From positions 6,200,001-6,264,000 of the forward strand of contig NZ_CP021978.1 in NCBI RefSeq assembly GCF_004803895.1: a stretch of 64,000 nt of DNA. Reading direction: 5' to 3'. Position numbers and translations under genes: made by a program. The DNA is from Streptomyces hawaiiensis (lineage in GTDB: Bacteria > Actinomycetota > Actinomycetes > Streptomycetales > Streptomycetaceae). The notes under the pieces were generated by a model. The model had not been told where the DNA came from. It searched no databases and worked only from the letters and a program-made list of their open reading frames with translations. Of this stretch, positions 1 through 64,000 are shown piece after piece (position 1 is the first letter of the stretch; each line of letters opens with the position of its first letter).

Positions 1-91
1 GCAGCTCAGGGGCCCGGTCCCCTCCCTCTTCCGGTGAACACCGCCCCGGGGTCTACGCTGCGTGCCACGTCCGGCAGCTCAGGGAGGCGTG

Positions 92-1816
92 GTGGCGCAG
101 GTGCCGCAGACATTCTTCGATGCTCTCGCGGTGCGCACCTGGTGCGGTCTCGCGCTCGGCACACTGGGGCGGGCGCGTGAGGAAATCGACGCGATCAACG
201 TCTATCCGGTCGCGGACGGGGACACCGGCACGAATCTGTATCTGACCGTGGAGTCGGCCGTCGCGGCCGTCGAGGCGGTCTTCGCCGGGCACGCGGCCGG
301 GTCCGGCCCGGACGGGCCGACGCTCGCCGACGCCGCGCGGGCGATGGCGCACGGGGCGCTCATCGGCGCCCGCGGGAACTCCGGGACGATCCTCGCCCAG
401 CTGCTGCGCGGCATGGCCCAGGTACTGGCCGACGACGACACCGCCCAGGCCGACGGCCGGGGCCTGCGGCTCGCCCTGCGGCACGCGGCCGACTCCGCCC
501 GCCGGGCCGTCGCCCACCCCGTCGAGGGCACCGTCCTCACGGTCGCCTCGGCCGCCGCCGACGCCGCGGACGGAGCGGAGGGCGACTGCGGGGCCGTGGC
601 CCGGGCGGCCTACGACGGAGCCCGCACGGCCCTCGCCGCGACCCCGGGCCAGCTGCCCGTCCTGGAACGCGCCGGGGTGGTCGACGCCGGCGGACGAGGG
701 CTGGTCGCGGTGCTCGGGGCGCTGGTGGAGACGTTCACGGGGGAGAGGACACGGGAGGGGGTGGCCGGCAGCGCGTGCACCGGCCCCTCCGGGGGCCCCC
801 GCGCGCGCGTGGGCCCCGCGGCAGGCCCCGTGCCGGTCGACGGCGTCCTGGACGAGTGCGCCGACAGCGCCGCCGCCGTGCCGGACCAGGACGGGCCGGC
901 CTTCGAGGTGATCTACCTCCTGGAGGCCGAGGACCGGGCCGTGGAGCGGCTGCGGGAGCGGCTCGACGCCCTCGGGGACTCCCTCGTGGTGGTCGGCGGC
1001 GACGGGCTGTGGAACGTCCACGTCCATGTGGACGACGCGGGCGCCGCCGTCGAGGCCGGCATCGAGGCCGGGCGGCCCCACCGGATCCGCATCACGCACT
1101 TCGGCGCTGACGACGTCCACGCCACCGGAGCCGAGCGACCGCCCCGGGAACGCGCCCAGCGGGCCGTCGTGGCCGTCGTGCCCGGCGAGGGCCTGGCCGG
1201 GCTGTACACCGAGGCCGGCGCGACGACCGTGCTCGCACGCCCCGGGGAGCCGCCCGCGAGCGGCGAGCTCGTCCAGGCCGTACGGCGGGCCCACGCGCGC
1301 GAGGTCGTGCTGCTGCCCAACGACGCCGACCTGCGCCACACCGCCGCGGCCGCCGCCGAGCAGGTCCGCACGGAGGGCATCCGCGTGGCCCTGATCCCGA
1401 CCCGCTCGGCGGTCCAGGGCATCGCGGCACTGGCCGTGCACGAGCCGGATCGCCGTTTCGACGAGGACGTCGTGTCCATGACCTCTGCCGCCGGGGCCAC
1501 CCGCTACGCCGAGGTCGCCGTCGCCGAACGCCAGTCCTGGACCATGGCCGGCATCTGCCAGGCCGGCGACGTCCTGGGACTGATCGACGGGGACGTGGCC
1601 GTGATCGGCTCGGACATCGCGGTGACCGCCGAGACCGTTCTGGACCGCATGCTCTCGGCCGGGGGCGAGATGGTCACCCTGGTCCTCGGCGACGACGTCC
1701 CCGACACCGTCGCCGAGCATCTGGAGGGCCGGGTCCGCGAGGGATACCTCGCCGTCGACACGGTCGTGTACCGGGGCGGACGGCAGGGGGCCCTGCTCCT
1801 CATCGGCGTGGAGTAG
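92..1816 (+). CDS. DAK/DegV-type kinase, FakA (YloV)-like
   Basis: Predicted fatty-acid kinase subunit: in the FakA family the DhaL-type domain phosphorylates fatty acids presented by a FakB (DegV) partner in the cytoplasm. The DhaL nucleotide/Mg site is visible as INVYPVADGDTGTN near residues 30-45; the second half matches the family's DegV-like C-terminal part. About 574 aa, normal for the family. I chose the second of two adjacent GTG codons (89 and 92) because AGGGAGG ends four bases before it. The gene sits next to recG, as in many Gram-positive genomes. No FakB gene is visible in the window, so the substrate assignment is from family knowledge only. Confidence 0.88.
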   Translation: MAQVPQTFFDALAVRTWCGLALGTLGRAREEIDAINVYPVADGDTGTNLYLTVESAVAAVEAVFAGHAAGSGPDGPTLADAARAMAHGALIGARGNSGTILAQLLRGMAQVLADDDTAQADGRGLRLALRHAADSARRAVAHPVEGTVLTVASAAADAADGAEGDCGAVARAAYDGARTALAATPGQLPVLERAGVVDAGGRGLVAVLGALVETFTGERTREGVAGSACTGPSGGPRARVGPAAGPVPVDGVLDECADSAAAVPDQDGPAFEVIYLLEAEDRAVERLRERLDALGDSLVVVGGDGLWNVHVHVDDAGAAVEAGIEAGRPHRIRITHFGADDVHATGAERPPRERAQRAVVAVVPGEGLAGLYTEAGATTVLARPGEPPASGELVQAVRRAHAREVVLLPNDADLRHTAAAAAEQVRTEGIRVALIPTRSAVQGIAALAVHEPDRRFDEDVVSMTSAAGATRYAEVAVAERQSWTMAGICQAGDVLGLIDGDVAVIGSDIAVTAETVLDRMLSAGGEMVTLVLGDDVPDTVAEHLEGRVREGYLAVDTVVYRGGRQGALLLIGVE

Positions 1817-1825
1817 GGCCGGGCC

Positions 1826-4774
1826 TCAGTCCCGCCGCTCCGTCAGGAGCTGCAACAGCTGCTGCGCCTCCGCCCGGCGGGCCCGCACCGTCTCGCCCTC
1901 ACCGTCCCCGTGACCCGTCTCCGCGCCGGCGTGTCCGTCGTACGCCGCCAGCACCGCACGCGCGCGTGCCACCGCGTCGGCGGGCCGGCCCAGGTCCGCC
2001 TCCAGCCGGCCCGCGGCGAGTTCCGCGCCGGTGCGGCTGTGCAGGGCGCCGTCCCCGAGGGAGGCGAACACCGTGGCCGAACGCACCACTTGGGCCAGTG
2101 CCTCCTCGAACACCTCGGCGACCGAGGCGGCTTCGGCGTCCTCCGGGGCGGAGCGGGCCAGCAGGTCACCGAACTGCTGGTGGGTCTGGCCGAGTTCGGC
2201 GACGAGCTGTTGCCGGGACTCCTCGTCGGACGCTGCCTCCAGCGCCGCCTCGCACTCCCGCACCGCGTCCGCCATCAGGCCGCGTGCCTCTCCCAGCCCG
2301 TCCTCCGCGCGGAGCGCCAGCCAGGCGCGGGCGCGCAGGGAGCGGATCAGGCCGTGGACGTTGCCGAGTTCGCGCCACAGGTCGCCCGCGCGTGCGTAGG
2401 CCCGGTCCGCCTCGGCGGGCAGTCCGGCCTGCCCGAGGGACTCGCCGGCCAGGTGGGCGAGGGTCGCGTGGTCGTGCTGCTCGGGCCAGTGCCGGGCGAT
2501 CTCGGCGGCCCGCAGGCGCCGTTCGGCGGCCGCGCGGTGCTCGCCCAGCTCGCTCAGGCAGTCGCCGAGCCACCACTGCGTCTGCACCACCGCTCCGTCG
2601 CCGTGCGTCTCGGCGGTCAGGTCGGGCAGCGCCGACTCCAGCACCTCCGCGGCCTCGGCCCACCGCCCCTGCCGCAGCAGGAACCCGCCGAGCTGCTGTC
2701 GCGCCCAGGCACCCAGCGTCGCCGACTCGCCCGCCTCGTCCGCCCAGTGGGCGGCCTCCAGGGCGTGCCGGGCGGCCTCCGCGGCCTCGCCCCGGCCGCC
2801 GACGACCTCGGCGAGCTGAAGGTGCAGCTGGGCCCGTCCGGGCGCCTCCAGCTGCGATCCACCGTGCTCCAGGGCCGCCCGCAGCGCCCGTTCCGCCTCC
2901 GCCATGTCGCCGAGGTGGTGGGCCAGGGAGGCCAGCCGGGCCTCGTACTCCACCGCGAACCAGGGCAGCCCCGCCGCGACGAACGCCGCCGCGCCCCGTG
3001 CGAACAGCTCCGCGGCCGTCCCCAGATCCCCGGCCAGCCCCGCCAGCTCCCCGAGCATCGCCTGAGCCTCGGCGACCCGCGCGGTCAGCCGTACGTCCTT
3101 CCCGGTCCGGCCGTCGACGAGCGCGAGGACCTCCCGGACGGCGGCCTCGGCCTCGGCGAGAGCAGCCGCGTCGCCCTCGGCGCCATGCGCCCGGCGCGTC
3201 AGGATCCGCGCCCGGCTCATCACGACGGACGCCGTCTGCCGTATCCCGGTGCCGTCCGCGGCGTACAGCGCGAGGATCTCGTCGTACGGGCCGGTCACCG
3301 CCGCGACGGCGCCGTCCACGTCGCCGGCGAGCGCGCGGACGTACGCCCCACGCGCGCGTGCCGCCAGGGCCTCGCCCGGGTCGCCCGCCTCCGTGTAGAG
3401 GCCGGCGGCCCGTTCGAAGAGCTCGGTGCCCTCGGGGCCGAGGGACATCGCCTCGTGGTCGGCCATCTCGGCGCGGTCGCGCGGATCCAGCTCGGCGCCC
3501 TTTGCGGCCTCGGCGGCCACCGCCCACGCCTCCACGGCGCCCGGCATCAGGGCGTCCGACAGCCGCCGCGCCTCGTCCAGCAGGGCGGGCAGGTCCGGCT
3601 GCCCGGTGCCGGAGGCCTTCGAGGCCACGACCGCCGGGGGAGCGGACGGCGGCACCGGCCGTACCGACCGCACCCCCAGCGGCAGCCGCTCCGCGAGCGG
3701 TTGCCGCGCCATACGCGCGCGTGCCCGCTCGCCCACATGCGTCGTGCCGTTGCGTTCGTCGAAGCGCGCCGCCAGGGCGAGGGCCTCCCCGCGCGCGTGC
3801 GTGGCGAGTTCGCGGGCGGTCCACTCCCGGCCGGCCGGGCCCGGCACCTGCCGGTCGCCCAGTCCGAGCCCGGTCAGGCGGTCCATGAGCAGGGCCACCA
3901 CGCTCATGAAGTCCAGCTTGCTCTGCGGATGCCCGTCGTCCGTGAAGTACGCCGGCCGCTCCGCGAGCAGCTCCAGGCCCCGCGCCTCGTTGCCGGTGAG
4001 CGCGCAGAACTCCACGTGCTCCGCGTACGCGCCACGCATGCTCTCCATCGCCCGGACGAGCCGCAATCCCCGCAGATGGCTGGACCGGGCTTCTTCCTCG
4101 CGCCCCAGCCGCAGCAGTGGCACCAAGGAGGACGCGAGGGCCGTGTGCGGCTCGTGAGCGCAGGCGTACTCACCCTCCAGCACCGGCCGCCACAGCTCCA
4201 GCGCCTGCGCGTCCCGGCCCTGCTCCGCCTGCCACCAGCCCTGCCCGTGCAGCTCGCAGGCGTGGCAGTCGGCCATGGTGTCCCGGTCGGCGGCCAGCCA
4301 CGCGGCGTACGCCCGCTCGGCCCGCGTCACGTCCCCGACATGCGCGGCCACACTGTGCTCGGCGCTGCGCACGGCCCGCTCGGAGTGCCCGGCGAGCCGG
4401 TAACGGTGCTCCATCTCGCCGAGCCACTTCTCGATCGAGGCGAGCGGGATGTGCGGCTGGTCGAGCATGCCCGCCGAGACCCATTTGAAGACCCAGTGCA
4501 GCGAGTGCGTCTCGTACGCGTCGAAGTCCTCGGGCCGCTCGTCCCACATGCGCAGCAGGCGCGCGAAGGGAACGAACATCTTCCCCTTCTCCGAGCTGTA
4601 GTTGTAGACCTTCAGCTGGTGGCCGAGCGCCTCGATCACGGCGAGCGGAACGTCCAGCTTCTCGGCCGCCGTCAGCAGCTCCTCCGCGCGCGCGTTGCGG
4701 GCCGGCCCCTCCGGCTGCCCGGAGTTCTCCGCCATCGCCTCGCGCAGGGCGTCGAAGTCCGTGATCTCCCTCAT
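1826..4774 (-). CDS. Large TPR-repeat protein coupled to HSP90 homologue
   Basis: A 982-aa Ala/Glu/Leu/Arg-rich helical protein with many degenerate tetratricopeptide repeats (for example around residues 500-900, with repeated A-x-A-L-x-x-A patterns). No signal peptide or membrane segment, so probably cytoplasmic. Its ATG overlaps the stop codon of the upstream HSP90 gene in an ATGA junction (4771-4774), implying translational coupling and a joint role. TPR proteins are classical HSP90 partners in eukaryotes; whether this one binds the bacterial HSP90 is inference. An in-frame extension further upstream lies inside the HSP90 gene and is not needed. Confidence 0.85.
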   Translation of the reverse strand: MREITDFDALREAMAENSGQPEGPARNARAEELLTAAEKLDVPLAVIEALGHQLKVYNYSSEKGKMFVPFARLLRMWDERPEDFDAYETHSLHWVFKWVSAGMLDQPHIPLASIEKWLGEMEHRYRLAGHSERAVRSAEHSVAAHVGDVTRAERAYAAWLAADRDTMADCHACELHGQGWWQAEQGRDAQALELWRPVLEGEYACAHEPHTALASSLVPLLRLGREEEARSSHLRGLRLVRAMESMRGAYAEHVEFCALTGNEARGLELLAERPAYFTDDGHPQSKLDFMSVVALLMDRLTGLGLGDRQVPGPAGREWTARELATHARGEALALAARFDERNGTTHVGERARARMARQPLAERLPLGVRSVRPVPPSAPPAVVASKASGTGQPDLPALLDEARRLSDALMPGAVEAWAVAAEAAKGAELDPRDRAEMADHEAMSLGPEGTELFERAAGLYTEAGDPGEALAARARGAYVRALAGDVDGAVAAVTGPYDEILALYAADGTGIRQTASVVMSRARILTRRAHGAEGDAAALAEAEAAVREVLALVDGRTGKDVRLTARVAEAQAMLGELAGLAGDLGTAAELFARGAAAFVAAGLPWFAVEYEARLASLAHHLGDMAEAERALRAALEHGGSQLEAPGRAQLHLQLAEVVGGRGEAAEAARHALEAAHWADEAGESATLGAWARQQLGGFLLRQGRWAEAAEVLESALPDLTAETHGDGAVVQTQWWLGDCLSELGEHRAAAERRLRAAEIARHWPEQHDHATLAHLAGESLGQAGLPAEADRAYARAGDLWRELGNVHGLIRSLRARAWLALRAEDGLGEARGLMADAVRECEAALEAASDEESRQQLVAELGQTHQQFGDLLARSAPEDAEAASVAEVFEEALAQVVRSATVFASLGDGALHSRTGAELAAGRLEADLGRPADAVARARAVLAAYDGHAGAETGHGDGEGETVRARRAEAQQLLQLLTERRD

Positions 4775-6609
4775 GCCTGACCGTCCTCGCTGTGCGTGGC
4801 CCACTCCAGGAGGCCGATGAACGCGCGGTTGAGCAGCGCGGAGTCGGCGGGCCTGAGCGGGCGCTGCGCCATCAGCAGGGCCTGCCCGTACAGCGACTCC
4901 GTCGCGGTGCCGATCAGCTCCGGGTCGGGCAGCGAGCTGATCCGCCGGACCAGTGGGTTGAGGTGGTTGAGCACCAGACGCGCGCGGGGAGCACTGCCCC
5001 GCAGGGAGCCAAGGATCCCCGCCCACAGATCGTCGGCCTGTGCCTCCGCGTCCGCCCGGGCCCGCTCGTGCCGGACGTCCCGGTCGTCGAGGTGCAGCGC
5101 GGGCACGGAGAGCGGGTGGAAGGCCCGCAGCACGACGTCACAGCCCAGCGGGTCGAGCCGGGCCCGAGCGGCCGCCAGGAAACCGGACAGGGCCAGCTCC
5201 TCGGCGGGGTCGACGGCGTCCAGATGCGCGGTCACCGTCTCCGCATCCAGCTCGGCGACCACGGTCCCCGGGCGTACCGAGGGCAGCGCCTCCACCAGCT
5301 CGCTGTCATACGTGTAGCCGCCGTTGATCACGCCGATGCCCTGTGCGGACGCGATCGGTGCGACCTGCCGGTACTCCTCGACGGTCCGCGTGAAGTGCAC
5401 CACCGGGTGCCGCTGCGCGAACTCCTCCAGGGACAGCCGCCCGTCGGTCGTCTCGAACGGCAGCCACGGCAGCATCGTGCGCAGCATCTCCCGGTCGTGC
5501 CGGGCCAGGGACTTCACGCCCAGGTGGTGCACCGACAGGAACGCCGCCAGCCGCTCCGGATCACCGGCCGCCATGCCCGTCAGCCAGGCCCGGATCCGCT
5601 CCCCCAGCGCCTCCCGCACACCGGCCAGCGTCTCGTCCTCGTACAGCGACTCGCGCGACGCCGTGGGCCGCAGACTGTCCGTGTCGAGCACGCACCGCAC
5701 GAAGAACGCCCAGTCGGGCAGCAGCTGTTCGGCCCGCTCGGTCAGCAGCATGCCCTTCAGGTGCACCCGGTGACCCGCGCGCTGGGCCGGGCTCACCGCC
5801 GACGGCAGCACATACGCCACCCCGCGGATGCCGGCCAGCGGCACGGACAGGTCGATCGTGTCCAGCGGGGTGAAGCCGAACAGGTCGTGGCAGTGCCGGG
5901 CGAGGGCGACACGGCGGGCCGCCGGGCCCGGATACGGACGGTCCCAGGGCGCCGGAAGGTCGGTGACCGCCTCGTCGCCGACCCGGACGTCGTACGGCAG
6001 CAGCGACCCGAAATCCCGGGCCAACGCCTCGACCCGCTCGGGCGAGAGCCACTCCGCGACCCCCGCCCGGGCCACCAGATGCACGGTGGTGCCCGGTTCG
6101 GGCCGCTCGGCGTCCGGCAGCTCTCGCACGGTGTACGAACCGTCGTCGGACGCCGTCCACTCCACCGGCGGCGCCCCGGGCGTACGGGCACTGCGGCTGA
6201 CCACCCGGATCCGCTCGGCGACGACGAAGCAGGCCAGCAGTCCGATGCCGAACTGCCCGAGGAAGTCGGACCGGGCCTCCTCGAGCCCCTCGGCGCGCTT
6301 CGAACTGCGCCCGATGGTGGCCAGCAGGCTGTGCACGTCCGCCTCGGTGAGTCCCACGCCGGTGTCCTCGACCCGCAAGGCACCGCCCTCCGCATGGATC
6401 CGCACCCGGGCGGGGGCGCCGGGCTCGTCCGCACGTCTGGCTGTGATGGCGTCCACGGCGTTCTGCAGCAGCTCGCGCAGATACACCCTGGGACTGGAGT
6501 AGAGGTGGTGGGAGAGCAGGTCCACCAGACCACGCAGGTCGACCTGGAACGTATGAGGTGGCGGGGGCGAAGGGGAGGGCTGGGATGCCTGTGAGGTCTG
6601 GGAGTCCAT
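4771..6609 (-). CDS. HSP90-family (HtpG-like) chaperone
   Basis: ATP-dependent chaperone of the GHKL/HSP90 family, 612 aa. The N-terminal ATP site is clear: RELLQNAVDAI near residue 45 (catalytic Glu and Mg-binding Asn), VEDTGVGL (DxGxG) near 80, and GQFGIGLLACFV (GxxGxG) near 115. Middle and C-terminal dimerisation domains follow; there is no C-terminal MEEVD. I prefer the ATG at 6609 over the GTG two codons upstream, but no strong ribosome site distinguishes them. It forms an operon with the overlapping TPR gene and lies head-to-head with recG. It is shorter and more divergent than E. coli HtpG, so I leave the symbol blank. Confidence 0.9.
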   Translation of the reverse strand: MDSQTSQASQPSPSPPPPHTFQVDLRGLVDLLSHHLYSSPRVYLRELLQNAVDAITARRADEPGAPARVRIHAEGGALRVEDTGVGLTEADVHSLLATIGRSSKRAEGLEEARSDFLGQFGIGLLACFVVAERIRVVSRSARTPGAPPVEWTASDDGSYTVRELPDAERPEPGTTVHLVARAGVAEWLSPERVEALARDFGSLLPYDVRVGDEAVTDLPAPWDRPYPGPAARRVALARHCHDLFGFTPLDTIDLSVPLAGIRGVAYVLPSAVSPAQRAGHRVHLKGMLLTERAEQLLPDWAFFVRCVLDTDSLRPTASRESLYEDETLAGVREALGERIRAWLTGMAAGDPERLAAFLSVHHLGVKSLARHDREMLRTMLPWLPFETTDGRLSLEEFAQRHPVVHFTRTVEEYRQVAPIASAQGIGVINGGYTYDSELVEALPSVRPGTVVAELDAETVTAHLDAVDPAEELALSGFLAAARARLDPLGCDVVLRAFHPLSVPALHLDDRDVRHERARADAEAQADDLWAGILGSLRGSAPRARLVLNHLNPLVRRISSLPDPELIGTATESLYGQALLMAQRPLRPADSALLNRAFIGLLEWATHSEDGQA

Positions 6610-6796
6610 CTTCACGGCGCCGGTGGGGGACTCGCGACGGCGCGGGGTCGGGCGGTCCCGGTGGGGCGGTGACCGCGAAAGAGGGCCGGGAGCGCGTCAT
6701 CCTAAGGCCCGAACCAGCCGCCTGACCAGGGGCTTCCGGGATCTTTACGGCGGCCCGGCCGCGGCCTGGGAGCCATTGTCAGTGGCGTGGTGTGCA

Positions 6797-9700
6797 ATGG
6801 ATCTCGTGCCCGCACTGGAAGAACCCCTGCGCCAACCGCTGAAGTCGGTGCTCGGCCCCGCCACCGCGAAGGTGATGGCCGAGCATCTCGGCCTGCTCAC
6901 CGTCGGCGACCTCCTCCACCACTACCCGCGCAGATACGAGGAGCGCGGCCAGCTCACCCACCTCGCCGACCTCCCCATGGACGAGCACGTCACGGTGGTC
7001 GCCCAGGTCGCGGACGCCCGCCTGCACTCGTTCGCCTCCGCCAAGGCCCCGCGCGGCAAGGGCCAGCGCCTGGAGGTCACGATCACGGACGGCAGCGGCC
7101 GGCTCCAACTGGTCTTCTTCGGCGCAGGCGTCCACAAGCCCCACAAGGAACTTCTGCCGGGCACACGCGCGATGTTCGCGGGCAAGGTCTCCGTCTTCAA
7201 CCGCCGCCTCCAACTCGCGCATCCGGCCTACGAGTTGCTGCGCGGCGACCCGGAGGAGTCCGTCGAGACCTGGGCGGGCGCCCTGATCCCGATCTACCCC
7301 GCCACCGCCAAGCTGGAGTCCTGGAAGATCGGCAAGGCGATCCAGACGGTCCTGCCCACGGCCCAGGAGGCCGTCGACCCGCTCCCGGACGGCCTGCGCC
7401 TGGGCCGCGGCCTGGTCCCGCTCCCCGAAGCCCTCCTCAAGATCCACCGCCCGCACACCAAGGCGGACATCGAGGACGCCCGCTCCCGCCTCAAGTGGGA
7501 CGAGGCCTTCGTCCTCCAGGTGGCCCTGGCCCGCCGCCGCCACGCTGACGCCCAACTCCCCGCCGTCCCCCGCAAACCCGCCCCCGACGGGCTCCTCACC
7601 GCCTTCGACGCCCGCCTCCCCTTCACGCTCACCGACGGCCAGCAGCGCGTCTCCCGGGAGATCTTCGACGACCTGGCCACCGACCACCCGATGCACCGGC
7701 TGCTGCAAGGGGAGGTGGGATCGGGCAAGGCCCAGCCCCTCGACTCGCTGGTCCTCACCCCCACAGGCTTTCGCCGCATGGGCGATCTGCGGGTCGGTCA
7801 GGAGGTGGTGGTGCCGGAGGGGGAGATCGCGCTGATCGACGGTGTCTTCCCGCAGGGAGAGCGCGACGTGTGGCGCCTCGTCCTGTCCGACGGGAGTTCC
7901 GTCGAGTGCGATGACGAGCACCTCTGGATCGTCGGTACCGGTCGCGGGTGGCACCGCGGCCAGGCACCCGAGGTCAGGACGACGCGGGAGATCCGTCTCG
8001 ACACCCTCAAGGCCGACGGTTCCCCGAAGTGGTACATCCCTGCGGCCAGGCCGGTCGATCTGGGCGGCGACGCCGGACTGCCCCTCGACCCGTACCTGCT
8101 CGGTGCGCTGCTGGGAGACGGCTCGTTCCGGCACGACCTCCGGCTCTCCACCATCGACGAGGAGATCCATGACGCGGTGGCAGCGGCAGTGGCGCCCTAC
8201 TGCCGGCTGGTACCGGTGACGGGAGGAGGACGCCACCACACGATCCAGCTCGTGGAGCGGACCGGAGGTGTGCGGAACCCCGTCATCCAGGCTCTGCGTG
8301 GACTGGGCCTGTGGGGAGCGGCGTCCCACGCCACATTCGTCCCGGACGATTTCAAGAACGCGTCGATCAAGGACCGTCTCGCCCTGCTGCAAGGGCTCAT
8401 GGACACGGACGGCACGGTCCACACCGACGACAGGGGCATCTCCCTGCGCTCTGCTTCACACCGGCTCGCGGAGGACGTCGCCTGGCTCGTACGTTCGCTC
8501 GGCGGGCGCGCACGGGTGCTCCCGGAGCAGGCCGCCTACACCGTGTCCGTGGCCCTGCCTGACGAGTACGCCCCGTTCCGGCTCACCCGCAAGGCCGAGC
8601 GCCTCCGTTCGCGGCCGAAGGACAACACGTTCCGACGTGGCATCCGGGCCGTGGAGTACGTGGGCCGCAAGCCCGTGCAGTGCATCAGCGTGGCCCACCC
8701 GAGCCGTGCGTATGTCACGGACAACTTCACGGTCACCCACAACACCATGGTCGCCCTGCGCGCCATGCTCGCCACCGTCGATGCCGGGGGCCAGGCCGCC
8801 ATGCTCGCGCCCACCGAAGTGCTCGCGCAGCAGCACCACCGGTCCATCGTCGAGATGATGGGCGAGCTGGCCGAGGGCGGCATGCTGGGCGGGGCCGAGC
8901 AGGCCACCAAGGTGGTGCTGCTCACCGGTTCCATGGGGACGGCCGCCCGGCGCCACGCCCTGCTCGACCTCACCACCGGCGAAGCCGGCATCGTCATCGG
9001 CACGCACGCGCTGATCGAGGACAAGGTGCAGTTCCACGACCTGGGCCTGGTCGTGGTCGACGAACAGCACCGCTTCGGCGTCGAGCAGCGCGACGCCCTG
9101 CGCGGCAAGGGCAAACAGCCCCCGCACCTGCTGGTCATGACGGCCACACCCATCCCGCGCACGGTCGCCATGACCGTCTTCGGCGACCTGGAGACCTCCG
9201 TCCTCGACCAGCTGCCGGCCGGCCGCTCGCCGATCGCCAGCCATGTGGTCCCGGCCGCCGACAAGCCCCACTTCCTGTCCCGCGCGTGGGAAAGGGTCCG
9301 CGAGGAGGTGGAGAACGGCCACCAGGCGTACGTCGTCTGCCCCCGCATCGGTGACGAGGAGGACGATGCCAAGAAGTCCGGCAAGAAGAAGCCGCCGGAG
9401 TCCCCGGAGGACGCCGCGGAGAAGCGCCCGCCCCTCGCCGTCCTCGACGTCGCCGAGCACCTGTCCAAGGGCCCCCTCCAGGGCCTGCGGGTCGAAGTCC
9501 TGCACGGCAGGATGCACCCCGACGACAAGGACGCAGCCATGCGCCGCTTCGCCGCCGGCGACACCGACGTCCTGGTCGCCACGACGGTCATCGAGGTCGG
9601 CGTCAACGTCCCCAACGCCACCGCCATGGTGATCATGGACGCCGACCGTTTCGGCGTCTCCCAGCTCCACCAGCTGCGCGGCCGCGTCGGCCGTGGCTCG

Positions 9701-10039
9701 GCACCCGGCCTGTGCCTCCTGGTCTCCGAGATGCCCGAGGCGAGCGCGGCCCGCCAGCGCCTCAACGCGGTCGCCTCCACGCTCGACGGCTTCGAACTCT
9801 CCCGCATCGACCTCGAACAACGCCGTGAGGGCGACGTCCTGGGCCAGGCCCAGTCGGGGGCCCGCACCAGCCTCAGAATGCTCGCGGTCATCGAGGACGA
9901 GGAGATCATCGCGGAGGCGAGGGAGGAGGCGACAGCCGTCGTGGCGGCCGACCCGGAGCTGACCGGCCTTCCCGGCCTGCGCACGGCTCTGGGCGCCCTT
10001 CTGGACGAGGAGAGAGAGCAGTACTTGGACAAGGGGTGA
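6797..10039 (+). CDS. recG: RecG branch-migration helicase, intein-containing precursor
   Basis: ATP-dependent DNA helicase that remodels stalled forks and Holliday junctions. Wedge/OB domain at about residues 60-160; the Walker A motif GEVGSGK is split after Lys311 by an intein, and the host sequence resumes with TMVALRAML. Then come DEQHRFG (DExH box) and the RecG motif region ending QLRGRVGRG. The precursor is 1,080 aa; removing 338 intein residues leaves 742, a normal actinobacterial RecG length. Without splicing the ATPase site would be broken, so activity should depend on it. ATG 6797 begins the conserved N-terminus; a GTG five codons upstream is the alternative. A dispersed repeat follows the stop. 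Confidence 0.96.
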   Translation: MDLVPALEEPLRQPLKSVLGPATAKVMAEHLGLLTVGDLLHHYPRRYEERGQLTHLADLPMDEHVTVVAQVADARLHSFASAKAPRGKGQRLEVTITDGSGRLQLVFFGAGVHKPHKELLPGTRAMFAGKVSVFNRRLQLAHPAYELLRGDPEESVETWAGALIPIYPATAKLESWKIGKAIQTVLPTAQEAVDPLPDGLRLGRGLVPLPEALLKIHRPHTKADIEDARSRLKWDEAFVLQVALARRRHADAQLPAVPRKPAPDGLLTAFDARLPFTLTDGQQRVSREIFDDLATDHPMHRLLQGEVGSGKAQPLDSLVLTPTGFRRMGDLRVGQEVVVPEGEIALIDGVFPQGERDVWRLVLSDGSSVECDDEHLWIVGTGRGWHRGQAPEVRTTREIRLDTLKADGSPKWYIPAARPVDLGGDAGLPLDPYLLGALLGDGSFRHDLRLSTIDEEIHDAVAAAVAPYCRLVPVTGGGRHHTIQLVERTGGVRNPVIQALRGLGLWGAASHATFVPDDFKNASIKDRLALLQGLMDTDGTVHTDDRGISLRSASHRLAEDVAWLVRSLGGRARVLPEQAAYTVSVALPDEYAPFRLTRKAERLRSRPKDNTFRRGIRAVEYVGRKPVQCISVAHPSRAYVTDNFTVTHNTMVALRAMLATVDAGGQAAMLAPTEVLAQQHHRSIVEMMGELAEGGMLGGAEQATKVVLLTGSMGTAARRHALLDLTTGEAGIVIGTHALIEDKVQFHDLGLVVVDEQHRFGVEQRDALRGKGKQPPHLLVMTATPIPRTVAMTVFGDLETSVLDQLPAGRSPIASHVVPAADKPHFLSRAWERVREEVENGHQAYVVCPRIGDEEDDAKKSGKKKPPESPEDAAEKRPPLAVLDVAEHLSKGPLQGLRVEVLHGRMHPDDKDAAMRRFAAGDTDVLVATTVIEVGVNVPNATAMVIMDADRFGVSQLHQLRGRVGRGSAPGLCLLVSEMPEASAARQRLNAVASTLDGFELSRIDLEQRREGDVLGQAQSGARTSLRMLAVIEDEEIIAEAREEATAVVAADPELTGLPGLRTALGALLDEEREQYLDKG
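7730..8743 (+). mobile_element. Class 3 intein with LAGLIDADG endonuclease in RecG P-loop
   Basis: In-frame 338-codon insertion between Lys and Thr of the RecG Walker A motif. It begins with Ala instead of the usual Cys/Ser and ends in Thr-His-Asn, with Thr as the first C-extein residue. Visible blocks: LTPTGFRRMGDLRVG (block A); DDEHLWIVG (block B, His64 and Trp66); LLGALLGDGSF and LLQGLMDTDGTV (the two LAGLIDADG helices, about residues 123-133 and 219-230); KPVQCISV (block F, Cys318); and FTVTHN (block G, Thr336, Asn338). Trp/Cys/Thr at these block positions with a non-nucleophilic first residue defines class 3 inteins, which splice through an internal Cys. Endonuclease acidic residues look intact, so it may still home. 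Confidence 0.93.
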
Positions 10040-10053
10040 GGATGACCGACTCT

Positions 10054-10115
10054 CCCTCAGGGGCGCGGGGCGTAATCCGTATGCGGCTACCGCCGCGGGG
10101 GCGCGACCAGCCAAA
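10054..10115 (+). repeat. Dispersed GC-rich repeat, copy A (after recG)
   Basis: About 62 bp running from the GGGGCGCGGGG core through TGCGGCTACCGCCGCG to GCGCGACCAGCCA. A second copy with roughly 80% identity lies inside smc at 20975-21037. From memory this word set (GGGGCGCGGGG...GCGACCAGCCA) is a very common intergenic repeat in Streptomyces chromosomes, often containing a small GCGGC/GCCGC hairpin as here. It occupies much of the recG-rsmD gap; its function is unknown. Confidence 0.75.
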
Positions 10116-10151
10116 CTGATACCTGAAGCCGCCCACGACCAAGGACCACAG

Positions 10152-10739
10152 ATGACCCGCGTGATCGCCGGTACAGCCGGCGGACGTCGCCTGGCCGTAC
10201 CCCCAGGCACCGGCACCCGCCCCACCTCCGACCGCGCACGCGAAGGTCTCTTCTCCACCTGGCAGTCCCTCCTCGGCGGCCCCCTGCAAGGCGAACGGGT
10301 CCTCGACCTCTACGCCGGATCAGGAGCCGTGGGGCTGGAAGCCCTCTCCCGGGGCGCCGGCCCCACCCTCCTCGTCGAAGCCGACGCCAAAGCCGTCCGC
10401 ACGGTCCGCGAGAACGTGAAGAGCCTTGGTCTCCCCGGCGCCGAGGTCAGAGCAGGCAAAGCGGAACAGATCATCCGCACCCCGCCCCCCGGCGAGCCGT
10501 ACGACCTCGTCTTCCTCGACCCCCCGTACGCCGTCACGGACGACGATCTTCGGGAGATCCTCCTCACACTCCGTACAGAGGGCTGGCTCGCGGAGGAAGC
10601 CCTCGTCACCGTGGAGCGCAGCACCAGAGGCGGTGAATTCCGTTGGCCCGAGGGTTTCGAACCCCTCCGGGCCCGCCGCTACGGCGAGGGAACGTTTTGG
10701 TACGGTCGCGCCGCCTCTACGTGCGAAGACGCACGATGA
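10152..10739 (+). CDS. rsmD: 16S rRNA (guanine-N2)-methyltransferase RsmD
   Basis: SAM-dependent methyltransferase that modifies G966 of 16S rRNA in the assembled small subunit. Begins [14 protein letters not shown]; the [13 protein letters not shown] segment near residue 30 is characteristic. SAM motif I is [15 protein letters not shown] near 55-70 and the catalytic motif is FLDPPY near 125. 195 aa, normal length. The ATG at 10152 has no alternative nearby. It ends 26 bp before coaD, which is the usual rsmD-coaD pairing in Gram-positive bacteria. Confidence 0.95.
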
Positions 10740-10765
10740 CCGGACCGGAGAGCGAGGGATCACAA

Positions 10766-11245
10766 GTGCGCCGCGCCGTCTGTCCCGGGTCGTTCGACCC
10801 GATCACCAACGGACACCTCGACATCATCTCCCGCGCCTCCAGGCTGTACGACGAGGTCTACGTCGCGGTGATGATCAACCAGGCCAAGAAGGGCCTGTTC
10901 GAGATCGAGGAGCGGATCGACCTGATCCGCCAGGTCACCGCCGAGTACGGCAACGTGCGCGTGGAGGCCTTCCACGGCCTGCTCGTGGACTTCTGCAAGC
11001 AGCGCGAGATCCCCGCCATCGTCAAGGGTCTCCGGGCGGTCAGCGACTTCGACTATGAGTTGCAGATGGCCCAGATGAACAACGGCCTCTCGGGCGTGGA
11101 GACCCTCTTCATCCCCACCAACCCCACCTACAGCTTCCTGTCGTCCTCCCTGGTCAAGGAGGTCGCGACCTGGGGCGGCGACGTCTCCCACCTGGTGCCC
11201 GCGGAGGTCCTGGGGGTCCTCACCGAGCGCCTGAGGAGGGACTGA
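10766..11245 (+). CDS. coaD: Phosphopantetheine adenylyltransferase
   Basis: Fourth step of coenzyme A synthesis: transfers AMP from ATP to 4'-phosphopantetheine. Begins [21 protein letters not shown], with the nucleotidyltransferase TxGH signature as TNGH; a second conserved region [10 protein letters not shown] lies near the C-terminus. 159 aa, matching the family. I use the GTG at 10766, preceded by GCGAGGGA, because translation from the ATG at 10736 (overlapping the rsmD stop) would add ten non-conserved residues; that ATG remains possible. Confidence 0.95.
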
Positions 11246-11366
11246 ACCGGGCCCGGACGTCCACCCGGAGCCTGACTGCCCGTCACCCGGTGTTCCGGTG
11301 CCACCCCATGGCCGTACAGTCGTCCCGTCCGTCTCCAACGCATCTGTAGAGAGTGGCGAGCACACG

Positions 11367-12434
11367 GTGGACGTGCAGAAGAAGCTCGACGAGATCGTCT
11401 CCGCGGTCTCCGGCGCCCGGTCCATGCCCATGTCGGCCTCGTGCGTGGTCAACCGCGCCGACCTGCTCGCGATGCTGGAAGAGGTGCGCGCGGCGCTGCC
11501 CGACTCCCTCGCCCAGGCCCAGGAGCTGATCGGCGGCCGAGAGCAGATGGTCGAGCAGGCCCGCCAGGAGGCCCAGCGGATCATCGAGAGCGCGCACGCC
11601 GAGCGCGGTTCGCTGATCTCCGGCACCGAGGTCGCCCGCCGCTCCCAGGCCGAGGCCGACCGGATCCTCGCCGAGGCCCGCCAGGAGGCCGAGGAGATCC
11701 GCGCCGAGGCCGACGAGTACGTCGACTCCAAGCTCGCCAACTTCGAGGTCGTCCTCACCAAGACCCTGGGCTCCGTCGGCCGCGGCCGCGAGAAGCTCCT
11801 GGGCACCGGCCCCGGCACCGACGAGCAGGGCTACGAGGACGAGGACGCCCCCGAGCGCAGCCACGACCCGGAGACCCAGCGCCGCAGCGCCGACGAGTAC
11901 GTCGACGTCAAGCTCGGCGCCTTCGAGGCGGTCCTCGCCAAGACCCTGGACGCCGTCGGCCGCGGTCGGCAGAAGCTGCACGGCCGGATCGCCACCGACG
12001 ACCTCGGCGCCCTCGCCGACGACGCGAGCACCGTCCAGCACTCCAGCGACGCCGACTACCTCGCCGACCTGGCCGCCCCGGCCGAGCAGAAGCCCCCGGC
12101 CCAGCGGCCCGCCGAACAGCCGGACTACACACAGCCACAGCCCGCCTACGGCTACCAGCACCAGCCCGACCCCTACGCCGGCTACCCGCAGCAGGCCTAC
12201 GACTCCCAGCAGGACCCGTACGGCTACCAGCAGGCCGATCCCTACGCCTACCAGGGCTACGACCCCCAGCAGGCCCCCTACGACCCGCACCAGGTCCAGC
12301 AGCAGCCGCAGCATGCTTCACAGGCGCAACAGGGCCAGCAGGGGTACGCCCTCGACGAGACCAGTCTCTTCGACACCGGCATGATCAGCGCCGAGCAGTT
12401 GCGGGCCTACGAGCAGGGCCGCGGCCAGGGCTGA
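11367..12434 (+). CDS. DivIVA-like coiled-coil protein with internal duplication
   Basis: 355-aa cytoplasmic protein: an N-terminal region VDVQKKLDEIVSAV, a long Ala/Glu/Arg coiled coil (about residues 60-150), and a Gln/Tyr/Pro-rich low-complexity tail (about 250-330) built of repeats such as PYGYQQADPYAYQGYD. A 32-residue unit beginning ADEYVD and ending GRGREKLLG or GRGRQKLHG occurs twice (about residues 114-146 and 174-206), an internal duplication. Members of this locus are annotated as cell-division-initiation or DivIVA-like proteins in Streptomyces; the specific role is not established from sequence. Start is GTG 11367; the upstream ribosome site is weak. Confidence 0.82.
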   Translation: MDVQKKLDEIVSAVSGARSMPMSASCVVNRADLLAMLEEVRAALPDSLAQAQELIGGREQMVEQARQEAQRIIESAHAERGSLISGTEVARRSQAEADRILAEARQEAEEIRAEADEYVDSKLANFEVVLTKTLGSVGRGREKLLGTGPGTDEQGYEDEDAPERSHDPETQRRSADEYVDVKLGAFEAVLAKTLDAVGRGRQKLHGRIATDDLGALADDASTVQHSSDADYLADLAAPAEQKPPAQRPAEQPDYTQPQPAYGYQHQPDPYAGYPQQAYDSQQDPYGYQQADPYAYQGYDPQQAPYDPHQVQQQPQHASQAQQGQQGYALDETSLFDTGMISAEQLRAYEQGRGQG

Positions 12435-12559
12435 ATACCGGATTGGGCCGACGGCGAAAGGTCCAGTATCCTGGCTCTTCGGTCGCGCGTACGTCCGCGA
12501 TCAACGCTGCCCGGGAACACCGAAGGGCGGCGTCCCCGCTCAGCAGATCGAAAGCAGGA

Positions 12560-13204
12560 ATGGTTCTGAACGCCCGCCTCGACCACCGCAACCCCCTCGT
12601 GTTCGACACACACGAGCTGGGTCGGCGGCCTGGTGCGCAGCAGCGCCTGACTCGCACGGTCGACGCTCCCCAGGACCTCGGTCTCAAGGGAGTCATCGGA
12701 GTGCCGGAAGGCGCCCCGGTGGAGCTCGAACTCCGCCTGGAGTCGGTCATGGAAGGGGTGCTCGTCACAGGCACCGCCCGTGCCTCGGCCGAGGGGGAGT
12801 GCGTAAGGTGTCTGGAGCCGCTCGAGCAGCAGCTCGCAGCGGAGTTCCAGGAGATGTTCTCGTACCCTGACGCCGACGACCGGGGCCGCGTGATCGCGGA
12901 ACCGGGCGACGACGCCGAGGACGACGAGGACAGGCTCTTCCTCGAGGACGGCTTGTTCGACCTCGAGCCCGTGCTGCGTGATGCGGTGGTGCTCGCACTG
13001 CCGATGCAGCCGGTGTGCCGGGAAGACTGCCCCGGTCTGTGTGCCGAGTGTGGCGCGCGGCTGGCGGACGACCCGGACCACCACCACGACGCCGTCGACA
13101 TCCGTTGGGCGGCATTGCAGGGACTCGCCGGCACCATGAAGGACGGCGAGAAGGACGAGATGAGCGGCGCCGAAGCGGGCGTCGACGAGAAGCAGGAGAA
13201 GTAG
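12560..13204 (+). CDS. DUF177 (YceD-like) protein upstream of rpmF
   Basis: 214-aa member of the DUF177/YceD family, which is almost always encoded next to rpmF; plant and bacterial members are linked to 23S rRNA accumulation, the exact activity being unsettled. Features: [15 protein letters not shown] at the N-terminus, [11 protein letters not shown] near residue 80 and a C-terminal cysteine cluster [13 protein letters not shown] near 155-167 that probably binds metal. ATG 12560 follows GCAGGA. The gap to rpmF is 2 bp, so they are certainly co-transcribed. Confidence 0.9.
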
Positions 13205-13206
13205 CC

Positions 13207-13380
13207 GTGGCTGTTCCGAAGCGGAAGATGTCGCGCAGCAACACGCGCCACCGCCGGTCGCAGTGGAAGGCTGCGGTCCCCACCCTGGTTGCGTGCGAGC
13301 GCTGCCACGAGCCCAAGCAGCAGCACATCGCGTGCCCGTCGTGCGGCACTTACAACAAGCGCCAGGTCCTCGAGGTCTGA
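13207..13380 (+). CDS. rpmF: 50S ribosomal protein L32
   Basis: Small basic large-subunit ribosomal protein, 57 aa, [16 protein letters not shown] at the N-terminus. The zinc-ribbon form is kept: CERC near residue 30 and CPSC near 43, so this is the zinc-dependent paralogue type. GTG start two bases after the DUF177 stop. Followed 19 bp later by rnc. Confidence 0.96.
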
Positions 13381-13399
13381 GCGGCTGGTGAGAGGCACT

Positions 13400-14239
13400 G
13401 TGTCCACGCCTAAGAACAAGTCTTCCCGTGTGAGCGGGAGTGCTCCGGCGGACAACAACCAGGCCTCGTCCCACACGCTTCTGGAAGGGCGGCTCGGCTA
13501 CAAGCTCGAGTCCGCCCTTCTGGTACGCGCACTGACCCACCGGTCGTACGCATACGAGAACGGCGGTCTGCCGACCAACGAGCGCCTGGAGTTCCTCGGG
13601 GACTCCGTCCTCGGCCTCGTGGTCACGGACACGCTGTACCGCACCCACCCCGACCTGCCAGAAGGCCAACTGGCCAAGCTGCGGGCCGCGGTGGTGAACT
13701 CGCGTGCGCTCGCCGAAGTGGGCCGCGGGCTCGACCTGGGCTCCTTCATCCGGCTCGGCCGCGGTGAAGAGGGCACGGGCGGGCGGGACAAGGCGTCCAT
13801 CCTTGCCGACACCCTGGAAGCGGTGATCGGCGCGGTCTATCTCGACCAGGGGCTGGACTCGGCGGCGGAGCTGGTACACCGCCTGTTCGACCCCCTGATC
13901 GAGAAGTCCTCGAACCTCGGAGCCGGCCTGGACTGGAAGACCAGTCTCCAGGAGCTCACCGCGAGCGAGGGGCTCGGCGTTCCCGAGTACCTGGTCACGG
14001 AGACCGGCCCCGACCACGAGAAGACCTTCACTGCTGCCGCCCGCGTCGGAGGCGTCTCGTACGGCACCGGCACCGGCCGCAGCAAGAAGGAGGCGGAGCA
14101 GCAGGCCGCCGAGTCCGCATGGCGGTCCATCCGGGCCGCGGCGGACGAGCGCGCCAAGGCGGCGAAAGACGCCGAGGCGACGCAGACGGCAGCGGCTCAA
14201 GCCGCCCACACGGCCGTCGACGGCAGCGTCGACGGCTGA
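13400..14239 (+). CDS. rnc: Ribonuclease III
   Basis: Double-strand-specific endoribonuclease that processes rRNA and mRNA; in S. coelicolor the orthologue (absB) globally affects antibiotic production. The catalytic signature [16 protein letters not shown] lies near residue 60, with the second acidic cluster [13 protein letters not shown] near 140, then a dsRNA-binding domain (about 185-250, ending [18 protein letters not shown]). A C-terminal Ala-rich tail follows. 279 aa from GTG 13400, which has AGAGG at good spacing; a GTG four codons upstream is the alternative. A strong hairpin follows the gene. Confidence 0.95.
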
Positions 14240-14281
14240 CAGCCGCCCGCCCTCACCCGGCGGCCGGCCCAGCACAGCGCA

Positions 14282-14318
14282 CCTGAGCGCCCGCCCCTGC
14301 CGGGGGCGGGCGCTCGGG
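14282..14318 (+). terminator. Intrinsic terminator-like hairpin after rnc
   Basis: A perfect 13-bp stem, GAGCGCCCGCCCC pairing with GGGGCGGGCGCTC around a 5-base loop, extended by further weaker pairs. No U-tract follows, as is common in Streptomyces. It separates the DUF177-rpmF-rnc operon from mutM. Confidence 0.7.
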
Positions 14319-14348
14319 TCATCCGCAGGCTTGTGACGGGGGACCCCC

Positions 14349-15209
14349 ATGCCCGAGTTGCCCGAGGTCGAGGTCGTACGGCGCGGACTTCAGCGGTGGG
14401 TCGCCCACCGCACCGTCGCCGAGACCGAGGTGCTGCACCCGCGCGCCGTACGCCGCCACCTCGCGGGCGCCGACGACTTCGCGCACCGCCTGAAGGGCCA
14501 CCGCATCGGCGTGCCCAGCCGCCGCGGCAAGTACCTGTGGCTGCCCCTGGAGGACACGGACCAGTCGATCCTGGCCCACCTCGGCATGAGCGGCCAGCTC
14601 CTGGTCCAGCCGCACACGGCCCCGGACGAGAAGCACCTGCGCGTCCGCGTCCGCTTCACCGACGCCCTGGACACCGAACTCCGCTTCGTCGACCAGCGCA
14701 CCTTCGGCGGCCTCTCGCTGCACGAGAACACCCCCGACGGCCTGCCCGACGTCATCGCGCACATCGCCCGCGACCCGCTGGATCCGCTCTTCGACGACGA
14801 GGCCTTCCACCGGGCGCTGCGCCGCAAGCGGTCCACGATCAAGCGGGCCCTGCTCGACCAGTCGCTGATCAGCGGCGTCGGCAACATCTACGCGGACGAG
14901 GCCCTGTGGCGCGCCCGCATCCACTACGAGCACCCCACAGCGACCTTCACGCGCCCGCGCACCCTGATGCTCCTGGGCCATGTGCGGGACGTGATGAACG
15001 CGGCCCTCGCGGTGGGCGGCACCAGCTTCGACAGCCTGTACGTCAACGTCAACGGTGAGTCGGGCTACTTCGACCGGTCGCTCGACGCGTACGGCCGCGA
15101 GGGCCTGCCCTGCCGGCGCTGCGGCACGCCCATGCGGCGGCGGCCCTGGATGAACCGGTCGAGCTACTACTGCCCGAAGTGCCAGCGGCCGCCGCGGATC
15201 ACGCCCTAG
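14349..15209 (+). CDS. mutM: Formamidopyrimidine-DNA glycosylase
   Basis: Base-excision repair glycosylase/AP lyase for oxidised purines. Starts [14 protein letters not shown], giving the catalytic N-terminal Pro2 and Glu3; SRRGKYLW near residue 57 and the conserved helix-two-turn-helix [11 protein letters not shown] near 175 are present. C-terminal zinc finger CRRCG...YYCPKC at about 257-277. 286 aa. The 3' end overlaps the convergent HxlR-family gene by 11 bp. Confidence 0.96.
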
Positions 15210-15597
15210 CGAAGTCGTACCGCTCGCGCGCGGCCAGGACCTCGTCCATGCTGCCCTCCACGCAGTGGATCAGGGCGAGCAGCCGCTCCGCCACGGCGTG
15301 CCCCAGCGGCGTCAGTTCGTAGTCCACCCGGGGCGGATTGGTCGGCTGGGCCTCGCGGTGGACCAGGCCGTCGCGCTCCAGGGCGTGCAGCGTCTGGGAC
15401 AGCATCTTCTCGCTCACCCCGTCGACGCGGCGGCGCAGCTCGTTGAAGCGCAGCGAGCCCTCGTACAGGGCGCCGAGCGCGAGGCCGCCCCAGCGGCCCG
15501 TGACGTGCTCCAGCGTGCCGCGCGACGGACAGGCCTTGGCGAACACGTTGTACGGGAGGTCGTCGAGCCCCTCCGTGAGCTCCTGGGTGGTGGTCAT
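15199..15597 (-). CDS. HxlR-family transcriptional regulator
   Basis: 132-aa winged-helix regulator of the HxlR/MarR-like type, acting as a dimer on DNA. Family hallmarks: [19 protein letters not shown] near residues 23-41 with a conserved Cys23 (redox or electrophile sensing in relatives), the recognition-helix region [25 protein letters not shown], and the wing around [10 protein letters not shown]. Its promoter region contains CTAAC/GTTAG inverted repeats (15622-15655), consistent with autoregulation. No obvious divergent target: the next gene is a small secreted protein. Confidence 0.9.
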
Positions 15598-15621
15598 ATG
15601 CCCAGCCTACGCCAGCGCAGC

Positions 15622-15655
15622 GCTAACCGACAGGTTGCACTAACCAGAAGTTAGC
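15622..15655. promoter_or_regulatory. Putative HxlR operator
   Basis: CTAAC-cagaa-GTTAG forms a perfect 5+5 inverted repeat at 15640-15654, with another CTAAC in the same orientation 17 bp earlier. It lies 25-58 bp upstream of the HxlR gene start. Assignment as its autoregulatory site is inference. Confidence 0.5.
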
Positions 15656-15820
15656 AAGGGTCTGGCCGCCGGCCTGGGCTTTCCGTCGGCGTTGTCATCC
15701 AGGCGGCCACTGCACGGCCGCAATTAGATGCCTGAACGGACAGGCGAGTCACCTTACTTTAATATAAGGATGCAATTCCGCGCCTTGGGTATCTTTTTGC
15801 TTTCGACGGAAGAGGGGTAA

Positions 15821-16210
15821 ATGCAGCTATTCAAGGGAATTCAAGGTTTTGGGGCGGCTGCGACCGTAGCGGCCCTTGCCGGATCGATGCTGTTCACGGG
15901 GACGGGAACCGCTCAAGCGGCTTCGGGGTGCGCCGGAACCAAGATTGATCACGTGTCCTTCGATACCGGCTGGGCAGACCTCTATTACAGCAATGGTTAT
16001 AACTGCGCCGTTGCCACCTCGCGCACTCCTGGGGTCAAGTTGCGCATGAAGGTGTGGATTGAGGTGCTCGGGGGGACAAAGGTCACAGACTCGGGCTACT
16101 ACACTCAGTACGCTGGTCCCGTGAAAATCTATGCCGCAGGGTCGTGCGTACGATTTGGTGGGGAAATCGGAACCACCGGCGACAATACCGACTGGGGCCA
16201 CTGTGGTTGA
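15821..16210 (+). CDS. Small secreted Cys-containing protein (SapA-like?)
   Basis: 129 aa. Clear Sec signal peptide: GIQGFGAAATVAALAGSMLFTG then cleavage after TAQAA (about residue 34). The mature part is short, with four cysteines (CAG near 37, CAV near 62, SCVR and GHC near the C-terminus) that could form two disulfides, and many Gly/Tyr/Thr. Length and layout resemble Streptomyces spore-associated protein A types, but I cannot confirm homology. Base composition is visibly lower in GC than the flanking core genes (ATTCAAGG, TATTACAGCAATGG), suggesting acquisition. Ribosome site GAAGAGGGG precedes ATG 15821. Confidence 0.75.
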   Translation: MQLFKGIQGFGAAATVAALAGSMLFTGTGTAQAASGCAGTKIDHVSFDTGWADLYYSNGYNCAVATSRTPGVKLRMKVWIEVLGGTKVTDSGYYTQYAGPVKIYAAGSCVRFGGEIGTTGDNTDWGHCG

Positions 16211-16321
16211 CGCTGTTCGGTCGAGTAGTTCGACCAGCGGCTGATCTGCTGTTCCCGTTTTCGCAGGCCGAACTGTCTGGGGCAGCGCAGCGGCTTCGAA
16301 CTGGTGCTGCCCGGGTCGAAT

Positions 16322-16400
16322 GATCATGGCCCCGTGAGCTTGCGTCGCGTCGGGCAGTTCGTGGACTTGCCCGGTAAAGCACGACGTTGGGGCCATGATC
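16322..16400. repeat. Nested inverted repeat in mutM-CAP intergenic scar
   Basis: GATCATGGCCCC (16322-16333) and its exact complement GGGGCCATGATC (16389-16400) bracket 55 bp that itself contains the hairpin CGGGCA/TGCCCG (16351-16373). It could be a degenerate mobile-element end or a structured RNA. There is no recognisable transposase. The whole 16211-16880 stretch shows no convincing intact gene. Confidence 0.55.
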
Positions 16401-16511
16401 TTAGAGGCTCGCCCCAAAGTGGCTGCCTATAGCCGTGGAGCCGACCGCACCAGCAACAGAGGGTTTCCCCCGTCCCACGCCCCCGCTGCCGCTAGCGGGC
16501 CTTGATGATGT

Positions 16512-16552
16512 AGAAACCTGTAACTCGATGAGGTAGAGAAACCTGTAACTCG
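16512..16552. repeat. 16-bp direct repeat pair
   Basis: AGAAACCTGTAACTCG occurs at 16512-16527 and again at 16537-16552 with a 25-bp period. No further copies are adjacent. Origin unknown; it sits in the gene-poor scar upstream of the CAP-domain gene. Confidence 0.6.
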
Positions 16553-16581
16553 TGCCCTGGCGGCCTCGTGGTCCCGGCTAT

Positions 16582-16830
16582 GAGCGGTCTAGCTCCGATT
16601 GCAGCGTCTTAAGGGCGGGCTCCGGATCCCCGACGTAGACAAGGTGCCGCTCGTCGGGCTCCGGGGCCGCGAATCGCTAGATCGAGTTCGGATCGTCCTC
16701 GTGCCGGACATACCGCTTGCTGACGCGGGACCACAGCTCTTCGTGACTCACCTCTGGGCAGACCACTTCTATGCCTCGGTGCTGCGCCGCCGTGGACCGC
16801 ATCTTCTCGGAGGCGGAACCCGCCGTTGAC
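16582..16830 (-). pseudogene. Possible decayed ORF with in-frame stop
   Basis: Reading the minus strand from about 16830, an open frame encodes STAAQHRGIEVVCPEV, SHEELWSRVSKRYVRHED and DPNSI, meets a single TAG at about 16679, then continues in the same frame as RFAAPEPDERHLVYVGDP and EPALKTLQSELD. Charged, protein-like composition on both sides of the stop suggests one former gene broken by a nonsense change. I do not recognise the family. Low confidence; it could be a chance frame. Confidence 0.3.
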
Positions 16831-16880
16831 GGCCCGGAGACGGCCCACGAGGGTGCCTAACCGTCTGACCTGCGATTATC

Positions 16881-18017
16881 TCAATAGCCGAAGTTCTGCG
16901 TCCACCAGGGGCCGCCGGAGCCGAGCTCGACGCCGACGCCCAGCGTCTTGAAGTCGCAGTTCAGTATGTTGGCGCGGTGGCCGGGGCTATTCATCCAGGC
17001 GTCCATCACGGCAGCGGCGTCGGCCTGGCCGCGGGCGATGTTCTCGCCGCCGAGGTTGGATATCCCGGCCTTCTCGGCCCGGTCCCAGGGAGTGCGGCCG
17101 TCCGGGTCGGTGTGGTCGAAGAAGCCCCGCGCGGCCATGTCCTCGCTGTAGCTCTGGGCCAGGCCGGTCAGGGCGCTGTTGGCGGCGACCGGGCTGCAGC
17201 CCACCTTGGCCCGCTCCTCGTTCACGAGGCTGAGCACCTGGGCCGCGGCCGCGGACTCCCCGGACAGGGCGGCGGAGGCGCCGGGCGCCTTCGGCGCCTT
17301 CGTGGCCTCACGTGAGGGCGTGTGGTCCGGCTTCTCGCTCGGAGTGGCCGCCGGCTTCTTCTTCTCCGGAGTCTTCTCCTGCGTCTTCTCCGGCTTCGCC
17401 GTCTTCTCCGGCGTCTTCGTCGGCGCGGCCGACGACTTCGAGGCGGACGGCGACGGAGAGCCGGAACGCTCGGCGTCCCGGCTGGTGGACGTCTCGTCCC
17501 GGCTGTCGGCGCTGCCGGAGGTGCCGCCCTGCTCGACCGGAGTGTTCGTCGGCGTGTCCCCGGCCTGGACCTTGTCGGCCCCGCCGTTGCCGCCGAGCTG
17601 GTAGTTCTCGAGGCCGGGCACGGCGCCGGTGGCGACCGCGACCGTGCCGAGGGCGACGGCGGCGGAGACGCCGAGCAGTCCGGTGCGCATCGGACGCGCG
17701 GTCTTCTTACGGCGGCGGTGCGAACCCGCGCGCCGGGCGCCGCCGTCGGGCGTGAAGCCGTCGCTCGCGAAGACGGCGGTATCGCCGTGGTCACCCGCGG
17801 TGGGCCCCTCCGCCCCGAACAGGTAGGCCTCGCTCTTCCCGTAGCTGCCGGCGTACGCCTCCGGGTTCAGATAGGGCGCGATGCCCATCGTCGGGGCGTC
17901 GTCCTCCGCGGTGGAGTACAGCGGATCGTGGCCCTCCGCGAAGCCGTCGGCGTGGGTGATTCCCGTGGCGCGGCCCGTGGCGGCGCGGCCGGCGTCGGAG
18001 CGTCGGTGGCGTCCCAT
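16881..18017 (-). CDS. Membrane-anchored CAP/SCP-domain extracellular protein
   Basis: 378 aa. N-terminal cytoplasmic region (about 1-105), a basic HRRRKKTARP stop, one membrane helix GLLGVSAAVALGTVAVATGA (about 115-135), a Ser/Thr/Lys/Pro-rich linker (150-250), and a C-terminal CAP domain (about 255-378). CAP motifs: VNEERAKVGCSPV, GFFDHTDPDGRTPWDR, GENIARG, WMNSPGHRANIL and GVGVELG. The domain should face outside; bacterial CAP proteins are of uncertain activity, some acting on the cell wall. Cys pair in KVGCSPV and LNCDFK may form a disulfide. The start is the GTG/ATG-proximal MGRHRRSDAG typical of this Streptomyces group. Confidence 0.88.
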   Translation of the reverse strand: MGRHRRSDAGRAATGRATGITHADGFAEGHDPLYSTAEDDAPTMGIAPYLNPEAYAGSYGKSEAYLFGAEGPTAGDHGDTAVFASDGFTPDGGARRAGSHRRRKKTARPMRTGLLGVSAAVALGTVAVATGAVPGLENYQLGGNGGADKVQAGDTPTNTPVEQGGTSGSADSRDETSTSRDAERSGSPSPSASKSSAAPTKTPEKTAKPEKTQEKTPEKKKPAATPSEKPDHTPSREATKAPKAPGASAALSGESAAAAQVLSLVNEERAKVGCSPVAANSALTGLAQSYSEDMAARGFFDHTDPDGRTPWDRAEKAGISNLGGENIARGQADAAAVMDAWMNSPGHRANILNCDFKTLGVGVELGSGGPWWTQNFGY

Positions 18018-18178
18018 GTCCTGGCCTTCCTCGTCCTGGCGGTCGACTCGTCCTCGAGATCAACACCAAACTCACTCGATCGTGTGAGTTTCATATGAGA
18101 TTCGTTGAGGGGGGACGGTACCGCATGGCGCAAGTGGAGGAAGTGCCCGGAGGGAGATTGGGCGGTTAGGTTGCAGTC

Positions 18179-18460
18179 ATGAGCGAGGATGTGCGAATGG
18201 TCGCCTGGGTGCGTGGACGCGTCCAAGGTGTGGGTTTCCGCTGGTTCACGCGGGCCAAGGCTCTGGAGATCGGCGGCCTGAGTGGCTTTGCTCTCAATTT
18301 GGGCGACGGCCGCGTCCAAGTGGTCGCCGAGGGCGGGCGCGAGGCCTGCGAAGGGTTGCTGGAGTGGCTCCAGAGTGACGACACGCCCGGCCGCGTGGAA
18401 GGCGTCACCGAGATCTGGGACACACCTCGCGGCGGCTACGACGGCTTCGCCATCCGCTGA
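18179..18460 (+). CDS. acyP: Acylphosphatase
   Basis: Small cytosolic enzyme that hydrolyses carboxyl-phosphate bonds, 93 aa. Catalytic loop [11 protein letters not shown] gives the phosphate-binding Arg21, and [13 protein letters not shown] supplies catalytic Asn40. It sits in the conserved mutM-acyP-smc order. A weak hairpin (CGGGCGGC/GCCGCCCG, 18471-18493) follows the stop. Confidence 0.94.
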
Positions 18461-18838
18461 GCACGCCCGCCGGGCGGCTCCCGAGGCCGCCCGCGGACGG
18501 CTCGCAGGCGACCGCCCAGGACGGAAACTCGCTGGTGATTGCCAGAACCGCTTGCCTTGGCACGTTCCGCACGCAAGGATGATCGCCACGCCCCGAGGGC
18601 CCCGTAGAAGCCGCAGTACGGCCGTTCCAGGCCGCGCGTGCCCGGGTCGCCCCCCAATACGGGGCGTGATCGTGTTGACCGTCAAACTTTTTGGTGAGAC
18701 GCTGAAAGCCCCGCGCACCTTAGCTGTTTGGCATGGCTGAACGGCAGTACAACTCCAGGCCCTGCCAAGACTGCGGGTGCGAATCCCTCACGACCCACAC
18801 CGCAGCGGTCGGTCACGCATTGTGGAGGACCATCCATC
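18461..18838. other. Intergenic region before coiled-coil gene
   Basis: A 378-bp stretch without a supported gene. It contains a hairpin just after acyP and a TTGACC hexamer at about 18675 that could be a -35 element for the downstream small gene. A tRNA T-arm-like word near 18773-18790 does not fold into a tRNA. No other structure stands out. Confidence 0.5.
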
Positions 18839-19042
18839 ATGGCAAAGGCGCTTCTCGGTTACGTCGGCGGCTCCGACCCTCGACTCCTCGCCGAGATGCG
18901 ACGGCTCCAGCAGCGCGTCCAGGACCTGGAATCCGAACTCGGACGAATCCAGGCGGAGAACGAAGCGCTGACGGCTGCCGCTTCTCACGACAGGATCATG
19001 GAGAGCGTTGACGCACACCAGGCGGAGCCTGCGCTCACCTGA
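18839..19042 (+). CDS. Small conserved coiled-coil protein upstream of smc
   Basis: 67 aa beginning MAKALLGYVGGSDPRLLAEM, followed by a heptad-like helix RRLQQRVQDLESELGRIQAENEAL (a short coiled coil) and a polar tail. ATG 18839 has an excellent ribosome site, TGGAGGA, about 12 bases upstream. Short conserved proteins of this type occur just before smc in streptomycetes; function unknown. Its own terminator follows, so it is transcribed separately from smc. Confidence 0.82.
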   Translation: MAKALLGYVGGSDPRLLAEMRRLQQRVQDLESELGRIQAENEALTAAASHDRIMESVDAHQAEPALT

Positions 19043-19113
19043 TCACTGCACGCTCCACACCAGTACAGCAGTGGTTGGGCGGCTCGTCATAACCGCCTAG
19101 TTGTCAGAAGTGC

Positions 19114-19145
19114 AAGGGACGCCCTGTCGGCGTCCCTTCTTTCTT
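19114..19145 (+). terminator. Rho-independent terminator
   Basis: Perfect 10-bp stem AAGGGACGCC / GGCGTCCCTT with loop CTGTC, followed by CTTTCTT. It ends the small coiled-coil transcript before smc. Confidence 0.88.
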
Positions 19146-19253
19146 GCTCCCGCATCCTTTCACCGTCTTTAACGTCTGATGTGCCCTGCGCGTTCAACGG
19201 CGAAACCGTGGGTTCATGGAGTGAGACCAACCCGGGCGGTAGAGTCCGGCGGC

Positions 19254-22200
19254 GTGCACCTCAAGGCCCTGACCCTCCGCGGGTTCAAGTCGTTCGCCTC
19301 GGCGACCACCCTCCGGTTCGAGCCGGGGATCACGTGCGTCGTCGGACCGAACGGCTCGGGCAAGTCCAACGTCGTCGACGCGCTCAGCTGGGTCATGGGC
19401 GAGCAGGGCGCCAAATCGCTGCGCGGCGGCAAGATGGAGGACGTCATCTTCGCCGGCACCACCGGCCGCCCCCCACTGGGCCGCGCCGAGGTGTCCCTGA
19501 CCATCGACAACTCCGACGGGGCCCTGCCCATCGAGTACGCCGAGGTCACCATCACGCGGATCATGTTCCGCAACGGCGGCAGCGAATACCAGATCAACGG
19601 CGACACCTGCCGCCTCCTCGACATCCAGGAACTCCTCTCCGACTCCGGCATCGGCCGCGAGATGCACGTGATCGTCGGGCAGGGCCAGCTCGACTCCGTG
19701 CTGCATGCCGATCCCATGGGCCGCCGCGCCTTCATCGAGGAGGCCGCCGGAGTTCTCAAGCACCGCAAGCGCAAGGAGAAGGCGCTGCGCAAGCTGGACG
19801 CGATGCAGGCCAACCTCGCGCGCGTGCAGGACCTCACCGACGAGCTCAGACGGCAGCTCAAGCCCCTCGGCCGTCAGGCCGCCGTCGCCCGCAGGGCCGC
19901 CGTCATCCAGGCCGACCTGCGCGACGCCCGCCTGCGCCTGCTGGCCGACGACCTCGTACGGCTCCGGGAGGCCCTCAACGCCGAGGTCGCCGACGAGGCC
20001 GCGCTGAAGGAGCGCAAGGAGTCCGCCGAACAGGAACTGCGCAAGGCGCTCCAGCGTGAGGCCCTCCTGGAGGACGAGGTACGGCAGCTCACGCCGCGCC
20101 TCCAGGGCGCCCAGCAGACCTGGTACGAGCTCTCCCAGCTGGCCGAGCGGGTGCGGGGCACGATCTCGCTGGCCGACGCCCGCGTGAAGAGCGCCACCTC
20201 CGCGCCCCCCGAGGAGCGACGCGGCCGCGACCCCGAGGACATGGAGCGCGAGGCCGCCCGCATCCGTGAGCAGGAGGCCGAGCTGGAGGCGGCTCTGGAG
20301 GCGGCCGAGCGCGCCCTGGAGGACACGGTCGCCCACCGCGCGGAGCTGGAACGCGCGCTCACCCAGGAGGAACGGCGCCTGAAGGACGCCGCCCGCGCCA
20401 TCGCCGACCGGCGCGAGGGCCTGGCCCGGCTCAGCGGCCAGGTCAACGCGGCCCGCTCCCGCGCGGCCTCCGCCCAGGCCGAGATCGAGCGCCTGGCCGC
20501 GGCCCGCGACGAGGCGCGGGAACGTGCCGTCGCCGCCCAGGAGGAGTACGAGGCCCTCAAGACCGAGGTCGACGGCCTCGACGCCGGCGACGCGGAACTC
20601 GCCGGGCAGCACGAGGCGGCGAAGCAGCAGCTGGCCGAGGCCGAGGCCGCCCTCACGGCAGCGCGCGAGGCGGCCACGGCGGCGGAACGCAAGCGCGCCG
20701 CCACGCAGGCCCGCCACGAGGCCCTGGCACTCGGACTGCGCCGCAAGGACGGCACCGGGATACTGCTCGCGGCGAAGGACCGTCTCTCCGGCCTCCTCGG
20801 CCCGGCGGCGGAACTCCTCACGGTGAGCCCGGGGCACGAAGTCGCCCTCGCGGCCGCCTTCGGAGCTGCGGCGGACGCGATCGCGGTGACGAGCCCGTCT
20901 TCGGCAGCAGACGCGATCAGACTCCTGCGCAAACAGGACGGAGGCAGGGCGACTCTGCTCCTGGCCGCAGATCCTTCCCCTGGGGGCGCGGGGCTGCATC
21001 CGACGTGCGGCTGCCGCCGCGTGGGCGCGACCAGCCACGACGAACCCGCGGACACCCGACACCCCTTCGCCGCCGACCTGGTGCGTGGTCCCGCTGACCT
21101 CATGCCCGCCGTACGCCGTCTCCTGCACGGCATCGTCGTAGTCGGCACCCTCGAAGACGCAGAAGACCTCGTCTACACCCACCCCGGCCTCACCGCCGTA
21201 ACGGCCGAGGGCGACCTGCTCGGCGCGCACTTCGCCCACGGCGGCTCCGCGGGCGCCCCCAGCCTCCTCGAAGTACAGGCCTCCGTCGACGAGGCGGCAG
21301 CCGACCTGGAAGAGCTGGCCGTCCGGTGCGAGGAGCTCGCCGAGACCCAGCACGCGGCCGTCGAGCGCCGCGAGGAGTGCGCCGGCCTGGTCGAGGAGCT
21401 GGGGGCGCGGCGCCGGGCCGCCGACCGGGAGAAGTCCGCCGTCGCCCAGCAGCTCGGCCGGCTCGGCGGACAGGCGCGCGGCGCGGCAGGGGAGGCGGAG
21501 CGGTCCACCGCCGCCGCGGCCCGGGCGCAGGAGGCCCTCGACAAGGCGCTCGAAGAGGTCGAGGAACTCGCCGAGCGGCTCGTCGTCGCCGAGGAGATGC
21601 CGATCGAGGAGGAGCCCGACACCTCTGCCCGGGACCGGCTCGCAGCCGACGGTGCCAACGCGCGCCAGACCGAGATGGAGGCCCGCCTCCAGGTCCGTAC
21701 GCACGAGGAACGCGTCAAGGGCCTGGCCGGACGGGCCGACTCCCTGGACCGGGCCGCTCGCGCGGAGCGCGAGGCACGCGCGCGTGCCGAGCAGCGGCGG
21801 GCCCGGCTGCGGCACGAGGCGGCCGTCGCCGAGGCCGTCGGCTCGGGCGCCCGGCAGCTGCTCGCGCACGTCGAGGTCTCCCTGGCCCGAGCCGACGAGG
21901 AGCGCACCGCCGCCGAGGCCGCCAAGGCCCGCCGGGAGCAGGAACTCGCCCGCGCCCGCACCGAGGGGCGCGATCTCAAGGCGGAACTCGACAAGTTGAC
22001 GGATTCGGTTCACCGCGGCGAGGTACTCGGCGCCGAGAAGCGGCTGCGCATCGAGCAGTTGGAGACCAAGGCGCTGGAGGAGCTGGGTGTCGAACCGGCC
22101 GGACTGGTGGCGGAGTACGGACCGCACCAGCTCGTGCCGCCCTCGCCCCCCGCCGAGGGCGAGGAGCTGCCGGAGGATCCGGAGCATCCGCGCAACCGGC

Positions 22201-22859
22201 CGAAGTCGTTCGTCCGGGCCGAGCAGGAGAAGCGCCTGAAGTCGGCCGAGCGTGCCTACCAGCAGCTCGGCAAGGTGAACCCGCTCGCCCTGGAGGAGTT
22301 CGCGGCGCTGGAGGAGCGCCACCAGTTCCTCAGCGAGCAGCTCGAGGACCTGAAGAAGACGCGGGCGGACCTCCTGCAGGTGGTGAAGGAGGTCGACGAG
22401 CGCGTCGAGCAGGTCTTCACCGAGGCCTTCCGCGACACGGCCCGGGAGTTCGAGGGCGTCTTCAGCCGCCTGTTCCCCGGTGGTGAGGGGCGGCTGGTGC
22501 TGACCGACCCCGACAACATGCTCACCACGGGCGTGGACGTCGAGGCGCGTCCGCCGGGCAAGAAGGTCAAGCGGCTGTCGCTGCTCTCGGGCGGGGAGCG
22601 GTCGCTGACGGCGGTGGCGATGCTCGTGTCGATCTTCAAGGCGCGGCCCAGTCCGTTCTATGTCATGGACGAGGTCGAGGCCGCCCTCGACGACACCAAC
22701 CTCCAGCGGCTCATCCGGATCATGCAGGAGCTCCAGGAAGTCTCCCAGCTGATCGTGATCACCCACCAGAAGCGCACGATGGAGGTCGCCGACGCGCTCT
22801 ACGGCGTCTCCATGCAGGGCGACGGTGTGTCGAAGGTCATCAGCCAGCGCCTCCGCTAG
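19254..22859 (+). CDS. smc: Chromosome segregation ATPase SMC
   Basis: Core subunit of the SMC-ScpAB condensin, 1,201 aa. Order: Walker A GPNGSGKSN near residue 33; long coiled coils; hinge at about 500-680 (GILLAAKDRLSGLLGPAAELL onwards); second coiled coil; signature LSGGERSLTAV and Walker B FYVMDEVEAALDD near 1110-1145. GTG 19254 starts the conserved HLKALTLRGFKSFA. Odd feature: residues about 573-595 of the hinge are encoded by a copy of the dispersed repeat also found after recG, giving a Cys-containing loop (HPTCGCRRVGATSH) that is foreign to SMC hinges; the frame stays open. It lies between a small coiled-coil gene and glcP. Confidence 0.97.
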   Translation: MHLKALTLRGFKSFASATTLRFEPGITCVVGPNGSGKSNVVDALSWVMGEQGAKSLRGGKMEDVIFAGTTGRPPLGRAEVSLTIDNSDGALPIEYAEVTITRIMFRNGGSEYQINGDTCRLLDIQELLSDSGIGREMHVIVGQGQLDSVLHADPMGRRAFIEEAAGVLKHRKRKEKALRKLDAMQANLARVQDLTDELRRQLKPLGRQAAVARRAAVIQADLRDARLRLLADDLVRLREALNAEVADEAALKERKESAEQELRKALQREALLEDEVRQLTPRLQGAQQTWYELSQLAERVRGTISLADARVKSATSAPPEERRGRDPEDMEREAARIREQEAELEAALEAAERALEDTVAHRAELERALTQEERRLKDAARAIADRREGLARLSGQVNAARSRAASAQAEIERLAAARDEARERAVAAQEEYEALKTEVDGLDAGDAELAGQHEAAKQQLAEAEAALTAAREAATAAERKRAATQARHEALALGLRRKDGTGILLAAKDRLSGLLGPAAELLTVSPGHEVALAAAFGAAADAIAVTSPSSAADAIRLLRKQDGGRATLLLAADPSPGGAGLHPTCGCRRVGATSHDEPADTRHPFAADLVRGPADLMPAVRRLLHGIVVVGTLEDAEDLVYTHPGLTAVTAEGDLLGAHFAHGGSAGAPSLLEVQASVDEAAADLEELAVRCEELAETQHAAVERREECAGLVEELGARRRAADREKSAVAQQLGRLGGQARGAAGEAERSTAAAARAQEALDKALEEVEELAERLVVAEEMPIEEEPDTSARDRLAADGANARQTEMEARLQVRTHEERVKGLAGRADSLDRAARAEREARARAEQRRARLRHEAAVAEAVGSGARQLLAHVEVSLARADEERTAAEAAKARREQELARARTEGRDLKAELDKLTDSVHRGEVLGAEKRLRIEQLETKALEELGVEPAGLVAEYGPHQLVPPSPPAEGEELPEDPEHPRNRPKSFVRAEQEKRLKSAERAYQQLGKVNPLALEEFAALEERHQFLSEQLEDLKKTRADLLQVVKEVDERVEQVFTEAFRDTAREFEGVFSRLFPGGEGRLVLTDPDNMLTTGVDVEARPPGKKVKRLSLLSGGERSLTAVAMLVSIFKARPSPFYVMDEVEAALDDTNLQRLIRIMQELQEVSQLIVITHQKRTMEVADALYGVSMQGDGVSKVISQRLR
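20975..21037 (+). repeat. Dispersed repeat copy B, in frame inside smc hinge
   Basis: Shares with copy A at 10054-10115 the words GGGGGCGCGGGG (one G longer here), GCGGCT-CCGCCGCG and GGGCGCGACCAGCCA in the same order and spacing. About 63 bp, a multiple of three, so the smc frame is kept. It translates to roughly SPGGAGLHPTCGCRRVGATS. Confidence 0.75.
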
Positions 22860-22901
22860 ATGCGTGGCGCGTACACCGGTCCCACCTGCGGCTCCTCGGT
22901 G

Positions 22902-23024
22902 ACTTCAACTCTTGAACACATAGCCACCACACGCCTGCCCTGATTCACAGCAGAAGAGCTATTGACTTCGAAACTTGAAGGAATAGTCTCGGCAACGTTC
23001 CTTTTACCTTCAGGTACCTTCAGG
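22902..23024 (+). promoter_or_regulatory. glcP upstream region with repeated sites
   Basis: Two related 15-mers, ACTTCAACTCTTGAA (22902-22916) and ACTTCGAAACTTGAA (22965-22979), lie 63 bp apart (about six helical turns) in the same orientation; each contains a TTC/GAA dyad. A -35-like TTGACT overlaps the second. Downstream, TACCTTCAGG is repeated perfectly in tandem (23005-23024). These are plausible operator and promoter elements of glcP; the binding proteins are unknown. Confidence 0.45.
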
Positions 23025-23082
23025 TGGCACCTCGAAGGGCTGATCCCCTCCGGCAGCGTTGCCGGTGGCCCGAGGAGTACAC

Positions 23083-24501
23083 GTGACCAGCACAGCGCAG
23101 GCACCCAAGTCAGGAGCCAGGACGGCTCACCCCGATCATCTCGGGCACGTCATCTTCATCGCGGCGGCGGCCGCGATGGGCGGTTTCCTCTTCGGCTACG
23201 ACAGCTCCGTGATCAACGGTGCCGTCGAGGCCATCCGAGGCCGCTACGACGTCGGCTCCGCAGCCCTGGCCCAGGTCATCGCCATCGCCCTCATCGGCTG
23301 CGCCATCGGCGCCGCCACCGCCGGCCGCATAGCCGACCGGATCGGCCGTATCCGGTGCATGCAGATCGCCGCGGTCCTCTTCACCATCAGCGCCGTAGGC
23401 TCCGCGCTGCCCTTCGCGCTGTGGGACCTCGCCTTCTGGCGCGTCGTCGGCGGCTTCGCCATCGGCATGGCCTCCGTGATCGGCCCGGCCTACATCGCCG
23501 AGGTCGCCCCGCCCGCCTACCGTGGCCGGCTCGGCTCCTTCCAGCAGGCCGCGATCGTCATCGGCATCGCCGTCTCGCAGCTGGTCAACTGGGGCCTGCT
23601 GAACGCCGCCGGCGGTGACCAGCGCGGCAAGCTGATGGGCCTGGAGGCCTGGCAGGTCATGCTCGGCGTCATGGTCGTCCCGGCCGTCCTCTACGGCCTG
23701 CTCTCCTTCGCCATCCCCGAGTCCCCGCGCTTCCTCATCTCCGTCGGCAAGCACGAGCGCGCCCGCGAGATCCTCATCGAGGTCGAGGGCAAGGACGTGG
23801 ACCTCGACGCCCGTGTCGCCGAGATCGAGGGCGCCATGCAGAGCGAGCACCGGTCGAGCTTCAAGGACCTGCTCGGCGGCAGCTTCTTCTTCAAGCCGAT
23901 CGTCTGGATCGGCATCGGCCTGTCGGTCTTCCAGCAGTTCGTCGGCATCAACGTCGCGTTCTACTACTCCTCGACGCTGTGGCAGTCGGTCGGTGTCGAC
24001 CCGACGGACTCGTTCTTCTACTCCTTCACCACGTCGATCATCAACATCCTCGGCACGGTCATCGCGATGATCTTCGTCGACCGCATCGGACGCAGGCCGC
24101 TCGCGATCATCGGCTCGGTCGGCATGGTCGTCGGCCTGGCGCTGGAGGCCTGGGCGTTCTCGTACCACCTGGTCGACGGCAGGCTGCCGGCCGCGCAGGG
24201 CTGGATCGCCCTGATCGCCGCGCACATCTTCGTCCTCTTCTTCGCCCTGTCCTGGGGTGTGGTCGTCTGGGTCATGCTCGGCGAGATGTTCCCGAACCGG
24301 ATCCGTGCCGCCGCGCTGGGCGTGGCCGCCGCCGCGCAGTGGATCGCCAACTGGGCCATCACCGCGAGCTTCCCGTCGCTGGCCGACTGGAACCTCTCCG
24401 TGACGTACGTGATCTACACCGCGTTCGCCGCGCTCTCGATCCCGTTCGTCCTGAAGTTCGTCAAGGAGACGAAGGGCAAGGCCCTGGAGGAGATGGGCTG
24501 A
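23083..24501 (+). CDS. glcP: Glucose permease GlcP, MFS sugar-porter family
   Basis: Proton-linked glucose importer, central to glucose uptake and carbon catabolite repression in Streptomyces. 472 aa, the length of S. coelicolor GlcP. Twelve predicted membrane helices. Sugar-porter signatures: FGYDSSVINGA in TM1, RIADRIGRIR after TM2, PESPRFL before the central loop, QQFVGINVAFYYSS in TM7, DRIGRRPL, and a cytoplasmic tail KETKGKALEEMG. GTG 23083 is preceded by GAGGAG. A hairpin shared with the convergent gene follows. Confidence 0.93.
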   Translation: MTSTAQAPKSGARTAHPDHLGHVIFIAAAAAMGGFLFGYDSSVINGAVEAIRGRYDVGSAALAQVIAIALIGCAIGAATAGRIADRIGRIRCMQIAAVLFTISAVGSALPFALWDLAFWRVVGGFAIGMASVIGPAYIAEVAPPAYRGRLGSFQQAAIVIGIAVSQLVNWGLLNAAGGDQRGKLMGLEAWQVMLGVMVVPAVLYGLLSFAIPESPRFLISVGKHERAREILIEVEGKDVDLDARVAEIEGAMQSEHRSSFKDLLGGSFFFKPIVWIGIGLSVFQQFVGINVAFYYSSTLWQSVGVDPTDSFFYSFTTSIINILGTVIAMIFVDRIGRRPLAIIGSVGMVVGLALEAWAFSYHLVDGRLPAAQGWIALIAAHIFVLFFALSWGVVVWVMLGEMFPNRIRAAALGVAAAAQWIANWAITASFPSLADWNLSVTYVIYTAFAALSIPFVLKFVKETKGKALEEMG

Positions 24502-24560
24502 CCCGCCCCCGCGCTCGGGGAGAAGGGCCAAAGTCCCCGCTGCCCCTCTCCCCGTAACCG

Positions 24561-24601
24561 CCGCCGCCCCGATTCGGCCACTGCCCGAGCCGGGGCGGCG
24601 G
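24561..24601. terminator. Bidirectional terminator hairpin
   Basis: Perfect 11-bp stem CCGCCGCCCCG (24561-24571) / CGGGGCGGCGG (24591-24601) between convergent genes glcP and the 125-aa hypothetical. Confidence 0.75.
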
Positions 24602-24609
24602 TCTGTCCC

Positions 24610-24987
24610 TCACCAGATCAGTACGCCGGCACCGCTTTCCAGGGCGCGCAGGGCGGTCGCTTCGATGTTCCGCAGCCGTGAGCCGAGCTGGTCCCGGCGC
24701 TCCGTGATCCCGCGCGGCCGCTCGGTGGTGGCGGCGATCAGATCGAGGTTCGCCCGCAGCAGTGCCACCTCCCGCAGGAAACCGGGCACCTCGTCGGCCT
24801 CGACGAACAGGTTGTCCTCGGCCAGGACCGGAAGGCGGCGGGCGCCCAGTGAGCGCACCGTCTCCGAGCCCCACACCGTCCGGCGCCAGGACTCGAAGCC
24901 CGCCGAGTCGTCGCACCCCTGCGGGACGTCGAGGACGCGCCACTCGCCGTTCGCGTCGCGCACGAACACATCCACCGCCAAGGTCAT
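24610..24987 (-). CDS. Conserved hypothetical protein, 125 aa
   Basis: MTLAVDVFVRDANGEWRVLDVPQG at the N-terminus, then a largely helical Arg/Glu/Leu-rich body ending ALESGAGVLIW. No signal peptide, membrane segment or known motif that I recognise. Codon bias is strongly Streptomyces-like, supporting a real gene. It lies between convergent glcP and the flavin oxidoreductase gene on its own strand, with about a 50-bp gap to the latter's stop. Confidence 0.75.
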   Translation of the reverse strand: MTLAVDVFVRDANGEWRVLDVPQGCDDSAGFESWRRTVWGSETVRSLGARRLPVLAEDNLFVEADEVPGFLREVALLRANLDLIAATTERPRGITERRDQLGSRLRNIEATALRALESGAGVLIW

Positions 24988-25039
24988 GCGCGCAGTGCAT
25001 CACCGACGGACGGCGACGTGCCAGCGGATATCGGGGACG

Positions 25040-26011
25040 TCAGCCCGCCAGCCGTGGCAGCACCCGCTCGCAGAACAGCCGCAGACTGCGCCACCCCTCC
25101 TCCACCGGCATCCCGCCCGCCAGCGGATGCAGGACATAGGAGTCCAGCCCCAGCGCCACGCACGCGTCCGGGGTGAGGATCCGGTAGACGCCCTCCGCGC
25201 GCAGGTCCTCGACCGTCGTCGCGGCCGACTTCACCGCCGAGCGCACCGCTCCGGACTGCCAGGAGGCGTACGTCCGCGCCTCGTGCAGGAAGTGCCGCCC
25301 GTACCGCGCCCAGGCCCGGTCCGGGTCCTCGGCCACGTGCAGCAGGGGTGTCTCGGCGGCGGGCATCATCACCCAGCCCTCGGTGCCGTACTCGACGAGC
25401 AGCTCCTTGTAGTACGCCTCCAGCTCCGGCAGATGCGCGCTGGGAAAGAAGGGCAGGCCGAGCCGGGCGGCGCGGCGGGCGGCTGCCCTGGAGGAGCCGC
25501 CGACCAAAAGCAGCGGGTGCGGTTCGGTGAAGGGGCGCGGCGTGATGCGGACCGTGCGGCCCCGGTAGGAGAAGGCATCGCCGGTCCACGCCTTGAGCAG
25601 GGTCTCCAGCAGCTCGTCCTGGAGCTTGCCGCGCCGGGCGAAGTCCACGCCGAACAAGTCGTACTCCTCCGGCCGGTATCCGATCCCGGCGACCGTCACC
25701 AGCCGGCCGTTGCTCAGCAGGTCCAGAACGGCGACCTCCTCGGCCAGCCGCAGCGGATCGTGCAGCGGGCCGATGATCGCCGAGACGGTGACCGCGACAC
25801 GCCGGGTGGCGCCGAAGACGGCTCCCGCGAAGGCGAACGGGGACGGCAGCCAGTTGTTCTCGGCCCCGTGGTGCTCCTCCGTCTGCACGGTGGTCATACC
25901 CCGGTCGTCGGCGTACGCCGCCATCTCCAGGGCCGCCCGGTACCGGGCGCCGAGCTCGGCGGGGCCGGCCCCGGGAGCGACCAGGTTGAAGCGTACGACC
26001 GTGACGGGCAT
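25040..26011 (-). CDS. LLM-class F420/FMN-dependent oxidoreductase
   Basis: Luciferase-like monooxygenase fold (TIM barrel), 323 aa. Indicators: TTVQTEEHHGAENNWLPSP near residues 38-55, LDLLSNGRLVTVAGIGYRPEEY near 95-117, and PHPLLLVGGSSRAAARRAA near 165. Substrate is not predictable. Start ATG 26011 has GGAGGGAG about 8 bases upstream; the longer upstream frame is non-conserved. A perfect CTGACG-TAC-CGTCAG palindrome lies 42 bp upstream, suggesting control by a TetR-type or similar repressor. Confidence 0.88.
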   Translation of the reverse strand: MPVTVVRFNLVAPGAGPAELGARYRAALEMAAYADDRGMTTVQTEEHHGAENNWLPSPFAFAGAVFGATRRVAVTVSAIIGPLHDPLRLAEEVAVLDLLSNGRLVTVAGIGYRPEEYDLFGVDFARRGKLQDELLETLLKAWTGDAFSYRGRTVRITPRPFTEPHPLLLVGGSSRAAARRAARLGLPFFPSAHLPELEAYYKELLVEYGTEGWVMMPAAETPLLHVAEDPDRAWARYGRHFLHEARTYASWQSGAVRSAVKSAATTVEDLRAEGVYRILTPDACVALGLDSYVLHPLAGGMPVEEGWRSLRLFCERVLPRLAG

Positions 26012-26052
26012 GGGGTGTCTCCCTCCGCCGGGCGGGTGTCGGGGGACCATAG

Positions 26053-26067
26053 CTGACGTACCGTCAG
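26053..26067. promoter_or_regulatory. Palindromic operator upstream of LLM oxidoreductase
   Basis: CTGACG-TAC-CGTCAG, 6-bp arms with a 3-bp spacer, in the promoter region of the minus-strand oxidoreductase gene. No regulator gene is adjacent, so it would be controlled in trans. Confidence 0.5.
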
Positions 26068-26314
26068 GTTGCCATAGATGCATGGTGAGACGGGAAGGGT
26101 GTGTCACGCCCCACCGCATGGGGCGTGACACACCCTGGGGGCGCTGCTCCGCGCACCCTGCGAGTCCTGATACTGGACCCGGTGTGACTCCGCCTTCAGA
26201 GGCTTCCGGCCGACGCGAGGCCGGACCGCGGGCCAGCCCGGCCCGGTGGGGCTTTCGCGGCCCCGCGTGGACAACGAACGGCTGAGCGGGCGGTCACGCC
26301 ATACTGGGCTTGTT

Positions 26315-27514
<1,200 letters not shown>

Positions 27515-27560
27515 GCTCGGCACCTGCCCGGGAATCACCTACGAAAGTCGTATGTGCACA

Positions 27561-27604
27561 GCGAAGCGCCCGCCCCGAGGTCCAGTCGGGGCCGGGCGCT
27601 TCGC
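27561..27604. terminator. Strong bidirectional terminator after ftsY
   Basis: GCGAAGCGCCCG pairs perfectly over 12 bp with CGGGCGCTTCGC, extended by CCCCG/CGGGG with one bulged base, giving a 17-bp stem. It separates ftsY from the convergent prim-pol-like gene. Confidence 0.85.
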
Positions 27605-27622
27605 TCTGTGTCCTTGCCGCGC

Positions 27623-28288
27623 CTACGCCCGCGACCGGTGTGCCACGTACGCCAGCGTGCCCAGCACCAGGCGGGCCTCCGGCGGCCGGGACGCCGAGTC
27701 CAGGGCGGGGGAGCGCAGCCAGCGGACGGGGCCGAGGCCGCCGCGGTCGGAGGGCGGAGCCGTGATGTGCGCGCCTGGGCCGAGGCCGCGCAGGTCGAGG
27801 GCGGCCGGGTCGTCCCAGCCCATGCGGTAGAGCAGGCCGGGCAGGTCGGTGGCGGCGCCGGGGGCGACGAAGAAGTGGGCGCGGCCGTCCGGGGTCGCCG
27901 CGACCGGGCCGACGGGCAGGCCCATGCGCTCCAGCCGGGCCAGCGCACGGCAGCCGGCGGGCTCGGCCACCTCGATGACGTCGAACGCCCGGCCGACCGG
28001 CAGCATCACCGAGGCGCCGGGGAACTCGCCCCAGGTCTCGGTCACGTCGTCCAGCGTCGCGCCGCCGGGGAGCACCGGCGCGAAGTGCAGCGGATGCGCG
28101 CCCGGCGCCGGGCAGTCGCCGCGGCCGCAGGAGCAGGCGCCCGCCGAGGCGCGGGCGCCCGGGACCACGTCCCAGCCCCACAGTCCGGTGTACTCGGCCA
28201 CGGCTGTGCCGTCCGACGTGCGGCCGCGGCGGCGTGAGCCGGACCGGATGTCGCGCATGCCCCGGCTGATCCCGATCGTGAAGCCCAT
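27623..28288 (-). CDS. Bifunctional DNA primase/polymerase-like N-terminal domain protein
   Basis: 221-aa stand-alone protein resembling the N-terminal prim-pol (PriCT/BiDNAPrim) domain: YTGLWGWDVVPGARA near 33-47, the CSCGRGDCPAPGAHPLHF cysteine/histidine cluster near 52-69, and GVIEVAEPAG-like acidic segment. Full prim-pol proteins also carry helicase regions, absent here, so polymerase activity is doubtful. It occupies the conserved position between ftsY and nsdA in streptomycetes. It is transcribed divergently from nsdA, with a 445-bp gap. Confidence 0.82.
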   Translation of the reverse strand: MGFTIGISRGMRDIRSGSRRRGRTSDGTAVAEYTGLWGWDVVPGARASAGACSCGRGDCPAPGAHPLHFAPVLPGGATLDDVTETWGEFPGASVMLPVGRAFDVIEVAEPAGCRALARLERMGLPVGPVAATPDGRAHFFVAPGAATDLPGLLYRMGWDDPAALDLRGLGPGAHITAPPSDRGGLGPVRWLRSPALDSASRPPEARLVLGTLAYVAHRSRA

Positions 28289-28733
28289 GCCCCCTCCAAC
28301 GGGTCCGACGCACCGGTGGTTACGCTGCGGACGCGGTGCGTGACTCTCTGTTTCCGCCTTCCCGATGGCGGTGCGTTCACTCAGCGTCCGGAAGTGCCCA
28401 GGGTGGCGTGCCCGACGACGCGCGCCCCCGAGTGCATCGCTGCACCCGATCCTGGTTGTGCTGTGTCAAGTGAATCGCGCGTAGCCGTACGTGAGTTCAT
28501 TCGAAGGGGTGGCGAATGGTGGCGTTTCCGTGTGAGCCGTGGCTGGACGGGTGATCGTAGGATTACTTTGTGTGCACGAGTCCTGGGGGCACATGCACTC
28601 GTGGGTATGCCGGAGGCAAGTCGTCATTGCGTTCGAAGGGTGACAAGGGCCGGACGGACGGTCGTACGAACCGGCATGCTGATAGGGCTTGGCGCACTCG
28701 GCGACAAGTGGTCTCAGGGATGGGGGCGTTCCA
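28289..28733. other. Divergent intergenic region upstream of nsdA
   Basis: 445 bp without a supported gene. Composition drops in GC between 28,440 and 28,700, typical of a regulatory region. I see no clear operator palindrome; it should contain the promoters of both divergent genes. Confidence 0.5.
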
Positions 28734-30224
28734 GTGAGCGGCAACGGCGGAAGCGGAACGAACGCTGCGAGCGCGACGCACGCTGACAAGCGCCAGAACG
28801 AGCTGCTCACCTCCTGGTTCGTACGCAGCGGCTGGTCCAAGGGCGAGCTCGCCCGCCAGGTCAACCGCAGGGCACGTCAGCTGGGCGCCAACCACATCTC
28901 CACGGACACCTCCCGCGTGCGCCGCTGGCTCGACGGCGAGAACCCGCGCGAGCCGATCCCCAGGATCCTGTCCGAGCTGTTCTCGGAGCGCTTCGGCGTC
29001 GTCGTCTCCGTCGAGGACCTGGGGCTGCGCACCGCGCGCCAGTCCCCCTCCGCGACCGGCGTCGACCTTCCCTGGACGGGCCCGCAGACCGTGGCCCTGC
29101 TCAGCGAGTTCTCGCGCAGCGACCTGATGCTGGCGCGGCGCGGCTTCCTCGGGAGCTCGCTGGTCCTGTCTGCGGGCCCGGCCCTCATCGAGCCCATGCA
29201 GCGCTGGCTCGTCCCCTCACCTGCGGCCCCGCGCTCCGAGCCCGACCCCGGTTCCGGGCGCGCCCGCGGCCGGCTGTCCAAGCCCGAGCTGGACCTGCTG
29301 GAGTCCACGACGGTGATGTTCCGGCAGTGGGACGCCCAGTGCGGCGGCGGCCTGCGCCGCAAGGCGGTCGTCGGCCAGTTGCACGAGGTGACCGATCTGC
29401 TCCAGGAGCCCCAGCCGGAAAGCACCACCCGGCGGCTGTTCAAGGTCGCTGCCGAACTCGCCGAGCTGGCCGGCTGGATGTCGTACGACATCGGGCTCCA
29501 GCCGACCGCGCAGAAGTACTTCGTCCTCGCGCTGCACGCCGCCAAGGAGGCCGGTGACCGGCCCCTCGGCTCGTACGTGCTGTCCAGCATGAGCCGCCAG
29601 ATGATCCACCTCGGCCGGCCCGACGACGCGCTGGAGCTGATCCACCTCGCGCAGTACGGCAGCCGGGACTGCGCGAGCCCGCGCACCCAGTCGATGCTGT
29701 ATGCGATGGAGGCCCGCGCCTACGCCAACATGGGGCAGCCCGGCAAGTGCAAGCGGGCGGTGCGGATGGCCGAGGACACCTTCTCCGAGGCCGACGAGTG
29801 GGATGAGCCGGATCCCGACTGGATCCGCTTCTTCTCGGAGGCCGAGCTGTACGGCGAGAACTCCCACTCCTACCGCGACCTGGCCTACGTCGCCGGCCGC
29901 AGCCCCACGTACGCCTCGCTGGCCGAGCCCCTGATGAACCGGGCCGTGGAGCTCTTCGCCGAGGACGGCGAGCACCAGCGGTCGTACGCACTGAACCTCA
30001 TCGGCATGGCCACGGTGCACCTCCTCCAGCGCGAGCCCGAGCAGAGCACGGTCTTCGCCACCGAGGCCATGCGGGTCGCCAAGAAGGTCCGTTCCGAGCG
30101 CGTCAACACCCGTATCCGAAAGACGGTGGACACCGCAGCCCGCGACTTCGGCGACCTGGGTGAGGTCGTCGACCTCACCGAGCTGCTCGCCGCCGAGCTG
30201 CCCGAGACCGCCGAGGCGGTCTGA
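28734..30224 (+). CDS. nsdA: NsdA, negative regulator of sporulation and antibiotic production
   Basis: Homologue of S. coelicolor NsdA (SCO5582), whose loss increases antibiotic production and sporulation. 496 aa. N-terminal region (about 15-90) DKRQNELLTSWFVRSGWSKGELA with DTSRVRRWLDGENPR looks like a divergent helix-turn-helix; the C-terminal two thirds form TPR-like helices (about 230-480). Start GTG 28734; the upstream GGGATGGGGG serves as a ribosome site. The position between the prim-pol-like gene and amtB matches S. coelicolor. Confidence 0.92.
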   Translation: MSGNGGSGTNAASATHADKRQNELLTSWFVRSGWSKGELARQVNRRARQLGANHISTDTSRVRRWLDGENPREPIPRILSELFSERFGVVVSVEDLGLRTARQSPSATGVDLPWTGPQTVALLSEFSRSDLMLARRGFLGSSLVLSAGPALIEPMQRWLVPSPAAPRSEPDPGSGRARGRLSKPELDLLESTTVMFRQWDAQCGGGLRRKAVVGQLHEVTDLLQEPQPESTTRRLFKVAAELAELAGWMSYDIGLQPTAQKYFVLALHAAKEAGDRPLGSYVLSSMSRQMIHLGRPDDALELIHLAQYGSRDCASPRTQSMLYAMEARAYANMGQPGKCKRAVRMAEDTFSEADEWDEPDPDWIRFFSEAELYGENSHSYRDLAYVAGRSPTYASLAEPLMNRAVELFAEDGEHQRSYALNLIGMATVHLLQREPEQSTVFATEAMRVAKKVRSERVNTRIRKTVDTAARDFGDLGEVVDLTELLAAELPETAEAV

Positions 30225-30428
30225 GAAGCCGCACCACCCCCGGAACCCCGGCCGCGGCCGGCCCTCCCGAACTGCCCGACTCGGCTCCCCCATGCCAGGT
30301 CATCGGAAGGCCGACCGCGGCCGGTCTGTGTTCCCCCCGTCTGCCTGAAACCGAAGGTTGCGCCACGATAACGATCGGCGCGACCGCAATCCGGCAGTTC
30401 ATCGAGGCGTAACACAGCAGGCGCCTTC

Positions 30429-30466
30429 GTCACGGCCGCGAAACAACGAGGGGCTTCCACCGAAAC
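30429..30466 (+). promoter_or_regulatory. GlnR box upstream of amtB-glnK-glnD
   Basis: GTCAC-n6-GAAAC-n6-GGGCT-n6-GAAAC at 30429-30466, fitting the Streptomyces GlnR consensus gTnAC-n6-GAAAC repeated at 22 bp, with only the second a-site degenerate. GTAAC lies 20 bp further upstream. GlnR activates this operon under nitrogen limitation. The rest of the 339-bp gap (30225-30562) shows no gene. Confidence 0.8.
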
Positions 30467-30549
30467 CGCGCTGCGTCAATCTCGTGGCGCATAACCGGCC
30501 CACCCCTCATTCCGCTCGAGGCTTCGCCCGCACGGGGCCGTACCAATGA

Positions 30550-32235
<1,686 letters not shown>

Positions 32236-32273
32236 AGGTCCTTTAGACAGGCGAACGGAACAGGAGCCACTGG

Positions 32274-34724
32274 GTGACGGGTACGGACGTGCAGAAAGAA
32301 GCAGAGGACTCGGGACCCAGCGGCTACGCGGCGGCCCGGCTGCGTCTCCTCACCGAGGAGGCGCGGTCCGGGCCGCCGCGCCGTGCTGCCCTGGCCGAGC
32401 TGACGGACGACTGGCTGACCGGCCTGTTCAGCGCGGGCGCCGAGGGGCTGCGCGGGGTCTCCCTGGTGGCCGTCGGCGGTTACGGACGCGGTGAGCTGTC
32501 CCCGCGCAGCGACCTCGACCTGCTCCTGCTGCACGACGGCAGCGACACCAAGGCGGTCGCCACCCTCGCCGACCGGCTCTGGTACCCCGTCTGGGACCTC
32601 GGCCTGGACCTCGACCACTCGGTCCGCACACCCGCCGAGGCCCGCAAGACCGCCGGTGAGGACCTCAAGGTGCAGCTCGGCCTGCTGGACGCCCGGCACC
32701 TCGCCGGCGACCTCGGCCTCACCGCCGCACTGCGCACGGCCGTCCTGGCCGACTGGCGCAACCAGGCACCCAAACGCCTCCCCGAACTCCAGGAGCTGTG
32801 CGCCGAGCGCGCCGAGCGCCAGGGCGAGTTGCAGTACCTGCTGGAGCCCGACCTGAAGGAGGCCCGCGGCGGGCTGCGGGACGCCACCGCCCTGCGCGCC
32901 GTCGCCGCCTCCTGGCTCGCCGACGCCCCGCGCGAGGGCCTCGCCGACGCCCGGCGCCGGCTCCTCGACGTCCGCGACGCCCTGCACCTGGCCACCGGGC
33001 GCGCCACCGACCGGCTCGCCCTCCAGGAACAGGACCAGGTGGCCGCCGAACTCGGCCTGCTCGACGCGGACACGCTGCTGCGGCAGGTGTACGAGGCGGC
33101 CCGGGTCGTCTCGTACGCCAGTGACGTCACCTGGCGCGAGGTGGGACGCGTACTGCGGTCGCGCGCCGTGCGGCCCCGGCTGCGCGCCATGCTGGGCGGC
33201 GGCGGGAAACCGGCCACCGAGCGGTCTCCGCTGGCCGAGGGCGTGGTCGAGCAGGACGGCGAGGTGGTGCTTGCCCGCGCCGCGCGTCCCGAGCGCGACC
33301 CGGTGCTGCCGCTGCGCGCCGCGGCCGCCGCCGCGCAGGCCGGACTCCCGCTCTCCCTGCACGCCGTACGGCGTCTGGCCGCCACCGTGCGCCCGGTTCC
33401 CACGCCCTGGCCCGCCGAGGCACGCGAACAGCTCGTCACCCTGCTCGGCTCCGGCCGCCCCACCATCGAGGTCTGGGAGGCGCTGGAGGCCGAGGGGCTG
33501 ATCACCCGGCTGCTGCCCGACTGGGAGCGGGTCCGCTGCCGCCCGCAGCGCAACGCCGTGCACCTGTGGACCGTCGACCGGCACCTGATCGAGACCGCGG
33601 TGCGCGCCTCCGAGTTCACCCGCCGGGTCAGCCGCCCCGACCTGCTGCTGGTCGCCGCGCTGCTGCACGACATCGGCAAGGGTTGGCCCGGGGACCACTC
33701 GGTCGCCGGCGAGATCATCGCCAAGGACGTGGCCGCCCGCATCGGCTTCGACCACCACGACGTGACCGTCATCGCCACCCTCGTACGGCACCACCTGCTC
33801 CTCGTCGAGACCGCCACCCGGCGCGACCTGGAGGACCCTGCGACCGTGCGCTCCGTCGCCGAGGCCGTCGGCTCCCAGGGCACCCTGGAGCTGCTGCACG
33901 CCCTCACCGAGGCCGACGCCCTCGCGACCGGCCCGGCCGCCTGGTCCTCCTGGCGCGGCTCGCTCGTCGCCGACCTGGTCAAGCGGGTCGCGGCGGTGCT
34001 CGCCGGGGACGCCCCGGACGACCCCGAGGAGGCAGCGCCGACCGCCGAGCAGGAGCGGCTCGCCCTCGAGGCGGCAGCGACGGGCAGCCCCGTGCTCTCG
34101 CTGCGGGCCCAGACCGAGCCGCCCGCCGGGCAGGAGCCGTCCGGCGAGCCCGAGCCGCTCGGCGTGGAGCTGCTCATCGCCGTCCCCGACCAGCCCCGGG
34201 TACTGCCCGCGGTGGCCGGAGTCCTCGCCATGCACCGGCTGACCGTACGCACCGCCGAGCTGCGCTCCCTGCACCTCCCGGACGGCGTCGACGGCTCCGT
34301 CCTGCTGCTGGACTGGCGGGTCGCCGCCGAGTACGGCTCCCTGCCGCAGGCCGCCCGCCTGCGCTCGGACCTCGTCCGTGCCCTGGACGGCTCCCTGGAC
34401 ATCGCCGGCCGCCTCGCCGAACGGGACGCGGCCTATCCGCGCCGCCGGGGCGTGGTCGCCCCCGCGGCCCGGGTGTCGGTCCACCCGGCCGCCTCCCGGC
34501 TGGCCACGGTCATCGAGGTCCGCTCCCAGGACGCGCCCGGCCTGCTGTTCCGCATCGGCCGTGCCCTGGAGGACGCGAGCGTACGGGTGCGCAGCGCGCA
34601 TGTCTCGACGCTCGGCGCCAACGCCGTCGACGCCTTCTACGTGACCGGCCAGGAGGGCGCGCCCCTGCCCGGGGACGAGGCGGCGGCGGTGGCACGGAAG
34701 CTGGAGGAGACACTGCGTGGGTGA
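32274..34724 (+). CDS. glnD: PII-modifying nucleotidyltransferase GlnD
   Basis: 816-aa bifunctional enzyme that modifies and demodifies GlnK. Nucleotidyltransferase site VGGYGRGELSPRSDLDLLL near 65-83; HD hydrolase site LLHDIGKGWPGDHS near 460; two C-terminal ACT domains (about 625-690 and 745-810) for glutamine sensing. In S. coelicolor the homologue adenylylates PII, so this is probably an adenylyltransferase although the family name is uridylyltransferase. GTG 32274, in operon with amtB-glnK. Confidence 0.94.
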   Translation: MTGTDVQKEAEDSGPSGYAAARLRLLTEEARSGPPRRAALAELTDDWLTGLFSAGAEGLRGVSLVAVGGYGRGELSPRSDLDLLLLHDGSDTKAVATLADRLWYPVWDLGLDLDHSVRTPAEARKTAGEDLKVQLGLLDARHLAGDLGLTAALRTAVLADWRNQAPKRLPELQELCAERAERQGELQYLLEPDLKEARGGLRDATALRAVAASWLADAPREGLADARRRLLDVRDALHLATGRATDRLALQEQDQVAAELGLLDADTLLRQVYEAARVVSYASDVTWREVGRVLRSRAVRPRLRAMLGGGGKPATERSPLAEGVVEQDGEVVLARAARPERDPVLPLRAAAAAAQAGLPLSLHAVRRLAATVRPVPTPWPAEAREQLVTLLGSGRPTIEVWEALEAEGLITRLLPDWERVRCRPQRNAVHLWTVDRHLIETAVRASEFTRRVSRPDLLLVAALLHDIGKGWPGDHSVAGEIIAKDVAARIGFDHHDVTVIATLVRHHLLLVETATRRDLEDPATVRSVAEAVGSQGTLELLHALTEADALATGPAAWSSWRGSLVADLVKRVAAVLAGDAPDDPEEAAPTAEQERLALEAAATGSPVLSLRAQTEPPAGQEPSGEPEPLGVELLIAVPDQPRVLPAVAGVLAMHRLTVRTAELRSLHLPDGVDGSVLLLDWRVAAEYGSLPQAARLRSDLVRALDGSLDIAGRLAERDAAYPRRRGVVAPAARVSVHPAASRLATVIEVRSQDAPGLLFRIGRALEDASVRVRSAHVSTLGANAVDAFYVTGQEGAPLPGDEAAAVARKLEETLRG

Positions 34725-34805
34725 GGCCGACCCGGCGACTTGTCACGCCGGGATACCCTGGAGGGCGATTCCCTGTAGCCACCAACCCTGAGGACCGCGA
34801 GCGCC

Positions 34806-36356
34806 GTGTTCGATACTCTTTCCGATCGCCTCTCAGCGACCTTCAAGAACCTGCGCGGCAAGGGACGGCTCTCCGAGGCGGACATCGACGCCACGGCGCG
34901 CGAGATCCGGATCGCGCTCCTCGAGGCGGACGTGGCGCTTCCCGTCGTCCGGACGTTCATCAAGAACGTCAAGGAGCGCGCCCTCGGTGCCGAGGTCAGC
35001 AAGGCGCTGAACCCCGCCCAGCAGGTCCTCAAGATCGTCAACGACGAGCTGGTCACCATCCTCGGCGGCGAGACCCGGCGTCTGCGCTTCGCCAAGCAGC
35101 CGCCCACCGTGATCATGCTGGCGGGTCTGCAGGGTGCCGGTAAGACCACCCTCGCGGGCAAGCTCGGCCACTGGCTGAAGGAGCAGGGCCACTCGCCGCT
35201 GCTGGTCGCCTGCGACCTCCAGCGCCCCAACGCCGTCAACCAGCTCAGCGTCGTCGCCGAGCGTGCCGGTGTCGCGGTCTACGCCCCCGAGCCGGGCAAC
35301 GGCGTCGGTGACCCGGTCAAGGTCGCCAAGGACTCCATCGAGCACGCCAAGTCCAAGGTCCACGACATCGTGATCGTGGACACCGCCGGCCGCCTCGGCA
35401 TCGACCAGGAGATGATGCAGCAGGCCGCGGACATCCGCGACGCCGTCTCCCCGGACGAGATCCTGTTCGTCGTCGACGCGATGATCGGCCAGGACGCCGT
35501 CAACACCGCCGAGGCCTTCCGCGACGGCGTCGGCTTCGACGGCGTGGTGCTCTCCAAGCTCGACGGCGACGCCCGCGGTGGTGCCGCGCTGTCCATCCGG
35601 CAGATCACCGGCAAGCCGATCATGTTCGCGTCGAACGGCGAGAAGCTCGACGACTTCGACGCCTTCCACCCTGACCGGATGGCTTCCCGCATCCTCGACA
35701 TGGGTGACCTGCTCACCCTGATCGAGCAGGCGGAGAAGACGTTCAGCCAGGAAGAGGCCGAGAAGATGGCCTCCAAGCTGGCGTCCAAGAAGGGCCAGGA
35801 CTTCACCCTGGACGACTTCCTGGCCCAGATGGAGCAGGTCCGCAAGATGGGCTCCATCTCCAAGCTGCTCGGCATGCTGCCGGGCATGGGCCAGATGAAG
35901 GACCAGATCAACAACCTGGACGAGCGGGACGTCGACCGCACGGCCGCCATCATCAAGTCGATGACCCCGGCCGAGCGCCAGGAGCCGACGCTCATCAACG
36001 GCTCCCGCCGCGCCCGGATCGCCAAGGGCTCCGGTGTCGACGTCAGCGCGGTCAAGAACCTGGTCGAGCGGTTCTTCGAGGCCCGCAAGATGATGTCCCG
36101 CATGGCCCAGGGCGGCGGCATGCCCGGGATGCCGGGGATGCCGGGGATGGGTGGTGGCCCCGGCCGGACGAAGAAGAAGCAGAAGCAGGCCAAGGGCAAG
36201 CAGCGCTCCGGCAACCCGATGAAGCGCAAGCAGCAGGAGCAGGAGGAGGCCGCCCGCCGGGCCGCCGCGGCCGAGGGCGGCGGCGCCTTCGGGCTGCCGC
36301 AGCAGGGCGGCAAGGACTTCGAACTCCCCGACGAGTTCAAGAAGTTCATGGGCTGA
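34806..36356 (+). CDS. ffh: Signal recognition particle protein Ffh
   Basis: GTPase of the SRP that binds signal sequences and 4.5S RNA. 516 aa. N domain, then G domain: GLQGAGKTTLAGKL (G1) near 105, ACDLQRPNAV, DTAGRLGID (G3), SKLDGDARGGAAL (G4). The M domain is Met-rich (MASKLASKKGQDF, MEQVRKMGSISKLLGMLPGM; RARIAKGSG RNA-binding turn). An extended Gly/Met/Lys tail, including repeated PGMPGM, follows. GTG start; a strong terminator follows. Confidence 0.97.
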   Translation: MFDTLSDRLSATFKNLRGKGRLSEADIDATAREIRIALLEADVALPVVRTFIKNVKERALGAEVSKALNPAQQVLKIVNDELVTILGGETRRLRFAKQPPTVIMLAGLQGAGKTTLAGKLGHWLKEQGHSPLLVACDLQRPNAVNQLSVVAERAGVAVYAPEPGNGVGDPVKVAKDSIEHAKSKVHDIVIVDTAGRLGIDQEMMQQAADIRDAVSPDEILFVVDAMIGQDAVNTAEAFRDGVGFDGVVLSKLDGDARGGAALSIRQITGKPIMFASNGEKLDDFDAFHPDRMASRILDMGDLLTLIEQAEKTFSQEEAEKMASKLASKKGQDFTLDDFLAQMEQVRKMGSISKLLGMLPGMGQMKDQINNLDERDVDRTAAIIKSMTPAERQEPTLINGSRRARIAKGSGVDVSAVKNLVERFFEARKMMSRMAQGGGMPGMPGMPGMGGGPGRTKKKQKQAKGKQRSGNPMKRKQQEQEEAARRAAAAEGGGAFGLPQQGGKDFELPDEFKKFMG

Positions 36357-36375
36357 CGGCCGTCCGGACCGCGGT

Positions 36376-36410
36376 GAGGGCGCCCCCCTTGTCTGGAGGG
36401 GGGCGCCCTC
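36376..36410. terminator. Terminator hairpin after ffh
   Basis: Perfect 13-bp stem GAGGGCGCCCCCC / GGGGGGCGCCCTC with a 9-base loop, between ffh and the convergent lipoprotein gene. Confidence 0.88.
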
Positions 36411-36434
36411 AGTGGTGTGCAGGCGGCTCGCAGG

Positions 36435-37037
36435 TCAGCCGTTCGGGAACTTCCAGATGTACGGCTCGCCGTCCTCCTCGGCCCAGTGGACCTCGACGCT
36501 CTTGGCGTTCGCCGGGATCACGTACGTCTCGCAGAAGACATGGCTCTCGCCCTGCTTCCAGCTCTCGACGTCGTAGGGGTCCTCGCAGCCCGCGGCGTCC
36601 TCGGACGCGCCGATGAGGACGGTGCCGCGCTGTCCGTCGGCGAAGACCGTGGTGCCGTCGTGCACGTCGGAACCCTCGGTGAGGGCGGGTCCGCTCTTGT
36701 GCGTGTACTTCAGGTGCGCGACGGCCAGCACCTTGCCCTTGACCTTGTCCGGCTCGGAGACGACCTTCGCCGCCTCCGCCTCGGTGCCTACGTCGACCTT
36801 CTGTGCCAGAACCTCGTAGGTGACCTCGCCCGGGTCCTCCGCGACCTTGCCCGTGGCGCTCTCGCCGGCCCCCATCTCACCGCCGGAAACCGGCTCCGGC
36901 GAAGGGAAGACCTTGGCCTTCTCGGTGGCCGGGCTCTTCGCGTCGGCGTTGTCGTCGCCGCCACCGCAGGCGGTGAGCGTCAGAGCGAGGACGGCGACGG
37001 GCGCGACGAGACGCAGCGCGGTCTGGTGGTGCGGCAC
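36435..37037 (-). CDS. Putative lipoprotein, 200 aa
   Basis: Type II signal peptide: RLVAPVAVLALTLTACGGG, with lipobox LTAC placing the lipidated Cys near residue 24. The mature part is acidic (Glu/Asp/Lys-rich) with two cysteines (GCEDP and VFCET) that could pair; it ends AEEDGEPYIWKFPNG. Should be anchored on the outer face of the membrane. Family not recognised beyond a general Streptomyces lipoprotein; function unknown. Confidence 0.86.
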   Translation of the reverse strand: MPHHQTALRLVAPVAVLALTLTACGGGDDNADAKSPATEKAKVFPSPEPVSGGEMGAGESATGKVAEDPGEVTYEVLAQKVDVGTEAEAAKVVSEPDKVKGKVLAVAHLKYTHKSGPALTEGSDVHDGTTVFADGQRGTVLIGASEDAAGCEDPYDVESWKQGESHVFCETYVIPANAKSVEVHWAEEDGEPYIWKFPNG

Positions 37038-37174
37038 AACAGCTCCTGTATGCAGATGTGTAGGTTCCCCGAGCGGTGGATCACGTTAAGCGTTCTTGAT
37101 CCACTTGGGGAAACCAAAAGCACCCCATGGTGCTTTCTTCACACCATTCACACCCGCATCGAAAGACGCTTTGG

Positions 37175-38029
37175 TCAGGGCGTCCGGGCGATCAGGTACC
37201 GGAACACGTTCGGCATCCACACCGTCCCGTCCTGGCGCTGGTGCGGATGCAGGGCCTCGGTCAGCTCCTTGTCCACCTGCACCTGGTCCGTCGCCGTCAT
37301 CGCCGCGTCGAACAGGCCCGTCGACTTCAGGCCGCGCACCGCGCTGTCCACGTCGGCGTAGCCGAAGGGGCACGCCACCCGCCCCGAGCCGTCCGGCTTG
37401 AGCCCGGCCCGCTGGGCGACGTCCTCCAGGTCGTCGCGGCAGGCCGGACGCCAGCTGCCCGACTGGCGCAGAGGCTCCGCCAGCTTCGTGGCCACCCGCA
37501 TCACGGACGCCGTGGCACACCGCTCCGGCGGGCCCCAGCCGGCCAGCACCACGGCCGCACCGCGCTGGGCGAGCGGCGTCGCCTCCGCGAGCAGCCCGCC
37601 CAGCCCCTCCGAGTCGCCCGCCAGGCACCCGATCGGCTCGAAGGCGGTCACCAGGGTGTGCCCAGGAGCGCCCGGCACCGCGGTGTCCCGGGGCGAGCCG
37701 TCGACCAGCCGGGTGTCTGGACGCGTACGCGTGCCCGGCGTCCGGGACAGCAGCCGCTCCCGCGCCAGGGCCATTCTTTCGGGGGAAGCGTCGACACCGG
37801 TGACCGCCGCTCCCCGGGCGGCGGCCATCAGCAGGGAGAGCCCGGAACCGCAGCCGAGGCCGAGCAGCCGCGTGGCGGGACCCACTTCCAGTCGCTCGTA
37901 GACGGCCTCGTAGAGCGGTACGAGCATCCGCTCCTGGATCTCGGACCAGTCACGCGCGCGTGCACGCAGGTCCACGCGGGGTACGGCCCCCGCGTGAGGC
38001 AGGTGCTGCCGCACGAGCGTAGGTGTCAT
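37175..38029 (-). CDS. SAM-dependent class I methyltransferase
   Basis: 284 aa. SAM motif I is LLGLGCGSGLSLLMAA near residues 55-70, followed by VTGVDASPERMALARERL. The middle resembles small-molecule methyltransferases of the methyltransferase 11/12 groups; GWGPPERCATASVMRV near 165. I chose ATG 38029; the 24 codons upstream are not conserved-looking. Substrate unknown. Divergent from proS with about 200 bp between. Confidence 0.84.
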   Translation of the reverse strand: MTPTLVRQHLPHAGAVPRVDLRARARDWSEIQERMLVPLYEAVYERLEVGPATRLLGLGCGSGLSLLMAAARGAAVTGVDASPERMALARERLLSRTPGTRTRPDTRLVDGSPRDTAVPGAPGHTLVTAFEPIGCLAGDSEGLGGLLAEATPLAQRGAAVVLAGWGPPERCATASVMRVATKLAEPLRQSGSWRPACRDDLEDVAQRAGLKPDGSGRVACPFGYADVDSAVRGLKSTGLFDAAMTATDQVQVDKELTEALHPHQRQDGTVWMPNVFRYLIARTP

Positions 38030-38228
38030 AAGTAAGCGCCCCAATCCGCCGAGAGTTGCCTCTTGCCCGATTCCATGGCCCCCGTGACAGTGCGCTCGCA
38101 CTACCCCCGTATGCCAGGAAACTCCCCCCTCGACCTGTCGTCCAGTGGAATGCGGCAGGGCTTATGAGTTGTCATGTGCCTATGGCGAGATTTCACATTC
38201 CGGCAACCTGGGCCCGTACCATCCCGCC

Positions 38229-39644
38229 ATGGCCAAGGCACCCGTTCTCACCCCCCGGGCGGACGATTTCCCGCGCTGGTACCAGGACTTGATCACCAAG
38301 GCGGAGCTCGCCGACAACGGTCCGGTGCGCGGCACCATGGTCATCCGACCGTACGGATACGGGCTGTGGGAGCGGATGCAGGCGGAGATGGACGCCCGCA
38401 TCAAGGAGACGGGCACCCAGAACGCGTACTTCCCGCTACTGATCCCCGAGTCGTACCTCGCCCGGGAGGCCGACCACGTGGAGGGCTTCGCGCCCGAGCT
38501 GGCCGTGGTCACCCACGGCGGCGGCAAGGAACTCGAAGAGCCCGCCGTGGTCCGCCCCACCTCCGAGATGATCATCAACGAGTACTTCGCGAAGTGGGTG
38601 CAGAGCTACCGCGATCTGCCGCTGCTCATCAACCAGTGGGCGAACGTCGTGCGCTGGGAGCTGCGGCCCCGCCTGTTCCTGCGGACGTCCGAGTTCCTCT
38701 GGCAGGAGGGCCACACCGCGCACGCCACGTACGAGGAGGCACGCGATTTCGCCGCGCACATTCACCGGCGGGTCTACGAGGACTTCATGCTGAACGTCCT
38801 CGCGATGGACGTCGTCCCCGGCCGCAAGACCGTCAAGGAGCGGTTCGCAGGCGCTGTCAACACCCTCACGCTCGAAGGCATGATGGGCGACGGCAAGGCC
38901 CTCCAGATGGCCACGAGCCACGAACTGGGCCAGAACTTCGCGAAGGCCTTCAACACCCGGTACCTGTCCAGGGACAGCCGGCAGGAGCTGGTCTGGCAGA
39001 CCTCCTGGGGTTCCACCACCCGCATGATCGGCGCCCTGGTGATGATGCACGGCGACGACAACGGCCTGCGCGTCCCGCCCCGGCTGGCGCAGATCCAGGC
39101 CGTGGTGCTCGCCATCAAGGGCGAGGAGCCGGTTCTGGCCGAAGTCCGTGAGCTCGGCGGCCGGCTCAAGGCGGCCGGTGTCCGTGTCCACGTCGACGAC
39201 CGCACCGACATCCCCTTCGGCCGCCGCGCCGTCGACTGGGAGCTCAAGGGCGTGCCGGTCCGGATCGAGATCGGCCCGCGCGACTTGGAGAACGGCACCG
39301 CGATGCTGGCCCGGCGCATCCCCGGAGGCAAGGAGCCGGTCCCCCTGGACGCCCTGGCCGAACTGCTCCCCGAGGTCCTCGAAGAGGACCAGGCGCTGCT
39401 GCTGAAGCAGTCCCGCGAGCGCCGCGAGTCCCGTACGAGCGAGGTCTCGACCCTCGCGGAGGCCGTCGAGGCCGCCACGGCCGGCGGCTGGGCGCGCATC
39501 CCGTGGGCCGTGCTCGGCGAGGAGGGCGAGGCCGAGCTGGCCGATCACGCCGTCACCGTACGGTGTCTGGTCGCCGAGGACGGGTCGGTGCCGGACGACG
39601 GTGACGCACCCGGTAACGTCGCGGTCGTCGCACGCGCTTACTGA
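38229..39644 (+). CDS. proS: Prolyl-tRNA synthetase, short archaeal/eukaryotic type
   Basis: Charges tRNA-Pro. 471 aa, much shorter than the ~570-aa bacterial type and without its editing insertion. Class II motifs: motif 2 RWELRPRLFLRTSEFLWQEGHTAH near 140-163, and TSHELGQNFAKAF then SWGSTTRMIGALVMMHGDDNG (motif 3) near 240-285; PVRIEIGPRDLENG in the anticodon domain. ATG 38229 is well placed. Streptomycetes normally have a second, bacterial-type ProRS elsewhere, so this may be a duplicate; such duplicates sometimes give resistance to synthetase inhibitors. Two hairpins follow the gene. Confidence 0.93.
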   Translation: MAKAPVLTPRADDFPRWYQDLITKAELADNGPVRGTMVIRPYGYGLWERMQAEMDARIKETGTQNAYFPLLIPESYLAREADHVEGFAPELAVVTHGGGKELEEPAVVRPTSEMIINEYFAKWVQSYRDLPLLINQWANVVRWELRPRLFLRTSEFLWQEGHTAHATYEEARDFAAHIHRRVYEDFMLNVLAMDVVPGRKTVKERFAGAVNTLTLEGMMGDGKALQMATSHELGQNFAKAFNTRYLSRDSRQELVWQTSWGSTTRMIGALVMMHGDDNGLRVPPRLAQIQAVVLAIKGEEPVLAEVRELGGRLKAAGVRVHVDDRTDIPFGRRAVDWELKGVPVRIEIGPRDLENGTAMLARRIPGGKEPVPLDALAELLPEVLEEDQALLLKQSRERRESRTSEVSTLAEAVEAATAGGWARIPWAVLGEEGEAELADHAVTVRCLVAEDGSVPDDGDAPGNVAVVARAY

Positions 39645-39670
39645 GTCAGGGCACGCGCTCACCGGGTGCG

Positions 39671-39747
39671 ACGCAAGGCGGCCGAAACGCCTCTTGCGTT
39701 CTCATGACCCCCTGCTTCCCCGGCGCGCGGACTTCGTCTGCGCGCCG
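39671..39747 (+). terminator. Two hairpins after proS
   Basis: ACGCAAG-GCG / CGC-ct-CTTGCGT (39671-39699) and CGGCGCGCGGA-CTTCG-TCTGCGCGCCG (39721-39747, 11-bp stem including one G-T pair). Probably terminate proS. The remaining sequence to 39963 shows no gene. Confidence 0.65.
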
Positions 39748-39963
39748 CTCGGGGGCCCGAAGAGTCTCGTTTGAGGGCGGTGGCGGGAGACGGGTGGGCG
39801 TACGCGGGACTACGCACCACCTTGTGGTGAGCTGTGAGGCTTCTCCACAGATCAGCGCACCCGCCCTCGTCGGGACGCATCAGAGGCAACTGACGGGTAC
39901 GTGCAAATTATTTGGGATGGCCCGGAATCGGAACACTGGGGCACCCCGGCTCGTTGTCATTAC

Positions 39964-40566
39964 GTGAGCACGACACAGACACCACCTGTTCTCGCCGCAG
40001 AGCTGGCACAGGCGTGGGCCGACATTCAGCGGTACCACCCCGAGCTGCCCGACCTTGCCGCGCCAGAGTCCCTGATCGGGGAGTCGTCGTCCGCGTGCGG
40101 TCACGAGCTCTCCTTCGAGCGGCTGCTCCATGAGGCAGTCCATGGCATCGCCGCCGCGCGCGGCGTCCGCGACACCTCCCGCGCCGGCCGCTACCACAAC
40201 CGCAGATTCCTCGCGATCGCCGAGGAGCTGGGCCTGGACCACCCCGAGGAACCGCACCCCAGCAGCGGCTTCTCCCTGGTCACGCTCACCCCCGAGGCGA
40301 AGCGCCGCTACCGGCCGACGATGGAGCGTCTCCAGCGGGCCTTGAAGGCCCACACCGCAGCGACCTCCTCCGACACCCCCCGCACCTTCCGGGGCCCGGC
40401 CGCCCGGCACGGCTCTTCCGGCGGCGGCGTCCGCGTCAAGGCGGTCTGCGACTGCGGCCGCAACGTCCGGGTCGTCCCGTCGGTCCTCGCCCAAGCGCCG
40501 ATCGTCTGCGGCGGCTGCGGCAAGCCGTTCCGGATCCCGGACGTCGTGGAAGCGGTAGCGAGCTGA
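39964..40566 (+). CDS. Putative zinc metallopeptidase with C-terminal zinc ribbon
   Basis: 200 aa. HEAVH near residue 58 matches the HExxH zinc-protease motif (SFERLLHEAVHGIAAARG), with a later His in RYHNRRFLAIAEEL, the SprT-like arrangement. C-terminal ribbon CDCGRNVRVV...VCGGCGKPF near 160-185. SprT-like proteins act in DNA-protein crosslink repair in eukaryotes, but the bacterial role is unknown. Start GTG 39964 begins STTQTPPVLAAELAQAW; a GTG at 39901 would add 21 residues from an AT-richer stretch. Neighbour of rpsP in streptomycetes. Confidence 0.8.
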   Translation: MSTTQTPPVLAAELAQAWADIQRYHPELPDLAAPESLIGESSSACGHELSFERLLHEAVHGIAAARGVRDTSRAGRYHNRRFLAIAEELGLDHPEEPHPSSGFSLVTLTPEAKRRYRPTMERLQRALKAHTAATSSDTPRTFRGPAARHGSSGGGVRVKAVCDCGRNVRVVPSVLAQAPIVCGGCGKPFRIPDVVEAVAS

Positions 40567-40671
40567 CGCCCTTCACCGGCATCTCGTGGCTGCCGGTCTC
40601 AAGGCGCATGGCTCGGCCGGTGCGCACCCGACGTGTCCCACCTCCACGCCGGGTGCGCCGTCGGCATGCCC

Positions 40672-40706
40672 GGTCGCTCCGACCCGGGCCCCGGGCCGGA
40701 GCGACC
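40672..40706. terminator. Hairpin upstream of rpsP
   Basis: GGTCGCTCCG pairs with CGGAGCGACC (10 bp) around a GC-rich loop that also contains CCCGGGCCCCGGG. It ends the peptidase transcript before the rpsP operon promoter region. Confidence 0.7.
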
Positions 40707-40859
40707 CATGGGGTGTGGCACAATGGCTAGCTGTACTCGACAGCCGCATAGGAACCCTCTCGCCTCCGGCTGACGCGTCCATCGGGCACTCGGGTACCGC
40801 AACCCCACGCGGCATTCCCGCCGTGCCCAACCACGTCAAAACCAGGAGAACCCACTCCC

Positions 40860-41279
40860 GTGGCAGTCAAGATCAAGCTGAAGCGTCTGGGCAAGATCCG
40901 TTCGCCTCACTACCGCATCGTCGTCGCCGACTCCCGTACCCGCCGTGACGGCCGGGCCATCGAGGAGATCGGCAAGTACCACCCGACGTACCACCCGTCG
41001 GTGATCGAGGTCGACGCCGAGCGTGTGGCGTACTGGCTCGGTGTCGGCGCGCAGCCGACCGAGCCCGTGATGGCCATCCTCAAGAAGACCGGCGACTGGC
41101 AGAAGTACAAGGGCGAGCCCGCCCCGGCTCCGCTGCTGACGCAGCCCGAGAAGGCCGCGCGCCCGTCGTTCGAGGCCATCGGCGGTGACGACGAGGGTAA
41201 GGGTGAGGCGATCACCCAGAAGAAGAAGGCTGAGAAGAAGGACGAGGCCGCCGCTGAGTCCGCTTCGACCGAGGCCTGA
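40860..41279 (+). CDS. rpsP: 30S ribosomal protein S16
   Basis: Small-subunit assembly protein, 139 aa. [26 protein letters not shown] is the typical N-terminus; an extended Lys/Glu/Ala-rich C-terminal tail is normal for actinobacteria. First gene of the rpsP-khpA-rimM-trmD-rplS operon. GTG start follows AGGAGAA. Confidence 0.97.
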
Positions 41280-41281
41280 GC

Positions 41282-41521
41282 ATGCTCGAGGAGGCTCTCG
41301 AGCACCTCGTGAAGGGCATCGTCGACAACCCTGACGATGTGCAGGTCGCCTCGCGTGACCTGCGTCGCGGTCGCGTGCTCGAGGTCCGGGTCCACCCGGA
41401 CGACCTCGGCAAGGTGATCGGCCGCAACGGCCGCACCGCACGCGCCCTGCGCACCGTCGTGGGCGCCATCGGCGGTCGCGGCGTCCGCGTCGATCTCGTC
41501 GACGTGGACCACGTCCGCTGA
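41282..41521 (+). CDS. khpA: KH-domain RNA-binding protein KhpA
   Basis: 79-aa KH-domain protein: MLEEALEHLVKGIVDNPDDV, then VIGRNGRTARALRTVV with the GxxG loop (GRNG). Binds RNA, and in other bacteria pairs with KhpB/Jag. Stop-to-start distance to rpsP is 2 bp, hence co-translated with it. Confidence 0.95.
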   Translation: MLEEALEHLVKGIVDNPDDVQVASRDLRRGRVLEVRVHPDDLGKVIGRNGRTARALRTVVGAIGGRGVRVDLVDVDHVR

Positions 41522-41603
41522 CGCCAATCGCGCAACCGGCTCGGGCCGGGGAGGGCCACAGGGCCGTCCCCGGCCCGCAGTCGTATGACAGGAGAATGGA
41601 CAC

Positions 41604-42164
41604 GTGCAGCTGGTAGTCGCACGGATCGGCCGTGCCCATGGCATCAAGGGTGAGGTCACCGTCGAGGTGCGGACCGACGAGCCGGAGCTGAGGCTCGGCC
41701 CCGGTGCCGTACTCACCACCGATCCCGCCGCCGCGGGACCGCTCACCATCGAGACGGGCCGCGTCCACAGCGGCCGCCTCCTGCTGCGCTTCGAGGGCGT
41801 CAGCGACCGCACCGGCGCCGAGGCCCTGCGCAACACCCTCCTGATCGCCGACATCGACCCCGAGGAACTGCCCGAGGGCGAGGACGAGTACTACGACCAC
41901 CAGCTCATCGACCTCGACGTGGTCACCGCGGACGGCACCGAGGTCGGCCGCATCACGGAGATCTCGCACCTACCCTCGCAGGACCTGTTCATCGTGGCGC
42001 GCCCCGACGGCAGTGAGGTGCTGATCCCCTTCGTCGAGGAGATCGTCGCCGAGATCGACCTCGAGGAGCAGAAGGCCGTCATCACCCCGCCGCCGGGCCT
42101 GATCGACGACCGCGCCGAGATCGCCTCCAGCCGGGAAGACGCCTCCGGCCGGGAAGAGTCGTAA
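41604..42164 (+). CDS. rimM: Ribosome maturation factor RimM
   Basis: Binds S19 and aids 30S head assembly. 186 aa: N-terminal RimM barrel [21 protein letters not shown], then PRC-barrel region [13 protein letters not shown] and [16 protein letters not shown]. Its stop TAA overlaps the trmD ATG (TAATG), so the two are translationally coupled. Confidence 0.95.
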
Positions 42165-42997
42165 TGCGCCTCGACGTCGTCACGATCTTTCCCGAGTACC
42201 TGGAACCGCTGAACGTCTCGCTGGTCGGCAAGGCACGCGCGCGTGGACAGCTCGACGTGCACGTCCACGATCTTCGTTCCTGGACCTACGACCGCCACAA
42301 CACCGTCGACGACACCCCCTACGGCGGCGGCCCCGGCATGGTCATGAAGACCGAGCCGTGGGGGGACGCACTGGACTCCGTCCTGGCCGACGGTTACGAG
42401 ACGGGCTCCCGGGCGCCCGCCCTCATCGTGCCCACCCCCAGCGGCCGCCCCTTCACCCAGGAACTCGCCGTCCACCTCTCCGAGCGCCCCTGGCTGATCT
42501 TCACGCCGGCCCGCTACGAGGGCATCGACCGCCGCGTCGTCGACGAGTACGCGACACGGATGCCGGTCTACGAGGTGTCCATCGGCGACTATGTCCTGGC
42601 CGGCGGCGAGGCGGCCGTCCTCGTCGTCACCGAGGCCGTGGCTCGGCTGCTGCCCGGGGTCCTGGGCAACGCCGAGTCCCACCGGGACGACTCCTTCGCG
42701 CCCGGCGCCATGGCAAACCTGCTGGAGGGGCCCGTCTACACCAAGCCGCCCGAGTGGCGCGGCCGGGACATCCCCGACGTACTGCTCAGCGGCCACCACG
42801 GGAAGATCGCCCGCTGGCGCCGCGACCAGGCCCTGAAGCGCACCACCGCCCACCGGCCCGACCTCATCGAGCGGTGCGACCCCAAGGCCTTCGACAAGAA
42901 GGACCGCGAGATGCTATCCATCCTGGGCTGGGCACCCGACCCGGCGGGGGAGCCGTACGACCGATTTTGGCGCAGGACCGACGGCGTGGAAGAATAG
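42164..42997 (+). CDS. trmD: tRNA (guanine37-N1)-methyltransferase
   Basis: SPOUT-family trefoil-knot enzyme forming m1G37, which prevents frameshifting. 277 aa: [25 protein letters not shown] near 49-60, YEGIDRRV and the SAM-knot motif VSIGDYVLAGGEAAVLV near 135-150, plus the C-terminal domain with FDKKDREML. Overlaps rimM by 1 bp; followed by rplS after 136 bp. Confidence 0.97.
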   Translation: MRLDVVTIFPEYLEPLNVSLVGKARARGQLDVHVHDLRSWTYDRHNTVDDTPYGGGPGMVMKTEPWGDALDSVLADGYETGSRAPALIVPTPSGRPFTQELAVHLSERPWLIFTPARYEGIDRRVVDEYATRMPVYEVSIGDYVLAGGEAAVLVVTEAVARLLPGVLGNAESHRDDSFAPGAMANLLEGPVYTKPPEWRGRDIPDVLLSGHHGKIARWRRDQALKRTTAHRPDLIERCDPKAFDKKDREMLSILGWAPDPAGEPYDRFWRRTDGVEE

Positions 42998-43133
42998 CCA
43001 GCTGTTGTGCGTCCGTCCGGCGTGCGCCCCTGCCACAGGGGGAGACGACGTCCGCCCCGACCCGCGCAACCCTCACTCCGAAACACCTAGTTTCCGTTGA
43101 TGACCTGTGGCATCAGCGAGGAAAGCAGACGAA

Positions 43134-43484
43134 ATGTCTCACCTGCTCGACACCGTCGACACCGCGTCGCTGCGTAGCGACGTCCCCGCCTTCCGCCCGG
43201 GCGACACGGTCAACGTGCACGTCCGCGTCATCGAGGGCAACCGCTCCCGTGTGCAGCAGTTCAAGGGCGTCGTGATCCGCCGCCAGGGCTCCGGCGTGCG
43301 CGAGACCTTCACGGTTCGCAAGGTCTCCTTCTCCGTCGGCGTCGAGCGCACCTTCCCGGTGCACACCCCGATCGTGGAGAAGATCGAGCTCGTCACCAAG
43401 GGTGACGTCCGCCGCGCCAAGCTGTACTACCTGCGCGAGCTGCGCGGCAAGGCCGCGAAGATCAAGGAGAAGCGCGAGAACTGA
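43134..43484 (+). CDS. rplS: 50S ribosomal protein L19
   Basis: 116-aa large-subunit protein at the 30S interface. [45 protein letters not shown] and [17 protein letters not shown] are the family pattern. ATG 43134 is preceded by GAGGAAAG. Ends the rpsP-rplS operon; signal peptidase genes start 46 bp later. Confidence 0.97.
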
Positions 43485-43529
43485 GCGCTCTCCGGGGTTC
43501 GCGTCGGGGCCGGATAGCATCTGGCTCCG

Positions 43530-44255
43530 ATGGACACCGAAGCACAGCACACGGAGCGCGACCGCTCCTCCCGCCCTTCCGATTCCGAGGAAACAACCTC
43601 GGACTCCGCAGGGCCGGAGGGCCGGTCGCGTTTCGTGTTGGTGTCGCGTGTCACCGACTGGGTCCCGGGCGGCCGGATCACTCTCACCCTGCTGGTCTGC
43701 CTGTTGTTCCTGCTGTCGCTCAGTACGTTCGTGCTGCGGCCGTTCCAGATCCCCAGCGGATCCATGGAGCAGGGATTGAGGGTCGGGGACCGGGTTCTCG
43801 TAAATAAGTTGGCATACCGTTTCGGTGCCGCGCCGCAGCGGGGAGACATCGTCGTGTTCGACGGGACCGGGTACTTCGGGCACGCGGACTACATCAAACG
43901 CGTTGTGGGCGTGGGGGGAGACCACGTGGTCTGCTGCGACAGGGAGGGGAGGATCCGGGTGAACGGCCGGCCGGTCGACGAGTCGGGCTTCCTGTACCCG
44001 GGCGACAGCCCGTCCACGGTGGCCTTCGACGTCGTCGTGCCCGGCGGCACCCTGTTCGTCCTCGGCGACCACCGCAGCGACTCCAGCGACTCCCGCGACC
44101 ACCTCGGCTCGCCGGGTGGCGGCATGATCCCCGTCGGCGACGTGATCGGCCGCGCCGACTGGATCATCTGGCCCTTCGGCCACGCCACCCGGCTGCACCG
44201 CCCGGACGCCTACGCGCGTGTGCCAGCCGCCGGAAGGGCGGGCGCCCATGGGTAA
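43530..44255 (+). CDS. sipW: Type I signal peptidase, SipW paralogue
   Basis: Membrane serine protease that removes signal peptides outside the membrane. 241 aa, one N-terminal membrane helix ITLTLLVCLLFLLSLSTFVL (about 50-70). Catalytic Ser in QIPSGSMEQGLRVGD near 78 and Lys in DYIKRVVGVGGD near 115; LGDHRSDSSDSRDHLG is box E. First of four tandem sip genes, as in S. lividans. It overlaps sipX by 8 bp. Letter assignments follow gene order and are by analogy. Confidence 0.9.
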   Translation: MDTEAQHTERDRSSRPSDSEETTSDSAGPEGRSRFVLVSRVTDWVPGGRITLTLLVCLLFLLSLSTFVLRPFQIPSGSMEQGLRVGDRVLVNKLAYRFGAAPQRGDIVVFDGTGYFGHADYIKRVVGVGGDHVVCCDREGRIRVNGRPVDESGFLYPGDSPSTVAFDVVVPGGTLFVLGDHRSDSSDSRDHLGSPGGGMIPVGDVIGRADWIIWPFGHATRLHRPDAYARVPAAGRAGAHG

Positions 44256-45339
44256 CCGCGGCAAACCGCGCGGCGTCCCTGCGGGCCCCGCGGAGAACCT
44301 GCTGCCCACCGGCGCCCGGCGCGCCGCCGGCCCGTCCGGGGGCCGTACGCGGGCCGAGCGCCGCAAACTCCAGCGCAAGGTCAAGCGGCGCCGCAGGCGC
44401 GGTGCCGTCAAGGAGATACCGCTCCTCGTGGGCGTCGCCGTCCTGATAGCGCTCGTGCTGAAGACGTTCCTCGTCCAGGCCTTCGTCATCCCGTCCGGCT
44501 CCATGGAACAGACGATCCAGATCGGCGACCGCGTCCTGGTCGACAAACTCACCCCGTGGTTCGGCTCCAAGCCGCAGCGCGGGGACGTCGTCGTCTTCAA
44601 GGATCCCGGCGGCTGGCTCAAGGACGAGCAGCCCACCACGCAGAAGGACGACCCCGTCGTCATCAAGCAGGTCAAGGAAGGGCTCACCTTCATCGGCCTG
44701 CTGCCCTCCGAGAACGAGAAGGACCTCATTAAGCGGGTCGTCGGCGTCGGCGGCGACCGCGTCCAGTGCTGCGACACGCAGGGGCGCGTGACCGTCAACG
44801 GCGTCCCGCTGAACGAGGACTACCTGTACCCCGGAATCGCCCCGTCCGACACGCCGTTCGACATCACGGTCCCCCAGGGGCGGCTGTGGGTGATGGGCGA
44901 CCACCGGAACAACTCCGCGGACTCCCGCGCCCACCAGGACACCGACTACGGGGGCACGGTCTCCGAAGGCGAGGTGGTGGGCCGCGCCATGGTCATCGCC
45001 TGGCCCTTCGGACACTGGAACATGCTGGAGGAACCGAATACGTACGCCTCCGTGTCCGACTCGGCCACCGGGTCGACCGCTGCTCCCGAACTGTCGCATA
45101 GGGTTGCCCCCTACGATTCGAACGGAACGATCCAGCTCCCGACCCCTGCGGAACTCCCGCTCGTTATGGGAGTGGTGGGCCTGCGTCGTGTGTGGGGCAG
45201 GCGGCGGCACAGAGTGAGGAGTTGGCGTGGGGGATGTGGCGGTTGGCGCACGGTCCGGACACGACGGCGAGGAGCATCGCGGACGCCCCGCGGAATCCGC
45301 CGTCCCGGCCGCGGACAGCGCCGTGACCTCCGGGAGTGA
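44248..45339 (+). CDS. sipX: Type I signal peptidase, SipX paralogue
   Basis: 363 aa. Lys/Arg-rich N-terminus, membrane helix IPLLVGVAVLIALVLKTFLV (about 57-76), Ser in VIPSGSMEQTIQIGD near 84, Lys in KDLIKRVVGVGGD near 160, MGDHRNNSADSRAHQD box. A C-terminal extension after about residue 250 is unrelated and Arg-rich, and the last 113 bp overlap the next gene in another frame; the tail may be a product of read-through of that overlap. Start ATG 44248. Confidence 0.88.
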   Translation: MGNRGKPRGVPAGPAENLLPTGARRAAGPSGGRTRAERRKLQRKVKRRRRRGAVKEIPLLVGVAVLIALVLKTFLVQAFVIPSGSMEQTIQIGDRVLVDKLTPWFGSKPQRGDVVVFKDPGGWLKDEQPTTQKDDPVVIKQVKEGLTFIGLLPSENEKDLIKRVVGVGGDRVQCCDTQGRVTVNGVPLNEDYLYPGIAPSDTPFDITVPQGRLWVMGDHRNNSADSRAHQDTDYGGTVSEGEVVGRAMVIAWPFGHWNMLEEPNTYASVSDSATGSTAAPELSHRVAPYDSNGTIQLPTPAELPLVMGVVGLRRVWGRRRHRVRSWRGGCGGWRTVRTRRRGASRTPRGIRRPGRGQRRDLRE

Positions 45340-46189
45340 CTCCGGGGCAGCCGAGGACGACAAGGTGACGGGCGAGCACACGACAGCCGAGGGCCAGGGG
45401 CCGGGCGGTACGGCCCGGACACCGAAGAAGCCGCGCTCCTTCTGGAAGGAGTTGCCCATCCTGATCGGTATCGCGCTGGTACTGGCGCTGCTGATCAAGA
45501 CCTTCCTGGTGCAGGCGTTCTCCATCCCCTCCGACTCGATGCAGAACACCCTCCAGCAGGGTGACCGCGTCCTGGTCGACAAACTCACCCCCTGGTTCGG
45601 CTCCGAGCCCGAGCGCGGCGAGGTCGTCGTCTTCCACGACCCGGACAACTGGCTGGCCGGCGAGCCGACCGCGGATCCGAACGCCCTGCAGACCTTCCTC
45701 AGCTGGATCGGCCTCATGCCGTCCGCGGAGGAGAAGGACCTCATCAAGCGCGTCATCGGCGTCGGCGGCGACACGATCCAGTGCGTTGGCACCGGCCCGC
45801 TCACGGTCAACGGCAAGGCGCTGGACGAGCGGTCGTACGTCTACGCCGGTAACACGCCGTGCAGCGTCGACGACCAGGGCGGCAAGTTCAAGGTGAAGGT
45901 CCCCGAGGGCTACATCTGGGTCATGGGCGACCACCGGCAAAACTCGCGGGACTCCCGCTACAACCAGTCCGACAAGAACCACGGCATGGTCCCGGTGAAG
46001 GATGTCGTCGGCCGTGCCGTCGTCGTCGCCTGGCCGATCAACCGCTGGTCCACGCTGCCGGTGCCGGACACCTTCGACCAGTCCGGTCTGAACGCCCAGC
46101 CGAACGCGGCGGGTCTGCCGGTCGCACCGCAGGGGATCGCGCTCCTCGGTGTGGTGCCGGTGGTGCTCTGGCGCCGCAGGAAGCCGTGA
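45227..46189 (+). CDS. sipY: Type I signal peptidase, SipY paralogue
   Basis: 320 aa with an acidic hydrophilic N-terminus (about 1-70), membrane helix ELPILIGIALVLALLIKTFLV, Ser in SIPSDSMQNTLQQGD near 105, Lys in KDLIKRVIGVGGD near 180, and MGDHRQNSRDSRYNQSDKNH. A second hydrophobic segment at the C-terminus (GIALLGVVPVVLW) precedes basic RRRKP, so it probably has two membrane passes. GTG 45227 lies inside the sipX frame; the overlap is large but the reading frames are each intact. Confidence 0.88.
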   Translation: MGDVAVGARSGHDGEEHRGRPAESAVPAADSAVTSGSDSGAAEDDKVTGEHTTAEGQGPGGTARTPKKPRSFWKELPILIGIALVLALLIKTFLVQAFSIPSDSMQNTLQQGDRVLVDKLTPWFGSEPERGEVVVFHDPDNWLAGEPTADPNALQTFLSWIGLMPSAEEKDLIKRVIGVGGDTIQCVGTGPLTVNGKALDERSYVYAGNTPCSVDDQGGKFKVKVPEGYIWVMGDHRQNSRDSRYNQSDKNHGMVPVKDVVGRAVVVAWPINRWSTLPVPDTFDQSGLNAQPNAAGLPVAPQGIALLGVVPVVLWRRRKP

Positions 46190-46240
46190 ACCCGGCCATG
46201 GGCTGACCCCGGCCGGTACCCCCGGGTAGGGTGCGGACCC

Positions 46241-47020
46241 ATGGGTGGCGAGAGCATGACGCACACGGCCCCGCGCGGCGGTGGCCCCGGCACGGGCCCG
46301 GTGGGCAGCCGGACCGGACAGCGGTTGTCCGGGCTGGCCGTCGCACTGGGCCTTGTGCTGTTCCTGGGTGGTTTCGCCTGGGGAGCGGTGGTCTACCGGC
46401 CGTACACCGTCCCCACCAGTTCGATGACTCCGACGATCGACGCGGGCGACCGGATCCTGGCGCAGCGCGTCGACGGCGCCGAGGTGCGCCGCGGTGACGT
46501 GGTCGTCTTCAAGGACGCGACCTGGGCCAACGCGCCGATGGTCAAGCGCGTGGTCGCCGTCGGCGGCGACACGGTCTCCTGCTGCCAGGACGGCAAGCTG
46601 AAGGTCAACGGCAAGGAGATCGACGAAACGTACCTGCCCAAGGGCACACCGGCCGAGATGAGCAACTTCCCGACGGTGACCGTCCCCGAGGGCCGTCTCT
46701 TCCTGCTCGGCGACGAGCGAGGCAACTCCGTGGACTCAACGGCCCACCTGACCGACGCCGCCAGCGGCACGGTGGCGAGCTCTGCCGTGGACGCCCGCGT
46801 CGACGCCGTCGTCTGGCCCATGAAGGGAATGCTGGAGCGCCCCACCGGCTTCGAGGCGCTCAGCACCCTCTCCTCGCCCGGCCCGCTGCGGACGATCACC
46901 GTCCTCGTGATCGCCGGCGCCGTTCTCGTCCTGGGCGGAGGCGCCTACGGGCCCCTCGCCAAGCGGGCGGGCGCGGCCCGGGCCCGCCGGGCGAGCGCGG
47001 AGCCCACAGGTGTCCGCTGA
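46241..47020 (+). CDS. sipZ: Type I signal peptidase, SipZ paralogue
   Basis: 259 aa. Membrane helix LSGLAVALGLVLFLGGFAWGAVV (about 30-52), Ser in TVPTSSMTPTIDAGD near 62, Lys in APMVKRVVAVGGD near 98, LLGDERGNSVDSTAHLTD box E (Glu replaces the usual His). C-terminal hydrophobic helix (about 215-240) then a basic tail. More divergent than the other three. Start ATG 46241; an ATG five codons later is possible. Confidence 0.88.
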   Translation: MGGESMTHTAPRGGGPGTGPVGSRTGQRLSGLAVALGLVLFLGGFAWGAVVYRPYTVPTSSMTPTIDAGDRILAQRVDGAEVRRGDVVVFKDATWANAPMVKRVVAVGGDTVSCCQDGKLKVNGKEIDETYLPKGTPAEMSNFPTVTVPEGRLFLLGDERGNSVDSTAHLTDAASGTVASSAVDARVDAVVWPMKGMLERPTGFEALSTLSSPGPLRTITVLVIAGAVLVLGGGAYGPLAKRAGAARARRASAEPTGVR

Positions 47021-47534
47021 GGCCGTGGGGGCGGGCCAGGACACCTACGAGGGCGGGCTGCGCAAGGTGGCCCGGGTCGTGCTGCTCGACCCGCAGGACC
47101 GCATCCTGATGCTGCACGGGCACGAGCCAGACGATCCGGCCGACGCCTGGTGGTTCACCCCCGGCGGGGGAGTGGAGGGTGACGAGACCCGTGAACAGGC
47201 CGCCCTGCGGGAACTCGCCGAGGAGACGGGCATCACCGAGGTCGAGCTCGGCCCCGTGCTGTGGCGGCGGAGGTGCTCCTTCCCGTTCGCGGGCCGCCGC
47301 TGGGACCAGGACGAGTGGTACTACCTGGCTCGTACGGAGCGCACGGCGGTGGCCGCCACCGGGCTGACCGAGCTGGAACGGCGCAGTGTCGCCGGAGCGC
47401 GCTGGTGGACGTGTCCGGAACTGGGCCGGGCACATGAGACGGTGTATCCGACCAGACTCGCCGGGCTGCTGCGCACGCTGCTCGACGAAGGTCCCCCGGC
47501 CAGGCCTGTGATCCTTGACCCGGAAATCGTCTAG
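47010..47534 (+). CDS. Nudix hydrolase
   Basis: 174-aa Nudix-superfamily phosphohydrolase of unknown substrate. Nudix box is GGGVEGDETREQAALRELAEETGI (about residues 51-74), matching Gx5Ex7REUxEExGU. GTG 47010 overlaps the end of sipZ. No extra domain gives specificity; nucleotide diphosphate derivatives are the usual substrates. Confidence 0.9.
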   Translation: MSAEAVGAGQDTYEGGLRKVARVVLLDPQDRILMLHGHEPDDPADAWWFTPGGGVEGDETREQAALRELAEETGITEVELGPVLWRRRCSFPFAGRRWDQDEWYYLARTERTAVAATGLTELERRSVAGARWWTCPELGRAHETVYPTRLAGLLRTLLDEGPPARPVILDPEIV

Positions 47535-47590
47535 GGGCTCACGGGACTGGCGCACAATGGGGGGATCGCACGGCTGAAGGGGAACATGCC

Positions 47591-47899
47591 ATGAGCGCCG
47601 AGGACCTCGAGAAGTACGAGACCGAGATGGAGCTGAAGCTCTACCGGGAGTACCGCGATGTCGTCGGTCTGTTCAAATACGTGATCGAGACCGAGCGGCG
47701 CTTCTACCTGACCAATGACTACGAGATGCAGGTGCACTCGGTCCAGGGTGAGGTGTTTTTCGAGGTGTCCATGGCGGATGCCTGGGTGTGGGACATGTAT
47801 CGGCCGGCACGGTTCGTGAAGCAGGTCCGGGTCCTCACGTTCAAGGACGTGAACATCGAGGAGCTGAACAAGAGCGACCTGGAGCTGCCGAGCGGGTGA
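47591..47899 (+). CDS. DUF2469 family protein
   Basis: 102-aa conserved actinobacterial protein: MSAEDLEKYETEMELKLYREYRDVVGLF and YVIETERRFYLTNDYEMQVHS, then FFEVSMADAWVWDMYRPARFVKQVRV. Highly conserved, cytoplasmic, function unknown. It habitually sits between the signal peptidase cluster and yraN in actinobacteria, as here. Ribosome site AAGGGGAA precedes ATG 47591. Confidence 0.93.
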   Translation: MSAEDLEKYETEMELKLYREYRDVVGLFKYVIETERRFYLTNDYEMQVHSVQGEVFFEVSMADAWVWDMYRPARFVKQVRVLTFKDVNIEELNKSDLELPSG

Positions 47900-48014
47900 C
47901 GCCCGCTCGATCACCCGGGAGGGTGACGAGGTTGTCCACAGTCGCTGAGCTGTCCACCAAGATCCACTTCACGGTGGTGGGTGCGTGATCGTTGGCGCCG
48001 GAGGTGGTGCCGAC

Positions 48015-48386
48015 ATGACCGCACATCTGGCACGCAGTGCCATGGGTAAGTACGGGGAGAGCCTGGCCGCACGCCGGCTGGCCGAGGCCGGTCTGACGGT
48101 CCTGGAGCGCAACTGGCGCTCCGGCTGGACCGGCGAGATCGACATCGTGGCCAGGGACGGGGACGTCCTGGTCGTCTGCGAGGTGAAGACCCGCAGGGAG
48201 GGTCCCTTCGAGCATCCGATGGCGGCCGTGACCCCGCAGAAGGCGGAGCGGCTGCGGGATCTCGCCGAGCGGTGGATCCAGGCACACGGAGGCGCACCGC
48301 CCGGAGGGGTCCGCATCGACGTGGTCGGGGTGCTGCTGCCGGCCCGCGGCGCCGCCGTGGTCGAGCATGTGCGGGGGGTGGTCTGA
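48015..48386 (+). CDS. YraN-family endonuclease-like protein
   Basis: UPF0102/YraN family, an endonuclease-fold protein of unknown role often found with comM and dpr[26 protein letters not shown], then [22 protein letters not shown] contains the PD-(D/E)xK core (E in GEID, ExK in EVK). 123 aa from ATG 48015, chosen because GGAGGTGG lies about 8 bases upstream; GTG 47985 is an alternative. The comM fragment follows immediately. Confidence 0.9.
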
Positions 48387-49214
48387 ATGGCATTCGCCCG
48401 TACGTGTTCGGTGGCGCTGGTGGGCGTCGAGGGCGTGGTCGTCGAGGTGCAGGCCGACCTCGAACCCGGCGTCGCGGCGTTCACGCTGGTGGGGCTGCCC
48501 GACAAGAGCCTCACGGAGAGCCGGGACCGGGTGCGCGCCGCGGTCGTCAACTCGGGCGCGGCCTGGCCCCAGAAGAAGCTCACGGTCGGCCTGAGTCCGG
48601 CCTCGGTACCGAAGTCCGGCAGCGGCTTCGACCTGGCCGTCGCCGCGGCCGTGCTGGGCGCGGCGGAGCGCGTCGACCCGCGGGTGCTCGCCGACATCGT
48701 GATGATCGGCGAACTCGGGCTGGACGGGCGGGTGCGGCCGGTGCGAGGGGTGCTGCCGGCGGTGCTGGCGGCGGCCGACGCGGGCTATGAGCAGGTGGTG
48801 GTGCCGGAGTGCGCCGCCGCCGAGGCGTCCCTCGTGCCCGGCGTGTCGGTGCTGGGCGTCCGCAGCCTGCGGCAGTTGATCGCCATTCTGGCCGACGAAC
48901 CGGTGCCCGACGAGGAGCCGGACGAGCAGGGCCGCCCGGACCCCTTGCTGGCCGGGCTGCGCATGCCCGGGACCGGCGCGGCCACGGGCATGCACAGCGT
49001 CGGCGCGGCCCAGCACGACCACGGCCATGACCTGGCGGACGTCGTCGGGCAGACCTCGGCGCGCACGGCCGTGGAGGTGGCCGCAGCGGGTATTGGTAAC
49101 CCCAGCTATCGGAACCTGAGGAATAGCTTGGCTGCCTGGCTGGAGGTCGGCCCAGCGCGCGGGCCAAAGAGCATTATGGGCAAACCCGGATGTATGGGCT
49201 GGTCGAGCTGCTGA
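48387..49214 (+). pseudogene. comM: comM (YifB/Mg-chelatase-like ATPase), 5' fragment interrupted by island
   Basis: ComM family proteins are about 500-540 aa with an N-terminal domain then an AAA+ Mg-chelatase ATPase domain. Here the N-terminal part is intact (MAFARTCSVALVGVEGVVVEV, GLSPASVPKSGSGFDLAVA, IGELGLDGRVRPVRGVLP), and homology continues to TARTAVEVAAAG at about residue 235. Beyond 49091 the sequence no longer resembles ComM: the expected Walker A region is replaced by IGNPSYRNLRNSLAAW and a short tail ending at 49214. The ATPase half is missing, so ComM is inactivated here unless the rest lies at the far end of the island. Confidence 0.9.
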
Positions 49215-49417
49215 GCATAAATCTCAACCGTACGGACGCCCCGTTGGGCATGAGGACCTTGACTCGGTGCGCAGGAGCGAGGGATCGGAGCGCTGCTTCA
49301 CCGAACCGAGGCTGTGCACAGTGCCCCATGAGCGCCTTGTTGGCAGTTCCTACCCGTCACGCTGCTCACCCATGGGACGATTCTCCTTGAACATTGGCTA
49401 TCTGTTCGGGGGCTTCA
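49092..49417. other. Left-end noncoding segment of island
   Basis: About 325 bp from the comM junction to the methylase start. It should contain the methylase promoter and any left attachment half-site. I see no convincing gene and no clear inverted-repeat terminus. Confidence 0.5.
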
Positions 49418-52400
49418 GTGAACGACGGCGTGCAGCATCTAACTGGTTTGGTCTGGTCCGTCGCTGACCTTTTGCGCGGCGACTATAAACAATCCGATTA
49501 CGGGAAGGTTATCCTGCCGTTTACTGTGTTGCGCCGACTGGAGTGCGTACTAGAGCCAACGCGCGACAAAGTTGCGGATCTCTCTGACCAGTATGAGGAC
49601 AGCGAGATCGTCCCGAAGGGTCTCCTGCAGCGTGCCTCTGGACACGTCTTCTACAACACGAGTCACCTGACGCTGAGGGGAATCGCCTCGGATCCGGAGA
49701 ACACGGCGAAAAATCTTCAACTCTACGTCAGGGCATTCTCGGACGAAGCTCGCGGGATTCTGGATCGCTTTGATTTCGACGGGCAGACTCGGCGGCTGGA
49801 CGGCGCTGGACTGCTCCAACATGTGACCGGTAAATTTGCCGATCTCGATTTGCGCCCTGATGTTGTACCCGATCACAGAATGAGCATCGTATTCGAGGAG
49901 CTCATTCGCCGGTTCGCGGAGCACTCCAATGAGACGGCCGGTGAGCATTTTACCCCGCGTGATGCCATCAGGCTGACAGTAAATCTTTTGGTTTCTCCGG
50001 ATAGCGATATCGTCACCGCTCCAGGCGCTGTCCGCACTGTCATGGACCCGGCGTGTGGCACGGGCGGAATGCTTAGCGCTGTCGAGGATCACATTAAGGA
50101 GCTGAATCCAGATGCGACCGTCGACGCGTACGGGCAGGAGCTTAACCCAGAGTCGTGGGCTATCTGCCAGTCGGATTTCTTGATCAAGGGAAAGAGCCCA
50201 GGCAATATTGCGTTCGGTGATTCCCTTACCGATGATGGGCATGCGCAGCGAAAGTTCGACTACCTCCTTGCTAATCCCCCATACGGCATTGAATGGAAAA
50301 AAGCAAAAGAAGAGGTCGAGCGCGAGCACCAGCACCTCGGGGCGTCCGGCCGCTTCGGCGCCGGACTGCCGCGTATCAACGACGGCTCGCTTCTATTTCT
50401 TCAGCACATGATCTCCAAAATGAAGCCGGTAGACGTGAACGGGGAGGGAGGTTCCCGCGTCGCGATCATTTTTAACGGATCACCCCTGTCAAATGGTGCG
50501 GCCGGATCGGGCGAATCGGAAATCCGGCGATGGATACTGGAAAATGACTGGCTGGAAGGAATCGTCGCCCTTCCGGAACAGTTGTTCTACAACACTGGCG
50601 TTTTTACATACCTCTGGATTATCACGAATCGCAAGACATCTGACCGTAAGGGCCGAGTGGTCTTGCTGGATGCGCGTGACGAGTGGCAGAAGATGCGCAA
50701 GTCCATGGGGGATAAGCGTCGGGAAGTAGGCAACGAGCACGTCCGTGCGATCACTGAGCTATACGAACAGGCGCTGGAGGTTGCGCAAGACCCCAAGAGC
50801 CCACGTCATGCCAAGGTGAAGGTCCTCCACAACGAGTACTTCGGGTACCAGCAGGTCACGGTGGAGCAGCCATTGAAGCTCCGCTTTGAGGCCAACGACG
50901 AAACGCTGACAGCGTTGGCAGCGGCGAAGCCGGTACAGAGGCTTGAAAAGAGTGAGCAGTTCGTGGCGGCCGTGAGGACACTGCGGGGCTCATCCTGGGA
51001 CACTCAGCCGCAGGCGCTGACGGCGATGAAGAGGGTCGTGGCGGTGGCTGGCCTGAGTTGGCCCACAGGAGGACCGTTCGCCAAAGCAGTGCGTGACGCG
51101 ATTGGTGTACGGGACCCAAGAGGCGAAATCCAGCGAGTGAGAGGGGTGGTAGAGGCAGACGCGAAGTTGCGTGAGTACAAAAGGATTCCCCTGGGCGCGG
51201 ATGTCGATGACTACCTCGCGCACGAGATCAAACCGAAAATCCCGGACGCATGGATCGACCCGGCCAAGACCAAGACGGGCTATCAGATCAGACCGGAACT
51301 GTTTTTCGTGGCCCGCCTCAAGGCTACCTTTGAACCGCTCGAAGAGTTCTGTCGCCTTGTGACTGAGAGAGTCGGACCCCAAAACAGCGAAACCGAGGAG
51401 TCGCCCGAGGACGCAAACTCCTACTTGAAGGAGAAGCTGCGCTATCTGCGAGCTCAAGATCTTCACGTGGTTGATTCTGCTCTGGAGATTCCTTCTCCGC
51501 CTGAAGGAATAACTGCGCTGACGCCGTGCGCCGGCGGTGACATCGTGGGGCGGTCGGGAAGCTGGCGTCTTCTACCTCAGCTATTCGGCCAAGCTGTCAC
51601 ATCCCTGATCGTCCTTCGCCCTCAGGATCCAGGGACCGGTAGAGCCCTCTGCGAGTGGCTGAATTCCCCAGCAGCTACGAAGCAGTTGCCCGCAGGATCT
51701 GACCTGATGATGCTGCCGGTTCCTGTCGACGTTGTCCGGGCCGAGGAATTTGACGATCTCCTCGAGAATGTGCAGTCCGCCCGACACAGGCTCCGGGCCG
51801 CGACATCTGATCTGCTGCCGAACGTATTCTCAGGAGCAGACTCAAATATTCAAGAGCTACGCAGGACCATACAGGCGGCTGATGCTGAGGCGCTATTGAT
51901 TGGTGGACTGACGCAGGCACTCGAAGATCCAGTATCGCGGGCAGAATGGAGCTACCCATTTCATGTGGCAGCACTGGCCCGAAGGTACCGAATCAGCAGT
52001 ATTGCGCCAAGTACCCATCCGGCGGAGCGAATGGATTCCCTGCTGAAGCTCGGGGAAGGTATCGCGCGAACACTCGGGATCATCGCCCTGGCAGAGTTGG
52101 CGCAGGCTGACAAGGAAGAGTTCCTCAAGACTTTGAGGCAGAAATTTCGATCCGGCGCCACCTTCGGCACATGGACGACGATTCTTGGCTGGCGGGCCGC
52201 ACCAGGGGCGATCCTAGATCCTGACGCCCGCGGGGATGCACACTTGCTGCTTAGAGGGATCAAGGAATTCAGAAATAGTGGGTCAGCCCATGCTCATGGC
52301 GTGCGTGAAATGCACGAGATCGGCGACGCTGCAGATGAACTTGAACACCTCGTCCTGCGGACCCTTAGATCGGTATCTTGGCTCGCCACTACGCATTGGG

Positions 52401-52708
52401 ATTGGGTCGAGCGGTGCGAGTACCTCGATACGGCCTCTTTCAACCTGGTAAAGCAGCGTCTCCGTGGGAGCCACCCGGCTTGGGAACCTCTTGAGGAGTC
52501 CAGTCAGCGCCCGTTGAGACCCAAGCGCATCTACATAGGGAATGGCCCTACAAAAGCGCCGCTCGACCTTTGGCCCCTGGCGTCCGTGGACGTATGCTCC
52601 GATTGCAAGACTCGCGAGCTATTTCTCGTTGATAAAGTAGAACAGGGCGTGCTGACGCTGAAGAGCCTGAGAGATCATCCCAAAGAAATTACATATCCAG
52701 ATCTCTAG
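49418..52708 (+). CDS. Type I-like adenine methylase fused to HEPN-like C-terminal region
   Basis: 1,096-aa protein. Residues about 1-470 form a HsdM-type N6-adenine methyltransferase: YGKVILPFTVLRRLECVL, FTPRDAIRLTVNLLV, DPACGTGGML (SAM motif I, 210-219), and NPPYG (catalytic motif IV, 286-290). The rest is not HsdM: a middle region without a recognised family, then about 870-1000 a helical segment with RNSGSAH (Arg952 to His958) resembling a HEPN active site. A tail follows with CSDC and LFLVDKVEQG. No hsdS or hsdR follows. GTG 49418 has GGGGG upstream; a TTG eight codons earlier is less likely. GC is low for Streptomyces, so it is probably transferred. Confidence 0.88.
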   Translation: MNDGVQHLTGLVWSVADLLRGDYKQSDYGKVILPFTVLRRLECVLEPTRDKVADLSDQYEDSEIVPKGLLQRASGHVFYNTSHLTLRGIASDPENTAKNLQLYVRAFSDEARGILDRFDFDGQTRRLDGAGLLQHVTGKFADLDLRPDVVPDHRMSIVFEELIRRFAEHSNETAGEHFTPRDAIRLTVNLLVSPDSDIVTAPGAVRTVMDPACGTGGMLSAVEDHIKELNPDATVDAYGQELNPESWAICQSDFLIKGKSPGNIAFGDSLTDDGHAQRKFDYLLANPPYGIEWKKAKEEVEREHQHLGASGRFGAGLPRINDGSLLFLQHMISKMKPVDVNGEGGSRVAIIFNGSPLSNGAAGSGESEIRRWILENDWLEGIVALPEQLFYNTGVFTYLWIITNRKTSDRKGRVVLLDARDEWQKMRKSMGDKRREVGNEHVRAITELYEQALEVAQDPKSPRHAKVKVLHNEYFGYQQVTVEQPLKLRFEANDETLTALAAAKPVQRLEKSEQFVAAVRTLRGSSWDTQPQALTAMKRVVAVAGLSWPTGGPFAKAVRDAIGVRDPRGEIQRVRGVVEADAKLREYKRIPLGADVDDYLAHEIKPKIPDAWIDPAKTKTGYQIRPELFFVARLKATFEPLEEFCRLVTERVGPQNSETEESPEDANSYLKEKLRYLRAQDLHVVDSALEIPSPPEGITALTPCAGGDIVGRSGSWRLLPQLFGQAVTSLIVLRPQDPGTGRALCEWLNSPAATKQLPAGSDLMMLPVPVDVVRAEEFDDLLENVQSARHRLRAATSDLLPNVFSGADSNIQELRRTIQAADAEALLIGGLTQALEDPVSRAEWSYPFHVAALARRYRISSIAPSTHPAERMDSLLKLGEGIARTLGIIALAELAQADKEEFLKTLRQKFRSGATFGTWTTILGWRAAPGAILDPDARGDAHLLLRGIKEFRNSGSAHAHGVREMHEIGDAADELEHLVLRTLRSVSWLATTHWDWVERCEYLDTASFNLVKQRLRGSHPAWEPLEESSQRPLRPKRIYIGNGPTKAPLDLWPLASVDVCSDCKTRELFLVDKVEQGVLTLKSLRDHPKEITYPDL

Positions 52709-52895
52709 CCTCCGTCCTTCATGAAGTACGGCCTGAGGAAGGGATCGATCAGGGTAGATCGCCACCATTTCCCGTGCTGTCGAGTACCGGGCTCAGCGCC
52801 GTCGCGCCAAGGCCACGCTGCCCGTCCCCGCAGGCCTCGCCACTGTCATTGGGGCAGGCATTGTGGCTTAGGGCTTGCGGGAATCAACGCGTTGG

Positions 52896-53028
52896 TTTGA
52901 TCTTGTTGCTGGTTGTGCTCCGGGCCTGGGCGACCGATGGGGTCGTCGCGGGCAGAATGACGATGCCCTTGCCTTCAGCAACCGCCTGTTCTTCAGGAGC
53001 GTGCGATGGCGGTGCGGCTGGTGGCGGC
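52896..53028 (+). repeat. Left arm of imperfect inverted repeat
   Basis: Matches the reverse complement of 53966-54112 with one internal 12-bp gap. A 44-bp perfect core spans 52924-52967 (starts GCCTGGGCGACCGATGGGG). The flanking words GATCTTGTTGC and GCAACCGCCTGTTCTTCAGGAGC also match. Neither arm encodes a recognisable protein now; one frame of the right arm ends in a stop after NKIKTTC. Confidence 0.75.
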
Positions 53029-53102
53029 GACCCCGCCGCGTATTGCCGTCGGGGGCCAGAGAGTTGGTGAGGTCGTCCAACACCTTGATGATCTGCAAGC
53101 CC

Positions 53103-53861
53103 TTAAGCTGAAGGCTGACCACCGAGGTAGTTCCACCAGGCCAATACCAGACTGCGAACGAAAGCCTCGCCCTCGGCCAGGTTCATCGTCCGTTTCGGAA
53201 GTCCAGCCCCGGTAGCCCTTGCATGACGCGCATCGCTGCCACTCACATCAGGTCGATTAGCTGATGCCGTAAACGCAGACAGATCACCACTGGACACCCA
53301 CTGCGTCGCCTTGAGTTGCTTATCGCCTCCCACGTTGCCACGCACAATTTCATAGACCTTGTAGAGATCAACCCAGGTTAGCGAAACGCTTGACCTGCCC
53401 AGGATTTCCAGAGTCTCGGCCACATCGACGTGGCTCGACGCCAACTGCATGTATGGCGGTCCTTCTGGCGGTGATGGGGGCGGGGGTTGAGATGGTGGCG
53501 ACTGTCCATCACCCACTGACAGAACTACGCCGTACGCCTTGGACCGAACCACAGCGGTGTCAGCCTGCACAATATGGTGACGCCGCCTGTTACCCGTGCC
53601 GTCATCCTCCACGAAGGTGCCGGGCAGACTGACGGGCCGAAAGCTGCTGTCCAGGACACGTGCCACCCCTGTCACTCGCTGGAGAAGGTGAGTAGCCGCC
53701 TCGAACAACCGCCCACCGTCGTTCATGAGGCCGACCAACTCAGCCGAGTTCAGGTAGTAGCCGTCCTCCTCCTTGCTAACCCTCGGGTCGCCCTCGCGGA
53801 AGAGTTCCACCAAGGCATCTAGATCGAAGGTATGGCCCTCTAGCTTTGCCTTTACCGCCAT
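53103..53861 (-). CDS. Conserved hypothetical protein between inverted repeats
   Basis: 252 aa. Features: TFDLDALVELFREGDPRV at the N-terminus, a Pro-rich linker (about 125-137, QPPPPSPPEGPP), a helical segment SVSLTWVDLYKVYEIVRGNVGG and FTASANRPDVSGSDARHARATG, then AEGEAFVRSLVLAWWNYL. ATG 53861 has AGGAGG seven bases upstream, a very good ribosome site. I have seen similar hypothetical proteins in actinobacterial accessory DNA but cannot name the function. It is bracketed by the inverted repeats at 52896 and 53966, suggesting it moved as a unit. Confidence 0.72.
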   Translation of the reverse strand: MAVKAKLEGHTFDLDALVELFREGDPRVSKEEDGYYLNSAELVGLMNDGGRLFEAATHLLQRVTGVARVLDSSFRPVSLPGTFVEDDGTGNRRRHHIVQADTAVVRSKAYGVVLSVGDGQSPPSQPPPPSPPEGPPYMQLASSHVDVAETLEILGRSSVSLTWVDLYKVYEIVRGNVGGDKQLKATQWVSSGDLSAFTASANRPDVSGSDARHARATGAGLPKRTMNLAEGEAFVRSLVLAWWNYLGGQPSA

Positions 53862-53965
53862 GCCGCCTCCTCTCACAATCTATTTTGCGCTGACCAGCCA
53901 TGGCTTTCACGCTGGTCAGGCAGGCCGCATCGCCCTGGCCGCCGAACTCCTAGCCGTACCGTTCG

Positions 53966-54112
53966 CCACCAGCTGTACCGCCATCGCATGCTCCTGAAGA
54001 ACAGGCGGTTGCTCAAGGCACACGGCATCGTCATTCTGCCCGCGACGACCCCATCGGTCGCCCAGGCTCGGGTCCACGCCCAAACGAGCACACCCGGCAA
54101 CAAGATCAAGAC
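53966..54112 (-). repeat. Right arm of imperfect inverted repeat
   Basis: Inverted relative to 52896-53028; contains the same 44-bp core and an extra ~12 bp near the outer end. A direct word GATCTGCAAGCCCTTA also occurs close to both arms (53087 and 54123), so the two arms share a short common border. Confidence 0.75.
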
Positions 54113-54170
54113 GACATGTTAATGATCTGCAAGCCCTTAGACCTACTCGTGCTCCAGCCGTCGCGCTTGC

Positions 54171-55403
54171 TCACCGATCTTCTTCCGGGGCTTCGGTACG
54201 CGATTCGATGCCCGCCGTGACGATTTCCCCGCGGTTGCTCAGGGAGAGGCCGCAGAAGGGACAGGAGAAGGACTCGACCGTTCCGACGTCGACAACCCCG
54301 CCAGGGTGGATACACGACTGCGCCCACTCATCGCAGCGGCAGGGTACGGGGCTGAGGTCCCCGTACACGTTGCCGGCGTAACCGCAGGCCGGGCACTCAC
54401 GCCACCACACGTGGTCACCGCTTGCCCGACTGCCTATCAGGCAGCCTCTTTGGTCGAGATAGATCAGCATGTCAACTAGGGGCATATCGCGGTGGCGACC
54501 CTGCACGTCGACGAGTCCAGCGATGACACCTGAAGCGATCATGACCTTGACCGTTACAGCAGTATGGAACCGCTGCATGACGCCAGGGTCCTCGTGGGAG
54601 GACAGCGATGCAGGGAGCGGGAGCACTCCGTACTCTACGAGCAGCCTCTCGGCGGCTTGCCCGGCTTGGGATCCCTCGATCCGTAGTGCAGTGACCAGTG
54701 CAGCGTCCAGCGCAGTGCGGGTGACATCCCCTTCGAGCTCTCTGGACATTGTGGCCTCGTCCCAGGAGGCGGCTTCAATGCCTGTGCTGAGGGCTACCGA
54801 GACACCTGAGCGGGCACGCTCGCGCGCGGCGAGTGCAAGTTGTTGGGCCAAGGGTTCCAGAAGAGGCCGTTCGGCCGGCCCTGCGGGGGCGGGCACGGAG
54901 GCAACCTGGCTTAGATCTGCGAAGACGCTCGTGTATTCGCCCCAGAAGTCAGCTGGGTCCAGGCCTAGCTCGGCGCGGACAGACTCGACGACCTGGACAC
55001 CCGTTTCGATGACCTTCCTGACGGCCATGTCATCGAGGTAGGCAGAGTGCGCAACGCCGTTGCGGGAGTCAGCGAATGGCCGAAAAGTCCGTTCATTCAC
55101 CGGCATACGGCCGCGCATGAAGACGGCTGCAGTCTTGAAGGCTTCGAGTATGCCGATGGTCCTTGCCTCAGAGAGAGGCTTGACGCCGTTCGCATCCCCG
55201 TGGCCAAGAGAGTGAAAACGGAAGGACTGGTCACCCTTCTCAGCGATCAACAAGGGGTTGTGACGGCACAGCAAGGCCTTGAGGATGTGCTCGCATCCGA
55301 CACCAGCGTGTAGGACAGCGAAAGCGTGGTTCCCTTGGCGCCACGAGTCCAGGGACGCGCGCAGGAACCGGCTCGCCATCTCGGTGAAAGTCTTCTCGTT
55401 CAA
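54171..55403 (-). CDS. HEPN-like protein with C-terminal zinc ribbons
   Basis: 410 aa. N-terminal helical domain with AVLHAGVGCEHILKALL and SRNGVAHSAY, giving Arg114-x4-His119, the HEPN ribonuclease pattern. The middle (about 190-300) is unfamiliar. The C-terminus has CPACG, CRC, and CPFCG cysteine pairs, at least two zinc-ribbon-like sites. HEPN proteins in defence islands are often toxins or RNases; function here is inference. I use a TTG start at 55403 because GAGGGGG lies just upstream; the frame is open further. It is 230 bp downstream of the PIN gene's stop on the same strand. Confidence 0.72.
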   Translation of the reverse strand: MNEKTFTEMASRFLRASLDSWRQGNHAFAVLHAGVGCEHILKALLCRHNPLLIAEKGDQSFRFHSLGHGDANGVKPLSEARTIGILEAFKTAAVFMRGRMPVNERTFRPFADSRNGVAHSAYLDDMAVRKVIETGVQVVESVRAELGLDPADFWGEYTSVFADLSQVASVPAPAGPAERPLLEPLAQQLALAARERARSGVSVALSTGIEAASWDEATMSRELEGDVTRTALDAALVTALRIEGSQAGQAAERLLVEYGVLPLPASLSSHEDPGVMQRFHTAVTVKVMIASGVIAGLVDVQGRHRDMPLVDMLIYLDQRGCLIGSRASGDHVWWRECPACGYAGNVYGDLSPVPCRCDEWAQSCIHPGGVVDVGTVESFSCPFCGLSLSNRGEIVTAGIESRTEAPEEDR

Positions 55404-55680
55404 GTTTCCCCTCCCCCTCAACTCGATCTTGACTCAGTGGTCGCACCCTCGTCCAGCACGGGTCCTGTTGGGCCTCCGGGGGGGCATCCCAAGTCGAGGG
55501 TCAGCGTCGTGAACATTGCGTGGGCTTACACCTCGTCGGCACGTCGTCCGTGAAGTCGCCGGCCGCGCGCAGGGGCCAGGTCGGCGGACGGGTCAGCCAC
55601 AGGGCGCAGCGGTACGGGCGCAGCATCGGAGGCGGCGGTGGCGGGGGATCCGGCCGGGACCGGAGCTGACCAGTTCGCGT

Positions 55681-56895
55681 CTACGCATCGTCTTCTTCGT
55701 CCGCCAGTACGGCCTTCAGCCGCCGCTCCAGGGCACTCTGTCGAGCCTGCTTCACCAGCGCCCCTTCGTAGGCCCGAGGAAGTCCGCGCGGCGCAAGCTT
55801 CTTGATCGCTGGAGCGAGCATCAGAATGACGTCGGCTAGCGGGGCGAGCGAAATGACTGCTTGGTTGAGCCCGAGGGACATGAACTCCTCGGAGGAAAGT
55901 GGGAGGGGCAGGTCGTAGCGGAGGATCGTCAAGCGGGGGTTGGCGGCGTCCGGGGTGAACAGGACAGACGTGGTCCAGGACGAGCCTGCGGAACCGGCAC
56001 TGAAATCGCCGTCGCCGAAGTAGGCGATGCCAGAGATACGCCACCGGACGACGGCCGTGTACCACTCGTGCTCGCCGATCCGGTACGCCCGGAGCTTGTC
56101 CACGGAGCGGAGCGACGCCCTGACCGCGACCCAGCCCGCAGCGGACATAACTGCCGTCTCCTGCCCGACCTCGCGGCCAAGCGTCGTGCACGGGAAGGTC
56201 TCACTCAAGGCGCCGAGGCGCTTCTCTGCCGCCTCCCCCATGCTGATGAGCACCGTTCGTGAGCCGAGGATCTCGGCCGCGAGAACCTCGTCTGTCTCTG
56301 TGCGCTTCGTAAACCGTTCGATCACCTCGTCGAGCTTCGTGAAGTGAATGAACCGGTCGCCGAGGTCAGCGACATCCTGGTCCATCGGCGGGGGATACCC
56401 GCTGCCCTTCCCGAAGTCCGTGGTGTTGCCGCTGACGAAGCAGACGGTCTCCTCGCGGTGCTCGCGGGCGTACTCGATCGCCGAGAGCCAGATGACGGCG
56501 TCCCTCGTCCCGGTCTTGTTCCTTCCCTGCTTCTTACAGGGCGGGAGAGCGTTCGCTTCGCGGAAAAAGGCCGCTTGCATGGCCGCTGGGCTCGGCGGAA
56601 GTGTCTCTACGAGAGTCCCGAACGCCGCAGTCCAGTGCTTCCGGACGCGTTCGACGTCGGGCTTCTCAACCTGATACCTCGGTTTCCACGGCGTGTGGCG
56701 CGCGTAGTTGGCCAGCGCCGCGGCTGCCGCGTCGTGGCCTTCTTGGTGGCTGAGGACCCGTTGTGCGAGGAGTTCCTCCGCCACCATCCAAGGAATGGCG
56801 ACGCGTTCGCCGACGGCGCGCAGCGCCCGCAGCAGGTCGGCGCTGCTGTCGTCCAGGCTGAGACCCCGGACGATGCACGCATCGAGAATGATCAC
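55681..56895 (-). CDS. PIN-domain nuclease-like protein
   Basis: 404 aa from GTG 56895 (GAGG upstream); a GTG 12 codons earlier would add IQISDQIEAQS. The PIN fold's acidic quartet is visible: MIILDACIVRG (Asp5), WMVAEELL (Glu40/41), TRDAVIWLSAIEYA (Asp132) and SGNTTDFG (Asp160), with a 1,000-type PIN_8/DUF4935-like layout. The C-terminal 200 residues are a separate domain without a known name. PIN enzymes cut RNA or DNA; this may be a defence effector. Preceded on the same strand by an HxlR regulator. Confidence 0.83.
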   Translation of the reverse strand: MIILDACIVRGLSLDDSSADLLRALRAVGERVAIPWMVAEELLAQRVLSHQEGHDAAAAALANYARHTPWKPRYQVEKPDVERVRKHWTAAFGTLVETLPPSPAAMQAAFFREANALPPCKKQGRNKTGTRDAVIWLSAIEYAREHREETVCFVSGNTTDFGKGSGYPPPMDQDVADLGDRFIHFTKLDEVIERFTKRTETDEVLAAEILGSRTVLISMGEAAEKRLGALSETFPCTTLGREVGQETAVMSAAGWVAVRASLRSVDKLRAYRIGEHEWYTAVVRWRISGIAYFGDGDFSAGSAGSSWTTSVLFTPDAANPRLTILRYDLPLPLSSEEFMSLGLNQAVISLAPLADVILMLAPAIKKLAPRGLPRAYEGALVKQARQSALERRLKAVLADEEDDA

Positions 56896-56965
56896 GCTCT
56901 GAGCCTCTATCTGATCTGAGATTTGGATCACAGAGTCTCAGGTATTGCCCCTCGGCGCACCGGAC

Positions 56966-57298
56966 TTAAGCGTTGAAGGGGGACTTCGCTACCTCGCGCA
57001 GGCGGGTCAGAGCGGCAGCAACTTGTTGGCCGAGGTCGGTGAGCCGGTAGGTGATGCTGACCGGCCGGGTCGCTGTCACGTTCCTGGATACCAACCTGCG
57101 TTCCTCCAGGTCCGCAAGGCGGCTGGAGAGCACACGGTTGGAGATCCCGGTGACGGCTTCCTGGATTTCGCCGAATCGTCCCGAGCCGTCGGCGGTATGC
57201 AGTGCTAGCAGGATGTGCATCGTCCACCGGGCCGAGAGAGTCTGAAGAAGGTCGCTCTCGGCCCGGGTCAGCGGGGTGCTGCGGTTGCCGGCGGTCAT
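56966..57298 (-). CDS. HxlR-family regulator in island
   Basis: 110-aa winged-helix regulator: LSARWTMHILLALH, FGEIQEAVTGISNRVLSSRLADLEERRLVSR and VSITYRLTDLGQQVAAAL are HxlR features; the usual N-terminal Cys is absent. ATG 57298 has GGAAGGAG nearby. It lies between herA (29 bp) and the PIN gene (70 bp), all on the minus strand, so it probably regulates its own cluster. Confidence 0.86.
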   Translation of the reverse strand: MTAGNRSTPLTRAESDLLQTLSARWTMHILLALHTADGSGRFGEIQEAVTGISNRVLSSRLADLEERRLVSRNVTATRPVSITYRLTDLGQQVAAALTRLREVAKSPFNA

Positions 57299-57327
57299 GC
57301 CACTCCTTCCTCGGCGGTGGCACGAGC

Positions 57328-59541
57328 TTAGAAGGGGGGCTCCTCTTCAGTCTTTACGGTGTCAAAGAGCTTGGCGTCGTTCTTCGTGTCCGCTTGCGGC
57401 TCAGACTTCGGAGCGTGTTCCTTGAGCATGACCCACTTGCGGGTTTCGGTGCTGCCGGGCTCCGTCCGCGGTACGGACTCCCAGTTGCCGGGGTAGAGAC
57501 GATCCAATGCCTCCTTGACCAGGCCAAATCCCCAATCCTTCGCCGAGTCGGTGCGCTGTGCGTGAGCAGGCGCCTTCTCCGCGAGCAGGAAGCCGATCCG
57601 GCCCCACTTGATCCCTTCAGGGGTCTGGATCTTCCGCTGGAACTCGGGTTTGTCCCTGAGGTGAGCAATAGCGATGGCGGTGTCGTCGGCCGCCGGGGCG
57701 TCACCGTCGTCGGGGGTGGGTCCTTCGTTCTGGGGGTGGCTGGCGGCCAGGCTGGCCGAAGCGGCCCGTGCTTCGGAGCGGCGTTCCTCGACGGCGGTGC
57801 GGGCCTGGACGGCGAAGCTGGCGGGGGCAGGGAGCGCGTAATCGGGATCGGCCATGTTGTAGGAGTCCTCGAAGCTGAGGACGCGTACGGAGACAGGGTA
57901 CGGACGTGAGTGGCGGTCGGTGCCGGGCGCGCTGGACCAGTAGATACCGTTGCCGACGAGAGGCTCGTTGAGGAGGGTGGCTAGGAGGTCCTCGGAGAAG
58001 TGGGCGTTGGCTTTCTTCAGGGAGATCAGGTCGCCTTGGGACAACAGGTGGAAGACGAAGAAGTTGTCGCCCTGGCTGAGGAGCTCCTGCGGGAGGCTGC
58101 CCGGCTGCTGGGTGATCAGCAAGGCCCCGAGGTCGTACTTGCGGCCTTCCTTGACCCAGGAGACGAAGGGGCCGTCCTCGCTCTGGCTGGAGCCGCCAAG
58201 GACGGACTGAGCCTCTTCGATGACGGCGATGGTGGGGATGGACTTCGGCTCGGCCTCGGTGAACTGGTTCTGGTTGTGCTCGAAGATGTCGCCGAGGATC
58301 ACGCCGGCGAGCTGGAGTCCCTGAGAGCCGCGCATCTGGGAGATGTCGACGACGCACAGCTTGCCCTGCGACAGGCAATCCTTCAGAGCGCTGAGCAACT
58401 GGCTGTCGGGGTCGTGCAGAGCGTTGACAACACGGGTCATGTTTCCGATTGCCGCGTTGGTCTCCGCCTCCTGGCTCTCGCCGAGCTTGAGGATCTCTCG
58501 AACCTCGTCGCGGTCGGCGCCGTACTTGTCGCGGTGGATCAGGTCAACGAGGCGGCTCCACTTGGGGCCGCTGAGGGACTTGAGCTTGACGACGTTCTGC
58601 TGGTCCTGCTTCTCCGGCGGCAGCGCAATGCCCAGGACACGGGAAGCCTGCAGCTCCTTGATGTTCATCTTGACGCCGTTGACGACGAAGGACTGGTAGA
58701 AGGGGCTGGGACCCTTGCGGTTGGTGAAGACGACGAGCTTATCGCGCAGATGGGGAACGTCGCACAGGGCTGGGCGGCCCTTGAAGTCGGGCCAGAAGTA
58801 CTCGCCGTCCGGGTCGAAGATGATCGTGCCGACCGGCGCTTCGCCGTTACGCCGCGGGACCTTGGGCTGGTCCTCGTACAGGGCGGAGAAGAGCAGCTTG
58901 ACGAGGTTGGACTTGCCGAAGCCAGCGCGGGCGAAGACGAAGCTGCGGCGGGCGACGAGCTTGTCGATCTGGAAGGTCGGCATGATGGTGGGCTGCTGGA
59001 TCTGCATCCAAGAGGTGTCGCCGACGCGCTTGTCGTTGCCGGCGTAGACGAACTCGCCGAAGGCGAGGTAGCCAATGGGGACCGCTCCTCCGTCGGTGTC
59101 GTTGGCGTTGACGACCTCGGCGAGCAGGTCGTCGCCCAGCAGCGCGACCTGGGCACCGACGTGCGGGAGGCGGCGGTGGCTGGGGACGAAGATGTACTTG
59201 TCGCCTTCCTGGCGGAGCACGCCGAGGATGCGGATGTCGACTTTGTACTTCAGGTAGCGCTCACGCAGTTCGTCGGGGATAGGCCGCTGGTCGCGCACGG
59301 CGCGGGTGGCGTAGTCCTCGCCGATGGGAGAGACGAGGCGCCCCTGGGAAGAGATGGTGGTGATACGTCCGAGGATCGCCTCCTGCTCGTGTTCGAGCTG
59401 GACGAGGACGAATTGGCCGTGCATGGCCATAGTCTGAAAGTCGTCGTGGTGCGGCAGGACGAGGTCGGCGTGGAACTCCATGCCGCTTTCGGCGAAGCCG
59501 CGGAAGGTTCCGACGATCTTGTCGCGCTCGAACAGGCTCAT
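57328..59541 (-). CDS. HerA-family hexameric DNA translocase/ATPase
   Basis: 737 aa. N-terminal HAS-barrel region (about 1-110), then an FtsK/HerA ATPase: Walker A FARAGFGKSNLVKLL (204-217; Arg/Ala replace the usual Gly residues), FDPDGEYF, Walker B IPTIAVIEEAQSVLG (about 440), and LLITQQPGSLPQELLSQGDNFFVFHL, the sensor/arginine-finger region. The C-terminal 150 residues are acidic and unlike HerA. HerA works with NurA to resect DNA; the nurA gene is immediately upstream (42 bp) on the same strand. ATG 59541. Confidence 0.93.
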   Translation of the reverse strand: MSLFERDKIVGTFRGFAESGMEFHADLVLPHHDDFQTMAMHGQFVLVQLEHEQEAILGRITTISSQGRLVSPIGEDYATRAVRDQRPIPDELRERYLKYKVDIRILGVLRQEGDKYIFVPSHRRLPHVGAQVALLGDDLLAEVVNANDTDGGAVPIGYLAFGEFVYAGNDKRVGDTSWMQIQQPTIMPTFQIDKLVARRSFVFARAGFGKSNLVKLLFSALYEDQPKVPRRNGEAPVGTIIFDPDGEYFWPDFKGRPALCDVPHLRDKLVVFTNRKGPSPFYQSFVVNGVKMNIKELQASRVLGIALPPEKQDQQNVVKLKSLSGPKWSRLVDLIHRDKYGADRDEVREILKLGESQEAETNAAIGNMTRVVNALHDPDSQLLSALKDCLSQGKLCVVDISQMRGSQGLQLAGVILGDIFEHNQNQFTEAEPKSIPTIAVIEEAQSVLGGSSQSEDGPFVSWVKEGRKYDLGALLITQQPGSLPQELLSQGDNFFVFHLLSQGDLISLKKANAHFSEDLLATLLNEPLVGNGIYWSSAPGTDRHSRPYPVSVRVLSFEDSYNMADPDYALPAPASFAVQARTAVEERRSEARAASASLAASHPQNEGPTPDDGDAPAADDTAIAIAHLRDKPEFQRKIQTPEGIKWGRIGFLLAEKAPAHAQRTDSAKDWGFGLVKEALDRLYPGNWESVPRTEPGSTETRKWVMLKEHAPKSEPQADTKNDAKLFDTVKTEEEPPF

Positions 59542-59583
59542 GATGGTTCGTGACTCCGCAGGATTCAGAACGGGCAGGGTGCG

Positions 59584-60708
59584 TTACTCGTAGCGGCGGG
59601 CGGCCACATCGGAGGCCAGTCGCAGGGCGTCGATGACCGGGGCCTTGTCCTCGCCGACTTGGTCACGGACGGCGTCGACGAGCTGGTCTTCGATGATGTC
59701 CATGTCCAGGTCGGCGACGCGGGAGTAGCTGTCGGCCTGCTGGATGCAGTTCGGGTAGAACGGGATGGGGAAACCGGCCACCGCGTCAGCCTGCAGGTAG
59801 CCGAAGATCGCCTGGGCCTCCTTGTCCTGGCGGGACATGACGTCCACAGTCCAGATGGGGTCGCCAGAGTGCGGGCCGAAGCGCACGAAGTACATCGATC
59901 CAATGTTGAACTTCGGCTTCTCGCCCGTGGAGTCGTCCTCGATGTCCCGGGTGTATTCGTCCCAGAGGTACACCTCGTCCAGCATCGCGGCGGGGACCTT
60001 GGCGAAGCAGGGGGAGCCGTTGTTGAACACCCCCGAGAGCGACATCGCCAGCCGGTAGTACTCCAGGACCTGGGTGTTTTTTGCCAGTCCCACCAGCCAC
60101 ACCTTGCGCCGGTCCTGACGCCGGATGCGCTCTATGGCGTCATGCATCAACCCACCCATTTTTACGAACAGTTCGCCCTTGAAGATCTTGGCGCGGAGCA
60201 GGCCGTCGCGGACGATCAGCGTGTCGACCGCGTAGTCGCGGTGGCAGATGAGGTCGTACAGCGTGGCCCACTCGCACAGGTCGCGGAAGACCTGCACCCA
60301 GCTTGGGGACTTGCCGGACATCATCGGCGAGAGGTCCTGGAGGCGTTCGACGCCCAGGCCGTGCATCATCCGGCCCAGCGCGGTGCGAGGGCTGCCGTCC
60401 TCGTGGAACTGGTGGCGGCCCAGGGCGTCGATGTCGGAGATCGGGGAGACCACCTCCATGCACAGCTCTTTGCCGCTGGAGTCCACGACGCGAACGACCT
60501 GGAGGTAGAAGGGGTTGAAGGCGACCTTGTTGTTGCCGCCGTCGGATGCCATCAGCGCGACCGATGTCGCCGCCCGCGGCTTGATCACCCTGACCTCGGA
60601 GCGGATGGCGTGGGTCTGCTCGACCAGCTTGTCCAGCTCCGCGCGGCCGGCTTCGACCTGTTCGCCGATCAGTTGCTTGAGCTGCTTGATCTGGTCCGCG
60701 TCGAACAT
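59584..60708 (-). CDS. NurA-domain nuclease
   Basis: 374 aa with the NurA family arrangement: ASDGGNNKVAF (Asp56), LIVRDGLLRAKIF (Asp168), WLVGLAKNTQVLEYY, SMYFVRFGP and GFPIPFYPNCIQQADSYSRVADLD. NurA is a DNA exonuclease/endonuclease that the HerA hexamer threads DNA into. Start ATG 60708 has GGGGAG upstream. Operon with herA. Promoter region holds a TGAGTG-GTT-CACTCA palindrome 38 bp upstream, a possible operator. Confidence 0.92.
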   Translation of the reverse strand: MFDADQIKQLKQLIGEQVEAGRAELDKLVEQTHAIRSEVRVIKPRAATSVALMASDGGNNKVAFNPFYLQVVRVVDSSGKELCMEVVSPISDIDALGRHQFHEDGSPRTALGRMMHGLGVERLQDLSPMMSGKSPSWVQVFRDLCEWATLYDLICHRDYAVDTLIVRDGLLRAKIFKGELFVKMGGLMHDAIERIRRQDRRKVWLVGLAKNTQVLEYYRLAMSLSGVFNNGSPCFAKVPAAMLDEVYLWDEYTRDIEDDSTGEKPKFNIGSMYFVRFGPHSGDPIWTVDVMSRQDKEAQAIFGYLQADAVAGFPIPFYPNCIQQADSYSRVADLDMDIIEDQLVDAVRDQVGEDKAPVIDALRLASDVAARRYE

Positions 60709-60745
60709 GCGCTTCTCCCCAACACCACGCTCTGACTGTCACAGG

Positions 60746-60760
60746 TGAGTGGTTCACTCA
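60746..60760. promoter_or_regulatory. Palindrome upstream of nurA
   Basis: TGAGTG-GTT-CACTCA, perfect 6-bp arms with a 3-bp spacer, 38 bp before the nurA start. Candidate repressor site for the nurA-herA transcript. Confidence 0.5.
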
Positions 60761-60816
60761 TCTGGCCCACACAGCATGCCACGGGGCACTGACAATCAGT
60801 TATGAAGTTGTGGGAA

Positions 60817-60829
60817 GTAACCGGGTTAC
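60817..60829. promoter_or_regulatory. GTAACC-G-GGTTAC palindrome
   Basis: 13-bp perfect palindrome just downstream of the methyltransferase stop and 109 bp upstream of nurA. Its GTAA/TTAC ends match the operator at 61968, so the XRE regulator may also act here; that is inference. Confidence 0.4.
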
Positions 60830-60833
60830 CTGT

Positions 60834-61964
60834 TCAGCGGGGCAGTCCGACCAGTTCGGCGATCAGGTCGATCTCGTCGACGGCGGAGCCGGCCTTGCCG
60901 AACTGCTCGGCCTGCCGCGTGCGCTTCGGCGGAACGCCGGCCTGGCGGACTTCCCTGACGACCCATCCGGCCTTCGCCTCCTTCACGGAGGCCACCAGCA
61001 TGGCCTCCGGGTCGGTGCGGGCCGAGGGAAGGGCTCCGAAGCGGATCGCGAGCCGGGCGCCCTGGTTGCAGCGGCGGGCGGCGGCGGCCCATACCTCGGC
61101 AAGCGCCTGGATGAAGGACTCCTGGTTTGGCTGGCGGGCGATCTGCCCGTGGGTGCCGTAGGGGACCTCTGCAGGGCCGCCGAGAAACCAGGAACGCAGC
61201 CACTGGTCGGCCACGTAGGTGCGCATGCCGTAGTACGGAGGCGAGGTGACGACCAGATCGAACTTCTGTCGTAGGCCGTTGAGGGTCGCGACGGAGTCAC
61301 CCAGGTGGACCTTTCCGCCGTGGGCGAGCGGGGCCGCGTCCAGCAGTCGTGCGGCCCGCCGCTCGATGACCTCCAGGGTCGGGACGCGTACCGGCTTCAT
61401 GCCGCGTGTGGACCAGTACTTCACCGCGTAAGCGGGCTTGGAGGCGTAGGTGCGCGGCATCTGGTTCGACAGGTACGAGGGGAGGTTCTTGTTGCGGGGG
61501 CCGTGCAGGATGCCCAGCAGGACCGCCCGCAGCATGGCCGACGTAGGCGTGGTCATCTCCAGCAGTACCTCGCGCAGTGTCACCAACTCGCGCAGCGTCT
61601 CCCGCTCGAAGCACCACTGCCAGAAATCGCCCTCGGGTACTTCGCCCCGAGAGTCGCCGTCGAGGATCTGCTGGGCGAGGCGGACCACCGCGCCAGGTGT
61701 GACCTGGATGAGCTTCGCCTGGGCGATGGCGGCGGCCACCGGATTGATGTCGATGCCCACCGACGGCAGTCCTGCCAGGCGCGCGGCATACAGCGTGGTG
61801 CCACGTCCGCAGAACGGGTCCAGCACTCTGGTGGCCTCGGGGTGGGCGGCGAGCTGCTGGAGCGGGAAGTCCAGCGGAAACATTGTGTAGTACGGGCAGA
61901 CGGCGTTCAGCCGCAGCGCGTCCTCAGGCCAACTGGGGGAAGGGGCCGCCGCGTTCACCGTCAT
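60834..61964 (-). CDS. DNA methyltransferase (N4-cytosine/N6-adenine amino type)
   Basis: 376 aa. SAM motif DPFCGRGTT (49-57) precedes the catalytic TSPPYYGMRTY (240-250); NINPVAAAIAQAKL-type text follows motif I (GIDINPVAAAIAQ). The order motif I then catalytic motif, with about 180 residues between, resembles the alpha-like amino-methyltransferases; the intervening region would hold target recognition. It can modify DNA alone, giving self-protection for the NurA-HerA nuclease downstream. ATG 61964 overlaps an operator-like palindrome, suggesting a leaderless transcript. No second restriction endonuclease is seen beside it. Confidence 0.9.
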   Translation of the reverse strand: MTVNAAAPSPSWPEDALRLNAVCPYYTMFPLDFPLQQLAAHPEATRVLDPFCGRGTTLYAARLAGLPSVGIDINPVAAAIAQAKLIQVTPGAVVRLAQQILDGDSRGEVPEGDFWQWCFERETLRELVTLREVLLEMTTPTSAMLRAVLLGILHGPRNKNLPSYLSNQMPRTYASKPAYAVKYWSTRGMKPVRVPTLEVIERRAARLLDAAPLAHGGKVHLGDSVATLNGLRQKFDLVVTSPPYYGMRTYVADQWLRSWFLGGPAEVPYGTHGQIARQPNQESFIQALAEVWAAAARRCNQGARLAIRFGALPSARTDPEAMLVASVKEAKAGWVVREVRQAGVPPKRTRQAEQFGKAGSAVDEIDLIAELVGLPR

Positions 61965-61967
61965 GGG

Positions 61968-61989
61968 GTAATGATACAGGTATAGTTAC
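61968..61989. promoter_or_regulatory. Divergent leaderless promoters with shared palindromic operator
   Basis: 22-bp palindrome of the form GTAA-n2-ATAC-n2-GTAT-n2-TTAC filling the 29-bp gap between divergent start codons (61964 and 61994). On the plus strand TATAGT lies 7 bases before the XRE ATG; on the minus strand TATCAT lies 6 bases before the methyltransferase ATG, so both mRNAs would start at or next to their start codons. Binding by the XRE protein would affect both genes. Confidence 0.7.
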
Positions 61990-61993
61990 ACCC

Positions 61994-62296
61994 ATGTCAC
62001 GGAGGAGGCTTGATCCCGACGCACGGCGGCGCGGGCAGATGCTGGCCTCCCGCCTGACGCAGGCCCGGCGGAACTCCGGGCGCTCGGCCGAGGCCGTCGC
62101 CCGCAGTGCGGGGATCTCCGTCGAGACCGTGCGGAGTATCGAAAAGGGACGTACGTCCACACCAGAGTTCTTCACCGTCGCCGCTCTGGCCACCGAGCTG
62201 GGAATTTCGCTCGACACGCTGTACGCGTCCGTCCGCCTGCCTCCCCGAAGCGATCTTCACGCTGCCGACAACCCTAGCGTCGACACCTCGGACTGA
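61994..62296 (+). CDS. XRE-family regulator, controller-protein-like
   Basis: 100-aa helix-turn-helix protein: LASRLTQARRNSGRSAEAVARSAGISVETVRSIEKGRTSTPEFF contains a HTH_3 domain, with FTVAALATELGISLDTLY following. Divergent from the methyltransferase with a shared palindrome in between, as in controller proteins of type II restriction-modification systems. The C-terminal tail is short and polar. Role as controller is inference from position. Confidence 0.88.
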   Translation: MSRRRLDPDARRRGQMLASRLTQARRNSGRSAEAVARSAGISVETVRSIEKGRTSTPEFFTVAALATELGISLDTLYASVRLPPRSDLHAADNPSVDTSD

Positions 62297-62790
62297 ACCC
62301 GCCTTGCGACTTGCGAACTCCGCTCCACAGGGGGGTGTTGTCAGTCCCGCACGGTATGTTGCTGCCGGGCCCGGACCTGCTGATGCCGCAGAAACGCGGG
62401 AATCGGGGCGGGATGCACAGTTGACGTAAGCACGAGCCCTCCTGGCGGCAGCACGCTGGCGGCTTCTGTCCACAGGCTCGACCCATTTAGATCTTCGGCA
62501 TGATCCTTCCCGGAACCTCCAGTCCGGCTGAGGCCAGGCGCCTCCATCGGCTCACCCCTCCTGTAGCCGTGCGCCGAGTAGCGTCCCTTACGCGCCTTAC
62601 GCCAGATCAGTCGCTCGACCTGCTAGGACACTTGACAGCCCTAGATAATCGTGGAGCCAGCACGGAGCGTCAGCAACAGGCGATCCCGGGACACCGGGTG
62701 ACGTCGCGTTGCCTGCCGGCGGACTCCCTCGCCCGCACGGGGTCGTGCCTGTACGTCCGCGTTCCGCCGGGAAACGGCAGGAGAGGGTGC
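62297..62790. other. Gene-free stretch
   Basis: 494 bp between the convergent XRE and HEPN-like genes. No supported gene. I see no strong hairpin or repeat; the frames that are open do not have Streptomyces codon bias or recognisable motifs. Confidence 0.5.
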
Positions 62791-63414
62791 TCAGGTCCGG
62801 CGTGGCAGTCTCGCCTGCGGCCAATCCGCTTCGAGAAGCAGGTCGAGCTTCTCGGCGTACGCGAAGAGCAGCCTCGCATCCTCCTCGAGGTCCTCAAGGG
62901 TGCAGACTATGTTGGCGCCATCCTGCTTCCTGAAGAAGCGGGAGCGCATGACGCCCACGCCGTCCCAGTTCCACCAGGAAGCGTGAACGGCATCGTCACG
63001 GCGGCGCTTGAGCTCGTTGACCTCGCCCCACTCAAGGATCTCGGCGAGTGCGGTGGCCTGTGGAATGCTCCTGCGGGATTGCGCCACCAGCAGTTTGTGA
63101 AGGTCGGACCATGTTTTGTCGACGAGCGAGAAGCCGCCCTGCTCGTCTCTCAGTAGCAGTATGAGCCGCTTCATGGCCGCCTCGACATGGCCGCCGGCGA
63201 CCACGATGGCGCCGATCAGCCCGTAGAGGCGTTCACGGTAAGCGAGGTCGGCTTCGTCCGGGCCTCCGTGGCGCCCGACCCTGAAGGTGGAGATGTCCAC
63301 GCTCGACCGGGCTCTGGGGGTGGTGATGTCCAGGTCGAAAGACGGTCCACCGTCCAGCTGTGTGCTCATCCGGTAATGGAAGGAGTGCCCGGGCGGGGGC
63401 CATTCATCTGACAT
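62791..63414 (-). CDS. Hypothetical protein with HEPN-like motif
   Basis: 207 aa from ATG 63414; the same frame is open to a GTG at 63639 that overlaps the stop of the upstream wHTH gene (GTGA), so a longer, translationally coupled 282-aa form is possible. The first 55 residues are low-complexity; then a helical domain (about 58-205) with GLIGAIVVAGGHVEAAMKRLILLL and RRRDDAVHASWW, giving Arg139-x4-His144 of HEPN type. Function unknown; HEPN proteins are often RNases or structural partners in defence modules. Confidence 0.65.
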   Translation of the reverse strand: MSDEWPPPGHSFHYRMSTQLDGGPSFDLDITTPRARSSVDISTFRVGRHGGPDEADLAYRERLYGLIGAIVVAGGHVEAAMKRLILLLRDEQGGFSLVDKTWSDLHKLLVAQSRRSIPQATALAEILEWGEVNELKRRRDDAVHASWWNWDGVGVMRSRFFRKQDGANIVCTLEDLEEDARLLFAYAEKLDLLLEADWPQARLPRRT

Positions 63415-63635
63415 ACCTGGATCCTGTCGGCTCAGGCTCCCCGGAGCCACCGCTTTCTGCTCCGCCGCAAGGGCCGGCGCGCGTGTCGGCTCCGAAGGGC
63501 CGGACCCGACAGTGGTCTCTGAACCTGATTGAGGGAATGCCGACTTGGAGGCTGGGGCGAGGTGCGTCGGGCACCAGGGCTCCGTGATGCTTCGGACGTC
63601 CCGTAGGGCAGCCTCGGCGCACAGGACCTGGACGC

Positions 63636-64000
63636 TCACCGTTGCCCCGGTGAAAGCTTCCAGTGCAGGTCACCCGAGTCAGGGCAGATCTGCCACGTCT
63701 TCAGAACACCGTTGTCCGCGAGGTCGTGCAGAGCCCGGGATAGGCGGTGATCGGGCATGCCGCAGTCGTGCACGACCCGGTCGTATTCACGCAGTCCCAC
63801 TCCCAAGTCCGGATCGCTGTACGCCGCGAGATACACGCCCAGTAGCTGCAGCCTGGGCTCTGTCCCGCGCGTCCGCGCGAGGCTCCCACGCCGCAGTGCC
63901 CAGTCGGCAGCGCGCCTTCGATCGGGACGGGCGGGGGCCTGGGTCAGTAGCGTGGCATCGCGAAGCTGCAGTGCTACCCCCTCTGTTCCGGGGCCGGCAA
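63636..64000 (-). CDS. Winged-helix protein, C-terminal part (runs off the window)
   Basis: Minus-strand frame open from the window edge (64000) to the stop at 63636, so the N-terminus lies outside. Visible: QLRDATLLTQAPARPDRRRAA, LQLLGVYLAAYSDPDLGVGL, YDRVVHDCGMPDHRLSRALHDLADNGVLKTW and ICPDSGDLHWKLSP, a winged-helix pattern. Start codon not in the window. The downstream HEPN-like gene may be coupled to its stop. Confidence 0.55.
   Translation of the reverse strand, partial: AGPGTEGVALQLRDATLLTQAPARPDRRRAADWALRRGSLARTRGTEPRLQLLGVYLAAYSDPDLGVGLREYDRVVHDCGMPDHRLSRALHDLADNGVLKTWQICPDSGDLHWKLSPGQR

Follow-up and report, generated by a model that had tools for sequence, protein, structure and literature searches.

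A predicted class 3 intein with an embedded LAGLIDADG homing endonuclease in the Walker A motif of Streptomyces RecG

The window analyzed in this study, a 64,000-nt stretch of the genome of Streptomyces hawaiiensis, carries a recG gene whose Walker A motif is interrupted by a long in-frame insert. This raises the questions of what kind of element the insert is, whether it may still splice and spread, and whether its position has a regulatory meaning. The evidence presented below indicates that it is very probably a class 3 intein that carries a LAGLIDADG homing endonuclease, lies between Lys and Thr of the Walker A motif of Streptomyces RecG and may undergo splicing and homing.

Structure of the recG locus

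The RecG ORF is located at positions 6797-10039 of the window (ATG at 6797, stop codon at 10037-10039) and comprises 1080 codons before the stop; this and all features described below are encoded by the forward strand. The identity of the protein is supported by the NCBIfam model NF008167, which matches it, with the insert present, in two stretches (1113.8 bits; cut-off 995). The N-extein (6797-7729; 311 aa) ends with the GEVGSGK residues of Walker A, whose GSGK part is encoded by GGA TCG GGC AAG (7718-7729). The insert (7730-8743; 338 aa, in frame) begins with a GCC codon (Ala1) at 7730 and ends with an AAC codon (Asn338) at 8741-8743. The C-extein (8744-10039, stop included) starts with Thr+1 (ACC, from 8744) and Met+2, the rest of Walker A. 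The residues at the junctions are GEVGSGK/AQPLDS...TVTHN/TMVALRAM, where the slashes mark the ends of the insert. An earlier note on this DNA had placed an intein between GSGK and T of the RecG Walker A motif at 7730-8743; these coordinates are exact at the codon level, and the 742 aa that it gave for RecG after removal of the intein agree with the 1080 codons less 338.

Splicing block B (residues 58-70, VECDDEHLWIVGT; 7901-7939) contains Cys60, Asp61, His64 (7919-7921) and Trp66 (7925-7927). The LAGLIDADG homing endonuclease domain spans residues about 113-292 (8066-8605). Its first LAGLIDADG helix (residues 121-131, PYLLGALLGDG; 8090-8122) corresponds to helix 121-130 of the structure model and carries the catalytic-type Asp130, while the second (residues 217-229, LALLQGLMDTDGT; 8378-8416; model helix 213-227) carries the catalytic-type Asp227. 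Block F (8672-8719) includes the putative branch nucleophile Cys318 (8681-8683), and block G (8720-8743) ends with Thr336-His337-Asn338.

Comparison of the intein part with Pfam revealed LAGLIDADG_3 (E 4.5e-7) and Hom_end (E 0.0025, below its cut-off), and comparison with NCBIfam revealed models of intein-bearing DnaB, RecA and GyrA, each far below its own cut-off. A phmmer search of the PDB detected gp41-1 inteins (3.5e-7) and class 3 DnaB inteins (7.2e-5). The genome is a single 8.88-Mb contig with one copy of recG; there is thus no further copy that would relieve the need for splicing. LAGLIDADG_3 matches this genome once, in the RecG intein. A candidate for a second intein (L002, E 0.0126) was rejected, since intein blocks were absent by eye and LAGLIDADG_3 matched once only.

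Class 3 signature and predicted fold

According to the published rule, class 3 inteins are distinguished by Trp at B:12, Cys at F:4 and Thr at G:5, together with the lack of an N-terminal nucleophile and Ser or Thr at +1 (PMC5222942), and they have a catalytic Cys-His-Thr arrangement (PMC7664689). The counterparts in the RecG intein are Trp66, Cys318, Thr336, Ala1 and Thr+1. Its block B, D61xxH64xW66, corresponds to the DxxH motif, which is also present in block B of the class 3 intein Msm DnaBi1, inserted in a P-loop (PMC6195587), and its end is Thr336-His337-Asn338. The earlier note had singled out His64, Trp66, Cys318, Thr336 and Asn338; all are at the positions that it gave and match the published signature.

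A1, Q2, P3, D61, H64, W66, C318, T336, H337 and N338 show no variation among the 70 RecG inteins of the genus sample, and Thr+1 follows at 70/70 junctions; the occurrence of the same ends and signature in each of the 70 occupied recG genes is far beyond chance. Removal of duplicates and of loci with short flanks reduced 244 RecG loci to 207, of which 117 are occupied. In these 117 distinct RecG inteins A1, D61, H64, W66, C318, T336, H337 and N338 are invariant (117/117) and internal stops were found in 0/117. H64, W66, C318, T336, H337 and N338 are also invariant in 36/36 sequences of a set of RecG and other, mostly viral, inteins; its 25 more distantly related members are 24 viral sequences and one sequence from a different actinobacterial genome. 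Among the 154 occupied RecG loci from all sources, duplicates included, 0 failed a screen for A1, a block B of the form [DE]xxHxW, a Cys located 21 residues from the end, and a THN end.

The structure of the RecG intein was predicted using AlphaFold2 from an input of 36 diverse sequences (mean pLDDT 94.0, pTM 0.92), which replaced an earlier run with 18 close sequences (pLDDT 55.9). PI-SceI is an intein with a LAGLIDADG endonuclease, and the whole model matches it over 324 residues (Z 27.1, rmsd 3.6). For the splicing domain, the first-ranking match among the single-domain inteins listed in the structure comparison is the class 3 intein of Msm DnaB (6bs8_C; Z 20.5, rmsd 1.5 Å, 123/125 residues); other class 3 DnaB matches are 6rix_B (Z 19.9) and 6riy_A (Z 19.8). 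The gp41-1 inteins come next, with values so close behind (Z 19.0 and 18.9) that matches differing by up to about one Z unit are best regarded as tied. The sequence-profile comparison was in agreement with the structural matches. The insert thus combines the W-C-T triplet, a position 1 residue that is not a nucleophile, Thr as the Ser/Thr+1 residue and, in the model, a HINT fold, i.e. the features of class 3 membership. The proposal that a class 3 intein splits the P-loop of RecG is therefore supported by its conservation, by agreement with the published signature and by a structure model of high confidence.

Occupied and empty sites

The RecG site was inspected in 392 genomes of the same genus, including that of S. 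hawaiiensis. It is occupied in 70 and empty in 319, whereas RecG was not found in three genomes (G001, G050 and G099) searched with the joined RecG region; occupancy among the resolved sites is 70/389. The empty sites comprise 204 with an uninterrupted EVGxGKTMVA pattern and 115 of the remaining 118 genomes, identified via the joined RecG region. The search for an empty site in relatives, proposed in the earlier note, thus yielded an uninterrupted recG in 319/392 genomes of the genus. Any relative of the intein (E <= 1e-8) was detected in 119/392 of these genomes, many of them in other proteins. Among 394 genomes sampled from the class, matches of >60% identity were found exclusively in the same genus. 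As for named genomes, every one of the best 80 of 472 loci is at the same RecG site, and the hosts of these 80 are 79 Streptomyces and one Actinacidiphila oryziradicis (L259). A full-length RecG intein is present in Streptomyces coeruleorubidus ATCC 13740. One genome of the genus contains, apart from an intact recG, a second RecG-like stretch (G196:C12:86756-87475; 58% identical) with an internal TGA.

State of the homing endonuclease

The 70 occupied sites of the genus sample contain 44 full-length inteins (336-339 aa) and 26 short ones (247-327 aa). In the latter, various parts of the endonuclease domain are deleted, differing between copies. A splicing residue or the reading frame was lost in 0/70. 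Asp130 is retained in 37 and Asp227 in 43 of the 44 full-length copies. Among 89 distinct full-length copies, both catalytic-type Asp residues are present in 71 and at least one is changed in 18, which means that full length does not equal activity. Both LAGLIDADG helices of the intein in the window retain the acidic residue (Asp130 and Asp227), in line with the observation of the earlier note that the two helices appear intact.

Pairwise dN/dS values, calculated for pairs with an extein pS of 0.02-0.35 and descriptive only because the pairs are non-independent, were as follows: for full-length copies (2355 pairs) 0.093 in the N-terminal splicing region, 0.158 in the endonuclease, 0.054 in the C-terminal splicing region and 0.142 in the extein; for short copies (119 pairs) 0.213, 0.408 (endonuclease remnant), 0.233 and 0.152, respectively. 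Judged from these ratios, the endonuclease is under constraint where it is whole and relaxed where it is broken, with the splicing residues retained throughout. This decay series corresponds to the homing cycle described in the literature (PMC7765530; PMC1654191).

Codon footprint and mobility

The +2 codon is ATG at 70/70 occupied sites of the genus sample versus 204/319 empty ones. The serine of GSGK is encoded by TCN in 68/70 occupied sites, and an AGY-serine pattern is matched by 105/319 empty sites. Fisher tests for the +2 and serine codons gave 1.5e-12 and 1.2e-8, values that ignore descent. The +2 effect holds in tree-independent pairs (8.4 with, 0.1 against, median p 0.008) from a subset with 30+17 empties, chosen to mirror the true ratio. 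The effect of the serine codon is weaker, both in the same subset (7.1 with, 0.8 against, median p 0.039) and with all 90 empties (6.9 with, 1.9 against, median p 0.18). Since the choice of serine codon is silent at the protein level, this bias points to DNA, and the bias at the junction codons suggests either a target preference of the endonuclease or co-converted flanks.

Occupancy is dispersed over the recG tree (207 tips), which includes 90 of the 319 empties, picked non-randomly by the search tools: it changes 45 times versus a shuffled mean of 67.7 (55-78, 200 shuffles), and the full/short state changes 13 times versus 25.3 (21-28). The intein and extein topologies of 55 full-length copies reject each other, and so do, in a control, those of the N-half and C-half of the extein; the drops in lnL are 430 with the other extein half versus 812 with the intein tree, and 195 versus 341. 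The tree conflict was therefore rejected as a clean proof of intein-specific transfer: the extein halves are also in conflict, with approximately half the lnL drop, and recombination of recG alone could explain part of the conflict between intein and extein. Synonymous distance was rejected as a clock as well. In filtered pairs it is about 1.8 times higher in the intein than in the extein, but GC3 differs between the two (0.81 vs 0.95), and the higher value is thus unreadable as age. Only in a few pairs is divergence distinctly lower in the intein than in the extein (e.g. L009/L211, 0.05 vs 0.22; L023/L234, 0.035 vs 0.14). Divergence profiles around the junction, in which a co-conversion gradient was sought in likely recent-transfer pairs, were noisy.

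Proposed mechanism and alternative explanations

The anatomy of the locus, its conservation, the empty sites, the decay of the endonuclease and the predicted fold were established directly, and the order of splicing steps would be that of the published class 3 chemistry. A single 1080-aa precursor would be translated, in which the intein adopts a HINT domain. Cys318, activated by His64, would attack the bond between the N-extein and Ala1 to form a block F branched thioester. The N-extein would pass to Thr+1, giving a block G branched ester, and cyclization of Asn338 would release the joined exteins, i.e. a 742-aa RecG with its P-loop restored. The homing endonuclease would enable the intein gene to invade empty recG alleles. 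Once this enzyme has decayed, the intein may persist as a splicing-only passenger, probably because its imprecise loss would break RecG. We infer that both splicing and homing occur in the S. hawaiiensis strain.

The chemistry might be of another type, i.e. that of a class 2 or other non-canonical intein, in which Thr+1 attacks directly and Cys318 is structural. Ala1 by itself fits class 2 (PMC7765530); however, 117/117 distinct RecG inteins carry the complete W-C-T triplet and the highest-ranking structural match among the single-domain inteins listed belongs to class 3, which makes this reading highly improbable. Class 2 membership (Ala1 without the WCT triplet) was rejected, since the triplet is found in all copies. 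There is also only a very slim chance that the intein has ceased splicing and that recG is in effect knocked out: no catalytic residue is altered in the intein of the window or in any of the 117 distinct copies, internal stops are absent from these copies, and the dN/dS of the extein beside full-length inteins (0.142) is unrelaxed.

A different role has to be considered if splicing is conditional. Oxidation could link Cys318 to Cys60, or modify Cys318, and RecG would be inactive until the cell is reducing, which would constitute a repair switch. Cys60 is present in 114/117 distinct RecG inteins and in 32/36 sequences of the wider family, no column besides those of Cys318 and Cys60 exceeds 75% Cys in the 117 distinct inteins, and the class 3 intein Msm DnaBi1 is under redox control through a Cys48-Cys118 disulfide that holds the protein in its precursor form (PMC6195587). 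On the other hand, the position of Cys60 differs from that of Cys48 of Msm DnaBi1, Cys60 is common to phage inteins and may therefore be structural, and 319/392 congeners live without the intein. We consider such a switch rather unlikely. A broader combined reading, which is distinctly improbable, would be that the RecG inteins of Streptomyces represent an ongoing homing cycle, from empty sites via intact and point-mutated endonucleases to those deleted step by step, that occupancy is determined by the codons at the insertion point (TCN serine, ATG at +2), and that copies with a dead endonuclease are retained as a Cys60/Cys318 redox switch on RecG. The splicing-controlled repair envisaged in the earlier note is an idea and not a finding, and its basis here is limited to the insertion site.

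As a class 3 intein with a homing endonuclease, the RecG intein itself belongs to a known element type, of which it is a clearly marked representative. Table 1 of a review from 2018 names RecG among the intein-containing proteins of Eubacteria, in a passage that gives no class, site or species (PMC5874633). The presence of an intein in RecG, which the earlier note considered notable, was thus borne out, but the host had already been listed. No dedicated study of the RecG intein was found among CC-licensed PMC papers. The points of interest are how complete the natural series is and that the target bears a codon footprint: in one gene, at one site and in one genus, empty, full and progressively deleted forms occur side by side. 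This makes the homing cycle, and a possible regulatory role of the decayed intein, directly testable in cultivable Streptomyces. As candidates for new class 3 inteins, the shortened RecG inteins may also be of use in protein engineering.

Relatives, possible origin and comparison with known inteins

In a tree of 47 rows, nine RecG inteins share one branch (SH-aLRT 97). Beside it are the inteins of Rhodococcus (L353), a virus (L327) and a helicase of another actinobacterial genome (L178; called SNF2-like on the basis of its context, with Helicase_C as the sole Pfam match), all placed among viral inteins. It is plausible that a phage or plasmid helicase was the source of the RecG intein. A phage origin was reportedly proposed by Tori and Perler. 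Relatives of the RecG intein were detected by tblastn in 656 phage records, and they are also encoded by at least 592 stretches of viral contigs, out of 600 that were selected by pattern. With class 3 assigned from the residues of those inspected, these numbers run counter to the statement of the earlier note that class 3 inteins are few.

Related inteins were also observed in other proteins. TraD, the coupling protein of the conjugative IncC plasmid pKAZ5 (KR827394.1, L358), contains a full-length intein in GSGK/T, with Ala1, HLW, a block F Cys and THN/T, and tblastn located inteins of this type in Enterobacter, Citrobacter and Klebsiella plasmids (H45-H48), without a listed gene. Two related class 3 type inteins (L061 in G090 and L065 in G128) are found in a large type IV coupling-like ATPase, outside the P-loop.

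The intein of Rhodococcus rhodochrous WP_217580321.1 (L353, plasmid NZ_CP120357.1) is 45% identical to the RecG intein and occupies the same insertion point (RLLQGDVGSGK/AQPL...THN/TKVAL); it has all signature residues and an endonuclease domain. Its host is, as judged from the flanks, a plasmid-borne RecG-like helicase, in contrast to the chromosomal recG of Streptomyces; the protein is annotated as a 'helicase-related protein', and its gene adjoins that of a tyrosine recombinase. The class 3 type inteins of viral helicase-like proteins at GxGK/T (e.g. L273, L275, L278 and L281; 35-44% identity) share with the RecG intein the AQPL...THN/T ends, the W/C/T residues and LAGLIDADG motifs, but their hosts are phage proteins and not RecG.

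The inteins of PhoH-like ATPases of actinobacteria resemble the RecG intein in Ala1, HLW, the block F Cys and THN/T. They differ in their site (YMRGR/A...N/TLN), which is not a P-loop, and form a separate clade (SH-aLRT 100). This second class 3 type family (about 337-360 aa, THN/TLN) is widespread in actinobacteria (L059, L060, L064, L180-L191), and class 3 inteins of Mycobacterium PhoH have already been published (PMC6195587).

The mycobacterial class 3 DnaB inteins (Msm DnaB-1/DnaBi1, Mle and Mch DnaB-1; PDB entries 6bs8, 6rix and 6riy) have in common with the RecG intein the WCT triplet, a DxxH block B, Ala1, a penultimate His, an Asn end and the P-loop position. The fold of the splicing domain in the RecG intein model is also like theirs (Z 20.5, rmsd 1.5 Å), with an identity of about 30% over this domain. 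They differ in the host protein, DnaB, and in Ser+1 (PMC6195587), and those whose structures have been solved are mini-inteins without an endonuclease.

Follow-up and report, generated by a model that had tools for sequence, protein, structure and literature searches.

TdpABC, which An and colleagues are said to have reported in 2025 (Nat Chem Biol 21:1160), is reportedly a phosphorothioate-based defence system of thermophiles in which TdpA and TdpB form the effector pair, with the structures 8wet, 8wfd and 8y1k. Among solved structures, its HerA-like TdpA and NurA-like TdpB come nearest to the two effectors of a three-gene cassette found in a 64,000-nucleotide stretch of the Streptomyces hawaiiensis genome (the window), and the two systems share a compact design in which modification is combined with a translocase-nuclease. 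The cassette differs in the modification itself, as a SAM-dependent amino-methyltransferase is present instead of the sulphur modification by TdpC. No sulphur-transfer gene was found among the neighbours of the window cassette, and a PP-loop motif scan of related loci, which assumes that TdpC is a PP-loop protein, returned only one chance-like frame and a PAPS_reduct gene lying ~6.5 kb away at one locus (L090). A true Tdp system, as judged by a co-occurring sulphur gene, could be considered for L090 only, where the gene is not adjacent, and because the PP-loop-based scan found no sulphur-modification gene for it, the cassette is not classed here with Tdp.

HerA-type hexameric ATPases are also coupled to an effector enzyme in phage defence by SIR2-HerA (Nezha) and DUF4297-HerA. 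The cassette differs from both in having a NurA-type nuclease as effector, plus a methyltransferase, and neither a SIR2 nor a DUF4297 domain was found by Pfam or PADLOC in the cassette of the window or in the genes around it. These HerA-linked modules had been offered as the comparison in a preliminary description of the locus; the pairing with HerA is indeed shared, but TdpABC is the closer relative. With canonical HerA-NurA, the cassette shares a two-protein architecture and DG metal-binding-type motifs, whereas its nuclease is missed by the Pfam NurA profile, is linked to a methyltransferase, and has a patchy distribution in islands.

Methylation-guided systems such as BREX and DISARM are similar in that a methylase marks self and a multi-protein machine, not a simple endonuclease, carries out restriction. 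They differ in possessing PglZ, BrxC or DrmA/B/C, which are not part of the cassette, and PADLOC recognised none of PglZ, BrxC, DrmA, DrmB or DrmC among the ten main proteins of the window between 49 and 64 kb. Type II restriction-modification likewise includes a DNA methyltransferase gene, but relies on a separate, site-specific and ATP-independent endonuclease that the cassette does not contain; there was no profile match to a restriction endonuclease in the cassette with Pfam or PADLOC, and the nuclease partner is instead HerA-NurA. For MADS, the PADLOC matches to mad2 (1e-8) and mad8 (4e-11) both fall below the family cut-off, and the NCBIfam profile antiphage_MADS2 gives no match to the methylase of the cassette. 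Circularly permuted cytosine-N4 methylases have been described in CxC-DndE defence systems (Rakesh et al. 2024, PMC10853773), where, as in the cassette, a permuted m4C-type methylase stands in place of phosphorothioate modification in a defence operon; those systems, however, centre on DndE and a DndD-like ABC ATPase in place of HerA-NurA, and NurA is unmentioned (PMC10853773). The methylase-HerA-NurA trio does not appear as a named system in the PADLOC, NCBIfam or Pfam profile libraries, or in the literature searched, the scope of which left out An et al. 2025, Iyer 2004 and preprints. Within those sources, the earlier statement that no named system has exactly this gene set is upheld.

The three genes lie on the minus strand in the order methyltransferase, NurA, HerA, with all three ORFs at the positions first proposed for them (Table 1). 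Their GC3 of 0.88-0.91 represents a strong, coding-type codon-position bias, and their GC content is 0.64-0.66 as compared to ~0.70 upstream. An island of roughly 29 kb, inserted within yifB/comM, contains the cassette, with the 5' part of the split gene running from 48387 to ~49.1 kb and the 3' part found at window coordinate 77831-78793; a tyrosine recombinase gene is located near the far end of the island. In addition to the cassette, the island contains a lone HsdM-like gene (49394-52708), the PIN_12 gene, and a gene for an NB-ARC-TPR protein.

Table 1. Predicted genes and sites of the cassette and its immediate surroundings, in window coordinates.
Feature	Coordinates	Strand	Length	Basis
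Amino-DNA methyltransferase, predicted modification subunit	60834..61964	-	376 aa	Pfam, PADLOC, alignment, AF2 fold
NurA/TdpB-like nuclease	59584..60708	-	374 aa	TdpB profile match, AlphaFold model match
HerA/TdpA-like hexameric translocase ATPase	57328..59541	-	737 aa	Pfam DUF87, TdpA match
XRE-family regulator, divergent	61994..62296	+	100 aa	Pfam HTH_31/HTH_3; orthologues in same divergent position
Putative XRE operator (divergent intergenic gap with near-palindrome)	61965..61993	.	29 bp	Conserved in 6 genomes
HxlR-family regulator, optional part	56966..57298	-		Pfam HxlR 1e-19; 29 bp after HerA
PIN_12 gene	55681-56931			Pfam-confirmed
'HEPN' ORF	54171-55421			No Pfam match

The assignment of the first gene to the amino-DNA methyltransferases is shared by Pfam (N6_N4_Mtase, E 4e-10) and by the PADLOC profile for Type II methylases (MTase_II, E 3e-18, residues 46-316), with DNA as the predicted target. 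In this protein (METHYLTRANSFERASE) the motifs follow the order X-I-...-IV, and the alignment to TTHA0409 (2zie) falls into swapped halves, indicating that the methyltransferase is circularly permuted relative to the common beta class. DPFCGRGT and SPPY are invariant in a 65-sequence alignment of the family, and the catalytic motif of the window protein is (T)SPPYYGMRTY, a kind of motif usual among N4-cytosine methylases. The AF2 model (pLDDT 88.9) has a class I SAM-MTase fold, for which all PDB relatives are distant; E. coli Dam is among the top matches, and the RNA methyltransferases AviRa and Trm11 score similarly, such that the fold leaves DNA as a predicted target. A role in RNA methylation is nevertheless disfavoured by the Type II match in PADLOC, by the SPPYxGxRxY motif, and by the replacement of the gene with another DNA methylase at one locus (L096, below). 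The stretch between motifs III and IV is well conserved (mean identity of 0.74-0.84 over residues 151-180), and a candidate target-recognition block, LHGPxxKxxPSYLSNQxPRTYAxKPxYAV, is retained from Streptomyces to archaea. This segment is where the target-recognition region would be expected, and such conservation would be unusual for a variable specificity.

In the case of the nuclease, neither Pfam, PADLOC nor NCBIfam gave a match to the window protein, and the Pfam NurA family (PF09376) has no match anywhere in the whole 8.88 Mb genome. However, a profile built from an alignment of 74 relatives matches TdpB (E 2e-7), and the AlphaFold model (pLDDT 88) retrieves TdpB in Foldseek (E 1e-11, TM 0.62) far ahead of other folds, the next being RNase H-like PIWI proteins and a Thermotoga RNase H-like nuclease (1zup). 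At 16-17 % identity and a TM of 0.62 the similarity is remote; together, the profile and fold matches identify the protein as a TdpB-like nuclease of the NurA type. Thus, the earlier naming of this gene as NurA is correct as to type, but the protein is not the canonical end-resection NurA that PF09376 describes. Residues D56, G57, G58, E146, W147, D168, G169 and K210 are invariant in the 74-sequence alignment, with R142 also listed as invariant. The translocase is identified as HerA, as the protein matches Pfam DUF87 (E 1e-15) and its profile finds TdpA as the best solved relative (5e-28), followed by HerA 4d2i (2e-17) and other HerA-type defence ATPases. The Walker A motif is ARAGFGKSN (204-212) and the Walker B region includes EEAQ (442-445), with G207, K210 and S211 of the former and E442 and E443 of the latter invariant in a 55-sequence alignment.

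The methyltransferase, NurA-like and HerA genes form a real, conserved and co-inherited unit. When 84,980 species genomes were scanned with the profile of the NurA-like protein, 115 relatives emerged, and the best 80 of the 115 were studied. These 80 loci come from more than 15 bacterial phyla (Actinomycetota, Bipolaricaulota, Myxococcota, Acidobacteria, Poribacteria, Planctomycetota, Bacillota, Chloroflexota, Dormibacterota, Cyanobacteria, Gemmatimonadota, Pseudomonadota, Bacteroidota, Nitrospirota, Armatimonadota, Spirochaetota and others) and from archaea (Methanoperedens, ANME-2 and Thermoplasmata); Bordetella, Herbidospora and Methylococcus (for instance M. capsulatus Texas) are also among the carriers of the trio. 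HerA is present at 77 of the 80 loci, the remaining three stopping at contig edges, and a methyltransferase of the same family at 64 of the 80, with contig edges cutting off many of the loci that lack it. Homologues of these proteins that are never found together in other genomes would have refuted the preliminary description; instead, the trio is shared across phyla. Where all three genes are present the methylase is directly adjacent in 58 of 63 loci, lying upstream of NurA in 22 and downstream of HerA in the others, either on the same strand (27) or on the opposite one (nine). When whole genomes were searched, L043, L050 and L057 proved to have the methylase at another site, such that all 18 of the 18 isolate genomes carry it; in L050 it lies on the same contig, ~15 kb from NurA-HerA, and in L062 the distance is ~9 kb.

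Distance matrices of the three proteins are correlated (NurA-HerA 0.90, NurA-MTase 0.72, HerA-MTase 0.70; 0 of 1000 permutations), to which species phylogeny may contribute. Beyond the trio, the most frequent cluster of neighbours occurs at only eight loci. A deeply divergent adjacent trio (L119), consisting of the methyltransferase, HerA and a Pfam-level NurA that reaches the PF09376 cut-off, implies that the association either dates far back or has had more than one origin. No relative of the NurA-like protein was found in the plasmid collection, where matches to HerA were remote only, and viral contigs held only three real relatives of the methylase, one with the full trio; the methylase occurs without HerA-NurA on a prophage-like contig (L124) and a phage contig (L126).

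Many relatives of the cassette lie among Type I/III restriction-modification, BREX, DISARM and Druantia genes, as judged from neighbours that were chosen from recurrent clusters for annotation, without a background set. For instance, DrmD and Type III M and R genes are found at L086, Type I M and R at L045, BrxC at L071, DruE at L010, TmtA at L050, and GmrSD-like and HEPN genes at L056, with GmrSD-type genes lying inside the loci L056, L059 and L083.

Loci in decay and a case of replacement, although few, are as would be predicted for a system in which modification protects self. At L033, the methylase and NurA are intact and HerA is broken by a transposase-like insertion, and at L118 (genome G231) an intact methylase adjoins a HerA gene without its N-terminus, NurA being gone. 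The methylase has decayed too at L120 (G159), of the same family as L118, and both the methylase and effector sides are broken at L022 and at L083/L123. Among the loci examined, there was no broken methylase beside an intact effector. L096 lacks the family methylase, and its slot is occupied by an N6_N4_Mtase gene of canonical motif order (4.5e-47), a replacement that speaks for DNA methylation as the activity required.

Regulatory genes appear to be confined to the actinobacterial version. The divergent XRE gene had been noted previously, and its direction and family (HTH_31/HTH_3) are confirmed by Pfam, but its start is at 61994 (MSRRRLD...) and not 61883, the ORF from 61883 being too long. 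The conserved start is 29 bp from that of the methyltransferase, and in each of the five nearest relatives that have XRE (L009, L017, L018, L019 and L020) the orthologue is likewise divergent from the methylase. The intervening gap is a near-palindrome with the consensus GGTGTAACTATAC-AG-GTATAGTTACACC; none of 500 shuffles was as symmetric in L018 and L020, whereas 29 of 500 were for the window copy, in which the symmetry is weaker. The XRE gene and this putative operator belong to the actinobacterial version only. An HxlR orthologue directly follows HerA only in L009, L018 and L020, and is perhaps another regulator of that version. The PIN, HxlR and HEPN genes had been suggested as further parts, which may hold for HxlR; the HxlR and PIN_12 labels are those given by Pfam, but the HEPN label has no support there. 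The PIN and HEPN-like genes, together with those at 62791 and 53103, were rejected as parts of the system since none has a homologue at any related locus, and they and the other downstream genes are probably passengers.

With a probability of about three in four, the trio is a defence system that resembles restriction-modification, is based on methylation and has a translocating nuclease as its effector; in short, a Tdp in which methylation replaces sulphur. The methyltransferase would mark a short motif in host DNA, with N4-methylcytosine the most likely product and N6-methyladenine less so. Judging from the homologous TdpAB and HerA-NurA, HerA would form a hexameric pump, bearing NurA-type nuclease subunits, that threads duplex DNA through its channel and degrades it, and methylated self DNA would block or fail to activate the complex, leaving unmethylated phage or plasmid DNA to be destroyed. 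In Streptomyces, the XRE repressor, reading the 29-bp putative operator, probably times expression in the manner of a restriction-modification controller protein. That a modification enzyme and HerA-NurA might together distinguish self from non-self had been proposed at the outset, and conservation across phyla, the defence-gene context and restriction-modification-like decay are in line with the prediction. Four loci, all in MAGs, count against it if they are real: L053, L076, L082 and L090 have intact HerA-NurA with no methylase nearby or genome-wide, suggesting an effector able to exist without the mark.

The same effector folds are common to the canonical HerA-NurA family, which is classically assigned to end resection, and the trio could accordingly be a DNA repair module in which the methylase marks a strand or region for repair and has no part in immunity. 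This is improbable, given that the distribution is very patchy (the NurA-like protein is found in 7 of 396 Actinomycetota genomes and 1 of 150 close relatives), that the loci lie among defence genes with no recurring fourth partner in the neighbour clusters, and that HerA and NurA are most closely related to TdpAB, which are effectors of defence. Moreover, a 2026 study of Thermococcus HerA-NurA itself doubts a direct role in resection and suggests defence (PMC12977600).

Two further alternatives concern how the methylase and effector are related. The asymmetry of decay fits a toxic effector neutralised by modification, as does the XRE gene with its putative operator, and restriction-modification systems can act as addiction or cell-death modules. 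Loss or inhibition of the methylase, for instance by a phage, would then free HerA-NurA on the host chromosome, resulting in abortive infection or suicide and not direct restriction; this is unlikely, as ordinary restriction-modification predicts the same evidence equally. It is very improbable that two independent systems, a lone methylase and a defensive HerA-NurA pair, are neighbours by chance. The methylase does occur alone on the prophage-like and phage contigs and at a distance in L050 and L062, but such independence is difficult to reconcile with direct adjacency at 58 of 63 full loci, in three arrangements and across phyla, or with the other DNA methylase swapped into the same slot at L096.

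If methylation-guided defence is the function of the trio, it would represent a compact immune system of three genes that goes unrecognised as a system in PADLOC, NCBIfam and Pfam, and would give a defence role to HerA-NurA proteins usually assigned to DNA repair. The same effector pair would then join methylation-guided and phosphorothioate-guided immunity. More tentatively, and at somewhat less than even odds, methyl-gated translocating nucleases may constitute a widespread unnamed class, in which a TdpAB-like HerA-NurA pump reads one conserved mark during translocation and not at a fixed site. The conserved recognition-like block predicts one methylation motif common to unrelated carriers, and the system would offer a tractable case for studying the sensing of chemical marks by translocating nucleases.

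The island of about 29 kb that carries the methyltransferase-NurA-HerA cassette interrupts yifB/comM, and near its far end it holds a tyrosine recombinase, accompanied by an HTH protein and by a partner of 819 aa (L016:11792-15713, in the coordinates used for part of the island). Other genes inside the island include an HsdM-like gene of low GC content (0.58), with no S or R subunit adjoining it in the window, and an NB-ARC/TPR protein for which no PADLOC match was found at 1e-15. The ORF at 53103-53876 is flanked by alike, oppositely oriented translated stretches (WATDGVVAGRMTMP..., about 52870-53070 and 53873-54109), which suggest an inverted repeat or a small mobile element.

Pieces of yifB/comM and two further genes of the island
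Feature	Position	Strand	Remark
yifB/comM, first piece	48387-49214		in window
HsdM-like Type I methyltransferase, 1104 aa	49394-52708	+	PADLOC 777 bits
NB-ARC + TPR (STAND-type) protein, 1029 aa	L016:6775-9864		same island as cassette
yifB/comM, second piece	about 77831-78793		outside window

At loci L050 and L062, with which L121 and L122 are grouped, 9-15 kb of other genes, some of them defence-related (TmtA-like, AAA_11/12 helicase), separate the methylase from NurA-HerA, as if cargo had been inserted within the system. Locus L090 (2548-7773) has HerA-NurA and lacks the methylase; some kilobases upstream lies a PAPS-reductase-like and DUF4007 module. A deeply divergent MTase-HerA-NurA trio is present in a host from another actinobacterial family (L119:5017-9544), its NurA matched by Pfam at the cut-off.

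The methylase also occurs apart from HerA-NurA. In a prophage-like contig (L124:4102-7628), a cassette-type methylase accompanies GmrSD-like and HEPN genes, and the same GmrSD-HEPN pair lies between HerA and the methylase at loci L056 and L059, and adjoins the broken cassette copy of L083. A phage contig with terminase and portal-like genes, likewise without HerA-NurA, encodes a methylase relative of 33 % identity (L126:8381-9475), possibly representing phage counter-defence.
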